Source: Hymenobacter aerophilus DSM 13606 (GTDB lineage Bacteria > Bacteroidota > Bacteroidia > Cytophagales > Hymenobacteraceae). From it: DNA of 64,000 bases. Made by a program: the position numbers and the translations under genes. This document shows, piece after piece, positions 1 to 64,000 of the stretch. The stretch lies in the NCBI RefSeq assembly GCF_000382225.1, contig NZ_KB907805.1, forward strand, positions 1 through 64,000, given 5' to 3'. A model generated the notes under the pieces. It made no database searches, was not told the DNA's origin, and was given only the letters and a program-made list of their open reading frames with translations. Position 1 is the stretch's first letter. Every line of letters starts with the position of its first letter.

Positions 1-246
1 CGCCATCACGGTTTGCGCGCTGATGCCCAGTACGCGGGCCGTGTCGCGAATGCCGCTGCCGTTCAGGGCCAACTGCTCAATTTTGTCGGCCGTGCCAGGC
101 GCCGCGCCTTTGTGCTGATAGTGTAGCTGAAAGCGGCGGCGACACCTCGTGCAGCGGTAGCCCTGTCGTCCATCGGCTGTACGCCCATGCCGGTACACGT
201 GTTCAGGCTGGTGGCAATGCGGACAAACAACAGCTTCGTAGATCAT
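1..246 (-). CDS. IS1-family transposase InsA-like protein, N-terminal part
   Basis: An open frame from ATG at 246 to the window edge gives 82 residues. Residues 8-11 (CPHC) and 32-35 (CTRC) form the paired CX2C zinc finger of InsA. Residues about 63-82 read as a helix-turn-helix (GIRDTARVLGIS). In IS1 elements InsA binds the terminal repeats, represses transcription, and is fused to InsB by frameshifting to give the active DDE transposase. The InsB part would lie outside the window. The frame was too short and open-ended to stand out as a full gene, but the paired zinc finger plus helix-turn-helix makes the family assignment good. Confidence 0.8.
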   Translation of the reverse strand, partial: MIYEAVVCPHCHQPEHVYRHGRTADGRQGYRCTRCRRRFQLHYQHKGAAPGTADKIEQLALNGSGIRDTARVLGISAQTVMA

Positions 247-286
247 ACCCCAAGATAGTACTTTCTACTTATCTAACACACGACCC
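1..286 (-). mobile_element. End of an IS1-like insertion sequence (partial)
   Basis: The element runs off the left edge. Only the transposase N-terminus and about 40 bases of its end are visible. Read on the minus strand, the end probably begins near 286 with GGGTCGTGTG. That boundary is inferred from the general form of IS1 termini, which begin GGT, and from the point where a host-like reading frame resumes. Neither the other terminus nor a target duplication can be seen, so the boundary may be wrong by several bases. Confidence 0.6.
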
Positions 287-291
287 TTTTT

Positions 292-684
292 ATGAGCGCA
301 GGCTGCGAGAAAAAACAAGTAGCACCCGCTCCCTCATTAGAAGGCAAATGGGCCGCCGACAGCGTACATATTGCATCTTATAGTTCTGATAACAAGATAG
401 GGCCTGTCACTTCCTTATTAGCTGGTCCGAATACAGCCATAACTTTTTCTGGCTCCACGCTAACAGATCAAGGTAGCCTTGTCTTTTTGGGTAGTGGTAA
501 TAACTTAGTTCAATACAATTACACACACGATGGTAATTCCCTCACGATAAGCCACCCAACTATACAGCTTAAATACACAGGTTCAATTGAGTTGCTTACC
601 AATAGCCGCTTACAGCTCGCTTTTATAAGACCTGCTGTTTTTGGCAATACGCTGTTATACCAAGAAGTCTTTTACTCAAGATAA
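292..684 (+). CDS. Lipocalin-like lipoprotein, apparently decapitated by the IS element
   Basis: The frame gives 130 residues beginning M-S-A-G-C-E-K-K. The Cys at position 5 followed by charged residues looks like the mature start of a lipoprotein, and the two codons before the ATG (Leu-Phe) extend a hydrophobic stretch. A stop codon then appears at 274-276, inside the IS end. The body (LEGKW near residue 17, then beta-rich, polar sequence) resembles the lipocalin-like lipoproteins common in Bacteroidota. The 40-45% GC is lower than in neighbouring genes. Most likely this is a broken lipoprotein that can no longer be exported, unless an outward promoter and the internal ATG make a cytoplasmic form. 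Confidence 0.6.
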   Translation: MSAGCEKKQVAPAPSLEGKWAADSVHIASYSSDNKIGPVTSLLAGPNTAITFSGSTLTDQGSLVFLGSGNNLVQYNYTHDGNSLTISHPTIQLKYTGSIELLTNSRLQLAFIRPAVFGNTLLYQEVFYSR

Positions 685-685
685 C

Positions 686-1294
686 TCAGCTCAGGAGTTC
701 TTCCACCCCCGCGCGCAATTCCGGCCAGAACTCCGCGAAATCGGCCTCGTAGGCGGGCAGCTCGGCCAGGAAGGCGGCGGCTCCGGTAGCCATTACGGCG
801 CCGGCGGGCACGCGGCGGCTGAGGCCCAGCAGCGCCTGTTGCAGGCCCGTGGGGTGGGCGTAGCCGGTCAGCCAGTCGCCGAGGCGCATGTGGTGCAGCA
901 GGGGCTGGAGGCGCTCGGGTATTTCGTGGCGGCGGGCGTGCAGTAGGGCGTACTGGCGCTGGGCAAACTGCGGGAGCGGCTCGGCAGGGTGGTAGCGGGC
1001 GAAGTCGCGGGCCAGCAGGTGGTCGTAGCCCATGTCGGCCACCACGCCGGCCCACTTGCCCAGGCCCGAGGCGGCGCGCAGGCGGGCGGTGGTGCGGCGC
1101 ACGATGGGGTGGGCGTCGGTAAACGAGTCGATGAAACGGTGCAGGCGGATGCCGCGCTGCACGGGCTCGGGGTAGACCAGCAGCCCGGCCCGGCCCCGCA
1201 CGGCTTCGGCCGCGAAGTTGCCCACTACTAAGTCTTCGTAGTGGGGCGTGGTGGCGGGCGAGCCGGAGAGCAGCAGGTGGGCCAGAAAATTCAT
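686..1294 (-). CDS. Acyl carrier protein phosphodiesterase family protein (AcpH/DUF479)
   Basis: This 202-residue protein starts MNFLAHLLLS, the characteristic opening of the AcpH family, so ATG 1294 was chosen over an upstream in-frame ATG. Family members hydrolyse the phosphodiester that links 4'-phosphopantetheine to acyl carrier protein, using an HD-like metal site. The visible motifs are VVGNFAAEAVRG near residue 30, LHRFIDSFTDAHP near 50-65, and DHLLARDF near 95. E. coli AcpH has an Asp in the LLADFVRG block, and here that block reads AAEAVRG. The family is clear but the exact substrate is unproven. The gene converges with the truncated lipoprotein gene. Confidence 0.8.
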   Translation of the reverse strand: MNFLAHLLLSGSPATTPHYEDLVVGNFAAEAVRGRAGLLVYPEPVQRGIRLHRFIDSFTDAHPIVRRTTARLRAASGLGKWAGVVADMGYDHLLARDFARYHPAEPLPQFAQRQYALLHARRHEIPERLQPLLHHMRLGDWLTGYAHPTGLQQALLGLSRRVPAGAVMATGAAAFLAELPAYEADFAEFWPELRAGVEELLS

Positions 1295-1372
1295 GGGTAG
1301 CGGGGGGCAAGGTCGGTAAAATACGGGCAATGCGGGCCGCGGGGCCAACCCCAACCGGAGCCGGGCCGTATT

Positions 1373-1380
1373 TACTTTCG
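1373..1380 (+). promoter_or_regulatory. Possible -7 box (TACTTTCG)
   Basis: TACTTTCG is a one-mismatch version of the Bacteroidota -7 consensus TAnnTTTG. It lies 64 bases before the ATG of the FMN-binding stress protein. No convincing -33 TTTG was found at the right distance. Confidence 0.3.
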
Positions 1381-1443
1381 CGCCTCCGGCTCTGGTTGGG
1401 GCGCTTGCTTCCTATTATTTACGCAACCCAAACCCGCCCTGTC

Positions 1444-1959
1444 ATGGCTGAGAAAACGCCCGTAACGAACGACGTTAAGAAACTGCTCGAAAAAATCAAG
1501 GACATCAACATCTGCATGATGACGACTACCTCCGATGAGGACCAGTCGTTGCGCAGCCGCCCGATGGCCACCCAGAAGCCCGAGGCCGACAACTCCCTGC
1601 TCTTCCTGACCGATAAGGACTCGGCCAAGGTGTACGAAGTAAAGAAAGACAGCCACGTAGGCCTGAGCTACGGCAACCCCGACGACAGCGTGTACGCCTC
1701 GGTTTCGGGCCGCTGCAACGCCTACCGCGACCAGGCCAAAATCGACGAGCTGTGGAGCGAGGACATGAAAGCCTGGTTCCCCAAGGGCAAGGATGACCCG
1801 AACATCATGATTCTGAAGGTCGAGATTGACAAAGGCGAGTACTGGGATTCGCCCAGCGGCCTGCTCAGCCGCGCCTACGCCTACGTGCGCTCGGTAGCCA
1901 CCGGCGAGAAGAGCGACTCCGACGACGTGAACCAGCACGCCAAAGTGAACCCCAAGTAG
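1444..1959 (+). CDS. Pyridoxamine 5'-phosphate oxidase-related general stress protein
   Basis: A 171-residue protein of the FMN-binding split-barrel fold, similar to 'general stress protein 26'. Visible features are an N-terminal helix (VKKLLEKIKDI), the first barrel strands (ICMMTTTSDEDQSLRSRPMA), then SLLFLTDKDSAKVYEV, SHVGLSYGNPDDSVYASVSG and a C-terminal YWDSPSG segment. Such proteins bind flavin as dimers and probably act in redox or stress responses rather than in vitamin B6 synthesis. ATG 1444 fits the family start; an upstream extension would be proline- and arginine-rich and unlike it. The gene is monocistronic, with a strong hairpin terminator about 20 bases downstream. Confidence 0.85.
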   Translation: MAEKTPVTNDVKKLLEKIKDINICMMTTTSDEDQSLRSRPMATQKPEADNSLLFLTDKDSAKVYEVKKDSHVGLSYGNPDDSVYASVSGRCNAYRDQAKIDELWSEDMKAWFPKGKDDPNIMILKVEIDKGEYWDSPSGLLSRAYAYVRSVATGEKSDSDDVNQHAKVNPK

Positions 1960-1978
1960 CCTATATTTGGCTGATTGC

Positions 1979-2010
1979 AAAAGGGCCGGAAGCAATTCCG
2001 GCCTTTTTTT
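1979..2010 (+). terminator. Rho-independent terminator
   Basis: The stem GGCCGGAA/TTCCGGCC (1984-1991 with 1996-2003) has a four-base loop GCAA and is followed by seven T residues. It lies just after the stop of the FMN-binding stress protein. Confidence 0.85.
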
Positions 2011-2023
2011 GTTGTCCGATTAG

Positions 2024-2070
2024 CGTTTCCCGCAGCGGCGCGCAGAGGTTTCCGCAGAGGACGCGGAGCT
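2024..2070 (+). repeat. Single arm of the 'CGCAGAGG' dispersed repeat
   Basis: The segment carries CCCGCAG, CGCGCAGAGG, TTTCCGCAGAGG and CGCGGAG words. It belongs to the same family as the mirrored repeat at 38203-38319. Only one arm is present here, in the leader of the crtA-like gene. Confidence 0.6.
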
Positions 2071-2090
2071 GTTCTACAAGCTTTTCAACC

Positions 2091-2777
2091 TTGCTGACTA
2101 CTCTTTCTATTATCACCCTTCTCCCCGACCAGCGGCGCTGGGGGTTTGCCCAGATGGGCACCGCCCAGCAACCCCTACGGCGGGTAGCGGGCCTGAAGTT
2201 CGCCAAGCTGCTGGGCAGCGGGGCCACCAATGGTTTTGGCGCCCTGCCCAATCTGCGCCGCTACGGCCTGATGGCCGTTTGGGAATCGGAAGCCGCCGCC
2301 GAGACATTCTTTGCTCAGCACCCGCTCTGGCAGCAGTTTCGGGAGCGCACCACCGCTATCTGGACGGCCCACCTGACTCCCATCAAGGCGCACGGCCTCT
2401 GGGATGGGGTGAACCCGTTCGACTACGCCTCCGAAACGGCCGCGCCCGACGAGCCGGTGCTGGTGCTCACGCGGGCGTCTATCCGGCTGCTGAAAACGCC
2501 CCGCTTCTGGCGCTACGTGGCCCCGGTAAGCGCCACTATTGCCGATGCGCCGGGCGTGCGCGCCGCCATCGGGCTGGGCGAGCTGCCCATCGTGCGCCAG
2601 GCCACCGTCAGCCTCTGGAATTCGGCCCGCCAAATGCAGGACTACGCCTACCGCAACGAGAAACACAAGGAAGTTATCCGCCTCACGCGGCAGGAAGACT
2701 GGTATTCGGAGGAAATGTTCGCCCGGTTTCGGGTGCTGAGCACGGAAGGGGTCTGGGAGCTTAGAAGTGAGAAGTGA
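2091..2777 (+). CDS. Spheroidene monooxygenase-like protein (CrtA family)
   Basis: A 228-residue protein that opens with a TTG codon at 2091. The next ATG would remove the conserved start, so TTG is preferred. The segments RWGFAQMGTAQQPL (15-28), GLKFAKLLGSG (34-44) and the later AIGLGELPIVRQATVSLW and YRNEKHKEVI match the CrtA family. CrtA enzymes are heme-containing carotenoid oxygenases that introduce keto groups into acyclic carotenoids, which fits the red pigments of Hymenobacter-like bacteria. No other carotenoid gene is nearby. The last residues (LRSEK) and the stop codon are encoded by the outer arm of the mirrored repeat that follows. Confidence 0.75.
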   Translation: MLTTLSIITLLPDQRRWGFAQMGTAQQPLRRVAGLKFAKLLGSGATNGFGALPNLRRYGLMAVWESEAAAETFFAQHPLWQQFRERTTAIWTAHLTPIKAHGLWDGVNPFDYASETAAPDEPVLVLTRASIRLLKTPRFWRYVAPVSATIADAPGVRAAIGLGELPIVRQATVSLWNSARQMQDYAYRNEKHKEVIRLTRQEDWYSEEMFARFRVLSTEGVWELRSEK

Positions 2778-2941
2778 GAAGTGAGAAACGGTACGGCATA
2801 AGATGCCAAATAGAACGTCATTCTGAGCGAAGCCGAAGAATCTCTACCGCAATGCCAATCCTGACGACTGCAACGAAGCGGTAGAGATTCTTCAGCTTCG
2901 CTCAGAATGACGTTCTCACTTCTCATCTCTCACTTCTAAGC
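2763..2941. repeat. Nested mirrored repeat: GAGAAGTGA arms around a CATTCTGAGCG hairpin
   Basis: The outer arms are tandem GAAGTGA units at 2764-2787 and their complement at 2913-2940. The inner arms (2813-2850 and 2878-2915) pair almost perfectly, containing CATTCTGAGCG and GAAGAATCTC, around a 27-base centre. The element lies between the convergent crtA-like and SWIM genes, so it may also end both transcripts. The left outer arm overlaps the end of the crtA-like gene. Confidence 0.85.
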
Positions 2942-2951
2942 TCCCCCTCCC

Positions 2952-4817
2952 TCACCGCTTCTTCCGGTCGCGCAGCAGCTCCCGCAGCTCGTCGTCTTCG
3001 GGGGTGGGTGGCACCAGGCGGTAAGTTTTGCCAAACCTTTCGGTTTTCACGAGCTTGGCAGCCCGCAATTCTTCGCGCAGGGCGTTCAGCTTGGAGTATT
3101 CGGTGTAGAGATGGGTGGCAAAAAGAGCAATGCCCGGCCGCAGGGCCTCGAACTCGTTGAGGGCCAGCAGCCATGAGGTGATGCGCTGGTACACGTCGCG
3201 GCCCCGGCTGCTGGCCAGCGCCTGCTCGGTGCGCTCCATTACGGCGTCGAAGGTGGCTTCGGGCTGGAGGCGGGCCGTGAGGGCAAGCAGCTCCGGGATG
3301 CCGCTGGCACTCAGCCACTGCTGGGCCAGCAGGTAGGCCAGCAGCTCCGGCGCGCGGTTTTCGGCCACCAGCAGCCCGGCCCCGAACAGCGGGTTGCTGC
3401 CGCCCCAAGCCTTGCGCTGGCGCTCCACCTGCTCGTCCACGAACTGCCGCCGTTGCGCCGCACTCCAATGCGGCCGCAGCTGCTCGTAATCGGCCAGCGA
3501 CTGAGTGCTGCGGCAGCGCTGCTCCAGGGCCGTCAGGTACAGGCTTTCGTCGTCGGCCAGCGTCAGGTGTTCGAGGATGTAGGGGTCGAGGCGGTGGCTG
3601 AACTGCTCCCGGTGCTGGCGCAGCAGCCGTAGCAGGTTGGGGCGGTCATCGCGCTGGCGGTAATGGTCGAGCAGGCGCTGAAGCAGGCCGAAATCCTGGC
3701 CGGCGTGGGCCTCGGCGGTGCGCCGCCACAGCGCGTCGTCGGCCAGCGCCTCGGCGGTGTGCAGCAGCAGGTGGGCCTGGTCGGGGCTCAGAGGCCGCCC
3801 AGTGGCTTCGAGGCGCGGGCGCAGCCGGGCCGCGGCGGCCGGGGTGCGGGTCAGGTCGGCCAGCAGGTCGGCGAAGTAGTCGGGCGGGGAGCCTTGCTGG
3901 GCGTAGCGGTCGAAAAGCAGCGTTAGTGCGGCCTCCGTTTTGGCGTCGCCGAAGTCGGTGGTTTTCAGCCGCGCATCAACTCCCGACTCATTCAGCAGCC
4001 GGTCCCAGCAGTCGAGCACCCGCGCCGGGTAGCCCTCGTAGCTGAACAGGCTGTACTCGTCGTCGGCCGGGTCGGTGGCAGCCACCGCGCCCTCGTACAC
4101 GCCAATCCAGTATTCCAGAGCGCGGGTCAGGCGGCCCTGGGCCAGGTGCCCGGCCACGAGGCGGGCGAAAGGCAGGAGCACGTCCCCGATGATTCCGTCA
4201 GCCAGCTCCAGCATACCGTCACCCTCGTCATGCAGGTATTCGCTGTAATAATCGGTGTGCTCCGATAGTGCGTCGTCATCGAACACCAGGTCGGCCAGCG
4301 CCTCGTACACTTCGGTGCTCACTTCCTCGATGGTCGTCAGCTCTTCCGCTGGGGCAGCGGCGCTTTTGGGCGGAGCCGGAGCGGCGGCAGCGGCGGCGGG
4401 GGCCAGGTGCAGCAGAAACTGCTCCCGCAGCCTGGGCTCGGTACGCAGCAGGTTGGTCAGAAAGGCCAATTGGGTGGTAACGGGCGTGTCCAGTAACGCC
4501 TGCAGCAGCGCCTGCTCGCTGGTATCGGGCATGGGCAGGGGCTCAACCGGCGAGCCGAACTTTTGCAGCACGGCCAAACCCAGCGCCACGGCGTGCTTGC
4601 AGATGCCGTCGTAGTCGTAGGGGCAGTTGCAGCGGTAGGTGGCCCCGGTTTTCTCCACCGTGAGGCGCACCTTGTAGCGCTCGGAGCCTTCCACGCGGGC
4701 CTTGAACGTGTTATTTTCGCGGCTGATTTTGCCCACGTAGCCCCGTTTGAAATACTGCTGGCCCCGCTCGTAGCTGGTGGTGTTGGCAGCGGCTTTCAGG
4801 TTCTGGCGCGTGAACAT
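2952..4817 (-). CDS. SWIM zinc-finger domain protein
   Basis: A 621-residue protein. Residues 61-75 hold the SWIM signature CxCx(n)CxH (C63, C65, C73, H75), a compact zinc site found in proteins that bind DNA or other proteins. Before it is a conserved N-terminal motif (YERGQQYFKRGYVGKI). The remainder is long, leucine-rich and helical with several acidic stretches, as in bacterial SWIM proteins often found with SNF2-type helicases. No helicase gene is adjacent here. An Ala/Pro-rich linker at about 140-160 separates the N-terminal region from the helical body. The biological role is unknown. Confidence 0.85.
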   Translation of the reverse strand: MFTRQNLKAAANTTSYERGQQYFKRGYVGKISRENNTFKARVEGSERYKVRLTVEKTGATYRCNCPYDYDGICKHAVALGLAVLQKFGSPVEPLPMPDTSEQALLQALLDTPVTTQLAFLTNLLRTEPRLREQFLLHLAPAAAAAAPAPPKSAAAPAEELTTIEEVSTEVYEALADLVFDDDALSEHTDYYSEYLHDEGDGMLELADGIIGDVLLPFARLVAGHLAQGRLTRALEYWIGVYEGAVAATDPADDEYSLFSYEGYPARVLDCWDRLLNESGVDARLKTTDFGDAKTEAALTLLFDRYAQQGSPPDYFADLLADLTRTPAAAARLRPRLEATGRPLSPDQAHLLLHTAEALADDALWRRTAEAHAGQDFGLLQRLLDHYRQRDDRPNLLRLLRQHREQFSHRLDPYILEHLTLADDESLYLTALEQRCRSTQSLADYEQLRPHWSAAQRRQFVDEQVERQRKAWGGSNPLFGAGLLVAENRAPELLAYLLAQQWLSASGIPELLALTARLQPEATFDAVMERTEQALASSRGRDVYQRITSWLLALNEFEALRPGIALFATHLYTEYSKLNALREELRAAKLVKTERFGKTYRLVPPTPEDDELRELLRDRKKR

Positions 4818-4852
4818 AGGCTTGGGGGTAAATGGGCGGGGGTAAATTTCCG

Positions 4853-4860
4853 TAATTTCG
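4853..4860 (+). promoter_or_regulatory. Possible -7 box of leuS (TAATTTCG)
   Basis: This is a one-mismatch match to TAnnTTTG, 74 bases before the leuS ATG. The spacer to leuS also carries an AGCT-type repeat arm. No -33 box at proper spacing was seen. Confidence 0.3.
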
Positions 4861-4889
4861 CCCGCTTACACGCCTCCAACCTACAGCCC

Positions 4890-4925
4890 GAAAGCTATCC
4901 GCTGACGGCTATTAGCTAACAGCTC
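4890..4925. repeat. Single arm of the AGCTnnTAGC-type repeat
   Basis: AGCTATCCGCTGACGGCT followed by ATTAGCTAACAGCT belongs to the same family as the segments inside ispG (about 13760-13885) and at 63458-63571. It lies directly upstream of the leuS start codon. Confidence 0.6.
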
Positions 4926-4933
4926 CGTCAACC

Positions 4934-7777
4934 ATGCCCGGCTACCATCCCCAGGATATTGAGAAAAAGTGGCAGGACTTCTGGAAAGACCACCAGACGT
5001 TCCAGGCCGATAACGCCTCCGAGAAGCCCAAATATTACGTGCTCGATATGTTCCCGTACCCCAGCGGGGCGGGGCTGCACGTGGGCCATCCGCTGGGCTA
5101 CATTGCTTCCGATATCGTGGCCCGCTACAAGCGGCTACGCGGCTATAACGTGCTGCACCCCATGGGTTTCGACTCGTTTGGGCTGCCCGCCGAGCAGTAC
5201 GCCATCCAGACTGGCCAGCACCCGGCCGTTACCACCGAGCAGAACATCAGTACCTACATCCGCCAGCTTTCGGCCCTGGGCTTCAGCTACGACTGGAGCC
5301 GCGAAATCCGCACCTCCGACCCGGCATATTACAAGTGGACGCAGTGGATTTTCCTCAAGCTGTTCAATAGCTGGTACAACTTGGAAACCAACCGAGCCGA
5401 GCCGCTGAAGACGCTGCTCGACAAGTTTGCCACGGGCGGCAGCGCGGGCATCCGGGCGGCCGGCGACGAGGCCGAGCGCCATGACTTTACGGCCGGGCAG
5501 TGGCAGAGCTTCTCAGAAAAGCAGCGCCTGCAGGCCGTACACCCCTACCGGCTGGCTTACCAGCAGGATACCTACGTGAACTGGTGCCCCGGCCTGGGCA
5601 CGGTGCTCAGCAATGATGAGGTGAAAGACGGCCTCTCGGAGCGCGGCGGCTTCCCCGTTGAGCGCCGGCTGATGCCCCAGTGGAACCTGCGCATCACCGC
5701 CTACGCCGACCGCCTGCTCGCCGGCCTCGACCAGCTCGACTGGCCCGACGCCGTGAAGGAAATGCAGCGCAACTGGATTGGCAAGAGCCAGGGCGCCAGC
5801 GTGCGGTTCCCGGTGTATTTGCGCACCGCCGAGGGCGAGATGAAGCCCCAACCCGAGGAAATCGAGGTGTTCACCACCCGCGTTGACACCATCTTCGGCG
5901 CCACTTTCCTGGTGCTGGCGCCCGAGCTGGACCTCACGCTGGCGCTGGGCGAGCGGGCCGCGGCCCAGGCCGACTACTCGCCCGAGGCCTCGCAAACGTG
6001 GAGCGAGCTGCAGGCCTATGTGAAAACGGCCGTCAACCGCTCGGAGCGCGAGCGGCAGACCGACGTGAAAACCGTGAGCGGCGCGCCCACCGGCTTCTAC
6101 GTGCAGAACCCGTTCACGCTGGAGTACGTGCCCGTCTGGACCGCCGACTACGTGCTGGCCGGCTACGGCACCGGCGCCGTGATGGGCGTGCCCAGCGGCG
6201 ACCAGCGCGACTGGCTGTTCGCCACCCATTTCAACCTGCCCATCCGCCAGATTCTGGATGCCCAGCAGAACCTCGACCAGCAGGCCGACCCCACCAAGGA
6301 GGGCCGCTACATCAACTCGGGCTTCATCACCGGCCTCACCTACGACGAGGCCCTGGAGCAGCTGCGCCTGCGCCTGCGGGCCAACCGCGTGGGCGAGCCG
6401 AAAACCACCTTCCGCATCCGCGACGCCATTTTCGGCCGGCAGCGCTACTGGGGCGAGCCCATCCCGATTTACTACAAGGACAGCGTAGCCTACGGCGTGG
6501 CCGAAGCCGACCTGCCGCTGGTGCTGCCCGAAATTGACGCCTACAAGCCCACCGAAACCGGCGAGCCGCCCCTGGCCCGCGCCCAGGATTGGCTGTACAA
6601 GGGCCAGTACCCCTACGAGCTGAGCACCATGCCTGGCTGGGCCGGCTCGAGCTGGTACTACCTCCGTTACATGGACCCGCACAACGCCGAGCGGTTCGTG
6701 GGCGAAGAAGCCGAAGCCTACTGGCAGAACGTGGACCTCTACCTCGGCGGCGCCGAACACGCCACCGGCCACCTGCTCTACTCCCGTTTCTGGCACCTGT
6801 TCCTGAAAGATTTGGGTCTGGTAACGGCTAATGAGCCGTTCCAGAAACTCATCAATCAGGGGATGATATTGGGCCGTTCGAACTTCGTGTATCGCGTCAA
6901 CGGCACCAATACGTTCGTCTCGCTGGGCAAGAGAGACCAATATGAAACCACCGCTTTGCATGTGGACGTGAGCATCGTAAACAACGATGTCATGGATACA
7001 GAAAGCTTTAAAAAGTGGCGTCCTGATTACGCAATGGCAGAATTTATTCTCGAAGATGATGGCCGCTATATCTGTGGCTCAGAAGTCGAGAAAATGTCTA
7101 AAGCCAAATTCAACGTCGTAAATCCTGATGTGCTGGTGGCTCAATACGGGGCCGATGCGCTGCGGATGTACGAGATGTTTCTGGGGCCGCTGGAGCAGTT
7201 TAAGCCCTGGAACACCAACGGCATGAGCGGCGTAGCGGGCTTCCTGAAAAAACTCTGGCGCCTCTACCACCCCCAGGATGGTGCCTTCGCCGTAACCGAC
7301 GAGCCCGCCGCGCCCGCCGAGCTGAAGGCCTTGCACAAGGCCATCCGCAAGGTGGAGGAAGACATCGAGCGGTTCTCGTTCAACACCACCGTCAGCGCCC
7401 TGATGATTACGGTGAACGAGCTGACGGCCCTAGCCTGCCACAAGCGGGCCGTGCTGGAGCCGCTGGTGGTGCTACTCTCGCCCTACGCGCCGCACCTGGC
7501 CGAGGAGCTGTGGGCCGAGCTGGGCCACGCGCCCGGCTCCATCAGCCAGGCTCCCTACCCCGAGTTCCGCGAGGAATTCCTGGTCGAGGACACGGTGAAC
7601 TACCCGGTGGCCATCAACGGCAAGGTGCGCGAGCAGCTGCAGTTCCCGGCCGCCGCCACCGCCGCCGAGATTGAAGCCGCCGTCCGCGCCACCGATGTGC
7701 TGGAGCGCTTCGCCGAAGGTAAGCCCGCCAAAAAGGTAATTGTAGTGCCGGGGCGAATGGTGAATATCGTGGTGTAA
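4934..7777 (+). CDS. leuS: Leucyl-tRNA synthetase
   Basis: A class Ia aminoacyl-tRNA synthetase of 947 residues that charges tRNA-Leu. The HIGH motif is HVGH (49-52) and the KMSKS loop reads KMSKA (720-724). The CP1 editing domain lies in the middle (TTRVDTIFGATF, then YGTGAVMGVPSGDQRD), and the anticodon-binding and C-terminal domains follow. About 100 residues before KMSKA form the insertion usual in Bacteroidota LeuRS (NFVYRVNGTNTFVS and following). DNA from about 6830 to 7140 is near 44% GC against about 65% just upstream. This suggests that part of the gene was exchanged with a lower-GC relative. Confidence 0.97.
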   Translation: MPGYHPQDIEKKWQDFWKDHQTFQADNASEKPKYYVLDMFPYPSGAGLHVGHPLGYIASDIVARYKRLRGYNVLHPMGFDSFGLPAEQYAIQTGQHPAVTTEQNISTYIRQLSALGFSYDWSREIRTSDPAYYKWTQWIFLKLFNSWYNLETNRAEPLKTLLDKFATGGSAGIRAAGDEAERHDFTAGQWQSFSEKQRLQAVHPYRLAYQQDTYVNWCPGLGTVLSNDEVKDGLSERGGFPVERRLMPQWNLRITAYADRLLAGLDQLDWPDAVKEMQRNWIGKSQGASVRFPVYLRTAEGEMKPQPEEIEVFTTRVDTIFGATFLVLAPELDLTLALGERAAAQADYSPEASQTWSELQAYVKTAVNRSERERQTDVKTVSGAPTGFYVQNPFTLEYVPVWTADYVLAGYGTGAVMGVPSGDQRDWLFATHFNLPIRQILDAQQNLDQQADPTKEGRYINSGFITGLTYDEALEQLRLRLRANRVGEPKTTFRIRDAIFGRQRYWGEPIPIYYKDSVAYGVAEADLPLVLPEIDAYKPTETGEPPLARAQDWLYKGQYPYELSTMPGWAGSSWYYLRYMDPHNAERFVGEEAEAYWQNVDLYLGGAEHATGHLLYSRFWHLFLKDLGLVTANEPFQKLINQGMILGRSNFVYRVNGTNTFVSLGKRDQYETTALHVDVSIVNNDVMDTESFKKWRPDYAMAEFILEDDGRYICGSEVEKMSKAKFNVVNPDVLVAQYGADALRMYEMFLGPLEQFKPWNTNGMSGVAGFLKKLWRLYHPQDGAFAVTDEPAAPAELKALHKAIRKVEEDIERFSFNTTVSALMITVNELTALACHKRAVLEPLVVLLSPYAPHLAEELWAELGHAPGSISQAPYPEFREEFLVEDTVNYPVAINGKVREQLQFPAAATAAEIEAAVRATDVLERFAEGKPAKKVIVVPGRMVNIVV

Positions 7778-7781
7778 TTTT

Positions 7782-7965
7782 TAGGTGTTAGAGGTTAGGA
7801 ATTAGGGCTTAGAAAAAGAACTGTCATTCTGAGCGGAGCGAAGAATCTCGCGTGCTATAGTAGTCCTGTCGTAGGAAATTACTTTGGCACGCGAGATTCT
7901 TCGCTCCGCTCAGAATGACAGTTCTTTTTCCAAGCCCTAATACCTAACCCCCTAATACCTAAAAT
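7782..7965. repeat. Nested mirrored repeat: TTAGGTATTAGG arms around a CATTCTGAGCG hairpin
   Basis: The outer arms are TAGGTGTTAGAGGTTAGG-type units (7782-7812) facing CCCTAATACCTAA units (7936-7964). The inner arms (about 7816-7855 and 7887-7926) are near-perfect complements containing GTCATTCTGAGCGGAGCG and AAGAATCTCGCG. The element sits between the convergent leuS and HNH genes. Confidence 0.85.
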
Positions 7966-8736
7966 CTACCCCAGCACCTGCTTCACATCCGGCAGCGTCA
8001 GCCAGGGGCGGTGGCGCTCCAGCATGCGGTGGCAGTTGGCGCACACTACGGCGTATTCGGAGGCTTTGGGCCGGCAGGATTCGGTGAGTTCGGCGGGCGG
8101 AACGGTGTGGTGGAACTCGATGAAATCGGTACCGGGGCGGCCGTAGGTCTTCTCGAAATCGAAGCCGCACACTTGGCAGAACAGGTGGCCGTGCTCGTGA
8201 ATATAGGCGTGGCGGGCGGCTTCGGTAGGCTTACGGCGCCGGTCGAAGCGGTGGTGCAGGCGGGCGGCGGCTTTGCCTTCGGGGAAGTCGGGGTGCGCGT
8301 TGGCGGCGCTGGCAAACTCGTTCAGGTCGAGTTGCAGCGAGTTGCCGGGCGTGAGCCAGAACCGGCGGGCCTTGGCGTAGGGCGGCTTTTCCTTGGGATT
8401 TTCCAGGCCCAGCGAGCGGGCGTACTCCTGGTACAGGCCGTTGAGCTTCTCGCTGGCGAAGGGCAGCGCGTGCAGGGCCTTTTCGAGGGCCCGGGTGGTG
8501 GCCCGCACCCCGCTGCCGGCCTGGCCAACGTGCCTGGCCGCCGAGTTGCCCTGAAAGCCCACGAACGAGCTGGGGTAGAAACGCATGGCCCCGTTCAGCT
8601 CGGCCACCACGAAGTAGCTGCCACGCTCCAGCAACCGCAGGGCCAACTGCCGGGCTTCGGCATCGTCGCCGTGCAGGTAGCTTTCAAAGGTGCGGATATT
8701 GGCGGCAATATCGTCGTGGGAGTTGCTGAGGCGCAT
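7966..8736 (-). CDS. HNH endonuclease domain protein
   Basis: A 256-residue protein. The C-terminal HNH nuclease core is visible: zinc ligands CQVC (187-190) and CANC (232-235), the catalytic-type EFHH (207-210), and H236 after the second CxxC. The N-terminal 170 residues are a separate region of unknown fold containing FYPSSFVGFQGNSAA. HNH proteins nick or cut nucleic acids, but substrates vary widely. ATG 8736 was chosen because the upstream extension is proline-rich and overlaps the next gene. No methyltransferase or toxin gene lies next to it. Confidence 0.8.
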   Translation of the reverse strand: MRLSNSHDDIAANIRTFESYLHGDDAEARQLALRLLERGSYFVVAELNGAMRFYPSSFVGFQGNSAARHVGQAGSGVRATTRALEKALHALPFASEKLNGLYQEYARSLGLENPKEKPPYAKARRFWLTPGNSLQLDLNEFASAANAHPDFPEGKAAARLHHRFDRRRKPTEAARHAYIHEHGHLFCQVCGFDFEKTYGRPGTDFIEFHHTVPPAELTESCRPKASEYAVVCANCHRMLERHRPWLTLPDVKQVLG

Positions 8737-8785
8737 AAGCGGGGGGGGTGTGGTGTCCCGCGTGTACGCCTGCCCCGCGCCGGGG

Positions 8786-9154
8786 TTATGCCGACTCCGC
8801 TTCCTGGGCCGCCAGCTCGGCCCGCACGGCGCGGGGCAGCGAGGCGCGCACGAGGTCGTAGGAGTGGTCAATCAACTCGCGCAGCTGCCCGCCCGAAATG
8901 CCCGTGCCGAGGAGCACCGTATTCCAGTGCTTCTTGTTCATGTGGTAGCCGGGCACGATGTATTCGTGCCGTTCGCGCAGCTCCTGGGCCCGCTCGGGGT
9001 CGCACTTGAGGTTGATGCTGGCGAAGGTAGTGAGGTCAGTGAGGGCGAAAATCTTGCCGCCAACCTTGAACACGAGCGTATCGGGACCGAAGGGCATATC
9101 GTCGGTGGCGCCGGCTTTCAGCAGGCAATAGTCGCGGAAGTCTTCGATATGCAT
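8786..9154 (-). CDS. MmcQ/YjbR family DNA-binding-like protein
   Basis: A 122-residue protein of the MmcQ/YjbR family (CyaY-like fold). Visible family features are an N-terminal helix (IEDFRDYCL), MPFGPDTLVFKVGGKIFALTD, INLKCDPERAQELRE, PGYHMNKKHWNTV and a C-terminal helix (LRELIDHSYDLVRASL). Members are often annotated as DNA-binding, but the biological role is not settled. It lies 49 bases upstream of the HNH gene on the same strand. Confidence 0.85.
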   Translation of the reverse strand: MHIEDFRDYCLLKAGATDDMPFGPDTLVFKVGGKIFALTDLTTFASINLKCDPERAQELRERHEYIVPGYHMNKKHWNTVLLGTGISGGQLRELIDHSYDLVRASLPRAVRAELAAQEAESA

Positions 9155-9174
9155 GGGTCGATTCTGACTAAAAA

Positions 9175-9264
9175 AACTGTCATTCTGCGCTTGCGAAGGA
9201 CCTTATCACGTTTAGAGACTTTGCTCTCGCGTAATAAGGTCCTTCGCAAGCGCAGAATGACAAG
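9175..9264. repeat. Inverted repeat, CATTCTGCGC variant
   Basis: The arms at 9177-9210 and 9230-9264 are complementary over most of their length (TGTCATTCTGCGC, GAAGGACCTTAT). It is a relative of the CATTCTGAGCG hairpins at 2813, 7816 and 62473, but the inner half differs. It lies between two same-strand genes and so also falls in the leader of the YjbR gene. Confidence 0.8.
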
Positions 9265-9282
9265 GGACTTTGCGGTTTGGGC

Positions 9283-9456
9283 CTACCGGATAAACCAGCG
9301 GTACATCAGCACCAGAAACGCCACCAGAAACATCGACATGCTCAGCTTATTGATGAAGTGCATGGTGCGCAGGTTGAAGTTGGTGGGCCGGCTGGGGTCG
9401 TTCTTGCGAAAGAAATAACCGAACACGGGGCCGAGGTCGAACAGATTTTTACGCAT
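9283..9456 (-). CDS. Small conserved single-pass membrane protein
   Basis: A 57-residue protein starting MRKNLFDLGPVFGYFFRK. It continues with a polar segment (NDPSRPTNFNLRTMH) and one hydrophobic C-terminal helix (about residues 37-54). It resembles a small family common in Hymenobacteraceae, which I believe is DUF6728, though I am not certain of the number. A start at 9525 would add 23 residues of less typical sequence. Its function is unknown. A TATCTTTC box (9480-9487, minus strand) lies 24 bases upstream. Confidence 0.65.
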   Translation of the reverse strand: MRKNLFDLGPVFGYFFRKNDPSRPTNFNLRTMHFINKLSMSMFLVAFLVLMYRWFIR

Positions 9457-9545
9457 AAAAAGAAGGAGTTGCGGATTCGGAAAGATAACATCGGGCACCG
9501 GAAAAAGATTTGCCGGCCGCTTCATAAATGGATGAAATGCCGACT

Positions 9546-11315
9546 CTAGCCGCGGTAAAGCTGCTCCAGCTGCTGCCTGTTATTCTCGCGGATAATCTTG
9601 CGCCGAACTTTCAGCGTGGGCGTCAGCTCGCCCGATTCGATGCTCCAGGGCACGGCCACCAGCGCTACTTTTTTGATTTGCTCCCAGTCGGCGAAGTGGG
9701 CGTTGGCTTCCTTCAGGAGCTGCTCGTAGCGCTGCTGCACCCGCTCGTCGGCCACCAGCGCCGCGTCCGACAGCTCGGCGGGCAGGCCCTGGCTGGCGGC
9801 CCAGGCGCGCAGCTCGGCAAAGGCCGGCACCAGCAGCGCGGCCGTATACTTCTCGCCCTCACCCACCACCATCACCTGCTCCACCAGCGGCGACTCCGAC
9901 AGCTTGGACTCCAGGGGCTGCGGGGCCACGTACTTGCCGTTGGCGTTCTTGAACATTTCCTTCTTGCGGTCGGTAATTTTCAGAAACTTGCTCTGCACCA
10001 GCTCGCCGATATCGCCGGTATGCAGCCAGCCGTCGGCGTCGATAACCTCGGCCGTGAGGTCGGGGCGATTATAGTAGCCCTGCATCACGGAGGGCGAGCG
10101 GGTCAGGATTTCGCCGTCGGGAGCAATTTTCACCTCCACGTTGGGCAGCACCGGGCCCACGGCCCCAATCAGGTTGTTCTCCGGCTCGGGGCGGCTGGCG
10201 GCAATTACGGGCGAGGTTTCGGTCATGCCGTAGCCCTCCATCACCCGGATGCCGGCCGCCCAGAACACCCGCGCCAGCCGCGGCTGCAACGCCGCGCCAC
10301 CGCAGATGATGTAGCGCACCTCGCCGCCCAAGGCTTCCCGCCACTTGCTGAACACCAGCTTATTGGCCAAGGCGAGCTGCGCGTTGTACCACCAGCCCTG
10401 GTTCTGCTGGGTATCGTAGCGCAGGCCCAGGTTCAGCGACCAGTCGAACAGCTGGCGCTTGGCCCCGGTCAGCTGCTGGCCGGTGGCCACAATCTTGTCG
10501 AATATCTTTTCGAGCAGCCGCGGCACCGTGGTGAAAGCCTGCGGCTGCACTTCGCGCAGGTTGTCGGCAATGAGGGCCACGCTCTCGGCGTAGTAAATGG
10601 TCATCTTCAATTGCAGGTACAGAAACGTGGCCGTGCGCTCGAAAATATGGCTCAGCGGCAGAAAGCTGAGCGTTTTGGACCCCGGCGCCAGCGGCAGGTA
10701 GGTCAGCAGATTCTCGCAGTTGAAGAGGATGTTGCGGTGGCTGAGCATGACGCCCTTGGGCCGGCCGGTGGTGCCCGAGGTGTAGATGAGCGTCAGCAAA
10801 TCGTCGGGCTGCACGGCGGCCTTGAGCGGCGCCAGCTCGGCCGGGTCGGCAGCGGCCCCCCGGGCCAGCAGGTCGGCCAGCGAGGGCGTGCCGGGCATGG
10901 GGTCGAAGGTGAAGATGTGCGCGGGGCCCGCTTCGAGCCCGGCCACGGCCTGCTGCACCTTGGTCAGCAGCGCCGCATCCTGCACCAATACCACCCGCAC
11001 GCCGGCATCCTGGAAAATGTGGCGGTAATCGTCGACGGTGATGGTGGGGTACATCGGCACGCTCACGGCACCGAGCTGGGCAATGCCCATGTCGGCCACC
11101 ACCCATTCGGGGCGGTTGTTGCAGATGATGGCTACTTTGTCGCCGGCCCCCACGCCCAGCGCCCGCAGGCCCAGGCTGACCTGGTCGGCGCTTTGCTGCA
11201 CCTGTTGGGCACTGAGCGGCTGCCAGCGGCCGTCGCGCTTTTCTACCAGGCAATCGGCCCGGGGAGTGGTTTCGGCCAGGTGGGCCAGCAAATCGAAGGT
11301 GCGGGAAAACGTCAT
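9546..11315 (-). CDS. Long-chain fatty acid-CoA ligase (AMP-forming)
   Basis: A 589-residue ANL-superfamily adenylating enzyme that activates fatty acids to acyl-CoA through an acyl-adenylate. The AMP-binding P-loop YTSGTTGRPKG is at 178-188. EGYGMTETSP, GWLHTGDIG and the C-terminal hinge ITDRKKEMFKNANGKYV (K for catalysis) follow in order. Length and motifs match the FadD15/AMP-dependent synthetase group of Bacteroidota. ATG 11315 starts at MTFSRTFDLLAHL, which fits the family. The gene seems monocistronic, with a good -7 box upstream. Confidence 0.93.
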   Translation of the reverse strand: MTFSRTFDLLAHLAETTPRADCLVEKRDGRWQPLSAQQVQQSADQVSLGLRALGVGAGDKVAIICNNRPEWVVADMGIAQLGAVSVPMYPTITVDDYRHIFQDAGVRVVLVQDAALLTKVQQAVAGLEAGPAHIFTFDPMPGTPSLADLLARGAAADPAELAPLKAAVQPDDLLTLIYTSGTTGRPKGVMLSHRNILFNCENLLTYLPLAPGSKTLSFLPLSHIFERTATFLYLQLKMTIYYAESVALIADNLREVQPQAFTTVPRLLEKIFDKIVATGQQLTGAKRQLFDWSLNLGLRYDTQQNQGWWYNAQLALANKLVFSKWREALGGEVRYIICGGAALQPRLARVFWAAGIRVMEGYGMTETSPVIAASRPEPENNLIGAVGPVLPNVEVKIAPDGEILTRSPSVMQGYYNRPDLTAEVIDADGWLHTGDIGELVQSKFLKITDRKKEMFKNANGKYVAPQPLESKLSESPLVEQVMVVGEGEKYTAALLVPAFAELRAWAASQGLPAELSDAALVADERVQQRYEQLLKEANAHFADWEQIKKVALVAVPWSIESGELTPTLKVRRKIIRENNRQQLEQLYRG

Positions 11316-11356
11316 GGCGCGGGAATTCGGGAGAAGCACGGAGCAGCGGCAAACCG

Positions 11357-11364
11357 CAAACATA
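11357..11364 (-). promoter_or_regulatory. -7 box of the acyl-CoA ligase gene (TATGTTTG)
   Basis: On the minus strand TATGTTTG matches the Bacteroidota -7 consensus TAnnTTTG exactly. It is 41 bases before the ATG. The -33 element is not obvious. Confidence 0.5.
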
Positions 11365-11454
11365 GCTCAACCAGTCCGGCCAGCCCCGCCCGCGGCCAAT
11401 AGGCCATAATTTTGTTGGTTGAAGCCGCTGTTTGGCTTCCGCAGCCGCCGGTTC

Positions 11455-12129
11455 CTATTCAGCCGGCTCCCGCGCCAGCCGCTCGATGTCGGGCACCTCC
11501 AGCAACGGGCGGGCGTAACCGGTTTGTGCCACCCGCAGCATGGCCTGGCCCAGCCCGGCCAGCGTGCCGAAGTAGCGGGGCAGCAGCCCGCCCAGCACCG
11601 GGTACAGCCAGCCGATGTAGCGGTAATAGCCCAGGGTATTGCGCAGGCCCGGCGTGGGCCGCAGAAAGCCCGGCCGGAACATATATGCCGCCCGAAAGCC
11701 CAGGGCCAGCAGCTCGTTCTCAGTCCGGCCCTTCACCCGCGCCCACATCGAGCGGCCCCGCTCCGAAGAATCGGTGCCCGCGCCCGACACGTAGCAGAAC
11801 GTGAGGCCGAAGCCGTTGCGCGCCAGCAGCGTGCGGGCGAAGTGCAAAGTCAGCTCGTAAGTCAGGCGGCTATACTCCGGTTCCTTCAGCCCCACCGACG
11901 ATACGCCGAGGCAGAAGAAGCAGGCGTTGTAGCCCGCCAACTGGTCGGCAATAGGCGCGAGGTCGAAAAAGTCGGCCACCAGAACCTCCCGCAGCTTGGG
12001 ATGGGTGTAGCCGCTGGGTCGGCGGCTGACGGAGAGCACCTGCTCCACCTCGGGGTCGCGTAGAGCTTCATGCAGCACGCCCTCTCCTACCATGCCGGTT
12101 GCTCCGGTGATGATGACACGTAGTTTCAT
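11455..12129 (-). CDS. NAD(P)-binding epimerase-like protein
   Basis: A 224-residue Rossmann-fold protein starting MKLRVIITGATGMVGEGVL, with the glycine-rich GATGxxG dinucleotide motif at residues 9-15. Later blocks are CFFCLGVSSVGL, YVSGAGTDSSERG and FRPGFLRP. This resembles atypical short-chain dehydrogenase/NmrA-type proteins in which the YxxxK catalytic pair is not conserved. The substrate is unknown. A second protein of a related type is encoded at 14943-15599. Confidence 0.8.
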   Translation of the reverse strand: MKLRVIITGATGMVGEGVLHEALRDPEVEQVLSVSRRPSGYTHPKLREVLVADFFDLAPIADQLAGYNACFFCLGVSSVGLKEPEYSRLTYELTLHFARTLLARNGFGLTFCYVSGAGTDSSERGRSMWARVKGRTENELLALGFRAAYMFRPGFLRPTPGLRNTLGYYRYIGWLYPVLGGLLPRYFGTLAGLGQAMLRVAQTGYARPLLEVPDIERLAREPAE

Positions 12130-12269
12130 GGAGCGTGGCGCAGGATTGTAAGACTAAAAAATTAGAAGTTAATCCAACTGAAAAATGCGGGCTGGATTGG
12201 CTGTATTGCAAGCCAGCACGATGTTGGCTGTTTCTTCGTTACTTTAGCTAACCTCTATTTCTTCTACTT

Positions 12270-12482
12270 ATGAAACTCACCTTAATCATCCGCCAGGGAA
12301 AAAAGCGGCTCATTGGCCAGTTAAAGGAGTTACCAGGCGTCCTTACTCAGGGCGACACGGTAGCCGAAGTGAAGGAGAACATCCACGATGCACTAGCCCT
12401 CTACCTGGAAGATATGCGGGAAGATGATTCGGACGGCAATTCTGCCAATATCATTGCGCAGGAAGAACTGGAATTCGCTTAG
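12270..12482 (+). CDS. hicB: HicB-like antitoxin
   Basis: A 70-residue protein with the short HicB-type partial RNase H fold: beta strands (KLTLIIRQGKKRLIGQL), PGVLTQGDTVAEVKENIHDALALYLED, then an acidic tail. HicB neutralises the HicA RNase and in many systems represses the operon. Here the antitoxin precedes the toxin and the gap is only 12 bases, so they are probably co-transcribed. There is no separate DNA-binding domain at the C-terminus. Confidence 0.85.
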   Translation: MKLTLIIRQGKKRLIGQLKELPGVLTQGDTVAEVKENIHDALALYLEDMREDDSDGNSANIIAQEELEFA

Positions 12483-12494
12483 CCTCTCGTTGCC

Positions 12495-12680
12495 ATGAAG
12501 CGCGGCAAGTTCATCAAGCACCTGGAAAGCCACAACTGCCCGCTCCACCGCCACGGCAGCCGCCACGATATTCACAAGAACGAGCAAACCGGCAAGCGCA
12601 CCAGCGTTCCGCGCCACGGCGACATTGACGAGGAGTTATGCAAGGAAATCTGTAAGCAGCTGGGAATTCCGAAGATTTAG
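12495..12680 (+). CDS. hicA: HicA-like toxin (mRNA interferase)
   Basis: A 61-residue protein with the double-stranded RNA-binding-like HicA fold. It opens KRGKFIKHLESHNC and continues HRHGSRHDIHKN, containing the conserved glycine and the catalytic-type histidine. The segment TSVPRH and a final helix (LCKEICKQLGI) complete the family pattern. HicA cuts mRNA independently of translation. It follows hicB immediately. The pair is isolated, with no phage or integrase genes nearby. Confidence 0.85.
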   Translation: MKRGKFIKHLESHNCPLHRHGSRHDIHKNEQTGKRTSVPRHGDIDEELCKEICKQLGIPKI

Positions 12681-12696
12681 GGCCTAGAGATATCAC

Positions 12697-14796
12697 CTAC
12701 CCTCCCATCGGCTCCAGCACCTCCTTCTCTACCCACTTGCCGTCCTCGCGCATCAGGTCAATCAGCTCGTCTACGGCGCGCTCTTCGGGCACCGATTTCT
12801 TGATGACTTCCTGGCCGCGGTAGAGCGCGATTTTGCCCTTGCCCACGCCCACGTAGCCGTAGTCGGCGTCGGCCATTTCGCCGGGGCCGTTCACGATGCA
12901 GCCCATGATGCCGATTTTAACGCCCTTGAGGTGGTCGGTGCGCTGGCGAATCATGGCCGTGGTTTCCTGCAAGTCGAACAGCGTGCGGCCGCAGCTGGGG
13001 CAGCTGATGTACTCGGTTTTACTCATGCGGGTGCGGGCCGCCTGTAGAATGCCGAAGCTGAGCTGGTTGAGGCCGTCGATGTCGCGCAGCAGCGCCTCTT
13101 GGTCGTCGGTGGGCAGCAGGTCGGTGCAGAGCGAGATACCGTCGCCGAGGCCGTCGATGAGCAGGCCGCCGACGTCGGTGGCGGCGTCGAGCTGGGTTTG
13201 GGCGGGGTTGCGCATGGTGTAGACGCGGCGCACCACTGCCGGGCAGGTAACGCCGGCTTCGATGAGGGCAAAAAACGCCTGCCGCAGCTCGGGCATGGCG
13301 TGGGCGTTGGTGGTTTCCAGCACCAGCACCACCCGCCGCTCGGGCCGCAGCCGCGCCAGCAGGTCGGCATCGAGGCTGGCCAGCTCCAGCAGCAGGAAAT
13401 TGAGCTCCGGATGCAGCGGCGCGTCGTCGGCCATGTACGAATCGGGCGTGAGCAGCGGGTAGTGGTCGGCACGGCGGCCGGCATCGAGCCAGGCCGTGTA
13501 GCTCACCACTTCGCGCAGGCCGTTGGGCAGCATGAACGGCGCCGGCCGCTCGCCGGTATAGATGTAGTCGGCGCCCAGGTCGCTCATCTGAAACTTATCC
13601 AGAAACGGCGAGTACAGGTGCCCGGCAGCCCGCAGGTCGGCGTATTCCAGCCGCGGCAGCCGCGACAAATCGGTAATCACCCGCGGCACGTTCAGCCCCC
13701 CGAAATTGAGTACCTCGTGCGTGTCGCGCCGGTGGTACTGGAACGGATTGATGGGGGACTTTGAGCTGTTAGCTAATAGCTGCTGGCTGTCAGCTTCGTC
13801 TTTATTGGAGCTGTTAGCCGTTAGCTGCTGGCTAATAGCATCGTTCAGCGAAGAGCTATCAGCTAACAGCTTTAAGCTGACCGCTTCAATCGGCTTTGCT
13901 TCCTCCGCGCGGTGGGTGTAGCGGTTGATGAGCATACGGGCCACGGGGGCTTCGGCTTCGGGGGCTTCGGTCAGGCTCACGCGCACGGTGTCGCCGAGGC
14001 CGTCTTCGAGCAGTGTACCGATGCCCACGGCGCTTTTGATGCGGCCGTCTTCGGCCTCGCCGGCTTCCGTCACGCCCAGGTGCAGCGGGTAGGGTTGCAG
14101 GCCTTCCTCGTCGAGCTTTTGCACCAGCAGACGGTAAGCCTGCACCATTACCTGGGTGTTGCTGGCCTTCATGCTCAGCACCACGTCGTAGTAGTTCTCC
14201 TCCTCGCAGAGGCGCAAAAACTCCAGCGCCGACTCCACCATGCCCAGCGGCGTATCGCCGTAGCGGCTTAATATTCTATCCGACAGCGAGCCGTGGTTGG
14301 TGCCGATGCGCATGGCCGTGCCGTACTGCTTGCAGATCTGCACCAGCGGCCGGAACCGCTCGCGGATGCGCTCCACCTCGGCCGCGTAGCTGCTGTCGGT
14401 GTATTCGATGACGTCGAACTTCTTTTTGTCGGCGTAGTTTCCGGGGTTCACGCGCACTTTCTCCACAATGCGGGCGGCCAGCTCGGCGGCGTTGGGCGTG
14501 AAGTGGATGTCGGCAATCAGCGGCACCTGGCAGCCGCGGCGGCGCAGCTCCTTCTTGATTTCGAGCAGGTTCTGGGCCTCCTTCACGCTGGGGGCCGTGA
14601 TGCGCACGTACTCGCAGCCGGCCTCCACCATGCGCAGCGTCTGCTCCACCGAGCCCAGCGTGTCCATGGTGTCCACGGTGGTCATGCTCTGCACCCGAAT
14701 CGGGTTCAGGCCGCCCACCGGCAGGTCGCCAATCTTCACCTCGCGGCTCAGGCGGCGCTTGTACTCGGTCAGGCTGGGGCAGTACGTCTTGTTCAT
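12697..14796 (-). CDS. ispG: 4-hydroxy-3-methylbut-2-en-1-yl diphosphate synthase (flavodoxin/ferredoxin)
   Basis: A 699-residue enzyme of the MEP isoprenoid pathway that reductively converts MEcPP to HMBPP with a [4Fe-4S] cluster. The TIM barrel is N-terminal (VGGLNPIRVQSMTTVDT). The C-terminal cluster domain carries CPSC and GCIVNGPGE. The middle insert domain is usual in Bacteroidota. Between PIEA and INPFQYHRR, residues about 305-347 are unusual: Ser/Leu/Asn-rich blocks (LLADSS, QQLTANSS, QQLLANSS) encoded by copies of the AGCTnnTAGC dispersed repeat. The insertion keeps the frame and probably forms a loop. The stop lies 17 bases beyond that of the convergent hicA. Confidence 0.95.
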   Translation of the reverse strand: MNKTYCPSLTEYKRRLSREVKIGDLPVGGLNPIRVQSMTTVDTMDTLGSVEQTLRMVEAGCEYVRITAPSVKEAQNLLEIKKELRRRGCQVPLIADIHFTPNAAELAARIVEKVRVNPGNYADKKKFDVIEYTDSSYAAEVERIRERFRPLVQICKQYGTAMRIGTNHGSLSDRILSRYGDTPLGMVESALEFLRLCEEENYYDVVLSMKASNTQVMVQAYRLLVQKLDEEGLQPYPLHLGVTEAGEAEDGRIKSAVGIGTLLEDGLGDTVRVSLTEAPEAEAPVARMLINRYTHRAEEAKPIEAVSLKLLADSSSLNDAISQQLTANSSNKDEADSQQLLANSSKSPINPFQYHRRDTHEVLNFGGLNVPRVITDLSRLPRLEYADLRAAGHLYSPFLDKFQMSDLGADYIYTGERPAPFMLPNGLREVVSYTAWLDAGRRADHYPLLTPDSYMADDAPLHPELNFLLLELASLDADLLARLRPERRVVLVLETTNAHAMPELRQAFFALIEAGVTCPAVVRRVYTMRNPAQTQLDAATDVGGLLIDGLGDGISLCTDLLPTDDQEALLRDIDGLNQLSFGILQAARTRMSKTEYISCPSCGRTLFDLQETTAMIRQRTDHLKGVKIGIMGCIVNGPGEMADADYGYVGVGKGKIALYRGQEVIKKSVPEERAVDELIDLMREDGKWVEKEVLEPMGG
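13758..13886. repeat. AGCT-type dispersed repeat inside ispG
   Basis: Several AGCTGTTAGC, AGCTATCAGC and GGCTAATAGC units lie in both orientations within the coding frame. The 29-base stretch 13853-13881 matches 63534-63562, in the spacer before accA, at 27 of 29 positions. Confidence 0.85.
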
Positions 14797-14839
14797 AGCA
14801 GGAAAACCAGGGGCCGCGGGCGAAAGTTGCGCGGCAACA

Positions 14840-14847
14840 CAAAGGTA
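14840..14847 (-). promoter_or_regulatory. -7 box of ispG (TACCTTTG)
   Basis: An exact TAnnTTTG match on the minus strand, 43 bases before the ispG ATG. The expected -33 region lies in the GATGAGGT repeat and has no clear TTTG. Confidence 0.5.
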
Positions 14848-14857
14848 AGCGGTGAGG

Positions 14858-14940
14858 TTGGGTGATGGGGTGATGAGGTGATGAGGTGATGAGGGAACGG
14901 CACTGTCATCACCTCATCACCTCATCACCCCATCACCCAA
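14858..14940. repeat. Perfect 35-base inverted repeat of GGTGATGA units
   Basis: The arm 14858-14892 is the exact reverse complement of 14906-14940, with a 13-base centre. Each arm is a tandem array of GGTGATGA/GGGTGATG units. It lies between the stop of the 14943-15599 gene and the ispG promoter. Confidence 0.95.
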
Positions 14941-14942
14941 AC

Positions 14943-15599
14943 TCACTCCTTCCCGGCCAGCGAAAACACCTGTTCGAGCGCGTAGGTCTGCACGCCGGGG
15001 GTTTCGTTGAGGGCGGCGTGGCGCATGGCGCGGGCCACGGTGCGGGCATGAATGGGGCGGTAGCTGCGCAGCAGCGGCATGGCGCTGGCCGCCGTAGCCA
15101 GCCACAGGCCCACTTTTTCGGCCGGCCGGCTTTCGGCGCGCGGGCCGGCCAAAATGCCGGGCTGCACAATGCGGATGCGCTGGAAAGGCAGCCGCTTTAC
15201 GTCGCGCTCCAGCTCGCCCTTCATGCGGCTGTAAAAGAGCAGCGCTTCGGCATCGGCCCCGGCCGACGACACCAGCACGTAGGCCGGCACGCCGTTTTCG
15301 GCGGCGGCTTTGGCGGCCTGGTACTGATACTGGTAATCAACCTGATACTGGGCCTGCTGGCTGCCAGCCTGGGCCAGCGTGGTGCCCAGGCTCGAAAACA
15401 GCACGTCGCCGGTCAGCAAATGGCTCCAGGCGCGGGGCTGGTCGAAATCAACCAGATGCTCCTCCAGCCGCGGATTTTGGTAGCCGGTGGGCCGGCGGGT
15501 GAAAACTTTGAGGTGCCGCAGCTGCTCGTCGGCGAGCAGCTGGCGCAGCAGGTAGTCGCCTACCAGGCCGGTGGCCCCAATCAAAAGTGCGGTTTGCAT
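14943..15599 (-). CDS. NAD(P)H-binding oxidoreductase-like protein
   Basis: A 218-residue Rossmann protein starting MQTALLIGATGLVGDYLLRQL, with the GATGLVG dinucleotide loop at 8-14. Further blocks are KVFTRRPTGYQNP, VLFSSLGTTLAQAGS, YVLVSSAGADAEALLFYSRMKGELE (a Y-x-x-x-K spacing within FYSRMK) and RIVQPGILAGPR. It resembles HTATIP2/YbjT-type atypical short-chain dehydrogenases. The substrate is unknown. The stop codon lies two bases from the end of the perfect inverted repeat. Confidence 0.82.
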   Translation of the reverse strand: MQTALLIGATGLVGDYLLRQLLADEQLRHLKVFTRRPTGYQNPRLEEHLVDFDQPRAWSHLLTGDVLFSSLGTTLAQAGSQQAQYQVDYQYQYQAAKAAAENGVPAYVLVSSAGADAEALLFYSRMKGELERDVKRLPFQRIRIVQPGILAGPRAESRPAEKVGLWLATAASAMPLLRSYRPIHARTVARAMRHAALNETPGVQTYALEQVFSLAGKE

Positions 15600-15706
15600 G
15601 GTAACGGGTACGTAAACAAGCGAAAATGCCCAAGCTCAACCGTAGCTTGTACAAGGCCTAACGCCAGCGCAAGTATTTTGTTGAATGAATATTTGAAGAA
15701 CCCGCG

Positions 15707-16684
15707 TCAGGACAGCAGCAGCACGATTTTACCGATGTGGCTGCTGCTTTCCATCAGCCGGTGAGCCGCCGCGGCCTCAGCCAGCGGGAAGGTGCGCTCG
15801 ATAACGGGCTTCAACCGGCCGGCCGCCACTACGGGCCAGACGTGGCGCTCCACCTCCCGGGCCAGGGCCGCCTTAAACCCGACCGAACGGGGCCGCAAGG
15901 TACTACCCGTGATGGTAAGGCGCCGGCGCATCACGTCGAGGGCGTTGAATTCGGCCTGGGCGCCGTGCATGGCGTTGATGAAAACCAGCCGGCCGTCGTC
16001 GCGCAGCAGACGCAGGTTTTTGGGCGTGTAGTCGCCGCCAATCATGTCCAGCACCACATCGGCCCCGCCGGCGGCGGCCACCACGGCTTCAAAGTCTTCT
16101 TCCTTGTAATTGACAACGATATCGGCGCCGAGGCGGGCCACGGCGGCGCACTTTTCGGCCGAGCCGGCCGTGGTGGCCACCCGGCTGCCCAGGGCGTGGG
16201 CCAGCTGCACGGCCATTACGCCAATGCCGCTGCTGCCGCCGTGCACCAGCAGGGTTTCGCCGGGCAGCAGGCCGCCGCGCTGAAACACGTTGTGCCACAC
16301 GGTGAAGGCTGTTTCGGGCAGGCTGGCGGCCTCCGGCAAACTCAGGCCGGCCGGCACGGGCAGGCAGCTGCCGGCCTCGGCCACCGCGTATTCGGCGTAG
16401 CCACCGTGGCTGAGCAGCGCACACACGGCGTCGCCGGGCTGCCAGCGGCTTACGCCAGGGCCGCAGGCTTCGATATGGCCCGCTACTTCGAGGCCCGGCA
16501 CGAGGCCGGCCACATCAGCGGCGCCGGCGTACTTGCCCTGGCGCATCAGCACATCGGGCCGGTTTACGCCGGCGGCGGCCACGCGCAGCAGCACCTGGCC
16601 GGGGCCGGGCTCGGGGCGGGGGCAGGAAGTCTGGAGTTCGAGCACGGCGGGGCCGCCGGCTTCGCGGATCGTAATGGCTTTCAT
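15707..16684 (-). CDS. NAD(P)H quinone oxidoreductase (zeta-crystallin/PIG3 type)
   Basis: A 325-residue medium-chain dehydrogenase/reductase without the zinc ligands. The N-terminal GroES-like domain contains AAGVNRPDVLMRQGKY and GLEVAGHIEACGPGV. The cofactor domain has LVHGGSSGIGVMAVQLAHALG, the AxxGxxG-type NADPH loop. Residues toward the end (GSTLRPRSVGFKAAL) match the PIG3/TP53I3 subgroup. These enzymes reduce quinones with NADPH. ATG 16684 (MKAITIREAGGP) is the family start. The gene is divergent from the 16882 gene. Confidence 0.9.
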   Translation of the reverse strand: MKAITIREAGGPAVLELQTSCPRPEPGPGQVLLRVAAAGVNRPDVLMRQGKYAGAADVAGLVPGLEVAGHIEACGPGVSRWQPGDAVCALLSHGGYAEYAVAEAGSCLPVPAGLSLPEAASLPETAFTVWHNVFQRGGLLPGETLLVHGGSSGIGVMAVQLAHALGSRVATTAGSAEKCAAVARLGADIVVNYKEEDFEAVVAAAGGADVVLDMIGGDYTPKNLRLLRDDGRLVFINAMHGAQAEFNALDVMRRRLTITGSTLRPRSVGFKAALAREVERHVWPVVAAGRLKPVIERTFPLAEAAAAHRLMESSSHIGKIVLLLS

Positions 16685-16881
16685 AGGATAGGTAACAAGG
16701 GCCGGCAACCGGCCGCCCCGGTGAACGTAAGCTGAACTTTACGGCTAAACGCCCCGCGGGGGTATGGTTGGGCTTCGGGCCGGCTTTTGCCGGCGGGCCA
16801 GCCGCGTTTTAGCGGCCGACTCATCAACGCAACTGTTTGGCTACTTTCCGCCTCTCTTCCGCAGGCTTCGTTATTCTCTCC

Positions 16882-17382
16882 ATGAAAAACCCGCTTCAGG
16901 TTCCCCGGTTTCTGCGTGCTGCCGGGCAAACGGGCCGGCTGGCCGCCTGGCAAACCGGGCGGCTGTTCCGCAAAGCCGCCCGCTCGGCCCTCGATGCGGT
17001 GCAGGATGTGCTGCGGGCCGAAGTAGTGCAGGGCAACGGCGAGCTGGTGCGCGACTTTCTGGTGGGCAAGGCCCTGCCCGTGGCCCGCACGCTGCTGCTC
17101 GAACGCATGGCCGCCCGGTTGCTGCTGAAGATAGGCCTGCGCGGGGCCCTGGCCTCCAATGTGGTGGGCTGGGTGCTGCCGCTGGTCATCGAGCAGCTGC
17201 TGAAAGCCGGCCGCAACTCGGGTTTGTTTGAGAAAGTGGGCCAGCATGCCACGGTGCAGGACACGCTCCGGCGCCTCGACGAGCTGCGGGCCGCCACCTG
17301 GAAGCGCCTCGCTCCCGACCACGGCAGCGGGGCCGAATGGCTGCCCGACGACCACGAGCCGCCCGCCCGGCTTTCCGCCTAG
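16882..17382 (+). CDS. Hypothetical protein, alanine- and leucine-rich
   Basis: I do not recognise the family. ATG 16882 gives 166 residues: a basic, amphipathic N-terminal half (FRKAARSALDAVQDVLRAEV), a hydrophobic stretch near residues 85-110 (LLLKIGLRGALASNVVGWVLPLVIEQLL without typical flanks), and a polar C-terminus ending in HEPPARLSA. It may associate with membranes. The GC-rich codon use is normal for the region. A possible -7 box (TACTTTCC, about 16841) precedes it. Confidence 0.6.
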   Translation: MKNPLQVPRFLRAAGQTGRLAAWQTGRLFRKAARSALDAVQDVLRAEVVQGNGELVRDFLVGKALPVARTLLLERMAARLLLKIGLRGALASNVVGWVLPLVIEQLLKAGRNSGLFEKVGQHATVQDTLRRLDELRAATWKRLAPDHGSGAEWLPDDHEPPARLSA

Positions 17383-17525
17383 GCTCGGCCTGGATTTCGG
17401 CTTGAGGGGGTCAAAAACCGCGCTTTTTCACGAATAATTCCCATTCCAAACTTTATTTTTTATATCTGAATATTCGGCATTTGAAGCAAATCCAACCCGT
17501 TGATTCGGGCCGTACGTCGGCCCAC

Positions 17526-17888
17526 ATGAAAGATACTGCTGCACCGGCAGCGGGCGAATCCCTGCGGTTTCCGCCCGTTCGAACTGCCCTGCGCGACCTG
17601 TACCGCAGCCTGCGCCACCTGCCTTCTTCCGACCCCTACGCCCCCGCCCGCCTGGCCCGCATTGCCGATCAGGCCGAATACCTGCTAGAAGCGTGGCCCG
17701 CCGGGCAGTGGCCCGCGGCGCTGCACGCGGGCCAGCAGCTGCCGCCCCGCGCCGTGCTGCTGGGCTGGGTAGCCACCGCCCGCCGCGACATCGGCCATGC
17801 CGGCACGGCGCCCGGCAGCAACTGGACCTACCCGCAGTGGCACCGCATCAGCACCACGCTGCTGGCCGCGCTGGTCCCGTTTGCCTGA
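17526..17888 (+). CDS. Hypothetical protein
   Basis: A 120-residue frame from ATG 17526; a TTG at 17481 would add 15 residues. It contains a helical segment (TALRDLYRSLRHLPSSDPYAPARLARIADQAEYLLEAW, not listed in full in any database I can recall) and a Trp-rich end (SNWTYPQWHRISTTLLAALVPFA). No signal peptide or known motif is visible. The AT-rich run just upstream (17440-17485) probably holds the promoter. Coding status is supported by region-typical codon use and a clean single frame only. Confidence 0.5.
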   Translation: MKDTAAPAAGESLRFPPVRTALRDLYRSLRHLPSSDPYAPARLARIADQAEYLLEAWPAGQWPAALHAGQQLPPRAVLLGWVATARRDIGHAGTAPGSNWTYPQWHRISTTLLAALVPFA

Positions 17889-18039
17889 GGCGCCGGCCAC
17901 CGCCGTTTTTCGGGCCGATTTCTTTCGGCTAAGCCTCAGCCGTTAAGCGGCCCGCCCCGCAGCGGGCATTTGGTAGGCTGGCACTATTTCTCCATTTTTG
18001 AGGAATTTGGCTCCTCCCTCCGGCCCTGCTCCCCGCTTC

Positions 18040-18462
18040 ATGATGCAAGAACTCACCAACGGCTTCGGCAAAGTGTACCTGACCATTGCCTACGACCCGG
18101 CCAACCGGTGGGTACACAACGATTGGATCGGCTACCAGACCTACGCCGGCATCGTGGCCGGAGCCGACGCCTGCCTGGTGCCCCTGCGCAAGCACGCCTG
18201 CCCCTATCTGCTCAACGACAACCGCCAGGTGATAGGGCCCTGGGACCACGCCGTGGAGTGGATTGTAACCGACTGGGCCCCGCGCGCCATTGCCCAGGGT
18301 CTCACGCACTTCGCCCACGTGGTCAGCCCCGAGGCGCTGGCGGCCGTGTCGGCCGAGGCCATGCACATCGGCATCAGCGGGCAGCTCGAAATGAAGATGT
18401 TCGGGGATGTGGAGGCGGCCAAAGCCTGGCTGCGGCAGGCGCAGCGGGCCGTAGCAAGGTAG
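18040..18462 (+). CDS. STAS/SpoIIAA-like hypothetical protein
   Basis: A 140-residue protein with no signal peptide. The order of elements (YLTIAYDPANRWVHNDWIG, LLNDNRQVIGPWDHAVEWI, GLTHFAHVVSP, GDVEAAKAWLRQA) is like small STAS/SEC14-type proteins of Bacteroidota, where a conserved LxDNR precedes a G-W. The family assignment is tentative and the role unknown. ATG 18040 and the ATG immediately after it are equally possible starts. It converges with glnN. Confidence 0.6.
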   Translation: MMQELTNGFGKVYLTIAYDPANRWVHNDWIGYQTYAGIVAGADACLVPLRKHACPYLLNDNRQVIGPWDHAVEWIVTDWAPRAIAQGLTHFAHVVSPEALAAVSAEAMHIGISGQLEMKMFGDVEAAKAWLRQAQRAVAR

Positions 18463-18525
18463 TTCGCGAAATTAGTCTTACTCCATTAGTCTTACTCCAG
18501 CCGCTACCCCTTATTCAGCAGGCCC

Positions 18526-18560
18526 ACAAAAAAAGCCGCATCCTCCCGGGGATGCGGCCT
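18526..18560 (-). terminator. Terminator of glnN
   Basis: The stem GCCGCATCC/GGATGCGGC (18535-18543 with 18550-18558) is followed on the minus strand by a run of T residues (A run at 18528-18534). It sits between two convergent genes and may act on both. Confidence 0.8.
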
Positions 18561-18621
18561 TTCCAATATCGGGGCGCGGAGAAAAATTCCCACCCAACTC
18601 CGGCCCGACTCCGGCCCTGGC

Positions 18622-20811
18622 TTAGTGCAGGAACAACAGTTCGCGATACTTTACCAGGGGCCAGTCCTCATCGTCCACCATCAGCTCCAGCTTATCAACC
18701 GAGCGGCGGATGGTGTCGAAATGTACTTTTACCGTGTCGCAGTAGGCCAGGGCCTGCTCGCGGGTGTCGGTTATTTTGTTGGCTACTTTGCGGGCCTTTA
18801 TCATTTCCACCACCTGCGTTTTGATGATAGACACATGGCGGGAAATGGATTTAATGGTGTCGAGCGTGCCGTTGGTATACTCGTCGTCGAGGCCCAGTTC
18901 GCGCAGGCCGCGCACGTTGTTGACGAGCTTGGTCTGGTAGGCCAGGGCCGTGGGCACGATATGGTTGATAGCCAAATCGCCCATCACCCGGCCCTCAATC
19001 TGGATTTTCTTGACGTAATCTTCGAGCACAATTTCGTGGCGGGCGTGTAGCTCGACGGGCGAATATATGTGATGGCGCGCAAACAGCGCCGCCGACTCGG
19101 GCGTGACGATGGCGTCGAGGGCCTGGGGCGTGGTGGGCAGGTTGCTCAGGCCGCGGCCCAGCGCCTCCTCCTTCCACTCGTCGGAGTAGCCGTTGCCCTC
19201 GAAGCGGATGGCCTTGGAGCTGATGACGTACTCGCGCAGCACTTCCACGATGGCCACCTCCTTCTTGCGGCCGTCGGCGATGAGCTTATCCACTGCCTGC
19301 TTGAACTCAATGAGCTGGTCGGCCACGATGGTGTTGAGCGTGGTAACGGCCGACGAGCTGTTGGCCGACGAGCCCACGGCCCGGAACTCGAACTTGTTGC
19401 CGGTGAAGGCGAAGGGCGAGGTGCGGTTGCGGTCGGTGTTGTCGAGCAGAATGGCCGGAATCTTATCGATGCCGAGCTTGAGGTAGATGTTGTCGCCCTT
19501 GTCGAGCGGCACTTTGGCCGTGCGCTCCAGCTCGTTCATCACCGAGTCGAGCATCGAACCCACAAACACCGACATGATGGCCGGTGGGGCCTCGTTGGCG
19601 CCCAGGCGGTGGTCGTTGCTGGCTGAGGCGATGCTGGCGCGCAGCAAATCGGCGTGGCGGTGCACGGCCTTGATGGTGGTGATGAAGAACACCAGAAACT
19701 GCAGGTTCTCCTTGGGCCGGCGGCCGGGCGCGAGCAGGTTTACGCCGGTATCGGTGCTCAGGGCCCAGTTGTTGTGCTTGCCCGAGCCATTGACGCCGGC
19801 AAAGGGCTTCTCGTGCAGCAGCACCTTAAAGTCGTGCTTGTCGGCCACGCGGGCCATCACGTCCATCAGCAGCTGGTTGTGGTCGACGGCGAGGTTGGCC
19901 TCCTCGAAGGTGGGGGCGCACTCGAACTGGTGGGGCGCCACCTCGTTGTGGCGGGTGCGCAGCGGAATGCCGAGCTTGTTGGCCTCCTCCTCGTACTCGA
20001 GCATGTAGGCGTGCACCCGGGCCGGAATCGAGCCGAAATAGTGGTCGTCGAGCTGCTGACCCTTGGCCGGCGAGTGGCCGAACAGGGTGCGGCCGGTCAT
20101 CATCAAATCGGGCCGGGCCGTATACAGGGCCTTATCGACCAGGAAATACTCCTGCTCGATGCCCAGCGTGGTCGTTACGCGGGTTACTTCCTTGTCGAAG
20201 TAGTGGCACACGTCGAGGGCGGCCTTTTCGAGCACCTCCAGCGACTTGAGCAGCGGGGCCTTATAGTCGAGCGCCTCGCCGGTGTAAGCCACGAAAATGG
20301 TGGGAATGCACAGCGTTTTGGCCCCGCCGGTTTCAATGATGAAGGCGGGCGACGTGGGGTCCCAGGCCGTGTAGCCGCGGGCCTCGAAGGTATTGCGGAT
20401 GCCGCCGTTGGGGAAGCTGGAGGCGTCGGGCTCCTGCTGCACCAGGGCCGAGCCCTTGAAGTTTTCGATGGGCCGGCCGTCGGAGTTGAGGTCGAAGAAC
20501 GAGTCGTGCTTTTCAGCCGTGGCCCCCGTCAGGGGCTGAAACCAGTGGGTGTAGTGGGTGGCGCCCTTGGCCATGGCCCAGGTTTTCATGGCCGAAGCCA
20601 CCGCGTCGGCCACATTGCGCTCCACGGGCGTGCCGTGCTTGATGGCGCCCTGCAGCTTTTTGAAGTATTCGCCGGGCATGTTGGCCCGCATGGCCTCCAG
20701 GTTGAAGACGTTGCGGCCGAAGCTGTCGGAGCGCCGTTCACCGGTATTGACGACGGCCAGCGGCTGGCGCTGAGAAACCTGCTCAAGCGCTTTGAAGCGA
20801 AGAATAGCCAT
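18622..20811 (-). CDS. glnN: Glutamine synthetase type III
   Basis: A 729-residue GSIII enzyme, much longer than GSI, which assimilates ammonium into glutamine with ATP. The signatures include GATHYTHWFQPLTG near residues 80-95, GIEQEYFLVD (an ExE metal site), the RTRHNEVAPHQFE block, NGSGKHNNWALSTDTGVNLL and the RTSPFAFTGNKFEFRA region. GSIII is the usual glutamine synthetase of Bacteroidota. The gene seems monocistronic, with a -7 box upstream and a terminator downstream. Confidence 0.97.
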   Translation of the reverse strand: MAILRFKALEQVSQRQPLAVVNTGERRSDSFGRNVFNLEAMRANMPGEYFKKLQGAIKHGTPVERNVADAVASAMKTWAMAKGATHYTHWFQPLTGATAEKHDSFFDLNSDGRPIENFKGSALVQQEPDASSFPNGGIRNTFEARGYTAWDPTSPAFIIETGGAKTLCIPTIFVAYTGEALDYKAPLLKSLEVLEKAALDVCHYFDKEVTRVTTTLGIEQEYFLVDKALYTARPDLMMTGRTLFGHSPAKGQQLDDHYFGSIPARVHAYMLEYEEEANKLGIPLRTRHNEVAPHQFECAPTFEEANLAVDHNQLLMDVMARVADKHDFKVLLHEKPFAGVNGSGKHNNWALSTDTGVNLLAPGRRPKENLQFLVFFITTIKAVHRHADLLRASIASASNDHRLGANEAPPAIMSVFVGSMLDSVMNELERTAKVPLDKGDNIYLKLGIDKIPAILLDNTDRNRTSPFAFTGNKFEFRAVGSSANSSSAVTTLNTIVADQLIEFKQAVDKLIADGRKKEVAIVEVLREYVISSKAIRFEGNGYSDEWKEEALGRGLSNLPTTPQALDAIVTPESAALFARHHIYSPVELHARHEIVLEDYVKKIQIEGRVMGDLAINHIVPTALAYQTKLVNNVRGLRELGLDDEYTNGTLDTIKSISRHVSIIKTQVVEMIKARKVANKITDTREQALAYCDTVKVHFDTIRRSVDKLELMVDDEDWPLVKYRELLFLH

Positions 20812-20870
20812 AAAAGGCAGTAAGTGTTAGATGGAAGAAGCGGCTAACGGTGTGACGTTTACCAACGGGT

Positions 20871-20878
20871 CAAATGTA
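20871..20878 (-). promoter_or_regulatory. -7 box of glnN (TACATTTG)
   Basis: An exact TAnnTTTG match on the minus strand, 59 bases before the glnN ATG. The sequence above it is AT-rich with a T run. The rest of the 247-base spacer to the divergent sulfatase is AT-rich with no other clear element. Confidence 0.55.
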
Positions 20879-21106
20879 CGAGCCGACGATAAAAAAATAC
20901 TATGCTGCCCTTAATTTTTCACCCCATTCCGGAGTAATCATCTATTTCTAGCCGAATACCCCCTTTTATTTTACCCTATTTTGGCATAATACCTCACTAT
21001 CCAGCTAAAGCGGGGTAAAATACCAAGGATTATATACGTTAGCCCGGTTTAGGGCCGTATGGCAGTTGGCACGGGGTATAGAAGCCGGGGCTCTACCTTT
21101 ACGGGC

Positions 21107-22981
21107 GTGAAAAGCCGCTTCGCGTTTCAGCCGCGCTACTTTATATTCTGGCTGCTGTATTTCGGGTTGGTCCGGGCCCTGTTTCTGGTCTACTACCTGC
21201 CGCGCACCGGGGCGCTGCCGGCCGGCACGGTGCCGCGCATCTTCGGCCACGCGCTGCGGCTCGATGCCTCGGCAACGGCCTACCTGTGTCTGCTGCCGTT
21301 TCTGCTGTTCGTGGTGGGCAGTCTGGCCGGCAAACGGTTCGGGCTGGGGCGCGGGTTACGTGGGCTCACGATGGTGCTGGTGGCGCTGGTGGCCCTGCTC
21401 ACGGTGGCCGACCTGGCGCTGTACGGCCCCTGGGGCTTCCGGCTCGATGCCACGCCGCTGCAGTACCTGCGCACGCCGGGCGAAGCGGCGGCTTCGGCCA
21501 CGCCGGGTTTGCTGGGGCTGGGGCTGGGTTTGTGGCTGGCGCTGCTGGGCGCGGGCTGGGGCCTTTATAAAGGAGTGGTGGGCCGCCTGCCCGAACTGCC
21601 GGCGGGCTTCGGCCGGGGCCGGGCGGCGCTGGCGGGGCTGCTGTACCTGGTGCTGCTGGTAGTGCCGCTGCGCGGGGGCCTGCAGCAGATTCCCATCAAC
21701 CAGGGCGACGTGTACTTTTCGGCGGTGCCCTTCGCCAACCACGCGGCCATCAACGTGCCCTGGAACGTGCTCAACGCGCTGCGGCTGCAAACCAGCACCC
21801 GCAACCCCTACCAATTCCTGCCCGACACCACCGCCAAGCGCCTCACGGCCAGCCTCTACCCAGCTACTACTGCCGCCGGCCCCGACACGGTCCGGCTGCT
21901 GCGCCCCGGCCTGCCAAAGCCCAACGTGTTGTTTATCATTCTGGAGAGCTTCACCGGCAAGCTGGTGGGCCATTTGGGTGGCGAGCCGGGCGTTACGCCC
22001 ACGCTCGACAGCCTGAGCCGCACCGGCGTGGCCTTCCGCAACGTGTTTGCGGCTGGCGACCGGAGCCAGAAGGGCCTCGTGGCGCTGCTCTCGGGCTACC
22101 CCAACCAGCCGGCCACCAGCATCATCAAGTACCCGCGCAAAACCGAGCAGCTGCCCCATCTGGCCCGGGTGCTGCGCGAGCAGGGCTACAGCACGGCCTA
22201 CTACCACGGCGGCGAGCTGGCTTTTGCCAACATGAAAAGCTACCTCGTGACGGCCGGCTACCAGCGCTTCACCGAGCGGGCCGACTTCCGAACCCAGGAC
22301 CAGAACGCCAAGTGGGGCGCCCACGACCACGTGCTGCTGAACCGGATGCTGCAGGAGTTGCCCCGGCAGCCCCAGCCGTTCTTCGTCACGGCCTTCACGC
22401 TCAGTTCCCACGAGCCCTTCGACGTACCCATGCGCGCTCGTTTCCCGGGTTCCGACGAGGCCAGCCGCTTCCGCAACTCCATGTACTACACCGACCACGT
22501 GCTGGGCCAGTTCCTGCAGCAGGCCCGCCGGCAGCCCTGGTGGGCCAACACGCTGGTGGTGCTGGTAGCCGACCACGGCCACCCCCAGCCCGGCAACTCG
22601 CCCGTGCACCACCCGGCCAAATTCCGCATCCCGCTGCTACTTACCGGCGGCGCGCTGGCCCCCGCCGCCCACGGCCGGCAGGTGCTCACCTACGGCTCGC
22701 AAACCGACGTGGCCGCCACGCTGCTGCACCAGCTACGCCTGCCCGCCACCAACTTCCCCTGGAGCCGCGACCTGCTGGCCCCCGCCCCGCCCACCTGGCC
22801 CGGCGGCGCGGCCTTCTACTCCTTCACCGACGGCTTCGGCGTCGCCACGCCCGCCGGCACGGTAACCTACGACAACGTAGCCCGCCGCGTCATCGAGCAG
22901 GATTCGGCCGTATCGAAGCGGCAGTTGCGCTTCGGGCAGGCGTATGAGCAGGTGTCGTTCGGGGATTTTCTGGGGAAGTGA
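21107..22981 (+). CDS. Membrane-anchored sulfatase, LTA synthase family
   Basis: About 624 residues. The N-terminal part has five hydrophobic membrane segments (roughly residues 10-190). The extracytoplasmic sulfatase domain follows, with NVLFIILESF, an Arg-Ser-Gln-Lys-Gly segment at the nucleophile position, and VADHG near the end for metal binding. Relatives transfer glycerolphosphate or phosphoethanolamine to cell-envelope polymers. In a Gram-negative host a periplasmic glycan or lipid substrate is more likely than teichoic acid. GTG 21107 is preferred over ATG 21059 because it begins KSRFAFQPRYF like relatives, and a TACCTTTA box ends six bases before it. Confidence 0.85.
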   Translation: MKSRFAFQPRYFIFWLLYFGLVRALFLVYYLPRTGALPAGTVPRIFGHALRLDASATAYLCLLPFLLFVVGSLAGKRFGLGRGLRGLTMVLVALVALLTVADLALYGPWGFRLDATPLQYLRTPGEAAASATPGLLGLGLGLWLALLGAGWGLYKGVVGRLPELPAGFGRGRAALAGLLYLVLLVVPLRGGLQQIPINQGDVYFSAVPFANHAAINVPWNVLNALRLQTSTRNPYQFLPDTTAKRLTASLYPATTAAGPDTVRLLRPGLPKPNVLFIILESFTGKLVGHLGGEPGVTPTLDSLSRTGVAFRNVFAAGDRSQKGLVALLSGYPNQPATSIIKYPRKTEQLPHLARVLREQGYSTAYYHGGELAFANMKSYLVTAGYQRFTERADFRTQDQNAKWGAHDHVLLNRMLQELPRQPQPFFVTAFTLSSHEPFDVPMRARFPGSDEASRFRNSMYYTDHVLGQFLQQARRQPWWANTLVVLVADHGHPQPGNSPVHHPAKFRIPLLLTGGALAPAAHGRQVLTYGSQTDVAATLLHQLRLPATNFPWSRDLLAPAPPTWPGGAAFYSFTDGFGVATPAGTVTYDNVARRVIEQDSAVSKRQLRFGQAYEQVSFGDFLGK

Positions 22982-23114
22982 GAGGGCGGCTGGGGCGTAG
23001 CTTAGCGGGAATGGCAAAAGCGCTGTTTTTGGTTGGTCTACATCGTGGGAAAGCTTACAAGGAAAATATGAAATTCTTCTTTTAAGCCAAAAAAAATCTG
23101 CCTATATATTTTGC

Positions 23115-23585
23115 ATGGAACAGTTGACATGGCTTGAGTTGCATTCTGATAAAATGCATAATTTTCTTCAGGAGGATGAATTCTACTCAACCCCTCTACG
23201 CGATGCATTAAAAATATCGATTCCATTTAAATCGTTGCATGATTGTCTACATGGGTATGATAAGGCCGGGTCTTATCTGAGAAAAAGATCTGTGACCTTA
23301 GAGGAAAAAGGCAGAATTTCTAGTTGCTTTGGCTTAGCTATAGCTAAGTTCTTAATTGAACAAAAACACTTCAAATGGAAATTGAAAAGGCGTTCTTGGA
23401 CTAAGATTTACTACGAACCACTAATCCTATATAAAAATGATCAATATACTGATCCAGTAGGTGTATCAGTGAGGTGTTTGACTAAAAACAGAAAGTTGAG
23501 TTTCGAATTTTATTACTGGGCTCTTACAGATATTACTTTCGATGATTTATCAAAAGAACTATTATCTGAGCAGGTAGAATCTTAA
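23115..23585 (+). CDS. AT-rich orphan gene, hypothetical protein
   Basis: A 156-residue protein that I do not recognise. It is Lys-, Phe- and Tyr-rich (KWKLKRRSWTKIYYEP) with no membrane segment or signal peptide. The DNA is about 36% GC and the codons end mostly in A or T, in contrast to roughly 62-68% GC on both sides. That implies recent transfer from a low-GC source. It lies alone between the sulfatase and mtaB, with AT-rich flanks, and no integrase or repeats were seen at its edges. It could be a defence or immunity-type gene, but nothing in the sequence proves this. Confidence 0.65.
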   Translation: MEQLTWLELHSDKMHNFLQEDEFYSTPLRDALKISIPFKSLHDCLHGYDKAGSYLRKRSVTLEEKGRISSCFGLAIAKFLIEQKHFKWKLKRRSWTKIYYEPLILYKNDQYTDPVGVSVRCLTKNRKLSFEFYYWALTDITFDDLSKELLSEQVES

Positions 23586-23701
23586 CTTATTTAAAGTATT
23601 TTCGTGGGTTTCCCTACAATGTAAGCCAATCAAAAACATAGACTTCTATACCCACCTTCCAACCCCGCCGCCTCACTGCCCGAAGCTTGCTGCTTCCGCC
23701 G

Positions 23702-23709
23702 TATCTTTG
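23702..23709 (+). promoter_or_regulatory. -7 box of mtaB (TATCTTTG)
   Basis: An exact TAnnTTTG match 11 bases before the mtaB ATG, so the 5' leader would be very short. No TTTG at -33 was found at proper spacing. Confidence 0.5.
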
Positions 23710-23720
23710 CGGCCTTGCTT

Positions 23721-25067
23721 ATGGATATGGAAACCAAGAAAGTTGCCTTTTACACGCTGGGCTGCAAGCTCAACTTCTCCGAGACGTCCGCCATCGGGCG
23801 GCAGTTTGAGGAGGCAGGCTTTGTGAAAACCGCCTTCGAGGACGCGGCCGACATCTACGTTATCAACACCTGCTCCGTCACCGACCACGCCGACCGCAAG
23901 TGCCGGAAGGTGGTGCAGCAGGCGCTCAAGCACAACCCGGCGGCTTTCGTGGCCATCGTGGGCTGCTACGCCCAGCTCAAGCCCCAGGAGATTTCCGAGA
24001 TTCCCGGCGTGCACGCCGTGCTGGGGGCGGCCGAGAAATTCCAGCTCGTCGAAACCCTGGCTGGCTTCACCCGGCCCGCCGCCGGGCAGCCCGGCCGGGT
24101 GTTCGCCTCGCCCATTTCGGAGGCCACCGAGTTCCACGCCGCCCACTCCTACGGCGACCGGACCCGCACCTTTTTAAAGGTGCAGGACGGCTGCGACTAC
24201 TCCTGCTCGTTCTGCACGATTCCGCTGGCGCGCGGGGCCAGCCGCTCGGGCTCGGTGCAGAGCGTGGTGGCGCGCGTGCAGAAGCTGGCCGAAACCGGCG
24301 TGAAGGAAATCGTACTCACCGGCGTCAATCTCGGCGACTTTGGCCTGCAGGGGCCCGAACGGGAACGGCGGGAGAATTTCTACGACCTCGTGCGGGCGCT
24401 GGATGAGGTGGAAGGCATTGCCCGCTTCCGCATCAGCTCCTGCGAGCCCAACCTGCTCTCCGACGAGATTATCCGCTTCGTGGCCCAATCGAAGCGGTTT
24501 ATGCCGCACTTCCACATTCCGCTGCAGTCGGGCTCCAACAAAATTCTGGGCCAGATGCGCCGCCGCTACCGCCGCGAGCTGTACCAGGAGCGCGTGGCGC
24601 TTATCAAGCAGGTAATGCCCCACGCCTGCATCGGCGTTGATGTTATCGTGGGCTTCCCGGGCGAGACCGAGGCCGATTTCTTGGAAACCTACCAGTTTCT
24701 TCAGGGGCTCGACGTGAGCTACCTGCACGTATTCCCGTACTCGGAGCGGGCCAATACGCTGGCGCCCAGCTTGCCCGGCCGCGTGCAGGACCGCCACCGC
24801 CACGAGCGCACCACTCAGCTGCGCGTCCTCTCCGAGAAGAAAAAGCGCTTTTTCTACGAGCAGCACGCGGGCCTCGAAACGCAGGTGCTGTTCGAGGATG
24901 ACGTGACCAACGGCCAGATGGAGGGCTTCACGCCCAACTACATCCGTGTAACGGCCCGCTACGACCCGCTGCTGGTGGGCGAGCTGAAGCCGCTGCGCCT
25001 GACTGCCGTGAGCCCGCAGAATCTGATGGAAGCCGAGGAAATGGGCATCGAAGCATTCCAGCACTAA
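23721..25067 (+). CDS. mtaB: tRNA (N6-L-threonylcarbamoyladenosine(37)-C(2))-methylthiotransferase
   Basis: A 448-residue radical-SAM methylthiotransferase that converts t6A37 to ms2t6A37 in tRNA. The N-terminal UPF0004 domain carries the auxiliary cluster cysteines (LGCKLNFSE, NTCSVTDHADRKCRK, VGCYAQ). The radical-SAM CX3CX2C is C158, C162, C165 (CDYSCSFC). A C-terminal TRAM-like region follows. The motif KxNxxE after the first Cys separates MtaB from MiaB. ATG 23721 (MDMETKKVAFYTLGC) is chosen over TTG 23715. Confidence 0.93.
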   Translation: MDMETKKVAFYTLGCKLNFSETSAIGRQFEEAGFVKTAFEDAADIYVINTCSVTDHADRKCRKVVQQALKHNPAAFVAIVGCYAQLKPQEISEIPGVHAVLGAAEKFQLVETLAGFTRPAAGQPGRVFASPISEATEFHAAHSYGDRTRTFLKVQDGCDYSCSFCTIPLARGASRSGSVQSVVARVQKLAETGVKEIVLTGVNLGDFGLQGPERERRENFYDLVRALDEVEGIARFRISSCEPNLLSDEIIRFVAQSKRFMPHFHIPLQSGSNKILGQMRRRYRRELYQERVALIKQVMPHACIGVDVIVGFPGETEADFLETYQFLQGLDVSYLHVFPYSERANTLAPSLPGRVQDRHRHERTTQLRVLSEKKKRFFYEQHAGLETQVLFEDDVTNGQMEGFTPNYIRVTARYDPLLVGELKPLRLTAVSPQNLMEAEEMGIEAFQH

Positions 25068-25078
25068 TCGCCACTCCA

Positions 25079-25131
25079 TAAAAAGCAGGGGCCGCATCAG
25101 CAATAAGCGTGATGCGGCCCCTGCTTTTTTA
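25079..25131. terminator. Bidirectional terminator between mtaB and the DUF6428 gene
   Basis: A long stem pairs AAAAGCAGGGGCCGCATCA (25081-25099) with its complement at 25110-25129, with a 10-base loop. A-tracts and T-tracts on the two sides allow termination in both directions. Confidence 0.9.
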
Positions 25132-25160
25132 GCCAGTGGCAAACCTGGCCGATACCGGTT

Positions 25161-25625
25161 TTAGCAGCACCCACCGCCCGGCGTGCAGGCCGCCATTGGC
25201 AACTGCGGCAGCGCGAAGTCGGCCGCAGGGATGCCGCAGGCGTCCTGGGCCAGGCAGGCCGTTTGCTTGGGCAGCAGCCGGAAGTCGGTGCCGTCGAAAG
25301 CCAGGTCGAAGCGGCTAATGGTGGCTTGCTGGTATTCGACCTCGATATTCAGGTCGTCGCGGCCCAGCACTTTAGCCGACAGCTCCAGAATGTGCAGAAA
25401 CTTCTTCGGGGCCAGCCGGTGGTCGTAGTCGCCGGCCTCCCAGAGCTGGAAATTGGCGGCCTGCTCGTAGCGCTCAACGCCGCCGCAATCAATGAAATGC
25501 CGGCTGATAAGGCCGACCTCCGTTACGTGGAAGTGTGCGGGCAGCAGAGCGCCGTCGGGCAGGCGAAAGTTGATGGCGGTAAGCGTGGGGAGAATCGCTT
25601 TTATTTCGGAAATAGTCATGCTCAA
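25161..25625 (-). CDS. DUF6428 family protein with a cysteine tail
   Basis: A 154-residue protein. The block FHVTEVGLISRHFIDCGG followed by NFQLWEAGDYDHRL matches what I recall as DUF6428, a family repeatedly found beside ArsR regulators. The first 60 residues carry His, Glu and Cys, which could form a metal or metalloid site. The C-terminus is Cys-rich (CLAQDACG and finally CTPGGGCC). It follows arsR by 27 bases on the same strand and is probably co-transcribed. The function is unknown. A role in arsenic or metal handling is inferred from context and cysteines only. Confidence 0.7.
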   Translation of the reverse strand: MSMTISEIKAILPTLTAINFRLPDGALLPAHFHVTEVGLISRHFIDCGGVERYEQAANFQLWEAGDYDHRLAPKKFLHILELSAKVLGRDDLNIEVEYQQATISRFDLAFDGTDFRLLPKQTACLAQDACGIPAADFALPQLPMAACTPGGGCC

Positions 25626-25652
25626 AAGGGTAAAGTGAGTGACAGAATGTTC

Positions 25653-26006
25653 TTAGCAGGCGCAGTCTTCGGTGGGTCCGCAGACCGGCGCAGCGGCCGT
25701 AGCCAGGGCGAAGAAGGCCGTAAACTGCTGCTGCACACGGGCCAGCAGCTCGGTGTTGAGGCAGTAGCAGACCGTCAGGCCGTCAATTTCCCCGCGAATC
25801 AGGCCCACGGCCTTCAGCTCCTGCAGGTGCTGCGACACGGTGGTGCGCGAAAGCGGTAGCTCGGCGGCAATGTCGCCGGAGATGCAGGTTTGGCGGGCGG
25901 CCAGCAGCTGCACAATGGCCACCCGCGCCGGATGAGCCAGCGCCTTGGCTACGCGGGCCAGCTGTTGCTGCTCATGGGTAAAGGCGGCGGTTTTAGCGTA
26001 CGTCAT
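25653..26006 (-). CDS. ArsR-family transcriptional regulator
   Basis: A 117-residue winged-helix repressor. The DNA-recognition helix is at about residues 52-68 (LSRTTVSQHLQELKAVG). Candidate metalloid ligands are C41, the pair C80/C82 and a C-terminal trio C109, C115, C117. ATG 26006 is chosen because it matches family length; the longer frame adds 15 residues that overlap the operator. It most likely represses itself and the DUF6428 gene from a 20-base palindrome just upstream. No arsB, arsC or efflux gene accompanies it in this window. Confidence 0.87.
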   Translation of the reverse strand: MTYAKTAAFTHEQQQLARVAKALAHPARVAIVQLLAARQTCISGDIAAELPLSRTTVSQHLQELKAVGLIRGEIDGLTVCYCLNTELLARVQQQFTAFFALATAAAPVCGPTEDCAC

Positions 26007-26020
26007 GGCACAGGGAAAGC

Positions 26021-26040
26021 ATGACGTAAATATACGACAT
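26021..26040. promoter_or_regulatory. Candidate ArsR operator palindrome
   Basis: The sequence fits ATGnCGTAnATnTACGnCAT, a 20-base dyad with 16 self-complementary positions. It lies 14 bases upstream of the arsR ATG and overlaps a possible -7 element (TATATTTA, minus strand). Position and symmetry are as expected for an ArsR/SmtB operator. Confidence 0.65.
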
Positions 26041-26067
26041 AGTTTGCTCAACCTCGCGAAAAAACAG

Positions 26068-26106
26068 AAAGCCCCAGCATCGACTCGGACGCGGGGGCTT
26101 TATTAA
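26068..26106 (-). terminator. Terminator downstream of the XRE-like gene
   Basis: The stem AAAGCCCC/GGGGCTTT (26068-26075 with 26094-26101), extended on the loop side, is followed on the minus strand by a T-rich stretch. It would end transcripts from the XRE-like gene before the arsR promoter. Confidence 0.6.
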
Positions 26107-26147
26107 ATCGGTTTTCAGGCCAGTGCGCAGCATGTGGCCGGCCGGCA

Positions 26148-26281
26148 GTAGCGCGAACTTTGTAGTTCGCGCCCCCGGGCCGTTCGGACAGTCTTCTCAG
26201 CGCAGGAACGCGAACTACAAAGTTCGCGCTACTTGGCAGGCTTACCAGCGGAGGAACGCGAACTACAAAGTTCGCGCTACT
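26148..26281. repeat. Three copies of the GCGAACTACAAAGTTCGC repeat
   Basis: Copies lie at about 26149-26171 (opposite orientation), 26209-26231 and 26257-26280. Each contains GCGAAC/GTTCGC around TACAAA, usually ending in GCTAC. The second and third copies are direct repeats with GGAACGCGAAC starts. Together with the terminator, this explains the 365-base gap between arsR and the XRE-like gene. Another mirrored pair is at 39702-39786. Confidence 0.9.
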
Positions 26282-26371
26282 TGCTACTTGTACAGCAACC
26301 GAAAGGCTGCTCTGAGAATAAGGGCTTGCTGAAGCTTGGTACGACCGTTCAGTTCGGGTGAGCGGCGGCGG

Positions 26372-26977
26372 CTAAGAGAGCTGCCGCTGCATCAGGTCCA
26401 TCATCTGCTGCATCATCCGCTGCTGGTCCTGCAGGTGCTGGTTGCGCAATTCGGCCATGGCCAGCTGGTGGGCCATTTGCTGGGTGTAAAGGGCCGTCTG
26501 CCAGCTCGTATCTGCCGTCGCAGGCGCGGCAACGGCGGCAGGGGCCGGCGCGGGCTGAGCCGGGGCAGCGGGCACCTCGACGGGGGCCGGTGCAACGGGG
26601 GCCGGCGCGGCAACCGGGGCTACGAGGGGCGCCTCCTCTGCAGCCGGAGCGGGTGGCGTTGGGGTTACGGCGGCTGGCTTTGGGGCCGGCGGGGGTGTCG
26701 GGGCCGCTTCCTGCGCCTCCGCTGGAGCGGCGGTGGCATCTTCGGCTGCATCGGTCAGCATTGGCTCGCGACCTTCCAGCAACCAGTCTTTCGACACATT
26801 TGGATACACTTCAAATACTTTGCAAAGAAGGTCGAAACCGGGCTTATTTCGCTCGTCTACCAGGTGCTGAATGACGGTGGCGGTCTTGTCCAGCGACATG
26901 GCAAAGGCATTTTTAGATAAACCCAAATGGTTTATCAGCTGAGTAAACCGTTGTCCGACCGTTGTTTGCGTTGCCAT
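26372..26977 (-). CDS. XRE-like helix-turn-helix protein with Pro/Ala linker
   Basis: A 201-residue protein in three parts. Residues about 1-65 are an XRE-type helix-turn-helix (FTQLINHLGLSKNAFAMSL ... VYPNVSKDWLLEGREPML), the form used by many CI-like regulators of Bacteroidota. Residues about 75-160 are almost only Ala, Pro and Val. The last 40 residues are Gln/Met-rich and probably a coiled coil (NQHLQDQQRMMQQMMDLM). It may bind DNA and oligomerise through the tail. A -7 box was not found. It is not next to any phage gene. Confidence 0.75.
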   Translation of the reverse strand: MATQTTVGQRFTQLINHLGLSKNAFAMSLDKTATVIQHLVDERNKPGFDLLCKVFEVYPNVSKDWLLEGREPMLTDAAEDATAAPAEAQEAAPTPPPAPKPAAVTPTPPAPAAEEAPLVAPVAAPAPVAPAPVEVPAAPAQPAPAPAAVAAPATADTSWQTALYTQQMAHQLAMAELRNQHLQDQQRMMQQMMDLMQRQLS

Positions 26978-27021
26978 GCCTGAAGTGTGCCTGTTGAATG
27001 CGGCGGCAATATAGCACCAAA

Positions 27022-27062
27022 TGAAAAAGCCGGCTGCTTTCCGAAGAAAGCAGCCGGCTTGT
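27022..27062 (-). terminator. Terminator of the MacB-type permease gene
   Basis: The perfect stem AAGCCGGCTGCTTTC with its complement (27027-27041 and 27046-27060) has loop CGAA. The A run at 27024-27028 gives the T tract on the minus strand. Confidence 0.9.
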
Positions 27063-27087
27063 TGACAGTTGAGCGGGGCCTTCCCTC

Positions 27088-28323
27088 CTACTCGAAACGC
27101 AGGCTTTCGATGGGGTCGAGGGCGGCGGCTTTGCTGGCCGGGTAGTAACCCGAGGCCAGCCCTACGGTGATGCAGATAATCAGGCCCACGCTCATCCAGA
27201 GCCAGGGAATAATAAAGCCCCCGCTGCCTACCAGCAACGACACGGCGTTGCCGATGCCCACGCCCAGCAGAATGCCCAGCGTGCCGCCCAGCACGCAAAT
27301 CACAATGGCCTCGATGAGGAACTGCTGGCGGATGAGCAGCGCCGTGGCCCCCATGGCCTTGCGCACCCCAATCTCGCGCGTACGCTCGGTTACCGATACC
27401 ATCATGATGTTCATGAGGGCGATGCTGGCGCCGAGCAGCGTGATGAAGCCCACCAGAAAGCCGCCGATGCGCAGGTTGCCCGACAGCGCGTCGAGCTTGC
27501 CGGCCAGCGAGTCGGAGCGCTCTATTTCGAAGCTGTTGGGCTGGCCCAGCGCATCCTGGCGCACGGCGCGCATGATGCCGGTGGCCTCGCCGGTGAGGTA
27601 GTTGAGCTGGCTGGCGTCGGTGGTGGCCGTTTTTATGTCGTAGGTGAGGGCCCGCTGCCGGGGCAGCTGGTTGCCCGTTTCCAGTGGCACGAGCATCAGC
27701 CGGTCGGCCCCGCCGCCGCCCATGGTGCTGCCGCTTTTGGCCAGCTCGCCCACCACCTGAAACCGCCGCCCCAGCATGTACACGTACTGGTTTACCGGGC
27801 TTTGCTTAGGGAAAAGCTTGTCCTTGATTTCGGAGCCCACAATGACCACGTTGGCCCCGGTTTCCAGCTCCGTGGGCGAGAAGCCGCGGCCGCTTTTAAG
27901 GTCGTAGCTCTGGATGAGCAGGTAGTTTTCGTCGCCGGCCACCACCTGCATGTTGGGGTTGGTTTTTTCGCCGTTGGCCTTTACCTCGGTGGCCCCGGCC
28001 ACGAAGGCCGAAATGCCCACTTTAGCCTCGTCGCCGAGCTGTTGCTTGTACTGGCGGGCCTGCAGATAGGTGATGGCCGGGTAGGTTTTGGCTTGCACCC
28101 CGCCCCGGCGGCCGCCATTGCTGTAGCCCTTGGTAATTTCGAAGGAGTTGGCCCCCAGGCTGGCAAACGTGGAGTTGAGCGAGGCCTTGATGGCATCGAT
28201 GGCCGTGAGAATGCCCACCAGCGACATAATGCCGATGCTCACGATCAGGGCCGTGAGAATGGTGCGCAGCAGGTTGCTGCCAATGGAACGAAACGCCTCT
28301 TTTATGTTTTCCAGCAGGTGCAT
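27088..28323 (-). CDS. ABC transporter permease, MacB/FtsX type
   Basis: A 411-residue inner-membrane protein with four membrane helices: one after the N-terminal cytoplasmic segment (TILTALIVSIGIMSLVGILTA) and three at the C-terminal end (FLVGFITLLGASIALMNIM ... IVICVLGGTLGILLGVGIG ... SVGLIICITVGLASG). A large periplasmic MacB_PCD domain lies between. The C-terminal coupling segment is EIGVRKAMGA. Such permeases work mechanically with an ATPase and often an outer-membrane channel, but no partner gene is adjacent. The cargo could be a lipid, peptide or antibiotic. Confidence 0.88.
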   Translation of the reverse strand: MHLLENIKEAFRSIGSNLLRTILTALIVSIGIMSLVGILTAIDAIKASLNSTFASLGANSFEITKGYSNGGRRGGVQAKTYPAITYLQARQYKQQLGDEAKVGISAFVAGATEVKANGEKTNPNMQVVAGDENYLLIQSYDLKSGRGFSPTELETGANVVIVGSEIKDKLFPKQSPVNQYVYMLGRRFQVVGELAKSGSTMGGGGADRLMLVPLETGNQLPRQRALTYDIKTATTDASQLNYLTGEATGIMRAVRQDALGQPNSFEIERSDSLAGKLDALSGNLRIGGFLVGFITLLGASIALMNIMMVSVTERTREIGVRKAMGATALLIRQQFLIEAIVICVLGGTLGILLGVGIGNAVSLLVGSGGFIIPWLWMSVGLIICITVGLASGYYPASKAAALDPIESLRFE

Positions 28324-28325
28324 TG

Positions 28326-28366
28326 GGTTGGGCTGTTAGCGTATAGCGGTTGGCTGTCGGCTTCCG
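28326..28366. repeat. Single arm of the AGCTnnTAGC-type repeat
   Basis: GGCTGTTAGCGTATAGCGGTTGGCTGTCGGCTTCC belongs to the same family as 13758-13886 and 63458-63571. It lies in the 252-base divergent spacer upstream of the permease gene. The rest of that spacer shows only a possible -7 box (TACCTTTC, 28529) for the 28576 gene. Confidence 0.55.
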
Positions 28367-28575
28367 TTCTGGGCTTCAGAAGAAAAGCGGCGGCGCACTA
28401 TTGATTGAGTTTTCGGGCGGGTTGCGGCTCTTCTGAGAATTGATTTTCAGCGTTCTTGCCGCTACCCGGGCCCGACGGGCCGCCCGTGCAAGGTAGCGCG
28501 TTTGGCCCGAAACTCCGCCCCGATTCGTTACCTTTCGGTGGGCCGCCGCCGCGGGCCCGTTCACAATTGTTTGCC

Positions 28576-29853
28576 ATGAAAAATCTTCGTCTGCTGAGTT
28601 TGCTGCTGGTGCTGGCCGCCCTTCTGGGCGCTGGTCCGGTGGCTTGGGCCAACCATATCCTCATCCCGATGGACAAAACCCAGAAGGAGCACCTGAAGGC
28701 CTACGGCGCCGCCTATTGGCTGCTGGGCCGGCAGGTGGAGGTGGACTGGCTGCTCAACTACCGCGGCGGGGCCTTCGCCTGCGACGTGGTGCCGGGCGCC
28801 GAAAACGAGCTGGCCGTGCGCGGCGTGAGCTACCAGGTGATTTCGGAGGCCCAGTACACCAGCATCCTCTCGGAAATAGCCGACCCCAACGCCAACATGG
28901 ACGTGATGAAGCTGGAGAAGGTGCCCAAAATTGCGGTGTACACGCCCAAGGGCAAAATGCCCTGGGACGACGCCGTGACGCTGGTGCTCACGTACGCCGA
29001 AATCCCCTTCACTCCCATCTACGACGACGAAGTGCTACGCGGCGACCTGCCCAAGTACGACTGGCTGCACCTGCACCACGAGGACTTTACGGGCCAGTAC
29101 GGCAAGTTCTACGCCACCTACCGCGCGCGCCCCTGGTACCAGCAGCAGCAGCGCGACGCCGAAGCCGCGGCCAAGCGCAACGGCTTTGCCAAAGTCAGCC
29201 AGATGAAGGGCGCAGTAACCGTGAAAATGCAGGAATTTATTGCCGGCGGCGGCTTTCTGTTCGCCATGTGCTCGGCCACCGACTCGTACGATATTGCCCT
29301 GGCCGGCCTGGGCATAGATATGGTGGAGAGCATGTACGACGGCGACCCGGCCGACCCGCAGGCCCAGCAAAAGCTCAACTTCAACCGCACGCTGGCCTTC
29401 CAGAACTTCCAGCTGCGCCTGAACCCCTACGAGTACGAGTACTCCAACATCGACATGGACCCGCGCGAGCGGGGCGTGTACGAAGACAACGACTACTTCG
29501 CCCTGTTCAACTTCTCGGCCAAGTACGACCCGGTGCCCACCATGCTCACCCAAAACCACGAGCGCACCATCAAGGGCTTTATGGGCCAGACCACGGCCTT
29601 CCGCCAGGGCTTGGTGAAGCCCGACGTGGTGGTAATGGGCGACAACAAGGCCTCGGGCGAAGTGCGCTACATGCACGGCACGCTGGGCAAAGGCACCTGG
29701 ACCTTCTATGGCGGCCACGACCCCGAAGACTACCAGCACATGGTGGAAGAAGAGCCCACCGACCTGAGCCTGCACCCCAACTCCCCCGGCTACCGTCTCA
29801 TCCTCAATAACATCCTGTTCCCGGCCGCCAAAAAGAAGAAGCAGAAAACCTGA
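28576..29853 (+). CDS. Secreted protein often annotated 'asparagine synthetase B'
   Basis: A 425-residue protein with a clear signal peptide (MKNLRLLSLLLVLAALLGAGPVAWA). The mature form begins NHILIPMDKTQKEHLKAYG, a sequence that in Bacteroidota carries the name asparagine synthetase B. However, there is no N-terminal catalytic Cys and no SGGxDS pyrophosphatase loop. The middle has a flavodoxin/amidotransferase-like strand pattern (KIAVYTPKGKMPWDD, EFIAGGGFLFAMCSATDS), where MCSA could be a nucleophile elbow. The protein ends in a Lys-rich tail. The function is unknown and the common name is probably wrong. Confidence 0.75.
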   Translation: MKNLRLLSLLLVLAALLGAGPVAWANHILIPMDKTQKEHLKAYGAAYWLLGRQVEVDWLLNYRGGAFACDVVPGAENELAVRGVSYQVISEAQYTSILSEIADPNANMDVMKLEKVPKIAVYTPKGKMPWDDAVTLVLTYAEIPFTPIYDDEVLRGDLPKYDWLHLHHEDFTGQYGKFYATYRARPWYQQQQRDAEAAAKRNGFAKVSQMKGAVTVKMQEFIAGGGFLFAMCSATDSYDIALAGLGIDMVESMYDGDPADPQAQQKLNFNRTLAFQNFQLRLNPYEYEYSNIDMDPRERGVYEDNDYFALFNFSAKYDPVPTMLTQNHERTIKGFMGQTTAFRQGLVKPDVVVMGDNKASGEVRYMHGTLGKGTWTFYGGHDPEDYQHMVEEEPTDLSLHPNSPGYRLILNNILFPAAKKKKQKT

Positions 29854-29891
29854 GTGTGAGAAGTGAGAAGTGAGAAGTGAGAAGTGAGAAA
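29854..29891 (+). repeat. Short tandem GAGAAGTGA repeat
   Basis: About five near-identical units of GAAGTGA/GAGAA follow the stop codon of the secreted protein. They are the same unit as the outer arms at 2763-2941, but no inverted partner is visible here. Confidence 0.85.
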
Positions 29892-29921
29892 GGATACGCG
29901 GTGCCGGTGGGCAACGGCTAG

Positions 29922-30707
29922 CTACTCGGTCTCCAGCTGAATAACGGTCCGCTCGGGCGCAACGGCGGAATCTTCGTAGTAGCAGTGCCACTGCGCATCC
30001 GGCGTAAGGCCCTGAATGGTGTGGCCATCTTCGATGACGGGGCCGTTTTCGAAGATGTAGTAGGCGTAGCCTGTCAGCCGGGCGGCCACCTGACCGGGGT
30101 CGAGGTCGGCGAAGCGGAGCTGGAAATCCGGCAGGCCCAGCGCGTGCAGCCCGAGCGTGTCCATCAGCATCTGCTGCGCGTCGCTGTCGGCGATGTTGTA
30201 GAAACGCACATTCAGCAGCCCGCTTAGCGCCTCCGCGCCCCGCGCCAGAAAATCCTGTGGCGCCATCAGCTTCTGGCTGCTTTGGAAATACAGCGCCTGC
30301 GGCTGCAACACCGGCACCAGCGCGTCCAGCACCTTATTAAATAGTTCTACCCGCTGCGCCTCCGATAGGGTGCGGGTCATAAAATCAGTCACGATGAGTT
30401 CGTACTGGCAGGTGGCCAGCGTGGTTTCAGCCTCGGGCCAGTGCCAGCTTTGCTGCAACGCTGGCGCCAACCCTTCGCGGTTTTTTAAAGGCGCGGGCTC
30501 TGTCAGCAGAACAGAAGCCGGCACCTGTTTGGCATCCGCAAATTCGGCCAGATAACCAGGAAAGAAGAAAACCAGCCCGCTATCCGGGTTATCAACCTGC
30601 CCAAGCTGCTGGCGCAACGCCGCCGCCAGCCCCCCCGGACTGAGCGTAGGCGGGGAGGCAAAAAACAGCCGGGCCGATAACAATTCGGGTTCGTTTTCCA
30701 GCATCAT
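29922..30707 (-). CDS. DUF4261 domain-containing protein
   Basis: A 261-residue soluble protein. The segments CQYELIVTDFMTRTL, ALYFQSSQKLMAPQDF and LRFADLDPGQVAARLTGYAYYIFENG match DUF4261 as I know it, a domain with an unknown role that sometimes appears with immunity or toxin-associated genes. There is no signal peptide. The gene converges with the secreted 'AsnB-like' gene and is followed by the small secreted protein gene upstream on the same strand. A function cannot be assigned. Confidence 0.75.
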   Translation of the reverse strand: MMLENEPELLSARLFFASPPTLSPGGLAAALRQQLGQVDNPDSGLVFFFPGYLAEFADAKQVPASVLLTEPAPLKNREGLAPALQQSWHWPEAETTLATCQYELIVTDFMTRTLSEAQRVELFNKVLDALVPVLQPQALYFQSSQKLMAPQDFLARGAEALSGLLNVRFYNIADSDAQQMLMDTLGLHALGLPDFQLRFADLDPGQVAARLTGYAYYIFENGPVIEDGHTIQGLTPDAQWHCYYEDSAVAPERTVIQLETE

Positions 30708-30773
30708 ACGGCCGAAGTTATGCGAGTATCAGTCAGTCAGACCTACTGCCGATTTGCGGCAATTGGGTAGCGG

Positions 30774-31241
30774 CTACTTTTCCAGCCGCATAAACTGTTG
30801 CACGAGGTCGGGCAGGTCGGCGGTTTTTTCGGGGTCGATGGGCAGGGTCAGGTCGATGAGCACGGGCTGGCCTTTGGCCACGCCGAACACGATGTACTGG
30901 TAGGCCATGCCGCCCGCCTCGGTTGGGTAGGTCAGGCGCGAGCCCTGGGCGGGCGGGCCGTCGAGCAGCGTGCAGGTGAAGGGGCTGATTTCGACGTTTT
31001 TGCGCTTCTTTTTCGCCATCCGCAGGTATTCGGGCGGGAAGGTGCGCATCACGTTGTAATCGAGGTACACCCAGGCCAGCTGGTAGGCCGGGCCGGTTAC
31101 CTCGCTGCTCGAAACGGCGGTGTAACCGTTTTCCAGGGGCAGATCGAGGCCGCAGAAGTTGAGTTGCGGGCCGGCCGGCGCCTGCGCCCGGCCAGTAAAG
31201 GGCAGCGCCAGCAGCAGCGCAAATAAAAACAAATGCTTCAT
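30774..31241 (-). CDS. Small secreted hypothetical protein
   Basis: A 155-residue protein with a signal peptide (MKHLFLFALLLALPFTGRAQA, cleavage after AQA likely). The mature part is beta-rich with two Cys, at about 30 and 90, which could form a disulfide in the periplasm. A basic AKKKRKN patch lies in the middle. I do not recognise a family. It is on the same strand as DUF4261, 66 bases upstream of it, so co-transcription is possible. Confidence 0.7.
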   Translation of the reverse strand: MKHLFLFALLLALPFTGRAQAPAGPQLNFCGLDLPLENGYTAVSSSEVTGPAYQLAWVYLDYNVMRTFPPEYLRMAKKKRKNVEISPFTCTLLDGPPAQGSRLTYPTEAGGMAYQYIVFGVAKGQPVLIDLTLPIDPEKTADLPDLVQQFMRLEK

Positions 31242-31346
31242 GGGTAAGTGCTCAGGCGGGCAAAACAGGCAATATGACTGGCGACTAAACTACAAATTAC
31301 CCGGTAAGCGGCCAACTTTATTCGCTCAACCTACGTTTTTGCCCGG

Positions 31347-31937
31347 CTAATGCATCCGGTCGTCGCGCACGGGCAGGCGCGTGATGATGTCGCCCTCGAT
31401 GCGCAGCAGCTCCTGAAAGCGCACGTCTACCTCGCGCGGGTCGGCGTATTCCTTGGCCAGCTCCACGTAGCTCACGAAGTGGCCGGCTTCGGAGGCCATC
31501 AGCTCGTAGTAGAACTGGCTCAGGCCGGGGTCGGGGATGTGCTTCCAGAGCAGCTTGAACCGCTCGCAGCTGCGGGCCTCAATGAGCGCGCTCACCAGCA
31601 GCTGATCCATGAGCTGCCGCTCGCGCGGACCGCCCTTGCGCACGTGGGTTAGCAGCTGCACCACGTACTCGTCGCGGCGCGGGCGGCCCAGGGCGAAGCC
31701 GCGCTGGCGCAGCTCCTGCAGCACGCGGGCAAAATGCTCCCACTCCTCGGCCACCAGCGCCGTCAGCTCCTCCACCAGCCGGGTTTTTTCGGGGTATTTG
31801 AGGATGAGCGAAATGCCGGTGCTGGCCGCTTTCTGCTCGCAGTAGGCGTGGTCAACCAGAATATCTTCGAGGTTTTTGCTGGCAATATCCACCCAGCGCG
31901 GGTCGGTATTGAGCTTGAGCTTGAGGATGGTTTTCAT
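31347..31937 (-). CDS. miaE: tRNA-(ms2io6A) hydroxylase
   Basis: A 196-residue ferritin-like di-iron enzyme that hydroxylates the isopentenyl group of ms2i6A37 in tRNA. The conserved metal-binding pattern is visible: an early DHAYCEQKAA (Glu-His), EEWEHF, then the second half EARSCERF and ASEAGHF. The upstream enzyme of this pathway, MiaB, is encoded at 41321. The start MKTILKLKLNTDP fits relatives. Its 5' side is a mirrored repeat, so its promoter must lie in or beyond that repeat. Confidence 0.92.
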   Translation of the reverse strand: MKTILKLKLNTDPRWVDIASKNLEDILVDHAYCEQKAASTGISLILKYPEKTRLVEELTALVAEEWEHFARVLQELRQRGFALGRPRRDEYVVQLLTHVRKGGPRERQLMDQLLVSALIEARSCERFKLLWKHIPDPGLSQFYYELMASEAGHFVSYVELAKEYADPREVDVRFQELLRIEGDIITRLPVRDDRMH

Positions 31938-32135
31938 TATAGGTATTAGGACTTAGGGACTTAGGTGTTAGATTCAACTCAAGTTGCGGACTACTAGACT
32001 AGAACCAGCGCTAGCCTTGATTTAACAGCCTGCAACTTGGGTTAGATTTAAGATACACGGGGGTAAGACAATATTCGGTTGGCGTTAGTCCGTCTGAACG
32101 TCACTAAGTCCTAAGCCCCTAATACCTAAGCCCTA
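31938..32135. repeat. Mirrored repeat: GTATTAGGACTTAGG arms
   Basis: The arms at 31938-31970 (ATAGGTATTAGGACTTAGGG and following) and 32105-32135 (the complement, CTAAGCCCCTAATACCTAAG) face each other. An inner CAAGTTGC/GCAACTTG pair lies inside (about 31979-31986 and 32032-32039). It is the same family as the outer arms at 7782-7965. The right arm ends two bases into the porin stop region. Confidence 0.8.
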
Positions 32136-34106
32136 GTTAAAGAACTGCCAGCGCAGGCCGAATTCGAGGCGGCGGGGCAGGGCGGTGTAATAGGGCGTGG
32201 CGAAGTAGCCCGACTGGGCCTTGAACTGGTTGACGTAGGCCACTTTCAGAAACACGCCCACCGTTTTGATGTCGGCATTCACGAACACGTCGGCCACCGG
32301 TACGCTGCGGATGGTGAAGTGGTCCTGCACGAAGAACTGCTGGGTGCTGGGGCTGTAGTCGTAGGCCTGCCAGCGCGACTGGTAGTAGCCCTGCACGCCC
32401 ACCTGCCCGAACAGCGCCTTCTTGAACAAGTAGCCCTGATAATACAGCCGCGCCTCGCCCACCACGGCCGGAATGTGCAGGGCCGGGTTGTCGGAGCCGG
32501 CGCCGGCCGTGAAGGTGGCCTGGGTTTCGAAGAACAGCTTGCCCACGCTGCCGCGGTAGTGGCCCATCAGGCTGCTGATCAGAAACTCCTCTTTGGCCTG
32601 CCGGGGGCCCAGCAGGTGGCGCTTATCGGCGCCGGTGGCGTAGTAGATGTAGTTGTTCAGGTACGCGGCCGTGCCCACCACCTCCACGAAATGCACGCCC
32701 AGCTGCCGGGCGGCCCGCACCCGCAGCTGCTGTACCTGCACGTTATCAAAGTTATTATCCCAGCGGAAGTGGTTGCCCCATAGCTGCTGCTCGGTGAGCG
32801 TGGGCGCCACGCTGGTCAGCAGCAGCTCGCCGCTCAGAAAGCCCAGCCGGGCCCGGCCGCTGAGCCAGTATTCGGTCTGCGCCGGGTCCTTCAGATCGGG
32901 CTTGATTTCGCCGGCCGTTTCGATGGCGAACTGCCGGTACTGAAACGCCGCCGTGCCACCCGCAAACAGCTGGGTGCCCCCTTGCGGGCGCAGCGTATCG
33001 CGCGCCACCGCCGGCGAGCCGTAGGCCGAGCGCGTTTTAAGCGAAAAAAAGCGCTGGCGGGTATACAGCCGGTAGCTCACCAGCTGGCTCTGCCCCAGTA
33101 CGCCCACGGTGTTTTCGAGCTGCCGGAACTCAGCCCGGTCGTCGGTGAGGGCCGTGCTGAGCAGCGGCGCGCCGGGGTAAAACGGGTAGAGGCCGGCGCT
33201 GGCCGGCACCGGCTGCTTGTCTTCGTAGCGGTTAAGCTGCCGGCTCCAGTCGATGAGCTGGTACGCCGTCAGCCCCCGGCCCAGCAAATCGTAGCGGTGC
33301 AGCAGCCGGGCCCGGTCGCGCGAGTCGCGGTTTTTGGCCTGGGTCAGGTTCACCTGCTCGCGTTGGTAATCAAACAGCTCGCTCAGGTCGAGTTTTGTAC
33401 CCGGCAGGCCGTCGTCAATAGTATCGGAAGCCAGGGGCCGGATGCCGCCCTGCTCGGCCACCGTGTGGCGGGCCGTGGCAAAGTGGCCCATGGCCCGGTA
33501 GCGGTTGTTGGGCGACTGGTAACGGGCGAAAAACGTAAAGTTGTTGTGCTCAGTCTGGCCCGTTTTGGTGTTGCTGACGGCCAGAATCTTGTTGCTCCCG
33601 AGCCGCTCGTAGTTGAAGCCCACGTTGAAGCGCTTTTTGAGGCTGCGGGCGTAGCCCAGCTCGAACACCTGCTCGTAGGGGTTACCCTGAAAAAACCGAA
33701 AAAACGTGTACGGCGACTTCGTGTCGTAGTAATTCACGTCGTCGGGCTGGCGGGCGTACTGGTCGAACACATTGCGGCCCAGACGGGCGCCCAGCTGGCG
33801 GTTGGCCTGCCACAGCAGCGGCCGCGAAGCCGAGCCGAAGTAGCCCAGCGTCTGCTGAAACGCGGTGTCGTGGGTCCAGTAGCGGTTCTGGGGCAGGCGC
33901 GTCAGGGTCGAGTCCACCACCCGGCCCACGGTGTCGCCGCGCAGCAGGTCGCGTTCCTTGAGCACGAAAGTGGTGTGCGCCCCGTAGGTGTTGCGGGTCG
34001 AGTCGTCGAGAATCTGGGCGCGGCCGGCCCTCGGGTTCAGCAGGGCCAGGGCCAGCAGGCCGGCCAGCAGCAGCCAGCGCAGCGGCGTTTTATAGAAGAA
34101 TAACAA
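32133..34106 (-). CDS. Putative outer-membrane porin (Porin_10-like)
   Basis: About 657 residues. A signal peptide (TPLRWLLLAGLLALALLNPRAGRAQ without the first residues) is followed by alternating beta-strand sequence over the whole length. The protein ends in an aromatic residue pair (WQFFN), as outer-membrane barrels do. The size, the conserved FFRFFQGNPYEQVFELGY and the barrel pattern fit the Porin_10 family of Bacteroidota. The start is uncertain: there is no ATG in the frame near the signal peptide. TTG 34106 gives a normal signal peptide and lies seven bases after the lpxK stop, so the two are likely translationally coupled. Confidence 0.75.
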   Translation of the reverse strand: MLFFYKTPLRWLLLAGLLALALLNPRAGRAQILDDSTRNTYGAHTTFVLKERDLLRGDTVGRVVDSTLTRLPQNRYWTHDTAFQQTLGYFGSASRPLLWQANRQLGARLGRNVFDQYARQPDDVNYYDTKSPYTFFRFFQGNPYEQVFELGYARSLKKRFNVGFNYERLGSNKILAVSNTKTGQTEHNNFTFFARYQSPNNRYRAMGHFATARHTVAEQGGIRPLASDTIDDGLPGTKLDLSELFDYQREQVNLTQAKNRDSRDRARLLHRYDLLGRGLTAYQLIDWSRQLNRYEDKQPVPASAGLYPFYPGAPLLSTALTDDRAEFRQLENTVGVLGQSQLVSYRLYTRQRFFSLKTRSAYGSPAVARDTLRPQGGTQLFAGGTAAFQYRQFAIETAGEIKPDLKDPAQTEYWLSGRARLGFLSGELLLTSVAPTLTEQQLWGNHFRWDNNFDNVQVQQLRVRAARQLGVHFVEVVGTAAYLNNYIYYATGADKRHLLGPRQAKEEFLISSLMGHYRGSVGKLFFETQATFTAGAGSDNPALHIPAVVGEARLYYQGYLFKKALFGQVGVQGYYQSRWQAYDYSPSTQQFFVQDHFTIRSVPVADVFVNADIKTVGVFLKVAYVNQFKAQSGYFATPYYTALPRRLEFGLRWQFFN

Positions 34107-34113
34107 CGGAAAA

Positions 34114-35190
34114 TCAGCCAACGGCGGGAAGCGGAAAGGTCGGGGCGAGCAGGGAAGCCAGCCGGGCCTCCCCGTCGGCGAGGAACCGGACGGTAATCGG
34201 GATGTAAAATACGGGCAAATCGGCCACACTTGCCGCCAGCGCGGGCTCCTGCAGCCGGGCCGCGTCCTTCTGGGTGGTCAGAACGCACTGGCCGGGCTGG
34301 CATTGTGCCGCCAGGGCCGCCAGTTCGGCGGATGTGAAGGCATGGTGGTCGGCGAAGCGGGCGTGGTGGGCGACGCGGTAGCCGGCCGCCGCCAGGTGCG
34401 CCAGCAGCGGGCCGGGCTGGGCAATGCCGGTCAGCAGCAGCACTTCGCTCCCACCCGCTGGTGCCGCTACCAGGCCGGCCGCCGTGCCGGGCACGGGCAC
34501 CGGCGGGCCGTAGTCGTAGCCGGAAAACAGTACCGGTACTGCGGGCCGGGCGTAGCGGTGCACCTGCGCCGTAATAGCCGCCCGGGCCGCCGCGCTCAGG
34601 TCGGGCGCGCATTTGGTGATGATGACGGCGTCGGCGCGGGCGGCCCCGGCGCGGCTTTCGCGCAGGCGGCCGGCGGGCAGCACGTGGTCGGCGTAAAAAG
34701 GCCGCTGCTGCTCGCTAAGCAGAATATTGATGGTCGGCCGCACGCGGCGGTGCTGGTAGGCATCGTCGAGCACTACGGCCGTACTATACGGTGCGTCAGC
34801 CAGCAGCTGCCGGATGCCGGCCGCCCGGTCTTCGCTCACGGCCACTGGCACGGTGCCGCCAAACTGCCCGAACTGCTGCCAGGGCTCGTCGCCCACCGTA
34901 GCGGCCGAATCGAGGGCCGTGGCGAGGCGGTAGCCCCGGGTGCGGCGGCCGTAGCCCCGGCTCAGCAGGGCCGGGTGCTGCCCGCGGGCCTGCAGCCAGG
35001 CCACCAGCCAGGCCACATGGGGCGTTTTGCCGGTGCCGCCCACCCGCAGGTTGCCCACGCTGACAACGGGCACCTCCGCGAAGGCCACGCTACGCTTCCA
35101 GCCCCGGTCGTAGAGCCAGTTACGCCCCGCCAGCACGGCCGCGTAGAGCCAGCTGAAAGGCAGCAGTAAAATGGTCAGGAGAGAATTCAA
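34114..35190 (-). CDS. lpxK: Tetraacyldisaccharide 4'-kinase (lipid A synthesis)
   Basis: About 358 residues. LpxK phosphorylates the 4' position of the lipid A disaccharide at the inner membrane. The N-terminal membrane anchor is LLNSLLTILLLPFSWLYAAVL. The P-loop is VGNLRVGGTGKTPHV, and the partner VLDDAYQHRRVRP carries the DDxxQHR motif typical of LpxK. TTG 35190 puts the anchor right at the start, as in relatives. An ATG at 35238 is also in frame, but it lies inside a repeat hairpin. The porin gene follows seven bases later. Confidence 0.9.
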   Translation of the reverse strand: MNSLLTILLLPFSWLYAAVLAGRNWLYDRGWKRSVAFAEVPVVSVGNLRVGGTGKTPHVAWLVAWLQARGQHPALLSRGYGRRTRGYRLATALDSAATVGDEPWQQFGQFGGTVPVAVSEDRAAGIRQLLADAPYSTAVVLDDAYQHRRVRPTINILLSEQQRPFYADHVLPAGRLRESRAGAARADAVIITKCAPDLSAAARAAITAQVHRYARPAVPVLFSGYDYGPPVPVPGTAAGLVAAPAGGSEVLLLTGIAQPGPLLAHLAAAGYRVAHHARFADHHAFTSAELAALAAQCQPGQCVLTTQKDAARLQEPALAASVADLPVFYIPITVRFLADGEARLASLLAPTFPLPAVG

Positions 35191-35218
35191 AAGGCTATTT
35201 TCTGGGCCGCTGAAACGG

Positions 35219-35316
35219 TTTGTAGAGACGCGACCCATCGCGTCTCCTCGTTGCTGACGTTGACCGTTCGGTATCTGACCGTTCAACAACGAGACGCAAA
35301 TATGCGTCTCTACACC
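35219..35316. repeat. Paired hairpins TGTAGAGACGCG...
   Basis: The arms GTAGAGACGC...GCGTCTC (35222-35246) and GAGACGCAAATATGCGTCTC (35291-35310) are each a hairpin. Together, extended with TCGTTG/CAACGA and TGACCGTTCG, they form a larger mirrored element. It fills the divergent lpxK/SMUG2 spacer and contains the alternative lpxK ATG at 35238. Confidence 0.85.
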
Positions 35317-35463
35317 GTTGCGGCCGCCGCAAAAGTAGCGGGTTGGGCTGGGTTGGCGGGCAGTTTCAGACCAGAAAGCCACCTTTGCTTCCATGAGCTC
35401 GTAGTTCTCATGCGGCCTTTCCTGCGCGCCCTTCCCCCGTCCCTGCTCCCATCTTTCCCACCC

Positions 35464-36141
35464 ATGCCCTTTGCCGACCGCCTGCTCCAGTCCCTCACCG
35501 ATTTCCCGCTGCCCCCGCCTCTGCCCGATGGCGTGACGGCCTACAGCCCCTACCAGGAGCCGGAGCCACGGGCGCTGTTCACCGAGTTTGCCCGCCGCTA
35601 CTATACTGGCGACCAACCCCGGGTGGCGGTGCTGGGCATCAACCCCGGCCGGCTGGGCAACGGCCGCAGCGGCGTGGCCTTCACCGACGGGCCGGCCCTC
35701 ACGGCCTGGGGAATCGAGCACGCGCTGCCGATGCGCCGCGAGCCGTCGAGCGAGTTTATGCAGGCCGTGGTGGAGGGCTGGGGCGGCCCGGAGCCGTTCT
35801 ACCGGCAGTTCTACGTCGGCTCGCTCTACCCGCTGGTGCTGCTCAAGGATGGCCGCAACTACAACTTCTACGACGCGCCGGCCCTCACCGAAGCCCTTTG
35901 GCCCGACATCCAAACCAACCTGCGGCAGCTGGTAACAGATGTGGGCGTGGCCCGGCCGGCGGCCGTGTGCCTGGGCCGGCGCAACGCCAAGTTCTTTCAG
36001 CGCCTCAACGATGAGCTGGGCCTTTTCGAGCAGCTGTACGTGCTCGACCACCCGCGCTACCTCATGCAGTACCAGCGCCGCTGCCTAACCGAAAACGTGG
36101 CCCGTTACGTGGAAGTATTGGCCCAGGCCGCCGGGTTGTAG
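35464..36141 (+). CDS. SMUG2-like DNA glycosylase (DUF4918)
   Basis: A 225-residue protein of the uracil-DNA glycosylase superfamily. The water-activating loop LGINPGRLGNGRSGVAFTDG (about residues 57-76) and the later VCLGRRNAKFF and LDHPRYL (the His-containing intercalation loop) match the SMUG2/DUF4918 family. It would remove uracil or damaged bases. ATG 35464 is preferred, since the longer frame upstream is encoded by the repeat. It is divergent from lpxK and its short 5' side holds no clear promoter box. Confidence 0.85.
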   Translation: MPFADRLLQSLTDFPLPPPLPDGVTAYSPYQEPEPRALFTEFARRYYTGDQPRVAVLGINPGRLGNGRSGVAFTDGPALTAWGIEHALPMRREPSSEFMQAVVEGWGGPEPFYRQFYVGSLYPLVLLKDGRNYNFYDAPALTEALWPDIQTNLRQLVTDVGVARPAAVCLGRRNAKFFQRLNDELGLFEQLYVLDHPRYLMQYQRRCLTENVARYVEVLAQAAGL

Positions 36142-36246
36142 CGCGATTCGCAGAACAGCCGTAGCGCGAAGCTTCCGCTTCGCGTATCGTTGAACGATGT
36201 CGTGTAAAAGTCAGCAACGACACGCGAAGTGGAAGCTTCGCGCTAC
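36139..36246. repeat. Inverted repeat GTAGCGCGAAGCTTCC
   Basis: The arms at 36161-36185 (GTAGCGCGAAGCTTCCGCTTCGCGT) and 36222-36246 face each other, and a partial extra copy precedes the first (36139-36147). The left part starts in the last codons of the SMUG2-like gene (the TAG stop lies in GTTGTAGCGCG). Confidence 0.85.
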
Positions 36247-36267
36247 ATTCAGGCGGCCTGGGCCAGC

Positions 36268-36275
36268 TATTTTTG
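36268..36275 (+). promoter_or_regulatory. -7 box of the nif3 gene (TATTTTTG)
   Basis: An exact TAnnTTTG match, 20 bases before the ATG at 36296. No -33 TTTG is at correct spacing. Confidence 0.5.
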
Positions 36276-36295
36276 CCTTTTAACTCCCACTTGAT

Positions 36296-37396
36296 ATGCC
36301 CCAACTACTCGACCTGATGCGCGTGCTGGAAGCCGCCGCCCCGCTGGCTTACCAGGAAAGCTACGACAACGCCGGCCTGCAGTGCGGCGACCCGCAGATG
36401 GACATAACGGGCGTGCTCATCAGCCTCGACTGCACCCCGGCTGTGGTCGACGAGGCCATCCGGCGCGGTTGCAACGTGGTGGTAGCCCACCATCCGCTCA
36501 TCTTCAAGCCCCTCAAGCGCCTGACGGGGGCCAACGAGGTGGAGCAGACGCTGCTGAAGGCTATCCGGCACGACGTGGCCCTGTATGCCGCCCACACCAA
36601 CCTCGACAACGTGGCCCACGGCGTCAACCGCCAGCTGGCCAATAAGCTGGGGCTGGAAAACGGCCGCATCCTCGACCCCAAACCGGGTTTGCTGGCCAAG
36701 CTCATTACCTACGTGCCGGCCCCGCAGACCGCGGCCGTGCTGGCGGCGCTTTACGCGGCCGGAGCGGGGCAGGTGGGGCAGTACTCCGAGTGCAGCTTCC
36801 GCACGGAGGGCACGTTCACGTTTACGCCCGGTGCGGGCACCAACCCGTTTGTGGGCCAGCCCGGCCAGCCCCACACCGGCTCCGAGCAACGCGTGGAAGT
36901 GCTGCTGCCGCTGCACCTGCAACGGTCGGCGCTGGCCGCGTTGCGCGCCGCGCATCCGTATGAAGAAGTGGCCTACGAAATCGTGAAGCTCGAAAACAGC
37001 CACCAGGATGTGGGCTCGGGCTTTGTGGGTGAGCTGCCCGAGGCGCTGAGCCCGGCCGAGTTCCGGCAGCGGCTGCGGCAGGCGCTGGGCGTGCCGGTGG
37101 TGAAGTACACCGACTTCGAGCGGCCCATTAAAAAAGTGGCGCTGTGCGGCGGGGCAGGCGCGTTTCTGATTGGCAAAGCCCGCGCCGCCGGAGCCGACGC
37201 CTACGTGACCGGCGACCTGAAATACCACGAATATTTCGGCGCCGAAGGCCGGCTGATGCTTTGCGACGTCGGCCATTTTGAGAGCGAGCAATTCACCGGC
37301 GAAATATTCCGGGATTTGCTTGCCGCGAACTTTGGAAGTACTTTTGCGGTCTTAATCGCACAGACCCTCACCAACCCCGTCCGATATGATTTCTAA
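36296..37396 (+). CDS. Nif3-like dinuclear metal centre protein
   Basis: A 366-residue NIF3/YqfO protein, often annotated as a GTP cyclohydrolase I type 2 homologue. Visible ligands are the HHPLIF block near residue 65, HTNLDN near 100, and HFE near 325 (DVGHFESEQ). A central CutA-like domain (residues about 140-250) is present, giving the longer form seen in Bacteroidota and Bacillus. The metal-dependent activity is uncertain. It overlaps the next gene by 11 bases, so they are likely co-transcribed and perhaps coupled. Confidence 0.9.
   Translation: MPQLLDLMRVLEAAAPLAYQESYDNAGLQCGDPQMDITGVLISLDCTPAVVDEAIRRGCNVVVAHHPLIFKPLKRLTGANEVEQTLLKAIRHDVALYAAHTNLDNVAHGVNRQLANKLGLENGRILDPKPGLLAKLITYVPAPQTAAVLAALYAAGAGQVGQYSECSFRTEGTFTFTPGAGTNPFVGQPGQPHTGSEQRVEVLLPLHLQRSALAALRAAHPYEEVAYEIVKLENSHQDVGSGFVGELPEALSPAEFRQRLRQALGVPVVKYTDFERPIKKVALCGGAGAFLIGKARAAGADAYVTGDLKYHEYFGAEGRLMLCDVGHFESEQFTGEIFRDLLAANFGSTFAVLIAQTLTNPVRYDF
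37315..37346 (+). promoter_or_regulatory. Promoter inside the 3' end of nif3
   Basis: TTTG at 37315-37318 and TACTTTTG at 37339-37346 are separated by 20 bases, which is close to the Bacteroidota consensus TTTG-N19-TAnnTTTG. It lies 40 bases before the CT398-like gene and would transcribe it independently of nif3. Confidence 0.65.
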
Positions 37397-38138
37397 CCCA
37401 GCCGCCGCGGAAGTTACCGTTGCCAGCAAACTGGAGAACCTGCTACACCTGCAGCAAATTGACTCGCAACTGGACGAAATTCGGCGCGTACGCGGCGATT
37501 TGCCCGAGGAAGTGCAGGACCTGGAGGACGAAATTGCCGGCTACGAGGTGCGCGTCAGCAAGTTCGACGAGGAAATTGCCGGCCTCAACGACCAGATCAA
37601 GCAGCGCAAGCAGGCCATCAAGGATGCCGACGGCCTGATCAAGCGCTACGAGGAGCAGCAGCAGAACGTGCGCAACAACCGCGAGTACGAGGCGGTGGCC
37701 AAGGAAATCGAGCTGCAGAAGCTGGAAATCCAGATTGCCGAGAAGAAAATGAAGGAGGCTCAGTACCAGATTGAGCAGAAAAACAACGACATCAGCGGCA
37801 CCAAGCAGCGCCTGATTGAGCGGAAGAAAGACCTCGACAACAAGAAGGGCGAGCTGGAAACCATCATCGGCGAGAGTGAGGCCGACGAGAAGAAGCTCAT
37901 GGACCAGCGCAACAAGGCCGTGAAGCCCATCGAAGACCGCCTGCTGACGGCCTACACCCGCATCCGCGGCAACGTGCGCAACGGCCTGGCCGTGGTAGAG
38001 GTGAAGCGCGACGCCTGCGGCGGCTGCTTCAACACGGTGCCCCCCCAGCGCCAGGCGGATATCATCTCGCACAAGAAAATCATCGTTTGTGAGCACTGCG
38101 GCCGCATTTTCGCCGACGTGGAGGCCCGCGGCGAGTAA
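37386..38138 (+). CDS. CT398-like coiled-coil zinc-ribbon protein
   Basis: A 250-residue protein with a long coiled coil (about residues 15-190, many Lys/Glu/Gln heptads) and a C-terminal zinc ribbon. The four cysteines C211, C214, C235 and C238 are clear (CGGC, CEHC). It resembles C4-type zinc-ribbon proteins such as Chlamydia CT398 and Helicobacter HP0958. The latter act as RpoN/flagellar chaperones, but this genome shows no flagellar genes here. It follows nif3 with an 11-base overlap and has its own promoter and terminator. Confidence 0.85.
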   Translation: MISNPAAAEVTVASKLENLLHLQQIDSQLDEIRRVRGDLPEEVQDLEDEIAGYEVRVSKFDEEIAGLNDQIKQRKQAIKDADGLIKRYEEQQQNVRNNREYEAVAKEIELQKLEIQIAEKKMKEAQYQIEQKNNDISGTKQRLIERKKDLDNKKGELETIIGESEADEKKLMDQRNKAVKPIEDRLLTAYTRIRGNVRNGLAVVEVKRDACGGCFNTVPPQRQADIISHKKIIVCEHCGRIFADVEARGE

Positions 38139-38159
38139 GCAGCTTATGTTTTAGCTTCG

Positions 38160-38193
38160 AAGAACGGCCTCTTTCCGGGGCCGTTCTTTTTTT
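38160..38193 (+). terminator. Terminator after the CT398-like gene
   Basis: The stem AAGAACGGCC (38160-38169) pairs with GGCCGTTCTT (38179-38188), with a nine-base loop and a following T run. It separates this gene from the TPR gene, whose start is only six bases further. Confidence 0.9.
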
Positions 38194-38198
38194 ATTCT

Positions 38199-39701
38199 AT
38201 GGAATTTCCCGCAGAGGTGCGCCGAGGATTTCGCAGAGGTGCGCTGAGAGCGTGCTGGCTGGTCGTACTCTGCTCAGCGAACCTCTGCGCGGCCCTCGGC
38301 GCGCCTCTGCGGGAACCCGTATCAGACCTCACGCCCACCCAGGTCCGCGCCTACGCCGAGGTGCTGAACATGCGCCCCGCCGCCGCCCGGGCGTTGCTGG
38401 GCCCCGGAACCGATGCCGGCACGCTGCTGGTGCAGGATTGCCTGAGCATCACCGAGCTGCTCGTCAGCCAGGATGCCGCCCGTTTTGCAGGCACCGTGCA
38501 GGCCCAGGACCGGCATCTGGCGGCGCTCGAAAATCAAACGGGGCCGCTGGCCGAGTATGCGGCGGCCGAAATCCGGCTGCACCAAGCGGCGGCGCAAGTC
38601 GTGTTTGGCCAGGAGGTACGCGGGGCCTGGAGCCTGCGCCGCAGCTACCAGGCCATGCAGCGCGTAACCGAGCGCTACCCCAACTACCTGCCGGCCCGCA
38701 AAACGCTCGGGATGCTGCAGTTTTTCATTGGCTCGCTGCCCGAAGGCTACCGCTGGTTTCTACGCCTGCTGGGGTTGCCGGGCTCGGTAGATGCGGGTTT
38801 GGCCAACCTGCGCCGGGCCGCCAGCCAGCCCAACGATTTCCAGCTTGAAGCCCGGCTGGTGCTGGCTTTGCTCGAAGAAACCTATTACAAGAAGCCCGCC
38901 GCGGCCCTGGCCCTGGTGGAGAATCTGCGCCGGCAGCAGCCCGAAAACCAGCTGGTTACGTTCCTGCTCGTCAGCCAGCTGAAAAAACAGCACCGCACCG
39001 ACGAGGCCCTGGTGGCCTACCGCGCCCGCCCCACTGGCCCGGCCTACCTGCCACTGCCCTACCTGCACCACCTAGCCGCCGACCTGCTGCTCTACCAGGG
39101 CCAGTACCCGGCCGCGCGCCGCGAAAACGAGCTGTTTCTGCAGCAGTACCGCGGCCGGCACTACCTGAAGGATGCCTACTTCAAGCTGTACCTGGCCTGC
39201 TGGCTGGGAGGCGATGCGCCGGCCGCCGCCCGCTACCGCGCCCGCATCGGTCCGGCGGGCCGCACGGTGCTGGAAGAGGACAACTACGCCCAACGCTTCT
39301 TCGACGACCCGCAGCCGCTCGATGCCACGCTCACCCGCGCCCGCCTCCAGATTGACGGCGGCTACTACCGTCCGGCCCTGGCTACGCTGGCCACCTTCCG
39401 GGCCACCGCCACTACGCCCCTGCGCAACCAGCTGGAGCTGCTCTACCGCCGCGCCCGGGCCCTGCACCTGCTCGGCCAGCCCGACTCGGCCCGCGTGCTC
39501 TACGCCCAGACCATTGCCCGCGCCGGCCTCGCGCCGTATTACTACGCGCCGCAGTCGGCGCTGCAGCTGGGCTACCTGTACCAGCTGGCGGGCCAGAAGA
39601 ATACGGCCAAGACGTATTTCCAGAAGGCCCTGAGCTACCCCAAGCACGAGTACAAGAACAGCACCGACACCAAGGCCAAGCTGGCGCTGGCCGAGCTGTA
39701 A
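38199..39701 (+). CDS. Tetratricopeptide repeat protein with a repeat-derived signal peptide
   Basis: A 500-residue protein of mostly helical repeats (TPR-like), ending in YFQKALSYPKHEYKNSTDTKAKLALAEL-type units. Residues 1-40 behave as a signal peptide: basic RRGFRRGALR, hydrophobic ACWLVVLCSANLCAALG, then a possible cleavage after GA. However, these codons lie within a mirrored CGCAGAGG repeat (38203-38319). The conserved TPR body starts at about residue 45 (LTPTQVRAYAEVLNM). The first internal Met, at 57, is too late for export. The role is unknown; probably it is a periplasmic scaffold protein. Confidence 0.8.
   Translation: MEFPAEVRRGFRRGALRACWLVVLCSANLCAALGAPLREPVSDLTPTQVRAYAEVLNMRPAAARALLGPGTDAGTLLVQDCLSITELLVSQDAARFAGTVQAQDRHLAALENQTGPLAEYAAAEIRLHQAAAQVVFGQEVRGAWSLRRSYQAMQRVTERYPNYLPARKTLGMLQFFIGSLPEGYRWFLRLLGLPGSVDAGLANLRRAASQPNDFQLEARLVLALLEETYYKKPAAALALVENLRRQQPENQLVTFLLVSQLKKQHRTDEALVAYRARPTGPAYLPLPYLHHLAADLLLYQGQYPAARRENELFLQQYRGRHYLKDAYFKLYLACWLGGDAPAAARYRARIGPAGRTVLEEDNYAQRFFDDPQPLDATLTRARLQIDGGYYRPALATLATFRATATTPLRNQLELLYRRARALHLLGQPDSARVLYAQTIARAGLAPYYYAPQSALQLGYLYQLAGQKNTAKTYFQKALSYPKHEYKNSTDTKAKLALAEL
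38203..38319. repeat. Mirrored repeat of CGCAGAGG units at the start of the TPR gene
   Basis: The left arm (TTTCCCGCAGAGGTGCGCCG..., about 38203-38248) and right arm (GAACCTCTGCGCGGCCCTCGG..., 38279-38319) are reverse complements at most positions, with an approximately 30-base centre. The same family occurs as a single arm at 2024-2070. The element lies wholly inside the open frame. Confidence 0.85.
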
Positions 39702-39786
39702 CGCGAACTTTGTAGTTCGCGGGAGTGAACGGTAGTTGCCAGGCCAGCAGCCCGTTCGTTCCCGCGAACTACAAAGTTCGCGTTAC
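39702..39786. repeat. Mirrored pair of the GCGAACTACAAAGTTCGC repeat
   Basis: The left copy (ACGCGAACTTTGTAGTTCGCGGGA, 39702-39723) and right copy (CCCGCGAACTACAAAGTTCGCGTTA, 39762-39785) face each other across 38 bases. The TPR stop codon TAA is part of the left arm. It is the same family as 26148-26281. Confidence 0.9.
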
Positions 39787-39816
39787 AGCTCGGCCGGCTC
39801 AGCAAAGCCACTCCAT

Positions 39817-39850
39817 TTTGCCGCTTCCCCTGGCGCAAATCGTACTTTTG
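39817..39850 (+). promoter_or_regulatory. Promoter of pabB (TTTG-N22-TACTTTTG)
   Basis: TTTG at 39817-39820 and TACTTTTG at 39843-39850 match the Bacteroidota consensus. The proposed GTG start of pabB lies only four bases after the box, so transcription would begin at or next to the start codon. Confidence 0.6.
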
Positions 39851-39854
39851 CTTT

Positions 39855-41129
39855 GTGCTGACCTTCCCGCTCACCCAACTGCCCGCCGATTTCCGCGCCC
39901 GTGCCCTGCGCTGGGCGGCCGGTTTCGCGCACTGCGCCTACTACGAGCCCAACGACCTGCCCTACCCAGGCGGGCCGTTCCGGCGGCTGCTGGCCGTGGC
40001 CGACAGCGCGCCTTATTCCCCGGGCAATCTGGGCGAACTGCCGGCGTGGCTGGAGGGCGGCGCCGGCAGCAAGGCCCCGGCCTGCGGGTTTATCAGCTAT
40101 GAAGTAAAGGATGAGCTGGAGGCGCTCAGCAGCACCAACCATAGCGAACTAGCCTGGCCGGTGCTGCACTTCTTCCGGCCCCTTACCTGGCTGACCTGGG
40201 AAGGCGACCAGCTCGAAATCCACGGCGAAACGGCGGGTGTGCTGGCGGCCATTGCGGCCACTCCCCTGCCCGCCGGGCCGCCCCCGGCCGTGGCCGCCGT
40301 GGCGCCCCGCATGCCCCGGGCCGACTACCTGCGGGCCGTAGAAGCGGTGCGCGAGGATATTCTCGACGGGGAGGTGTACGAGCTGAACCTGTGCCAGGAA
40401 TTCACGGCCGACGCCGGGCAGCTGGACCCGGTGGATCTGTTCGAGCGTCTCAACGCCGCCTCGCCGGCTCCGTTTGCGGGCTTTGTGCGGCACGAAAGCC
40501 ACTTCCTGCTCTGCGCCTCGCCCGAGCGGTTCGTGCGCCGCACCGGCCCCGAGCTGCTGTCGCAGCCCATTAAAGGCACCATTGCCCGCGGAACCTCGCC
40601 CGAGCAAGACGAAATCCAGCGCCAGACCCTGCTGCAAGACGAAAAGGAACGCGCCGAAAACCTGATGATTGTGGATTTGGTGCGCAACGACCTGGCCCGC
40701 GTGGCCCAAACCGGCACCGTACGGGTGCCCGAATTGTTTGGGCTGTACCCCTTCCGCCACGTCTGGCAGATGATTTCCAGCATCACGGCCCGGCTCCAAC
40801 CCAGCCTCGGAGTGGCCGACGTGCTGGGGGCCGCCTTCCCGATGGGCTCGATGACCGGGGCGCCGAAGATCCGGGCCATGCAGCTCATCGAGCACTACGA
40901 GCGCAGCCGCCGCGGCCTCTACAGCGGCTCGCTGGGCCTCATCTGGCCCAACGGCGACTTCGATTTCAACGTCGTCATCCGCAGTCTGCAGTACCGCCAG
41001 GACACGGGCCACCTCAGCTTCCAGGTCGGCTCGGCCATCACCTACGACTCGGTGCCCGAGCGCGAGTACGCCGAGTGCCTGCTCAAAGCCCGGGCTATCC
41101 TGGAGGTGCTGGGCGCCGAGGTGAGATAG
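39855..41129 (+). CDS. pabB: Aminodeoxychorismate synthase component I
   Basis: A 424-residue chorismate-binding enzyme. With a glutamine amidotransferase subunit it makes 4-amino-4-deoxychorismate for folate synthesis. The Lys that attacks chorismate is in PIKGT (LLSQPIKGTIARG), typical of PabB rather than anthranilate synthase. Other motifs are NLMIVDLVRNDLARV, SMTGAPKIRAM and GLIWPNGDFDFNVVIR. There is no amidotransferase gene next to it. A GTG start at 39855 gives MLTFPLTQLPADF. The last codons lie in the outer arm of the next repeat. Confidence 0.9.
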   Translation: MLTFPLTQLPADFRARALRWAAGFAHCAYYEPNDLPYPGGPFRRLLAVADSAPYSPGNLGELPAWLEGGAGSKAPACGFISYEVKDELEALSSTNHSELAWPVLHFFRPLTWLTWEGDQLEIHGETAGVLAAIAATPLPAGPPPAVAAVAPRMPRADYLRAVEAVREDILDGEVYELNLCQEFTADAGQLDPVDLFERLNAASPAPFAGFVRHESHFLLCASPERFVRRTGPELLSQPIKGTIARGTSPEQDEIQRQTLLQDEKERAENLMIVDLVRNDLARVAQTGTVRVPELFGLYPFRHVWQMISSITARLQPSLGVADVLGAAFPMGSMTGAPKIRAMQLIEHYERSRRGLYSGSLGLIWPNGDFDFNVVIRSLQYRQDTGHLSFQVGSAITYDSVPEREYAECLLKARAILEVLGAEVR

Positions 41130-41230
41130 TGAGATGGTGAAATGGTGAGTTTGATATTTTGGGGGCCTGATTGCACTACTTGCACCATTAGGCCCCCAAA
41201 ACATCAAACTCACCATTTCACCATCTCACC
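41119..41230. repeat. Mirrored repeat: GGTGAGATGGTGAAATGG arms
   Basis: The arm at about 41120-41170 (GGTGAGATAGTGAGATGGTGAAATGGTGAGTTTGATATTTTGGGGGCC) faces its complement at 41189-41230. The centre is about 18 bases. The inner part forms a GGGGGCCTGA/TAGGCCCCC hairpin that could act as a terminator. The left arm overlaps the stop codon of pabB. It is the same family as 60126-60253. Confidence 0.9.
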
Positions 41231-41267
41231 TTCCCTGCCATTCTGTCATTTTTCAGCCCGAAAACCC

Positions 41268-41275
41268 TACCTTTG
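41268..41275 (+). promoter_or_regulatory. -7 box of miaB (TACCTTTG)
   Basis: An exact TAnnTTTG match 45 bases before the miaB ATG. The T-rich sequence CATTTTTC lies upstream in place of a clear -33 TTTG. Confidence 0.5.
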
Positions 41276-41320
41276 CCGCTCTCTGAATTGTGAAGCTGCT
41301 GCCCGAAAAAGGCGTATCCG

Positions 41321-42784
41321 ATGGCCCAACCCCTGATTACCCTCGATTTTCTCGACACGCCCACCCTGCCCGCGCCTAGCGTCGATGCCGTTACCCACGC
41401 CGACACGCCTTCGGGCGAGGTGCGCGTGAACCCGGCCACCCGCACCGGCCGCTCGCGCAAGCTATATCTGGAAAGCTACGGCTGCCAGATGAACTTCTCC
41501 GACTCCGAAATCGTGTCGAGCATCCTGTTCAACGAAGGCTTCGACACCACCGACTCGCTCGACCAGGCCGATCTGGTGCTGCTCAACACCTGCTCCATCC
41601 GCGAGAAGGCCGAGCAGACCGTGCGCATGCGCCTTTCGCAGATCAACAGTTACAAAAAGCGCCGCCCCGGCATGCTGGTGGGCGTGCTCGGCTGCATGGC
41701 CGAGCGCCTGAAAAGCAAGTTTCTGGAGGAAGAAAAGCTCGTCGACCTCGTAGTGGGTCCCGACGCCTACCGCGACCTGCCCCAGCTCATTTCCCAGGTT
41801 GATAGCGGCCAGAAAGCCGTGAACGTGCTGCTGAGCCGCGAGGAAACCTACGCCGACATCACGCCGGTGCGCCTCAACTCCAATGGCATCACGGCCTTTA
41901 TCAGCATCATGCGCGGCTGCGACAACATGTGCTCGTTCTGCGTGGTGCCCTTCACGCGGGGCCGCGAGCGAAGCCGCGACGCCCACAGCATCGTGCGCGA
42001 GGCGCAGGATTTGGTGGCGGCCGGCTACAAGGAAGTGACGCTACTGGGCCAGAACGTGGACTCCTATAAGTGGGCCTCCGAGGATGGCACCGAGCAGGTA
42101 AACTTTGCCCAGCTGCTGGAGCAGGTGGCCCTGGTGAGCCCCCAGTTGCGGGTGCGCTTCTCCACCTCCCACCCCAAAGACATTACCGACGAGGTGCTGC
42201 ACACCATGGCGCGGCACGAAAACATCTGCAAATACATCCATCTGCCGGCCCAAAGCGGCAACTCGCGGATGCTGGCCCTGATGAACCGCACCTACGACCG
42301 GCCCTGGTACGAGGAGCGCGTGCAAGCCATCCGCCGCATTTTGGGCGACGACTGCGCCATTTCTACCGACATGATTTCGGGCTTCTGCTCGGAAACCGAG
42401 GAGGAGCACCAGGACACGCTCAGCCTGATGGAATACGTGCGCTACGACATGGCCTTCATGTTCTTCTACTCGGAGCGCCCCGGCACACTGGCCGCCCGCA
42501 AGCTCGAAGATGACGTGCCGCTGGAAGTGAAAAAGCGCCGCCTGGCCGAAGTCATTGCTCGTCAGAAAGAGCACAGCCGCCAGCGAAACGCCCGCGCCGT
42601 GGGCCAGGTGCACCGCGTGCTGGCCGAGAACTTCTCCAAACGCAGCGACGAGCACCTAAGCGGCCGCAACAGCCAGAATCAGGTCATCATCTTCCCCAAG
42701 AAACACTACAAGAAGGGTGACTACGTTGATGTGCTGGTCAATGAATCAACCACCAATACGCTGCTGGGCGAAGCGGTTGGATAG
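41321..42784 (+). CDS. miaB: tRNA-2-methylthio-N6-dimethylallyladenosine synthase
   Basis: A 487-residue radical-SAM methylthiotransferase that adds the methylthio group to i6A37. Residues near 50 carry the N-terminal cluster cysteines ([32 protein letters not shown]). The radical-SAM C200, C204, C207 lie in [16 protein letters not shown], and a C-terminal TRAM domain follows. The N-terminal 45-residue extension is ordinary for Cytophagales. Its partner MiaE is encoded at 31347. The stop codon lies in the left arm of the repeat around the four-helix-bundle gene. Confidence 0.96.
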
Positions 42785-42815
42785 TTGTCAGTTGCTCGTT
42801 GTCAGTTGTTAGTCA
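42782..42815. repeat. Left arm, GTTGTCAGTTG repeat flanking the four-helix-bundle gene
   Basis: TAGTTGTCAGTTGCTCGTTG and following, to 42815, pairs with the inverse arm at 43235-43268 at about 27 of 33 positions. The TAG stop of miaB is its first codon. Confidence 0.85.
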
Positions 42816-42824
42816 TCTTTGGAT

Positions 42825-43268
42825 ATGGATAATAGCGCTGAAAGGTCCTACACCGAGCTTGTTGTCTGGCAGAAAAGCAGGGCTTTGGTTAGTATCGTCT
42901 ATGCAATGACTAAGTGCTTTCCGAAGGAAGAACTTTTCGGTTTGAGCAATCAGCTGCGGCGGGCTGCCGTTTCTATTCCCTCCAACATTGCCGAAGGCTG
43001 CGGACGGCAACACACCCGTGACACTCTCCAGTTCTTATTTATTGCTCGGGGTTCCTTATTCGAAGTGGAAACGCAATGCTATCTGGCAACTGACCAGCAT
43101 TATATATCTACTGACCAATTGCAGCTTGTTTTGACAGCTATTCAGGACTGCAAAAAGCTGCTGCAGGGATTCATTCGGTACTACCGCACGCTTGCACCGT
43201 CGTCACAAGCGCATGAGGATGCTGCCCCATACCAAACTGACAACGGACAACTAACAACCGACAACTAA
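42825..43268 (+). CDS. Four-helix-bundle protein (S23/IVP family)
   Basis: A 147-residue protein of the S23 rRNA-intervening-sequence/four-helix-bundle family: the family signature EGCGRQHTRDTLQFL(...)RGSLFEVETQ and QLRRAAVSIPSNIAEG are visible. Such proteins occur inside 23S rRNA insertions and as free-standing genes, and they are structurally related to the Avd accessory protein of diversity-generating retroelements. No reverse transcriptase or variable repeat is present here. The last residues (QTDNGQLTTDN) and stop come from the right repeat arm. The gene interrupts the otherwise conserved miaB - sigma-54 activator order. GC is lower than in the neighbours. Confidence 0.9.
   Translation: MDNSAERSYTELVVWQKSRALVSIVYAMTKCFPKEELFGLSNQLRRAAVSIPSNIAEGCGRQHTRDTLQFLFIARGSLFEVETQCYLATDQHYISTDQLQLVLTAIQDCKKLLQGFIRYYRTLAPSSQAHEDAAPYQTDNGQLTTDN
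43235..43268. repeat. Right arm, GTTGTCAGTTG repeat
   Basis: AACTGACAACGGACAACTAACAACCGACAACTAA is the inverted counterpart of 42782-42815. It encodes the C-terminus of the four-helix-bundle protein and ends at its stop codon, one base before the TTG start of the sigma-54 activator. Confidence 0.85.
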
Positions 43269-43269
43269 A

Positions 43270-44595
43270 TTGACACCTTCCGAAATACAATCCATCAAGC
43301 AGCGCTTCGGCATTATCGGCAACGCGCCTTCGCTGAACTACGCCATTCAGGTGGCGGCGCAGGTGGCCCCGACCGATATGACGGTGCTGATAACGGGTGA
43401 GAGCGGCTCCGGCAAGGAGTCGTTTTCCAAGATAATCCACGCCCTTTCGCCCCGCAAGCACGGGCAGTTCATCGCCATCAACTGCGGCGCCATTCCCGAG
43501 GGCACGATTGATTCGGAACTGTTTGGCCACGAGAAAGGGTCGTTTACCGGGGCCCAGGAGGCGCGCAAGGGCTATTTCGAGGTGACGAATGGCGGCACTA
43601 TCTTCCTCGACGAGATTGGCGAAATGCCACTCGGCACCCAGGCGCGGCTGCTGCGGGTGCTCGAAAACGGCGAGTTCATCCGCGTGGGCTCCAGTAAAGT
43701 ACAGAAAACCGATGTGCGCGTGGTGGCCGCTACCAACGTGAATCTGCTCGACGCCGTGCGCGAGGGCCGCTTCCGCGAAGACCTGTACTATCGCCTCAAC
43801 ACGGTGCCGATTACGGTTCCACCCTTGCGTGAACGGGGTGATGATATCTACTTACTATTTAGAAAGTTCGCTACTGATTTTTCTGACCGTTACCGCGTCA
43901 AGCCCATCAGCCTGACGCCCGAGGCGGTGCAGGAGTTGCAGCGGTTCCGGTTTCCCGGCAACATCCGCCAGCTCAAGAACGTGGCCGAGCAGATGTCGGT
44001 GCTGGAAACCGACCGCGAGGTGGACGCCCGCCGCCTGCGCCAGTACCTGCCCGCCGACCAGGCCAGCCGCCTGCCCATGCTGGTGCACGCCGCCGGCACC
44101 GGCGCCACCGACGGGGCCGGCAACAGCTACTCGGAGCGCGACCTGCTTTACAAGGTGCTCTTCGATATGCGCCGCGACATGACCGACCTCAAGAAGCTGG
44201 TACTGGAGCTGGCTACCGGCCAGCGCCCCCACGAAACCCAGGAATTGTTGCGCCAGAACAGCCACCTATTCAGTACCACCGCCGTTGCGCCCTACGAGGG
44301 CCCGGGCAGCCGCCCCCTGCGGCCCGAAGGCGGCAGCAACGAATACATCCTCAGCTCGCGCGAGCTAAGCGACGACGATGAGGCCGAATACGAGGAGGAA
44401 GACGTGCAGCGGGTGGAGGACATCCCGCACGAAACGGAGGAGGAAACGCTGAGTCTGGAGGCCAAGGAGAAGGAAATGATTATCAAGGCCCTCAAAAAGC
44501 ACCACAACAAGCGCAAGTACGCCGCCCACGACCTCGGCATTTCCGAGCGCACCCTCTATCGCAAACTCAAGCAGTATGACCTGGAACAAGCGTAA
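43270..44595 (+). CDS. Sigma-54-dependent Fis-family response activator
   Basis: A 441-residue activator without an N-terminal receiver domain. The AAA+ domain is complete: Walker A GESGSGKES near residue 43, the sigma-54 contact loop GSFTGA (GAFTGA in most activators), Walker B GTIFLDEIGEMP, and an R-finger region. The C-terminal Fis helix-turn-helix is DLGISERTLYRKLKQYDL, with an acidic linker before it (DDEAEYEEEDVQRVED). TTG 43270 was chosen because no ATG is near. In this clade the gene normally follows miaB and precedes lptE; here the four-helix cassette intervenes. Confidence 0.92.
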   Translation: MTPSEIQSIKQRFGIIGNAPSLNYAIQVAAQVAPTDMTVLITGESGSGKESFSKIIHALSPRKHGQFIAINCGAIPEGTIDSELFGHEKGSFTGAQEARKGYFEVTNGGTIFLDEIGEMPLGTQARLLRVLENGEFIRVGSSKVQKTDVRVVAATNVNLLDAVREGRFREDLYYRLNTVPITVPPLRERGDDIYLLFRKFATDFSDRYRVKPISLTPEAVQELQRFRFPGNIRQLKNVAEQMSVLETDREVDARRLRQYLPADQASRLPMLVHAAGTGATDGAGNSYSERDLLYKVLFDMRRDMTDLKKLVLELATGQRPHETQELLRQNSHLFSTTAVAPYEGPGSRPLRPEGGSNEYILSSRELSDDDEAEYEEEDVQRVEDIPHETEEETLSLEAKEKEMIIKALKKHHNKRKYAAHDLGISERTLYRKLKQYDLEQA

Positions 44596-45184
44596 TTTTG
44601 AGCTGCAAGCCACAAGCTGCAAGCTGCAAGTCGGTCAGTTGCCATCGATTCTATCAGGTTACTGGTTGCGGCTTATAGCTTGCAGCTTGTGGCTTGTGGC
44701 TTGCAGCTTACTAAGCGGCTGCGGGGTGTACTCGTTCAGCGGGACCAACATCGACCCCACTATCAAAACGATTTCCATTGCCACGTTTGCCAACAATGCC
44801 AGCAACGGACCGGCGTTTTTGTCGCAGCAGTTCACCGAGAGTTTTAAGGACTATTTTCAGCGCAACACCAGCCTCAAGCTCGTGCCGCGCGACGGTGATT
44901 TGCAGTTTGAGGGTCAGCTGATTGCCTACGATTTCGCCCCGGCCGCCATTCAGCAGCAAAACGGCGTCGATCAGGCGGGCGCCAACCAGCTTACCATTCA
45001 GGTGCGGGTGAAATTCACCAATACCAAGGACCCCAAACAGGACTTCGAGCAGACCCTGCAAACTACCCGCTCGTTTCCGGCCACCCGCGACATTGCCAGC
45101 GTCAACAGCGACCAGACGGCGCTGAACGAGCTGTTTCGCAACCTGATTACCGAGGCCTTCAATAAGTCGGTGGCTAACTGGTGA
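44576..45184 (+). CDS. LptE family lipoprotein (LPS assembly)
   Basis: Up to 202 residues. LptE is the outer-membrane lipoprotein partner of LptD in LPS insertion. The body (GVYSFSGTNIDPTIKTISIATFANNA) matches LptE-like proteins of Bacteroidota. The lipobox is LLSGC (Cys 49 if ATG 44576 is used). The ATG gives a 48-residue leader, too long for a lipoprotein. TTG starts at 44639 or 44666 give signal peptides of 27 or 18 residues. Either way, the hydrophobic part (LRLIACSLWLVACSLLSG) is encoded by the right arm of a GCTTGCAGCTTGTGG repeat. The ATG overlaps the activator by 20 bases. Confidence 0.85.
   Translation: MTWNKRNFELQATSCKLQVGQLPSILSGYWLRLIACSLWLVACSLLSGCGVYSFSGTNIDPTIKTISIATFANNASNGPAFLSQQFTESFKDYFQRNTSLKLVPRDGDLQFEGQLIAYDFAPAAIQQQNGVDQAGANQLTIQVRVKFTNTKDPKQDFEQTLQTTRSFPATRDIASVNSDQTALNELFRNLITEAFNKSVANW
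44597..44712. repeat. Mirrored repeat: CAAGCTGCAAGC arms across the lptE start
   Basis: The left arm (GAGCTGCAAGCCACAAGCTGCAAGCTGCAAGTC, about 44600-44633) faces the right arm (TATAGCTTGCAGCTTGTGGCTTGTGGCTTGCAGCTTA, 44675-44711). The right arm is translated as the LptE signal peptide. Confidence 0.85.
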
Positions 45185-45330
45185 TTGGAGCCGGCGCGCG
45201 TTTTAGTGCCCGAATTCCCGTATTGTTGTAACCCGCTTGCCCGGCTGCGGCCGGGGTTTGCCCGCTCCTATTTTCCTGCCGCGGCCCACCTATGGGCCGT
45301 GGGCCGGCTGCTTTTTCTACCCTGTTTCGC

Positions 45331-46887
45331 ATGACCCGCGCGTCGCTCTTACGCATTCTGGACCACGTAGACGGTATTTCCGACAATGAAATCCGGGAGC
45401 TGGAGCAGTTGGCCGCGGCCTTTCCGTACTGCCAGACGGCGCACGTGCTGCTGGCCAAAACGGCCCACGACCGCGGCAGCATGCTGGCCGGCCAGCGCCT
45501 GCGCCGCGCCGCCACCTACGCCGCCGACCGCGAACTGCTACGCCAGCTGCTGGAACGCCCAGTCGCTCCCATCCCCACAGCAACCCCAGCCGCTCCGGCC
45601 GCGGAAATGCTGCCGGTCGAGGCCCCGCAGGCGCCCCTACCAGCCGTTGCTGAAGCCGCCCCGGATGCACCGGTCGTTCTGGCCACCGCATCCGCTGAGC
45701 CGGCCGCCGCACCGGAAACCGATTTATTCGCAGTAGAAGTTGTTTCGGCCACCGCACCGGTTGATGCAATGACGCGGGCAACTGAGGAACCGGCGGCTGA
45801 CGAAGCGCCAACAGCCCCTGCAGCGCCGGCAAACACTCAGCAACCTGAAGCAACGGACACGTCGGCCGCGGAGGAGTTGATAACACCTGAGCCGGCCGAT
45901 GAAGTATCTGTAAATCAGCCCTCCCAGCCAGCCGAAGCAGTTTTGGTTGAGTTGCCGGAAGAAGCAGCGCCCACCGATGGCGCACCGGCAGCATTGGCCG
46001 AGGCGTCTGCCGGGGAGGAAGAATCGACGGAAGCTGCCGGGCCGGACGAGCTGCCGGCAGCTGTTCCGGCGCCAACAGAAACAGTTGGTTTAACGACGGA
46101 TAGCGACGAAGCCGTGGACGAAGCGGCCATTGCCGAAGCCGCCCCGGCACCAGTTACTGCTACGACCGAAGTGGCTCCAGTTGCTGTTGAAGCCCCCGTA
46201 AGCCCCGAAAGTGTCGAATTGGCGGATGAGCTCTTGCCGGCCGTTGCGCCGCCCATCCGCCCGCCAAGTAGCGCCGGAATTTCGCGCTTCGAGTTTGGCC
46301 TGGGCGAGTCGCGGCTGCCCGAACCGACGGGCTACCGGCTGCCGGGCTTCGACGAGGACGACGAGGAATTAGGAGCCGAAGACGGCGAGCAACCCTCCTT
46401 CCAGCCAAAGCCCCCGCCCCCCATTACGGCGCCCTTCCGGGCCGATGCCGAGCTAGGCTACGCGCTGGGTGGCGGCAGCCGCCTGGGTTACGACCTGCAG
46501 GCCCGCACCCCCGACGGTTTCGTGCTTGATTTGCCGCTGGAGGCGTTTTTCGAGCCCGATGCGCTGCTGCTGGCCCACGCCCGCGCCCACCAGCCGGCCC
46601 CCAAAGCCTCCTCGCTCGACCTGATAAACCGCTTCCTCAAGGCCCAGCCCCGCATCAAGGCAGCCGGCAGCAACGCGGCGCTGCCGGCAACTGAACAAGC
46701 CGATTTGTCGGTGCGCAGCAGTGCCGGGGCGCCGGCGCTGGCCTCCGAGAGTCTGGCCAAAATCATGGTCCGCCAGGGCAAGACAGCCAAGGCCATTGAA
46801 ATATATGAGCGCCTGATGACGAAGCAGCCCGAAAAAATGGCGTACTTTGCCGAGCAAATCCAACAACTGCAACAACCCCCGGAGTAG
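45331..46887 (+). CDS. Hypothetical protein between lptE and secG, acidic low-complexity centre
   Basis: A 518-residue protein from ATG 45331, with conserved ends and a variable middle. The N-terminal 75 residues are helical (ISDNEIRELEQLAAAFPYCQTAHVLLAKTAHDRGS). Residues about 80-330 are Ala/Pro/Glu/Val-rich, with no stable fold expected. The end contains a TPR-like repeat (SLAKIMVRQGKTAKAIEIYERLM). The stop codon is directly followed by the secG ATG. I know similar proteins at this place in other Cytophagales but no function. It may be a periplasm- or membrane-associated assembly factor; that is a guess from context. Confidence 0.8.
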   Translation: MTRASLLRILDHVDGISDNEIRELEQLAAAFPYCQTAHVLLAKTAHDRGSMLAGQRLRRAATYAADRELLRQLLERPVAPIPTATPAAPAAEMLPVEAPQAPLPAVAEAAPDAPVVLATASAEPAAAPETDLFAVEVVSATAPVDAMTRATEEPAADEAPTAPAAPANTQQPEATDTSAAEELITPEPADEVSVNQPSQPAEAVLVELPEEAAPTDGAPAALAEASAGEEESTEAAGPDELPAAVPAPTETVGLTTDSDEAVDEAAIAEAAPAPVTATTEVAPVAVEAPVSPESVELADELLPAVAPPIRPPSSAGISRFEFGLGESRLPEPTGYRLPGFDEDDEELGAEDGEQPSFQPKPPPPITAPFRADAELGYALGGGSRLGYDLQARTPDGFVLDLPLEAFFEPDALLLAHARAHQPAPKASSLDLINRFLKAQPRIKAAGSNAALPATEQADLSVRSSAGAPALASESLAKIMVRQGKTAKAIEIYERLMTKQPEKMAYFAEQIQQLQQPPE

Positions 46888-47256
46888 ATGTATTACGTTC
46901 TCATTGCCCTGATTCTCGTCGTTTGCGTACTGCTGGCCCTGGTGGTGCTGGCCCAGAACCCCAAAGGCGGCGGCCTCTCCAGCCAGTTCGGCGCAGGCGG
47001 TGCCGCCCAGATGATGGGCGTAAAGCGCACCGGCGACCTGCTCGAAAAGCTCACCTGGGGCTTCGCCATCGGCCTGATGCTCCTCAGCCTGGGTTCCTAC
47101 GTAGTCGGTGGCCATGTGCAGTCGGGCCCCGTGCGCAGCATCAACCAGCAGCGCGCCCTTGAAACCCGCATGCCCGCTACCTCGGCCCCCGTGCCCGCTG
47201 GCGCTCCGGCAACTGCCCCCGCTACTCCGGCCCCGGCGCCCGCTCCGGCCAACTAA
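46888..47256 (+). CDS. secG: Preprotein translocase subunit SecG
   Basis: A 122-residue protein with two membrane helices, VLIALILVVCVLLALVVLAQ (3-22) and WGFAIGLMLLSLGSYVVGG. The cytoplasmic loop GGGLSSQFGAGGAAQMMGVKRTGD carries the conserved SecG signature. The C-terminus has an Ala/Pro tail. SecG assists SecYE during protein export. It starts immediately after the preceding stop codon and is followed by a terminator, so it ends the lptE transcription unit. Confidence 0.95.
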   Translation: MYYVLIALILVVCVLLALVVLAQNPKGGGLSSQFGAGGAAQMMGVKRTGDLLEKLTWGFAIGLMLLSLGSYVVGGHVQSGPVRSINQQRALETRMPATSAPVPAGAPATAPATPAPAPAPAN

Positions 47257-47275
47257 GTATCATCCGTTTTTTCGG

Positions 47276-47317
47276 CTTGAAAGCCGGTGGTTTCCTTGCG
47301 GAGCCACCGGCTTTTTG
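47276..47317 (+). terminator. Terminator after secG
   Basis: The stem AAAGCCGGTGG (47279-47289) pairs with CCACCGGCTTT and is followed by TTT. The loop is about 13 bases. The next 210 bases to groES hold several TGnCA words (47380, 47436, 47450, 47473), which may be regulatory. Confidence 0.85.
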
Positions 47318-47526
47318 CGTTGTGGGGCTGTGGCAAGGCCTGTAGTTCGTGCCATTGCGGGGCGCTTTCCTGCCACGACTGACACGTTTGCGCCGCAAAA
47401 CTGACTGGAATAGGGCCTAAACTGTCCATTCTGTCAGGTTTGGGCGGGCTGGCACAGATGATGTAGCACGGCTGACACACCCTGGTAATTCCAGTTTCTT
47501 TCAACTTTTCAACCAAAACGTACACT

Positions 47527-47817
47527 ATGTCGCTTAGCATCAAACCGCTGGCTGACCGCGTTATCATCGCGCCGGCCGCCGCCGAAGAAAAAACCAAATC
47601 GGGCATCATCATTCCCGACACGGCCAAGGAAAAGCCCCAGCGGGGCGAAGTAGTGGCCGTGGGTGAGGGCAAAGTGGCCGACAACGGCACCACCATCAAG
47701 CCCCAGGTAAAGGCCGGCGACCAGGTGCTCTACGGCAAGTACGCCGGCACCGAAATCACCGTCGACGGGCAGGACCTGCTCATCATGAAGGAGTCGGACA
47801 TTTTCGCCGTCCTCTAG
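47527..47817 (+). CDS. groES: Co-chaperonin GroES
   Basis: A 96-residue 10-kDa chaperonin that caps the GroEL ring. The mobile loop contains [19 protein letters not shown] and the roof strand is [14 protein letters not shown]. Its length is typical. It is followed by groEL after 53 bases, forming the usual heat-inducible operon. No perfect CIRCE element (TTAGCACTC-N9-GAGTGCTAA) was seen upstream, so control must be by another route. Confidence 0.98.
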
Positions 47818-47855
47818 GCCGAACGCCGGTTTTTTCCTTTTCTGAATTCAGTTAA

Positions 47856-49517
<1,662 letters not shown>

Positions 49518-49519
49518 AT

Positions 49520-49628
49520 CGCTGATTCCCGCTGATTAATCGTGATTCCGCTGATTTTTTGATTGGTTGATTACGGTTAAGCCGCACACGTAAAAGCCCC
49601 GCTGGATTTTGTCCGGCGGGGCTTTTTG
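49520..49628. repeat. Left inverted arm (about 110 bases) of the aldo/keto reductase cassette
   Basis: The arm consists of CGCTGATT units (49520-49566), a 24-base variable part, and a terminator hairpin (TAAAAGCCCCGC...GCGGGGCTTTTTG, 49591-49628). The right arm at 50551-50667 is its inverse. The unit part matches at about 41 of 47 positions (the differences are transitions) and the hairpin nearly perfectly. Confidence 0.88.
49591..49628. terminator. Terminator between groEL and the reductase gene
   Basis: The stem AAAGCCCCGC/GCGGGGCTTT has an approximately 13-base loop and a T run; it is nearly the same as the hairpin at 50553-50588, in inverse orientation. It would end the groESL transcript. 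Confidence 0.85.
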
Positions 49629-49691
49629 TGCGTAAGCAGTACCTGCCAATCGGATTGATTGCGCATTGTACCTGACTGACTACATTTTAAA

Positions 49692-50531
49692 ATGGAGAAG
49701 AAAATAACCGATATCGGCGGCACGTGGCCGCTGGCTAATGGCGTGCAGATTCCTTACCTGGGGCTGGGCGTGTGGCAGGCCGACGAGGGCGCGGAGGTCG
49801 TGCAGGCCGTGAAATGGGCGCTGGAAGCGGGCTACCGCCATATTGATACGGCCGCCGTGTACAAGAACGAGGCGGGCGTCGGGCAGGCCATCCGGGAAAG
49901 CGGGGTGCCGCGCGAGGAGGTGTTCGTGACCAGCAAAGTCTGGAACACCGAGCAGGGCTACGATTCGACGCTGCGGGCCTTCGATGAGTCGATGCGGCTG
50001 CTGGAACTGGACGTGCTGGACCTGTACCTGATTCACTGGCCCGTGCCCGGCAAGTTCCGCGACACCTGGCGGGCACTGGAAAAGCTGTATGCTGATGGCC
50101 GGGTGCGCGCTATTGGAGTCAGCAACTTCCTGCAGCATCATCTCGAAGAGTTGCTGCCCGTGGCCAAGGTGAAGCCGATGGTGAACCAACTGGAGTTTCA
50201 TCCGTGGCTGGTGCAGCCCGAGTTGCAGGCCTATTGCCGGCAGCACGATATCCAGTACCAGGCCTGGTCGCCGCTGATGCAGGGCAAGGTGTTCGAGCAG
50301 GATGTGGTGAACGAGTTGGCCGCCAAATACGGCAAGTCGCCGGCCCAGGTGCTGGTGCGCTGGGATTTGCAGCGCGGCGTGGTCACGATTCCCAAGTCGG
50401 TGAAGCAAAACCACATCATCAGCAACGCCGACGTATTCGACTTCGAGCTGAGCGCGGACGAACTGGCCTACATCGACAGCTTGGACCGTCACCAGCGCCT
50501 CGGCCCCGACCCGGACGTGTTTCCGAAGTAA
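49692..50531 (+). CDS. Aldo/keto reductase
   Basis: A 279-residue (alpha/beta)8-barrel NADPH-dependent reductase of the AKR5-like group. The signature GYRHIDTAAVYKNEAGVGQAIRES contains the catalytic Asp and Tyr. The catalytic Lys is in VFVTSKVW, and the His in DLYLIHWPVPG. The phosphate-binding IPKSVKQNHI is near the end. Substrates in this group include 2,5-diketo-D-gluconate, methylglyoxal and other carbonyls. It is bracketed by matching ~110-base inverted arms with terminators, so it may be a movable or invertible cassette. Confidence 0.92.
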   Translation: MEKKITDIGGTWPLANGVQIPYLGLGVWQADEGAEVVQAVKWALEAGYRHIDTAAVYKNEAGVGQAIRESGVPREEVFVTSKVWNTEQGYDSTLRAFDESMRLLELDVLDLYLIHWPVPGKFRDTWRALEKLYADGRVRAIGVSNFLQHHLEELLPVAKVKPMVNQLEFHPWLVQPELQAYCRQHDIQYQAWSPLMQGKVFEQDVVNELAAKYGKSPAQVLVRWDLQRGVVTIPKSVKQNHIISNADVFDFELSADELAYIDSLDRHQRLGPDPDVFPK

Positions 50532-50550
50532 GCAGCCAACTGTCGGAAAC

Positions 50551-50667
50551 CAAAAAGCCCCGCCGGACCAAAATCCGGCGGGGCTTTTATGTGGCGCGAA
50601 GCTATTGTGTTAGCCAATCAAAAAATCAGTGAAATCACGATCAATCAGCGAAAATCAGTGATTAACC
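50551..50667. repeat. Right inverted arm of the aldo/keto reductase cassette
   Basis: This is the inverse of 49520-49628: a terminator hairpin (CAAAAAGCCCCGCCGG and complement, 50551-50588), a variable part, then AATCAGCG units (50617-50665). The far end overlaps the last codons of the peptide transporter gene: its stop, TTAACC on the plus strand, lies in the arm. Confidence 0.88.
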
Positions 50668-52274
50668 GGCTCGGCCATCATCTGGGTCAGCTTGCGGTAG
50701 ATGACGAACAGCACCAGCGAGGCGGCGGCCGAGAGGGCCACGAAAATCATGAAGAACTCGTAGAGGCCCGTGATTTCGAAGCCGACGAAGAGCGGCGCAG
50801 GCTTGCCGGGCTCGGGGTACAGGGCGCTCAGCACACCGGCGAACTTGTTGCCGGCGGCCGTGGCCAGGAACCACACGGCCATCAGCAGCGAGGCGAAGCG
50901 CAGCGGGGCCAGCTTGTTTACCAGCGCCAGGCCAATCGGCGACAGGCACAGCTCGCCGAAGGTGTGCATCAGGTACATGGTAATCAGCCAGAACATGCTC
51001 ACTTTGGTGCTGGCATCCACGCCCTTCACACCGAAGGCAATGATGAGGTAGCCGATGGCCAGGAACATCAGGCCGATGGACATTTTCAGCGGCGACGAGG
51101 GCTCGATGCCGCGCTTGCCCATGAACGTCCAGACCAGGGCGAACACCGGGGCGAACAGGATGATAAACAGCGCGTTGGCCGACTGGAAGTACGAGGCCGG
51201 CACGGTGTAGGAGCCCAGCTGGCGGTTGGTTTGCTCGTCGGCGAAGAACGTGAGCGAGGCGCCGGCCTGTTCGAAGGCGCCCCAGAAGAAAATCACGAAG
51301 AAGCTGAGAATCAGAATTACGTAGATTTTCTGCCGCTCGCGGTTGGTGATGGAGGCGTCGGCCAGTACGGCAATGGGCGTTACAATCATGGCCGCAAACA
51401 CGAACGCGCCCACCCAGTCGTAGTTCATGAGCCAGGCAATGGCGCCGTACACCACCACAAACAGGCCTATGAGCATAGGCAGCTTGCTGGCGAAGCTCTT
51501 GGCCACGGGCTGGTCGATGGTTTCGGCGCGCACCGGCGCGTCGGTGTTCATGGGCACTACCGGCGAGTTGGCCACGGCCTGCTCGGGCTTGGCGCCCAGC
51601 GCGGCGCCCTCGGCCGTTACGATGTATTTATTCTTGAACAGCTCGAAGGTGAGCGAGCCCACCAGCATGCCGATACCGGCGGCCAGGAAGCCCCACTTAA
51701 AGTCTTCGGGGTTGCCGGTATCGCCCAGCGTGCCGCAGATCAGGGGCGAGAAAAACGCGCCCAGGTTGATGCCCATGTAGAAAATGGTGTACGCCGAGTC
51801 GATGCGGCTGTCGCCGGCCGGGTAGAGCGAGCCCACCATCGAGGAGATGTTGGGTTTGAAGAACCCGTTGCCGAAAATCAACAGGCCCAGGCCCAGCATG
51901 AACAGCAGCAGCTGCGTTTGGGGGGCCGTAGCCTGCCCGGCCGTGTACAAGGAAGCCGAGAAAAACAGCGCAAACTGGCCCAGGGCCATCATCAGGCCGC
52001 CCACCAGAATAGAGCGGCGGTTGCCCCAGTAGCGGTCGGCTACGTAGCCGCCCAGCAGCGGCGTCAGGTACACGAGGCTGGTGTAGTTGCCGTAAATCAG
52101 CGAGGAGTACTCCTTATCGAATACCAGCGCCTGCGTCATGTACAAAATGAGCAGCGCCCGCATGCCGTAGTAGCTGAACCGTTCCCACATTTCGGTGGCG
52201 AAGAGCACGTACAGCCCCTTGGGGTGCGACGAGGAGGAGGATACGGGCTGCTGGGCAGCAGAGGGTGAGTGCAT
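50655..52274 (-). CDS. Proton-coupled oligopeptide transporter (POT/PTR family)
   Basis: A 539-residue inner-membrane transporter with 14 probable helices. The family signatures are present: ETWERFSYYGMRALLILYM in a form reading EMWERFSYYGMRALL near residue 28 (ExxERFxYYG), YGNYTSLVYLTPLLGGYVADRYWGNR, and FFKPNISSMVGSLY. It imports di- and tripeptides with protons. An extended linker (residues about 225-260, PEQAVANSPVVPMNTDAP) is usual in Bacteroidota. The stop lies in the inverted arm next to the reductase gene. Confidence 0.93.
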   Translation of the reverse strand: MHSPSAAQQPVSSSSSHPKGLYVLFATEMWERFSYYGMRALLILYMTQALVFDKEYSSLIYGNYTSLVYLTPLLGGYVADRYWGNRRSILVGGLMMALGQFALFFSASLYTAGQATAPQTQLLLFMLGLGLLIFGNGFFKPNISSMVGSLYPAGDSRIDSAYTIFYMGINLGAFFSPLICGTLGDTGNPEDFKWGFLAAGIGMLVGSLTFELFKNKYIVTAEGAALGAKPEQAVANSPVVPMNTDAPVRAETIDQPVAKSFASKLPMLIGLFVVVYGAIAWLMNYDWVGAFVFAAMIVTPIAVLADASITNRERQKIYVILILSFFVIFFWGAFEQAGASLTFFADEQTNRQLGSYTVPASYFQSANALFIILFAPVFALVWTFMGKRGIEPSSPLKMSIGLMFLAIGYLIIAFGVKGVDASTKVSMFWLITMYLMHTFGELCLSPIGLALVNKLAPLRFASLLMAVWFLATAAGNKFAGVLSALYPEPGKPAPLFVGFEITGLYEFFMIFVALSAAASLVLFVIYRKLTQMMAEPVNH

Positions 52275-52464
52275 GAAAGGAAACTAAAGATGGGAAAGAG
52301 GAACAACCCCGGCTGCAACCGGAACGGGGCTGGTAAAACTACAAAAGTTTCCCAGACCGCCCGAAAGCGGCCGTAGCCGGCCGAAGCCTTGCGGAAGGGC
52401 TGGGTTTACCGGCGAAATTTCGCTATCATTTTGGCTTTTCCCGGATTTTCGCCAGCTTTTTCGC

Positions 52465-52472
52465 TACTTTTG
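52465..52472 (+). promoter_or_regulatory. -7 box of pckA (TACTTTTG)
   Basis: An exact TAnnTTTG match 55 bases before the pckA ATG. T-rich sequence lies upstream, but no TTTG at 17-23 bases. The rest of the 250-base divergent spacer shows nothing else clear. Confidence 0.5.
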
Positions 52473-52526
52473 CCCCTGTATTCCCACCGATTTTTCCACC
52501 CAACCCCCACCCGTTTTCGGCCCCCT

Positions 52527-54143
52527 ATGCTAGATTCTGCCGCCAACGCTCGCCTTGCCCCTCTGGGTATTTCCACCGCTGCCCAGGTGCACCTCAACCT
52601 CTCGCCCGCCGCTCTGGTCGAAGAAGCCCTGCGCCGCAACGAGGGTACGCTCACCGACAACGGCGCCCTGATGGCCGACACCGGCACGTTCACCGGCCGC
52701 TCGCCCAAAGACCGGTTCGTGGTGAAGGACGCCAACACCGCCGACAGCGTGTGGTGGGGTGACATCAACATTCCCTTCGACGCCGATAAGTTCGACCAGC
52801 TGCACCAGAAGATGGTGAAGTACCTGGAAGACAAGGAGATTTTCGTGCGCGACGCCTACGCCGGCGCCAACCCCGACTACGAGCTGAAGCTGCGCGTAGT
52901 AAACGAAATGGCCTGGCACAACCTGTTCTGCTACAACATGTTCCTGCGCCCTGCCGAGGGTGCTGACACCAGCTGGACGCCCGACTTCAGCATCATCTGT
53001 GCCCCCGGCTTCGAGGCCGACCCGGCCACCGACGGCACCCGCCAGAAGAACTTTGCCATCATCAACTTCACCAAGAAGATGATTCTGATTGGCGGCACGG
53101 CCTACGCCGGCGAGATGAAGAAGGGCATTTTCGGCGTGCTCAACTACCTGCTGCCCCACGAGCACAACACGCTCAGCATGCACTGCTCGGCCAACGTGGG
53201 CGCCGATGGCGACACGGCCGTATTCTTCGGCCTCTCGGGCACGGGCAAAACCACCCTCTCGGCCGACCCCAACCGCGGCCTCATCGGCGACGACGAGCAC
53301 GGCTGGACGCCCGACGCCGGCATCTTCAACTTTGAAGGCGGCTGCTACGCCAAGGTAATCGACCTGAGCCAGGAGAAGGAGCCCCAGATCTGGGACGCCA
53401 TCAAGTTCGGTTCGATTGTGGAGAACACGCGCTTCATCCCCGGCACCCACACCGTGGACTACGCCAACAAGAGCGTAACCGAGAACACGCGCACGGCCTA
53501 CCCCATCAACTACATCAACAACGCCATCGAGCCCTCGGTGGCCGACGCGCCCAAGAACATCTTCTTCCTGACGGCCGACGCCTTCGGGGTGCTGCCTCCC
53601 ATCAGCAAGCTCGACAAGAGCCACGCCATGTACCACTTTATGTCGGGTTACACCGCCAAGGTGGCCGGCACGGAGATGGGCATCACCGAGCCGCAGACGA
53701 CTTTCTCGGCCTGCTTCGGCGCCGTGTTCCTGCCGCTGCACCCCACCAAGTACGCCGAGATGCTGGGCCAGAAGATGGACGAGAATCCCGACGTGAACGT
53801 GTGGCTCATCAACACGGGCTGGACCGGTGGCTCGTACGGCACCGGCTCGCGCATGAAGCTGCCCTACACACGCGCCATGATTACGGCGGCCCTCAACGGC
53901 GAGCTGAACGACGTAAAATTCACCAAGCACCCGATTTTCGGCGTGGAAGTGCCCGCCTCCGTGCCCGGCGTGCCCACCGAAATTCTGGACCCGCGCAACA
54001 CCTGGAGCAGCAAGGAGGAGTACGACAAAACGGCCTCTTCGCTGGCCGAGAAGTTCGTGAAGAACTTCGGCAAGTACGCCGACTACGCCAACGAGGAAAT
54101 CCTGGCCGGCGCGCCGAAAGCCGAAGTAACGGCTGGCGCCTAA
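52527..54143 (+). CDS. pckA: Phosphoenolpyruvate carboxykinase (ATP)
   Basis: A 538-residue ATP-dependent enzyme that interconverts oxaloacetate and phosphoenolpyruvate in gluconeogenesis. Visible motifs are TGRSPKDRFVV, the P-loop GLSGTGKTTLSADPNR (kinase-1a), GDDEHGW (kinase-2), and the RTAYPINYI substrate segment. ATG 52527 starts MLDSAANARLAPLGI; the long upstream extension is not family-like. Codon use is strongly biased, so expression is probably high. A terminator follows. Confidence 0.97.
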   Translation: MLDSAANARLAPLGISTAAQVHLNLSPAALVEEALRRNEGTLTDNGALMADTGTFTGRSPKDRFVVKDANTADSVWWGDINIPFDADKFDQLHQKMVKYLEDKEIFVRDAYAGANPDYELKLRVVNEMAWHNLFCYNMFLRPAEGADTSWTPDFSIICAPGFEADPATDGTRQKNFAIINFTKKMILIGGTAYAGEMKKGIFGVLNYLLPHEHNTLSMHCSANVGADGDTAVFFGLSGTGKTTLSADPNRGLIGDDEHGWTPDAGIFNFEGGCYAKVIDLSQEKEPQIWDAIKFGSIVENTRFIPGTHTVDYANKSVTENTRTAYPINYINNAIEPSVADAPKNIFFLTADAFGVLPPISKLDKSHAMYHFMSGYTAKVAGTEMGITEPQTTFSACFGAVFLPLHPTKYAEMLGQKMDENPDVNVWLINTGWTGGSYGTGSRMKLPYTRAMITAALNGELNDVKFTKHPIFGVEVPASVPGVPTEILDPRNTWSSKEEYDKTASSLAEKFVKNFGKYADYANEEILAGAPKAEVTAGA

Positions 54144-54165
54144 ACGCCACAGGTGCTCCCTTATG

Positions 54166-54204
54166 AAACCGCCCCGCTGGCCTTGTGCCGGCGGGGCGGT
54201 TTTT
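54166..54204 (+). terminator. Terminator of pckA
   Basis: The stem AAACCGCCCCGCTGGC (54166-54181) pairs with GCCGGCGGGGCGGTTT, with a short loop and a TTTTT tail. It lies 23 bases after the stop. Confidence 0.92.
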
Positions 54205-54269
54205 GTGGGGCGGAAAGATGGGCAGAAAGGTTTTCGGGCCGTTGCGCACTTCGCTGCGTTTCCTTGCGC

Positions 54270-54277
54270 TACTTTTG
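54270..54277 (+). promoter_or_regulatory. -7 box of the S1/P1 nuclease gene (TACTTTTG)
   Basis: An exact TAnnTTTG match, 33 bases before the ATG at 54311. A TTGCG lies about 25 bases upstream of the box, slightly too far for a typical -33. Confidence 0.5.
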
Positions 54278-54310
54278 CGTCCTTGTTCGTCACTCATATA
54301 TTCTTCCCGA

Positions 54311-55096
54311 ATGCGTAAACTTCTGCTTCCGCTGCTGCTGTTGCTTCTTTCGCCGCTGAGCCTGTGGGCCTGGGGCGCCGACGGCCACCGGGCCATTGCC
54401 AAAATTGCCGAGCACCACCTCTCGCGCCGCGCCCGCCAGCAGGTGCAGCAACTGCTGGGCCCCGAGAGCATGACGCTGGTTAGCACTTGGCCCGACGAAA
54501 TCCGCTACTACCCCGAAGGCAAGGACACCGGCCCCTGGCACTACGTGAATACCCCCTCCGGCCTCGACCACGCCCAGTACCTGACGGCCATCCGCACCCA
54601 GACCAGCCCCAACGCCTACACGGCGCTGCAAACCCAGATGGCGCTGCTGGCCGACAAGAGCAAGACGCCGGCCCAGCGCCGCGACGCGCTCAAATACGTC
54701 ATCCACATCGTGGGCGACATCCACCAGCCCATGCACACGGGCCACGCCGAAGACAAGGGCGGCAACGACATCAAGCTCAAGTTCCGGGGCCGCGACACCA
54801 ACCTGCACAGCCTCTGGGACTCGGGCCTGCTCGACTACCAGGGCCTGACCTACACCGAAATGGCCCGTCAGTATGACTGCGGCGTGTCGCGCGCCGCTGT
54901 GCGCCGCATGCAGGCCGCCCCGCCCGCCGAGTGGCTCTGGGAGTCGTACCAGGCTTCCGAACTGCTCTACCCGCTCAGCCCCACCGGCACCGAAATCCGG
55001 TTCGACTACTTCCCGGCCCACTACCAGTTGCTGCGTCAGCGCATCGAGGAAGCCGGCGTCCGCCTGGCCGGCGTGCTGAACAACATCCTGGGATAG
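54311..55096 (+). CDS. Secreted S1/P1 nuclease
   Basis: A 261-residue secreted zinc nuclease. The signal peptide MRKLLLPLLLLLLSPLSLWA is followed by a mature N-terminus W-G-A-D-G-H-R, where Trp1 and His are zinc ligands in the S1/P1 family. Further ligands are in HIVGDIHQPMHTGHAEDKGGND, and HSLWDSG follows. It degrades single-stranded nucleic acid in the periplasm or outside the cell, probably for phosphate or nucleotide supply. The length matches the family. Confidence 0.92.
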   Translation: MRKLLLPLLLLLLSPLSLWAWGADGHRAIAKIAEHHLSRRARQQVQQLLGPESMTLVSTWPDEIRYYPEGKDTGPWHYVNTPSGLDHAQYLTAIRTQTSPNAYTALQTQMALLADKSKTPAQRRDALKYVIHIVGDIHQPMHTGHAEDKGGNDIKLKFRGRDTNLHSLWDSGLLDYQGLTYTEMARQYDCGVSRAAVRRMQAAPPAEWLWESYQASELLYPLSPTGTEIRFDYFPAHYQLLRQRIEEAGVRLAGVLNNILG

Positions 55097-55164
55097 AGTC
55101 TCGGAGTTGTTAGCGGGTACTTGCCCCAACCTGGATTTGATACCAGGCACGATTCGTTTTCAGA

Positions 55165-55204
55165 CAGAAAAGCCCGTTCGGTACTTACCGAACGGGCTTT
55201 TCTG
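55165..55204. terminator. Bidirectional terminator between the nuclease and SDR genes
   Basis: The stem AGAAAAGCCCGTTCGGTA and its complement (about 55166-55203) have a four-base loop, with A and T tracts on the two sides. The genes are convergent, so it serves both. Confidence 0.92.
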
Positions 55205-55227
55205 CTTAGATGGGAATTGCTTGCCGG

Positions 55228-56517
55228 TTAGCTTTTGCCTTCCGATTTTTTATCCTGCTTGGCTTTGTCGGCCACCGGGCCACGAACGTCGCTGGGCGTG
55301 GCTTCAGCCGAACCGGCGCGGGGGGCGCGGCCGTCGCCGTTGGCGCCTTTGCCGGTGTCCTGCACGTTATCGGCGCTTTTTGCGGCGGCTGGCTTCTTGT
55401 CACTCCCACTGTTCTCGCTACTCTTGTTGGTAGCTGAGTCGGAGGACTTGCTTTTGCCTTTGCCGGCCGCTTTCGGCTTGCTGCCCTGGTTTTTGCTGGC
55501 TTCGGTTTCCTTGCCGCCAAACGCATTCACGATGGCCGCTACCGCCAGGCCGGTGCCGGCCACGATGGCCGCCGTGGCGGCCGGGTGCAGCCGGGCCTTG
55601 GTGTAGGTGCTGATTTCGCGGGTGCGGCCGGGGTAGTTGCCGCGCTCCTTGAGCTGGCCCGCGCCCTCGTAGAGGCCGCTGGGGCGGTTGCGGTGGTCCT
55701 GCTTATCCGACTTCGACATGGGTGCGAAGGCGTTTTCCATGAACTTGTCGAGCAGCGCCGGGGTCCACTCTTCCATGCCCTTGAACATCTTGCTGGCGCC
55801 GCCCACCTCAAGATTGCGCTGGGGCGAGGTGGCCGACTTCAGGATGGCCTCGGCCACCGTTTCGGGGGCGTAGGCGGGCGGGGCGTGCTGGGGCACTTTG
55901 TCGAGGTAGTTCTTGGCGTTCAGCGGGTAGGGCGTGTCGATGGCGGCCGGCTGAATCAGCGTAACCGAAACGGGGGCATCTTCCATTTCCAGCTCCATGC
56001 GCAAGCCGTCGGTAAAGCCCTTCACGGCGTGCTTGCTGGCGCTGTACATGGTTTGCAGAATAGCAGTTACGTCCGACAGCACGCTGCCCACGTTGATGAG
56101 CGCGCCGCCGCGGTGGCGCAGGTGTTCGGTGGCTTCGAGCGAGCCGTACACCAGGCCCCAGAAGTTGGTTTCGAACAGCTGGCGCATGTCATCGATGGAT
56201 TCGTTGACCACTTTGCCGTACATCGACACGCCGGCGTTGTTCACCCACGTATCGAAGGAGCCGAACTTCTGCCGGGCCTCGCGGGCAATGCGCTTCACAT
56301 CGTCCTGCTTGCTGACGTCGGCCACTACGTAGATAACTTCGCAGCCTTTCTGGCTGAGTTCGTCGGTGAGTTCGCGCAGGGCCGATTCGCTGCGGGCGGC
56401 CAGCACGAGCTTGGCGCCGGCTTTGGCGGCCTGCCGGGCCGTTACGAGGCCGATGCCCGACGAGGCGCCGGTAATGACGATGGTTTGGTCGGAAAGTTTT
56501 TTGAGCTTGGTTTTCAT
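55228..56517 (-). CDS. Short-chain dehydrogenase with membrane-like and lysine-rich tail
   Basis: A 429-residue protein. Residues 1-250 are a classical SDR: TGASSGIGLVTARQ (NAD(P) loop), NNAGVSMYG, and YSASKHAVKGF (YxxxK). Residues about 300-350 hold a hydrophobic stretch (TAAIVAGTGLAVAAIVNAF) that could anchor it in the membrane. The last 80 residues are Lys/Ser/Gly/Asp-rich (KAAGKGKSKSSDSATNKSSENSG). The tail is far longer than in usual SDRs. The substrate is unknown. A position next to rsmE has no evident meaning. Confidence 0.87.
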   Translation of the reverse strand: MKTKLKKLSDQTIVITGASSGIGLVTARQAAKAGAKLVLAARSESALRELTDELSQKGCEVIYVVADVSKQDDVKRIAREARQKFGSFDTWVNNAGVSMYGKVVNESIDDMRQLFETNFWGLVYGSLEATEHLRHRGGALINVGSVLSDVTAILQTMYSASKHAVKGFTDGLRMELEMEDAPVSVTLIQPAAIDTPYPLNAKNYLDKVPQHAPPAYAPETVAEAILKSATSPQRNLEVGGASKMFKGMEEWTPALLDKFMENAFAPMSKSDKQDHRNRPSGLYEGAGQLKERGNYPGRTREISTYTKARLHPAATAAIVAGTGLAVAAIVNAFGGKETEASKNQGSKPKAAGKGKSKSSDSATNKSSENSGSDKKPAAAKSADNVQDTGKGANGDGRAPRAGSAEATPSDVRGPVADKAKQDKKSEGKS

Positions 56518-56651
56518 CTGACTAACTGATTAGTAGGGGCCCGCAGAGGGGCGGGATGGATATGGCCGGTTTACGCGAAAAACCGGCGCGCCGTTATCCT
56601 GCCTCCCGCAGCCGGGTCCCGGCTACCAGCTCAAACCGCCGGCCGCGGCCC

Positions 56652-56659
56652 TACCTTTG
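56652..56659 (+). promoter_or_regulatory. -7 box of rsmE (TACCTTTG)
   Basis: An exact TAnnTTTG match that ends four bases before the rsmE ATG, so the transcript would start at or near the A of the start codon. No -33 TTTG was found. Confidence 0.5.
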
Positions 56660-56663
56660 CGCT

Positions 56664-57383
56664 ATGCCCCACACTTTTTTCGCCCCCGACCTCGCCCCCG
56701 ACGCTACCGGCTACACCCTGCCCGAAGACGAAAGCAAGCACGCCGTGCGGGTGCTGCGCTTGGCCGACGGGGCGCCCGTAGTGCTGATAAACGGCCGGGG
56801 CGACATGTTTGAGGCCGCCGTAGCCGATGCCAACCCCAAGCGGTGCGCCCTGCACATTAGTGCCCACACGCACATTCCGCCCCGCCCCGCCCCCATGCAC
56901 CTGGCCGTGGCGCCCACCAAAAACCTCGACCGCATGGAGTGGCTGGTCGAAAAGGCCACCGAAATTGGAGTCGATAGGATTACGTTTCTGCGCTGCGCCC
57001 GCTCGGAGCGGCGCGAGCTGAAGCTGGAGCGGCTGGAGAAAATAGCCGTCAGCGCCCTCAAGCAGTCGGGCCAAGCCTGGCTGCCGCGCCTGTCGGAGCT
57101 GATGAATCTGGCCGATTTCCTGCCCACCGTGGAGCCCACCACCACCTTCATTGCCCACCTCGAAGACGGCGAACGGACCCCACTGAGCCACGTGGCCGCC
57201 GCCCCCACCGGCTGCACCATCCTCATCGGCCCCGAAGGCGACTTTACGCCCGCCGAAATTACCGCTGCCTTCGCCCTAGGAATCCGGGCCGTTACGCTGG
57301 GCGACTCGCGCCTGCGTACCGAAACGGCCGCCCTGGCCGCCGTGCACACCGTGCACGTGGCGCGGGAGCTGGCCGGTTTATGA
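56664..57383 (+). CDS. rsmE: 16S rRNA (uracil-1498-N3)-methyltransferase
   Basis: A 239-residue SPOUT-family methyltransferase that modifies U1498 of 16S rRNA with SAM. The N-terminal PUA-like part is EDESKHAVRVLRLADG. The C-terminal knot has IGPEGDFTPAEI and LGDSRLRTETAALAAV, which bind the cofactor. ATG 56664 (MPHTFFAPDLAP) fits relatives. Its last six bases overlap the 3' end of the convergent hypothetical gene. Confidence 0.95.
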   Translation: MPHTFFAPDLAPDATGYTLPEDESKHAVRVLRLADGAPVVLINGRGDMFEAAVADANPKRCALHISAHTHIPPRPAPMHLAVAPTKNLDRMEWLVEKATEIGVDRITFLRCARSERRELKLERLEKIAVSALKQSGQAWLPRLSELMNLADFLPTVEPTTTFIAHLEDGERTPLSHVAAAPTGCTILIGPEGDFTPAEITAAFALGIRAVTLGDSRLRTETAALAAVHTVHVARELAGL

Positions 57384-57824
57384 GCGGCTGGTTTTCCATT
57401 CCTTCACCAGCTTAGTGAGCTTCTTCAATTTTGCGGCGTCAACAGTAGGCCAGTCTGGTTCGCTGTTAGGCGGGGTGAAGCCTTTCAGAGCGCGATAAAA
57501 CGGCAGTACTATTGACTCAATGCTACCTCTCAGGCAGATTATTTTGGTATGCCTAGCCGCGTAACCCTGCTGCTCAGTAATATGGAGAGTGACCAGTTCA
57601 TTATCAGAAGCGAAGCTGAAGTGGTACCATTCCGGCTCCAAATGCCAGCTTGTTTTTGCCCCTGCTCCTTGCAGGGCTAGAATCAACGCACTACATAGCT
57701 CCTCTATTGGATTGACCGGGACATCTGACGCTTCAAACTGCAATTCAAAATCCTCTGCCTGCAGACTGACCGGTAGCCAGCCATGCTTCGGCGCCCCGAA
57801 ATGGATTGTCAGTTTGCCACTCAC
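57378..57824 (-). CDS. Hypothetical protein
   Basis: A 148-residue soluble protein that I do not recognise. Helical and strand elements alternate (GKLTIHFGAPKHGWLPVSL, VNPIEELCSALILALQGAG, EWYHFSFASDNELVTLHI), and the C-terminus is Lys-rich. The layout resembles small immunity-like proteins of Bacteroidota, but no toxin gene is adjacent. The GC content is about 50%, lower than in the neighbours, which hints at transfer. It is convergent with and overlaps rsmE by six bases. Confidence 0.6.
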   Translation of the reverse strand: MSGKLTIHFGAPKHGWLPVSLQAEDFELQFEASDVPVNPIEELCSALILALQGAGAKTSWHLEPEWYHFSFASDNELVTLHITEQQGYAARHTKIICLRGSIESIVLPFYRALKGFTPPNSEPDWPTVDAAKLKKLTKLVKEWKTSRS

Positions 57825-57855
57825 TTTCGCAGCTGAGACACTTGGTTTAACAACC

Positions 57856-59286
57856 TTATTCCACCAGCGCCGAACTATCGGCCTGGGAGTTGGCGGCGGC
57901 TAGCCGGGCAGCCTGCTTGGCCAGCTTTTTCTTGCGCCAGGGCGCGTCTTGCTCCCAGTCGCCGGCCATCAGGCAGCCGTAGGGCCGGATTTCGTCCACG
58001 ATGGTGGCCAGGTCGAAGTCCACGATTTGCTGCTGCACCTGCTCGGCGTTTTTGTAGGCGCTGGGCAGCTCCGAAATGTCAATCTGGTTGAAGAAGAAGC
58101 GGGCATCAATGCCCTGGGTTTCCTCGGCGAAGAGTTCCTCCTTGGTCTGGCCCAGCTTGCTGCGCTTGTGGCCGGTGCGGCTCAGGTTGCGGCCGGCCCC
58201 GTGGGGCGCGAAACCCAGGTTGGTTTCGGTGGTCGAGCCCTCCACGATGAGGATGGGCTGGGCCATGTTGAGCGGGATGATGCGCGGGCCGGTAATGTCG
58301 GGCATGAACTTGGGGTCCATGGGGGTGGCGCCCTTGGCGTGGTAGTACAGCTCGTCGTCGCGGAATACGAAGTTGTGCTCGTTCCAGTAGCGCTGCTGCA
58401 CCGTGGCGCCTAACTCGGCCACCACGGCCTCGTGCAGGCAGAGGTGGTTTTGCTTGGTCCACTTGCGGATGGTTTGCAGCGCGGCCCAGTACCGCTGCCC
58501 CTCCTCCGACTCGGCGGGAATCCAGGCGTTGTGGGGGTCGGTTTCGGGCGAAATGGCCTTGCGGAAGTTTTCGGCCACCTTCATGCCCTGCTTATAGAGC
58601 AGCGCCCCCGGCCCGCGCGAGCCGTGGTGGGTGACGAGCACGGTGTCGCCGGTGTTGCGCGATACGCCCACGTATAGGAAGTGGTTGCCATCGCCCTGGG
58701 TGCCCAGGTGCTCGCGGGCCATGCTCAGGCTGCGCCGGGAGTTGAGGTAGGAATTGTCACGGAATTCGGCCTCGATTTCGGCGGGCAGCGCGAACTGCCG
58801 GCCTTCGGGCCGGCCGCCGGGCCCGAAGTGCGTCAGCTGCTGGGCCACATCCAGCACCTGCTTGGGGTCGGCTTGGCCGAGGTTGGTCAGCAGCACCGAG
58901 CAGCAGATATCGGCCGAGTGCATGCCGGGATGGATGGCGTTGCGGGCCACCACGATGCCGCCCACCGGAATGGTGCCCAGCGGACCGGCCGGGCAGGCAT
59001 CGGGCATGATGGCGCCCGCTACCACCGTGGGCGTGCGCATCAGCCGCTGCATCGACTGCCGCACATAATCGATGTTGGCCTGCTCAATGGGCGTGTCGGC
59101 GCTGATATTCTCGTGAAACGGCACCGGTTGCGCCAGCAGCGGAATAGTGGGCGCAGGCTTCACAGTATCGAGGTAAGCCTCCAGGGCCTCGCCTTCCAGT
59201 TCGTGGGCGTTGATGTGCTCCAGCGCTTCCTTGAACCACTTGCCCGGGGGTAATCCTCTATCCAGTAAATTTTTGCCCGTTATCAT
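57856..59286 (-). CDS. RtcB-family RNA ligase-like protein
   Basis: A 476-residue protein with the RtcB fold. Metal-binding blocks are visible: HPGMHSADICCS, GDGNHFLYVG and the HGSRGPGALLYKQG segment. The histidine that becomes guanylylated in RtcB would be in APHGAGRNLSRT. RtcB joins 2',3'-cyclic phosphate or 3'-phosphate ends to 5'-OH RNA. No RtcA, archease or tRNA-splicing gene is adjacent, so a repair role is more likely. ATG 59286 is preferred over TTG 59325. Confidence 0.88.
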   Translation of the reverse strand: MITGKNLLDRGLPPGKWFKEALEHINAHELEGEALEAYLDTVKPAPTIPLLAQPVPFHENISADTPIEQANIDYVRQSMQRLMRTPTVVAGAIMPDACPAGPLGTIPVGGIVVARNAIHPGMHSADICCSVLLTNLGQADPKQVLDVAQQLTHFGPGGRPEGRQFALPAEIEAEFRDNSYLNSRRSLSMAREHLGTQGDGNHFLYVGVSRNTGDTVLVTHHGSRGPGALLYKQGMKVAENFRKAISPETDPHNAWIPAESEEGQRYWAALQTIRKWTKQNHLCLHEAVVAELGATVQQRYWNEHNFVFRDDELYYHAKGATPMDPKFMPDITGPRIIPLNMAQPILIVEGSTTETNLGFAPHGAGRNLSRTGHKRSKLGQTKEELFAEETQGIDARFFFNQIDISELPSAYKNAEQVQQQIVDFDLATIVDEIRPYGCLMAGDWEQDAPWRKKKLAKQAARLAAANSQADSSALVE

Positions 59287-59457
59287 CTGCTTGTAGTAAT
59301 GGATTGCTATACGTTCAATTGGCAAGAAAACGAATTAAAGCATAACCAGCGCCTGTTCTGGGCGGGCTAGGCCGGCGGCAGGAACCGCTGGGCCGAACTT
59401 TCCCGGTTCTCCGTTACTTTGTTTTGGTGGCGCCCCTGCCCTGCTTCAACTGCTGCT

Positions 59458-60129
59458 ATGCCCAAGCAACTTCTCCTGATTTTCCTGCTGCTCTTCTCGC
59501 TCACGGCCGCCGCGCCGGTGGCCCCGGCCCCCAGCTTCCGCATCGCCAAGCTGCACTACGGCGGCGGCGGCGACTGGTACGCCAACAAAACCAGCCTGCC
59601 CAACCTCATCCGCTTCTGCAACCAGACGCTGGGCACCAACATTGCGCCCGCCGAGGCCACCGTGGAGCTCGATTCGCCCGAGCTGCTCACCTACCCCTTC
59701 GTACACCTGACCGGCCACGGCAACGTCACGTTCTCCGACACCGACGCCCGCAACCTGCGCCGCTACCTTATTGGGGGCGGCTTTCTGCACATTGATGATA
59801 ATTACGGGCTCGACAAGTTTATCCGGCCCGAGATGAAGAAGGTGTTTCCCGATCTGGAGTTCGTGGAGTTGCCCTTCACCCACCCCATCTACCACCAGAA
59901 ATTCCAGTTCCCGCGGGGCCTGCCCAAAATCCATGAGCACGACGGCCAGCGCCCCCAGGGCTTCGGGATGCTCTACAAGGGCCGGCTGGTGTGCTTCTAC
60001 AGCTTCGAGTGCGACCTGGGCAACGGCTGGGAAGACCTGGGCACCTACCCCGAAGACACCCCCGCCACCCACGAAGCCGCCCTCAAAATGGGCGCCAACC
60101 TGGTTGCCTACGCCCTCACGCAGGACTAG
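59458..60129 (+). CDS. DUF4159 domain-containing secreted protein
   Basis: A 223-residue protein with a signal peptide (MPKQLLLIFLLLFSLTAAAPVAPA). The mature part (FRIAKLHYGGGGDWYANKTSLPNLIRF; YPFVHLTGHGNVTFSD; GGFLHIDDNYGLDKFIRPEMKKVFP) is the DUF4159 domain, a glutamine-amidotransferase-like fold common in Bacteroidota, often next to gliding- or moxR-type genes. The stop TAG at 60127 is part of a mirrored repeat arm. Its function is unknown. Confidence 0.87.
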   Translation: MPKQLLLIFLLLFSLTAAAPVAPAPSFRIAKLHYGGGGDWYANKTSLPNLIRFCNQTLGTNIAPAEATVELDSPELLTYPFVHLTGHGNVTFSDTDARNLRRYLIGGGFLHIDDNYGLDKFIRPEMKKVFPDLEFVELPFTHPIYHQKFQFPRGLPKIHEHDGQRPQGFGMLYKGRLVCFYSFECDLGNGWEDLGTYPEDTPATHEAALKMGANLVAYALTQD

Positions 60130-60253
60130 CGGTGAGATGGTGAGGTGGTGAGGTGGTGAGTTTGATGTTTAAAAGCCCTGATTGCGCCGCTTGTGCAATC
60201 AGGGCTTTTAAACGTCAAACTCACCATTTCACCATTTCACCAAATCACCGCTA
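60126..60253. repeat. Mirrored repeat whose ends are the stop codons of two convergent genes
   Basis: The left arm begins CTAGCGGTGAGATGGTGAGG at 60126 and the right arm ends CACCAAATCACCGCTAG at 60253. Both the TAG stop of the DUF4159 gene and the stop of the convergent 60251 gene lie in the arms. The inner AAAAGCCCTGATTGC/GCAATCAGGGCTTTT is a perfect terminator-like hairpin. It is the same family as 41119-41230. Confidence 0.92.
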
Positions 60254-60883
60254 GTACCGCCGCTGGAAAATCTCGCTTAGTACGAAGGCGGCGCGAATGT
60301 CGGCGGGGTTTTGTAGCAGCTCGTTGACGGTGCGGCGGGTTTGTTTGGGCGAAATTTTCTTCTGGCTCCAGAAATCTTCCTGGCCGTGTTGGGTGCTGGT
60401 ACGGGGCAGGGCCGAGCCGCGGCGCAAAGCCCGCTTGGGCGCTTCGAGCGAGCGGGCCTCGGCCGTGGGTAGCTCCTGGGAGTACAGCTCGACTTCGGTT
60501 TTCTCGGGACGGGCAAAGCGGCCGACGGGCTCGGGGCGGTCGGGTATGGGTTGCGGCTCGTTGCGTTGCTCCTCATCCCACTGCTGCTGGCGCTGCTCCC
60601 ACTCGCGGGGCGGGTTGCGCTCGGCCAATGGCGGCGCTGGCGGGACGGGCGCCTGCGACTGCTGGTTCTGGCGCTGCATCTGGGCCAGCAGCTCCTCAAA
60701 CGACACGGCGGGTACCGGCGGGGCAGGCCGGGGGGCCGCGGCGCTGCCGGGCGGGCGCGGGCCCTCGGCCTGCTGCGCGCGCTGCTGGGCTTCCTTGGCC
60801 TTCTCGGCCACTTTCTGCACCATCCGCCAGATAAAGAAGACTACCGCTCCTATTATCCAGATAAGTCCTTTAAAGTCTTCCAT
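60251..60883 (-). CDS. Hypothetical membrane-anchored coiled-coil protein
   Basis: A 210-residue protein with one N-terminal membrane helix (LIWIIGAVVFFIWRMV). A coiled-coil and Gln/Pro-rich segment follows (KAKEAQQRAQQAEG, LLAQMQRQNQQSQA), and a conserved C-terminal motif ends DIRAAFVLSEIFQRRY. The C-terminal motif is, to my knowledge, recurrent in Bacteroidota proteins of unknown function. ATG 60883 is used; a longer frame upstream belongs to the acyltransferase gene in another frame. It is probably in one operon with that acyltransferase, 75 bases upstream. Confidence 0.75.
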   Translation of the reverse strand: MEDFKGLIWIIGAVVFFIWRMVQKVAEKAKEAQQRAQQAEGPRPPGSAAAPRPAPPVPAVSFEELLAQMQRQNQQSQAPVPPAPPLAERNPPREWEQRQQQWDEEQRNEPQPIPDRPEPVGRFARPEKTEVELYSQELPTAEARSLEAPKRALRRGSALPRTSTQHGQEDFWSQKKISPKQTRRTVNELLQNPADIRAAFVLSEIFQRRY

Positions 60884-60957
60884 GCGAGAAATGTAAGGTT
60901 CGCGGGGCCACGGCAGAAAGCGGCTGCTTGCGCCACGACACTGTGCCAGCGGCCACC

Positions 60958-61527
60958 CTAACGTACGCCTTTTTCGGGGAAGCGGCCCGCTTTGGTGCGG
61001 TAGAAGGCCTTGATTTCCTCCACGTCCTTCTCGTAGTCGCCGGTGGGCCAGAACGCGGGGCCCACGCCGGCTTCCTTGTTTTTGTAGTCGAGGTAGCCGA
61101 GCAGAATGGGCACGCCCGCCCCCACGGCGGCGTGGTAAAAGCCCTTGCGCCACTTGGGCTGGTAGCTGCGGGTGCCTTCCGGGGTGATGAGGATAACCAG
61201 TTCGTCGCGCTGCTTGAACAGCTGCACCATGCCATCGACGAGGCTGTTGTTGCGGCTGCGGTCGACGGCCAGGCCGCCCAGGCTGCGCACCAGCGCGCCG
61301 AGCACCGGAATGGTGGTCCACTCCTTTTTGATGGTCACTTTCACGTCGACATCCATCAGAAAGAAGGCGGCCCGGGCGTACATGAAGTCCCAGTTGCTGG
61401 TGTGCGGGGCGGCAATCATCATGGCGTGCTTGATGTTGGGCGGCACCACCGAGCCCAGCTTCCAGCCGGTAATCCAGAACCAGAACTTCGAAAACAGATA
61501 CCAGAAAGTAGAAGTCCGACGCGCCAT
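60958..61527 (-). CDS. 1-acyl-sn-glycerol-3-phosphate acyltransferase family protein
   Basis: A 189-residue PlsC-like acyltransferase. The catalytic HX4D is in APHTSNWDFMYA (H-T-S-N-W-D). The later ITPEGTRSYQPKWRKGFYHAA holds the EGTR phosphate-binding block. It is short and near-soluble, with an N-terminal hydrophobic segment. Similar proteins acylate glycerophosphates or ornithine-type lipids. ATG 61527 (MARRTSTFWYLF) is chosen; the extension above overlaps the patatin gene spacer. Confidence 0.87.
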   Translation of the reverse strand: MARRTSTFWYLFSKFWFWITGWKLGSVVPPNIKHAMMIAAPHTSNWDFMYARAAFFLMDVDVKVTIKKEWTTIPVLGALVRSLGGLAVDRSRNNSLVDGMVQLFKQRDELVILITPEGTRSYQPKWRKGFYHAAVGAGVPILLGYLDYKNKEAGVGPAFWPTGDYEKDVEEIKAFYRTKAGRFPEKGVR

Positions 61528-61621
61528 AAGCGAAAACAGGAAAAACAGAAAGTACGATGCCGCCCGCGGGCTACCGGCATTCAAAGCTAGCGGATTTGCC
61601 GCGGCGAAGCAGCAATGGCGC

Positions 61622-62449
61622 CTAACTACCCGCTGTGCGGGTAGCGGGCGTTGGCTGGCCGGGTAGCTCGTTTTCGAGCAGCGCCACCAGCTGCGGGGCC
61701 TGCGCCAGGGTGTAGCGGTAGCCAATGTCGAATATTTCGGCGGCTTGCCGGAAGCTCATGGTGCGGTAGGGCCGCAGCTCGGGCGGCTCCAGCAGCAGGT
61801 GGCAGCGCTGCTTGCTGAGCACCGTGTTGCCGGCAATGGCCAGGTTGAGCGTACGCTCGACCAGCCCGCGCATATTGGTCACCTGCGCGGCCGGGTTGGG
61901 CGGGTTGCAGTGCACGCCCACCACGCGCAGGCCCGGGTGCTCAGCCGCCAGCAGCGCCTCCACGGGCAGGTTGTTCAGCAAGCCGCCATCTACCAGCTGC
62001 CGCCCCTGGTACTGCACCGGCCGGTACAGAATGGGCACAGCCGACGAGGCCAGCAGCGGCGGCACCAGCGGCCCGCTCGAAAACCGCACCGACTCGCCCG
62101 CCTCAATATCGGTAGCCACCAGCGTAACGGGCAACCGCAGCTGCTCGAAGGTGGCCCCCGCGCCCAGGTGTTGCTCGAACAGCCGCCCCACCGCGTCCAT
62201 GTGCAGCAGGCCATAGCGGCTGAGCGCCACCCGCGTCAGGCGCGGAATGCTGACGCCCTGCAGCAGCTGCATAATCTCGCGCGGCGGCACCCCGGCGGCG
62301 TAAAACGTAGCCGCAATGGCCCCCGACGACACGCCCGCCAGCCGCCCTATCGGCAAGGCCAGCTCATCGAGCGCCGCCAGTACGCCCAGGTGCGCAATGC
62401 CCCGCGCCCCGCCCCCGGAAAGCGCTAAACCAAGGACATTTTGCGGCAT
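61622..62449 (-). CDS. Patatin-like phospholipase
   Basis: A 275-residue lipolytic enzyme of the patatin/RssA family. The oxyanion hole is SGGGARG (11-17), the nucleophile elbow is GVSSG with Ser41, and the catalytic Asp is D154 in VDGGLLNN. It hydrolyses lipid acyl chains, probably cytoplasmic or membrane-surface. It is short, with no beta-barrel domain, so it is unlike the outer-membrane patatins. It is on the same strand as the acyltransferase 95 bases further, and the two may share a transcript. Confidence 0.93.
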   Translation of the reverse strand: MPQNVLGLALSGGGARGIAHLGVLAALDELALPIGRLAGVSSGAIAATFYAAGVPPREIMQLLQGVSIPRLTRVALSRYGLLHMDAVGRLFEQHLGAGATFEQLRLPVTLVATDIEAGESVRFSSGPLVPPLLASSAVPILYRPVQYQGRQLVDGGLLNNLPVEALLAAEHPGLRVVGVHCNPPNPAAQVTNMRGLVERTLNLAIAGNTVLSKQRCHLLLEPPELRPYRTMSFRQAAEIFDIGYRYTLAQAPQLVALLENELPGQPTPATRTAGS

Positions 62450-62472
62450 GGAATGGTGGAAAACTGGAAGTA

Positions 62473-62574
62473 GAACGTCATTCAGAGCGCAGCGAAGAAT
62501 CTCGCGTGCTGGTGTTAGATTACCATTGCAATGTTGGCCCGCGAGATTCTTCGCTGCGCTCTGGATGACGTTCT
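62473..62574. repeat. CATTCnGAGCG hairpin, fourth copy
   Basis: The arms at 62473-62508 (AACGTCATTCAGAGCGCAGCGAAGAATCTCGCG) and 62538-62574 (the complement, with CTGGATGACGTT) face each other. It belongs with the inner hairpins at 2813 and 7816. It lies between two same-strand genes and so also falls before the patatin gene. Confidence 0.88.
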
Positions 62575-62604
62575 TTTCTCTTACCTATACTCTGTCCAGA
62601 TTCC

Positions 62605-63453
62605 CTACAATTCATCCAGCCGGAACCGCTCGGCTACTTTGATGCCGCGCTCGGTTTGCTCGACCGTGATGCACTCGGTCTGGTGGTCGTGTTCCAGCAC
62701 CAGCACCCAGTTTTCGGCGGCGGCCTGCTCAAGGATGCGGGCTTTTTCGTCCATCGTTACCAGCGGGCGCACGTCGTAGCTCATCACGTAGGGCAGGCCC
62801 ACGTGGTGGGCGCTGGGCAGCAGGTCGGCGGCAAAAACCAGCGTGCGGTCTTTGTAAGCCAGCTGCGGCAGCATCATTTTCTCGGTGTGGCCATCCACGA
62901 AAAGCAGGTCCCGGAGGCTGCCAAGCTCTTGCGGGACGCCGGCCTGCGGGTCGATGAAGCGCAGCTGGCCGCTTTCCTGAATGGGCAGGATGTTCTCCTT
63001 CAGAAAGCTGGCTTTCTCGCGCGGGTTGGGGTGGGTGGCCCAGTTCCAGTGGTCCTCGTTGCTCCAGTAGGTGGCGTTGGGGAAAGCGGCCTGCAAGTGG
63101 CCGCCGGCGGTGCGCACCACGGCCCCGCCGCAGTGGTCGAAGTGCAGGTGCGTGAGCAGCACGTCGGTGATATCGGCGGCGGTGTAGCCGTGGCGGCGCA
63201 ACGACTTTTCGAGCGTGTCGTCGCCGTGCAGGTAGAAGTGGCCGCGAAACTTCTCGTCCTGCTTATCGCCGATGCCGGTGTCGATGAGCAGCAGCCGGCC
63301 CGCATATTCCACCAGCAGGCAACGCAGGGCCCAAGTGCACATGTTGTGGTCGTCGGCCGGGTTGAGCTTCTGCCACATGCTTTTGGGCACGACCCCAAAC
63401 ATGGCCCCGCCATCGAGTTTAAACAAGCCGGTATCGAGGGTATGAACAGTCAT
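62605..63453 (-). CDS. MBL-fold metallo-hydrolase
   Basis: A 282-residue metallo-beta-lactamase-fold hydrolase. The HxHxDH motif is THLHFDHCGG, the second metal His is in VDGHTEKMM (G-H-T), and further His residues lie in LLPSAHH. It resembles the N-acyl-homoserine-lactonase/quorum-quenching-like group, but in Bacteroidota such proteins are general hydrolases and the substrate is unknown. The start MTVHTLDTGLFKLDGGAMFG is well placed, and the repeat beginning at 63458 follows directly upstream. Confidence 0.88.
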   Translation of the reverse strand: MTVHTLDTGLFKLDGGAMFGVVPKSMWQKLNPADDHNMCTWALRCLLVEYAGRLLLIDTGIGDKQDEKFRGHFYLHGDDTLEKSLRRHGYTAADITDVLLTHLHFDHCGGAVVRTAGGHLQAAFPNATYWSNEDHWNWATHPNPREKASFLKENILPIQESGQLRFIDPQAGVPQELGSLRDLLFVDGHTEKMMLPQLAYKDRTLVFAADLLPSAHHVGLPYVMSYDVRPLVTMDEKARILEQAAAENWVLVLEHDHQTECITVEQTERGIKVAERFRLDEL

Positions 63454-63457
63454 ATTT

Positions 63458-63571
63458 GTAAGCGGTTAGCTTGTGGCTGATAGCTGTTAGCTTTTTTCGT
63501 CTGACATTAGCTGACAGTACTTCCGCTTCGTGGGAGCTATCAGCTAGCAGCTTTAAGCTAACAGCTTGACA
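63458..63571. repeat. Mirrored repeat: AGCTnnTAGC units before accA
   Basis: Units such as GGTTAGCTTGTGGCTGATAGCTGTTAGC (left) and GAGCTATCAGCTAGCAGCTTTAAGC (right) face each other. The right part matches the segment within ispG at 27 of 29 bases. It fills the spacer between the MBL gene start and the accA stop. Confidence 0.88.
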
Positions 63572-63576
63572 AATAC

Positions 63577-64000
63577 TTATTCCAGCACCACGCCCATATC
63601 GGAGAACTTGTCGATGCGCTGGCTGATGCGGTCTGCGGGCGAGAGGGCGTCGAGTTCGGCCAGCGTGCGCAGGATGGTATTTTTCAGGGTTTCAATCATG
63701 GCGGGCGCGTCGGTGTGGGCGCCGCCCAGGGGCTCGGCCACGATGCCATCGACGAGCTTGTTGCCCAGCATGTCGGTGGCCGTGAGCTTGAGGGCCTCGG
63801 CGGCCTGCTCCTTGTAATCCCAGGAGCGCCACAGAATGCTGCTGCACGATTCGGGCGAAATCACCGAGTACCAGGTGTTTTCCAGCATCAGCACCCGGTC
63901 GCCGATGGCAATGCCCAGGGCCCCGCCCGAAGCGCCTTCGCCGATGATGACGCAGATAACGGGCACTTTGAGCAGGAACATTTCGCGCAGGTTGCGGGCA
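63577..64000 (-). CDS. accA: Acetyl-CoA carboxylase carboxyltransferase alpha subunit, C-terminal part
   Basis: The C-terminal 140 or so residues of AccA; the N-terminal part lies beyond the window. AccA with AccD transfers carboxyl from biotin to acetyl-CoA, the first step of fatty-acid synthesis. The segments [33 protein letters not shown] and [20 protein letters not shown] are classical AccA sequence. The end [22 protein letters not shown] is also typical. The TAA stop lies at 63577. Confidence 0.95.

Follow-up and report, generated by a model that had tools for sequence, protein, structure and literature searches.

The barrel/A* linker of IspG as a probable recurrent landing site for different families of dispersed inverted repeats in Hymenobacter

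The window analysed here, i.e. the whole stretch of 64,000 nucleotides from Hymenobacter aerophilus DSM 13606, carries the gene ispG on its minus strand (Table 1), which was identified by its matches to TIGR00612 (456 bits, cut-off 280) and to Pfam GcpE (406 bits). Between PIEA and PINPFQYHRR the encoded protein contains a Ser/Leu/Asn-rich peptide, at the position where the original prediction had placed a repeat tract, and the corresponding DNA is built from degenerate heptamers AGCTNNY in both orientations (type A). A 40-nt unit is found three times with a spacing of 45 bases, and a pair of inverted 31-nt arms shows 81% complementarity. The AGCTnnTAGC-type units in two orientations, which had been noticed before, were recovered by counting: AGCTNNTAGC is present 14 times in the window compared to 1.7 expected copies (none of 100 shuffles reached 14), and six of these copies sit in 13764-13871. 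Likewise, the reported agreement with a distant stretch holds, with 13853-13881 and 63534-63562 being identical at 27 of 29 positions. The size of the insert had to be corrected, from about 43 residues to an actual gain of 37 (82 residues in this region vs 45 in short-form relatives). The coding frame of the insert is open, and stops occur in four of the six frames. Just upstream of ispG, at 14855-14950, short tandem repeats are arranged as an inverted pair (gtgatgaggtgatgagg ... cctcatcacctcatcacc).

Table 1. Coordinates of ispG, its linker and the repeat elements in the 64-kb window.
Feature	Position	Strand	Remark
ispG (gcpE), three-domain IspG, 699 aa	12697..14796	-	TIGR00612 + PF04551
Repeat-derived linker, residues about 306-349, TIM barrel / A* domain	13750..13881	-	short in 63/110 relatives; low pLDDT
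Type A heptamer unit 1, 40 nt	13760..13799	.	repeat search
Type A heptamer unit 2, 80% identical to unit 1	13805..13844	.	repeat search
Type A heptamer unit 3, 65% identical to unit 1; also within second inverted arm 13846-13876	13850..13889	.	
Type A inverted-repeat element with the 27/29 stretch common to the ispG insert	63476..63566	.	no open frame of 100 aa spans it
Short type A heptamer pair	4908..4924	.	no open frame of 100 aa spans it
Type G heptamer element (AAGCTRC/AGCTTGT), start of LptE-like reading frame	44606..44695	+	

In a 26-sequence alignment, the Ser/Leu/Asn-rich stretch, which lies between residues 303 and 348, falls outside the invariant columns, and conserved residues flank it on both sides. 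The AlphaFold model made with 26 sequences is of modest quality (mean pLDDT 69.7). Residues 307-355 obtained pLDDT values below 50, with ten-residue means of 30-34 over 311-350; this segment follows a helix ending at 299 and precedes a strand starting from 372, and ten further segments of the protein also fall below 50. The basic claim made for this locus, a dispersed repeat in frame within IspG, was borne out: the conserved enzyme is intact on either side, and the insert is, according to this model, predicted to be disordered. The available part of the literature describes a third domain, A*, in IspG of Bacteroidota (PMC10663253), and we ourselves placed the linker at the boundary between the barrel and A*.

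Matches to IspG were obtained in 119 of 120 Hymenobacter genomes, and none of the matches listed showed an internal stop. We could read 110 linkers (G033, G041, G057, G078, G080, G090, G101, G104 and G108 were left out) and assigned their types by eye. A short linker is present in 63 of them, with a region of 43-45 aa from TEAPE to PFQYHRR as parsed, and the remaining 47 have 9 to 52 additional residues. These long linkers comprise 12 of type A, 11 of type B, five each of types C and D, one A+B hybrid, 11 of type E and two of type F; recognisable dispersed repeats, which belong to four families and occupy one site, make up 34 of the 47. No repeat was recognised in the 11 linkers of type E, which all come from one clade, and the two type F linkers have no assigned family, one of them being heptameric (GAGTTAG-like). 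The equally long, non-repeat linker in relatives that would have spoken for an ancestral insert was found in the 11-genome type E clade and in L052 only.

The nearest named records by IspG, in a comparison that may leave out the window's own record, are H. psychrophilus (type A), H. actinosclerus (type B, CAGTTGT heptamers) and Hymenobacter sp. CCM 8763 (type A). Furthermore, the linkers of H. gummosus and H. jeollabukensis are C-like and that of H. edaphi is B-like. A strain-specific insertion is ruled out by such long linkers in relatives. The likeness to the Rickettsia palindromic elements suggested at the outset stands with regard to behaviour, but an isolated or strain-specific insertion is not supported: long linkers occur in all three of the nearest relatives by IspG, with another family in one of them, and the repeats at this site differ across the genus.

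In the genera Pontibacter, Botryobacter and Adhaeribacter, all 15 records (among 80 loci kept) have a short linker, hence the short form of the IspG linker is most likely the ancestral one. Order-wide, IspG was matched in 147 of 194 genomes, 13 of which are Hymenobacter. Twenty loci of the order were picked by hand, four from the same family and several for a long-looking frame; 17 of them have short linkers, L197 has a moderately long one, and L195 and L196 contain other inverted repeats as judged by eye. The latter two represent two other families of the order and show TCGGAAA-like heptamers and a CCTGCCCGCC...GGCGG palindrome in the IspG linker. One internal stop each was flagged in five matches, namely L362, L380 and G030 (all three AddB-like), G041 (IcmF) and G209 (IspG of another family).

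A tree was built from ispG alone after removal of the linker. On this gene tree, linker presence changed at least 16 times and linker type at least 25 times, 17 of these type changes being among long linkers alone. When types A and B are merged, 21 type changes are counted (11 among long linkers), and 20 (8 among long linkers) when type C is merged as well. Between-species recombination could inflate such counts on a one-gene tree, and switches from A to B could represent divergence, as the two heptamers differ at only two of seven positions in the best rotation (three for A-C and B-C); the closeness of A and B is matched by about 16% of random heptamers. Type D consists of two GC-rich hairpins in inverted orientation and has no evident sequence in common with the heptamer families. 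The long linkers are concentrated in one clade of 55 genomes, which contains 37 of the 47, and in a nine-genome clade (support 95/95) every linker is filled, with types A, B, C, D and F. Sister linkers can be of different type, such as L031 (A) and L032 (B) or L037 (A) and L045 (B), and D as well as C are found beside B. Moreover, gains beside short sisters are seen for L060 (support 87/62) and L042 (99/70).

The type A repeat is abundant in the genome of H. aerophilus. In its 4.25 Mb, AGCTNNYAGCTRNNAGC obtained 294 forward and 289 reverse matches (overlaps counted) vs 0 forward and 0 reverse matches for the same pattern read backwards over the whole genome. A scan for repeat clusters covered 1.259 Mb of this genome (the window and 60 stretches) and revealed 50 type A clusters, 18 of them with at least 60 bp; of these 50 clusters, 40 are situated outside any open frame of 150 aa. 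By eye, a frequent form reads TTTTG-AGCTGTTAGCT..., followed by a centre that often has TTCG...CGAA and by ...AGCTAACAGCT-CAAAA. At four places outside long frames (L185:7469-7640, L299:3456-3619, L321:16768-16890 and L319:11229-11350), a terminator-like GC-rich hairpin lies between type A arms. Families B (CAGTTGT), C (AATTAGT), D (CCCCTCTC...GAGAGGGG) and G (AGCTTGT) were also matched in this genome. In the 64-kb window, no Rfam family reached its gathering score.

A perfect array of at least four AGCTGTT units would have stops in all six frames, because 7 and 3 share no factor. Among the 15 type A clusters of at least 60 bp that were not counted as coding, four of 90 frames are stop-free, two from the element at 63.5 kb and two from cluster L313, which may not be a true A element. 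As judged by eye, the type A inserts in different genes use the same phase and encode a like peptide, LLADSS...ANSS.

In the 1.259-Mb scan, 16 repeat clusters were found inside open frames of at least 150 aa (ten of type A, four of type G and one each of types B and D). Six of them were taken to be real inserts, namely those in IspG, IcmF, a PNKP-like protein, a UvrD-like helicase, an AddB-like PD-(D/E)XK nuclease and a radical SAM protein, with the names IcmF, PNKP and AddB given from domains. One cluster was taken to be the start of the LptE-like frame, eight (L291, L297, L321, two in L328, L307, L315 and L177) were rejected by eye as spurious from their translations, and the remaining one, L293, is a 13-base match. 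At the LptE-like start, the type G heptamers enter the frame of the lipoprotein and apparently encode a part of its signal peptide (LIACSLWLVACSLLSGC). The type A insert of IcmF lies between the B12-binding and MeaB domains and that of the PNKP-like protein between phosphatase and ligase, the AddB-like nuclease of this genome has a type D insert in an interdomain linker, and the radical SAM protein contains a type G insert. In the UvrD-like helicase of this genome (G000), type A is followed by another repeat, KPETNNQ. In addition, a peptide search revealed two tandem type A peptide units (EANSQQLSANSSKENEANSPQLSTNSS) in a fused protein named from its sequence as D-Ala-D-Ala ligase-like (L392, G000:C18:71449-71565).

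Two of these proteins were compared among relatives, using for each the 30 best loci, samples that are biased to relatives of this genome. For IcmF, five loci have type A, three degenerate A, five B, two another heptamer and 15 the native linker, and the native linker was replaced rather than merely lengthened. The association of the IcmF type by shuffling gave a p of 0.0076 (10 plain A/B rows). For the AddB-like protein (29 of the 30 loci, G079 left out), eight loci have D, four A, four B and 13 the native linker, with a p of 0.069 by shuffling (16 rows); H. aerophilus itself has D in this protein, though type A outnumbers the other three repeats in its genome. Repeat presence, with type E and F linkers scored as lacking a repeat, is concordant in 28 of 30 cases between IspG and IcmF, in 27 of 29 between IspG and AddB and in 18 of 18 between IcmF and AddB, numbers which come from best matches to this genome and include relatedness.

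The repeat in the IspG linker tends to be one that is amplified in the same genome. Median numbers of genome matches were 124 for A in genomes with A linkers vs 6 elsewhere (p 1.2e-7), 54.5 vs 5 for B (p 1e-6), 21 vs 2 for C (p 0.009) and 73 vs 6 for D (p 0.003), with relatedness ignored and the A+B hybrid linker entered under both A and B. In the 33 single-type genomes, the mean percentile of the matching family was 0.864 vs 0.638 +/- 0.042 after shuffling, and 0 of 20,000 shuffles were as high, again with relatedness ignored. When independent pairs on the tree were used, on average 4.2, 6.1, 2.0 and 3.8 of 7, 8, 3 and 5 pairs for A, B, C and D went in the same direction and 0.0, 0.1, 0.0 and 0.0 in the opposite one, the remainder showing no difference; sign tests on these pairs reached 0.05 for B only, and the thresholds were set after the counts had been seen. 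Exceptions are G095, with a C linker and no C matches, and G039, with a B linker and five matches. The hybrid linker L077 belongs to G065, a genome in which A (197) and B (217) are both abundant.

Altogether, we consider it probable that short, non-autonomous elements with inverted repeats have landed repeatedly in the barrel/A* linker of IspG, and that this linker turns over with the repeat families of the genome. Such elements would have arms of degenerate heptamers or consist of pairs of GC-rich hairpins, and they would spread through the genome chiefly in intergenic positions, as indicated for type A by its counts and positions. Copies within coding sequence would mostly be retained where a flexible linker joins two domains and where the phase is stop-free, the latter being visible in the sequence, and native linker residues and older inserts would be lost afterwards. 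The repeat in the linker would thereby track whichever family is amplified, in line with the association described above, and its translation product would be a disordered, near-neutral hinge. To judge from the A+B hybrid L077 and the UvrD-like protein, a new element can insert next to an older one that is still in place and is lost only later.

The movement of the elements is presumably transposition-like. Y1 transposases (PF01797) are present in 83 of 120 genomes. Among 30 Y1_Tnp loci fetched, which were searched with four patterns allowing two mismatches, B, C and D repeats occurred in none, and A repeats occurred in two, at distances of 0.5 and 1.4 kb from the domain. In three RAYT loci, which were read over their full length and searched for any repeat, the flanks carry CCCAGGG..CCCTGGG repeats of their own. 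L161, L166 and L170, in which RAYT genes have several CCCAGGGTTGAAACCCTGGGCTAG-like REP copies on both sides, represent RAYT-REP loci in Hymenobacter. RAYT was dropped as the mover of types A-C, because a REP family of their own accompanies the three strong Y1 transposase loci.

One alternative assumes a single filling of the slot, or a small number of fillings, and subsequent overwriting in place by later families through nested insertion and deletion, ectopic recombination or heptamer divergence, without any empty stage. The concentration of 37 long linkers in a single clade and the nine-genome clade that is filled throughout with five types would fit such rewriting, as would the hybrid L077 in a genome rich in both of its families, the succession of type A and KPETNNQ repeats in the UvrD-like protein and the decrease from 17 to 8 long-linker type changes upon merging A, B and C. 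However, type D has no evident sequence similarity to the heptamer families, four of the five D inserts span KPIRPL (or RPIRPL) to PIDPF/PINPF with no visible remnants of another repeat, and gains such as L060 and L042 stand beside short sisters. Hence, we regard rewriting in place as rather unlikely. Similarly doubtful is the broader idea that a fixed set of linkers (IspG, IcmF, AddB and others) represents shared slots, which are rewritten in step by the active repeat family via a site-favouring mechanism or via selection for boundary hairpins; if this were true, core enzymes would record the turnover of repeat families.

Selection for mRNA hairpins, which would slow ribosomes at the domain boundary and aid co-translational folding or Fe-S loading, appears quite improbable. 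The insert mRNAs indeed fold far more strongly than their shuffles (median z of -5.2, -4.6, -5.5 and -12.1 for types A, B, C and D), and the inserts of IspG, IcmF and the PNKP-like protein lie between annotated domains. However, inverted repeats fold anyway, so strong folding is no evidence of function; moreover, the 63 short linkers manage without hairpins, and the 11 type E linkers have no excess RNA structure (median z -0.06). One ancestral insertion followed by vertical divergence could account for the one clade that holds most long linkers, but was rejected as very improbable in view of the gene tree with its at least 16 presence changes, the short outgroups and sister linkers from different families. 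An artefact, i.e. an untranslated, misassembled or spurious frame, is conceivable for an insert known here at the DNA level, but has a similarly minute probability given dozens of separate assemblies, the lack of internal stops among the IspG matches listed for the genus and the NCBIfam and Pfam models that match both sides of the insert.

Returning to the favoured reading of a recurrent landing site, the genus would offer many natural replicates in which different repeat DNA became protein at one place of an essential enzyme. This would open to direct testing the idea that protein linkers arise from selfish DNA, for which Rickettsia and intragenic REPs have been the main arguments until now, and the linkers may preserve a lineage-by-lineage record of repeat family activity. 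In the literature searched, we found no report of repeat insertions in Hymenobacter IspG, IcmF or AddB. In-frame palindromic inserts as such are already known; new, in the sense that no description was found in that literature, is the recurrent turnover of one linker among families, in several genes and in step with the genome repeats.

Several known systems can be compared. MITEs are characterised by terminal inverted repeats that match a resident transposase and by a target-site duplication; inverted arms were seen in the type A elements, and no transposase was matched. Inverted repeats embedded in coding genes are also described, in the accessible part of the report, for Nematomorpha mitochondria (PMC6649704), but those are mitochondrial and have long perfect arms. 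The TAACTGA heptamer repeats are, according to the available sections of MacGregor (2015; PMC4679880), nearly all direct sets, mostly intergenic like type B, and their coding copies are found mainly at the protein periphery. The type B heptamer TCAGTTG is one base off TCAGTTA, the reverse complement of TAACTGA, and the reverse orientation there reads LSVISYQ compared to VVSYQLSV in type B (same sections of PMC4679880). Type B does not consist of tandem TAACTGA units, since its consensus GTCAGTT is off at one position, and works alike; in contrast to that system, the Hymenobacter repeats have inverted arms and are located in interdomain linkers.

The Rickettsia palindromic elements, many of which are found in frame in genes that likely encode functional proteins (excerpts of PMC3733652 and PMC2635572), come closer. 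Type A is also palindromic and genome-dispersed, and elements occur in frame in unrelated genes here, type A in IspG, IcmF and the PNKP-like, UvrD-like and Ddl-like proteins and type D in the AddB-like protein. However, Hymenobacter belongs to another phylum and has several families, and one site is refilled by different families. Intragenic REPs of the GTAG/CGTC superfamilies are, in the portion of PMC3733652 (2013) available, often found in genes of DNA synthesis and repair such as Uvr and recBCD; according to a proposal made there, flexible linkers or loops may take up such REPs neutrally, and the recB genes of two Xanthomonas contain different REPs at about the same site. In contrast, types A-C are heptamer arrays instead of tagged hairpins, and in Hymenobacter many changes at one site, in three genes compared, are tied to the repeat content of the genome.
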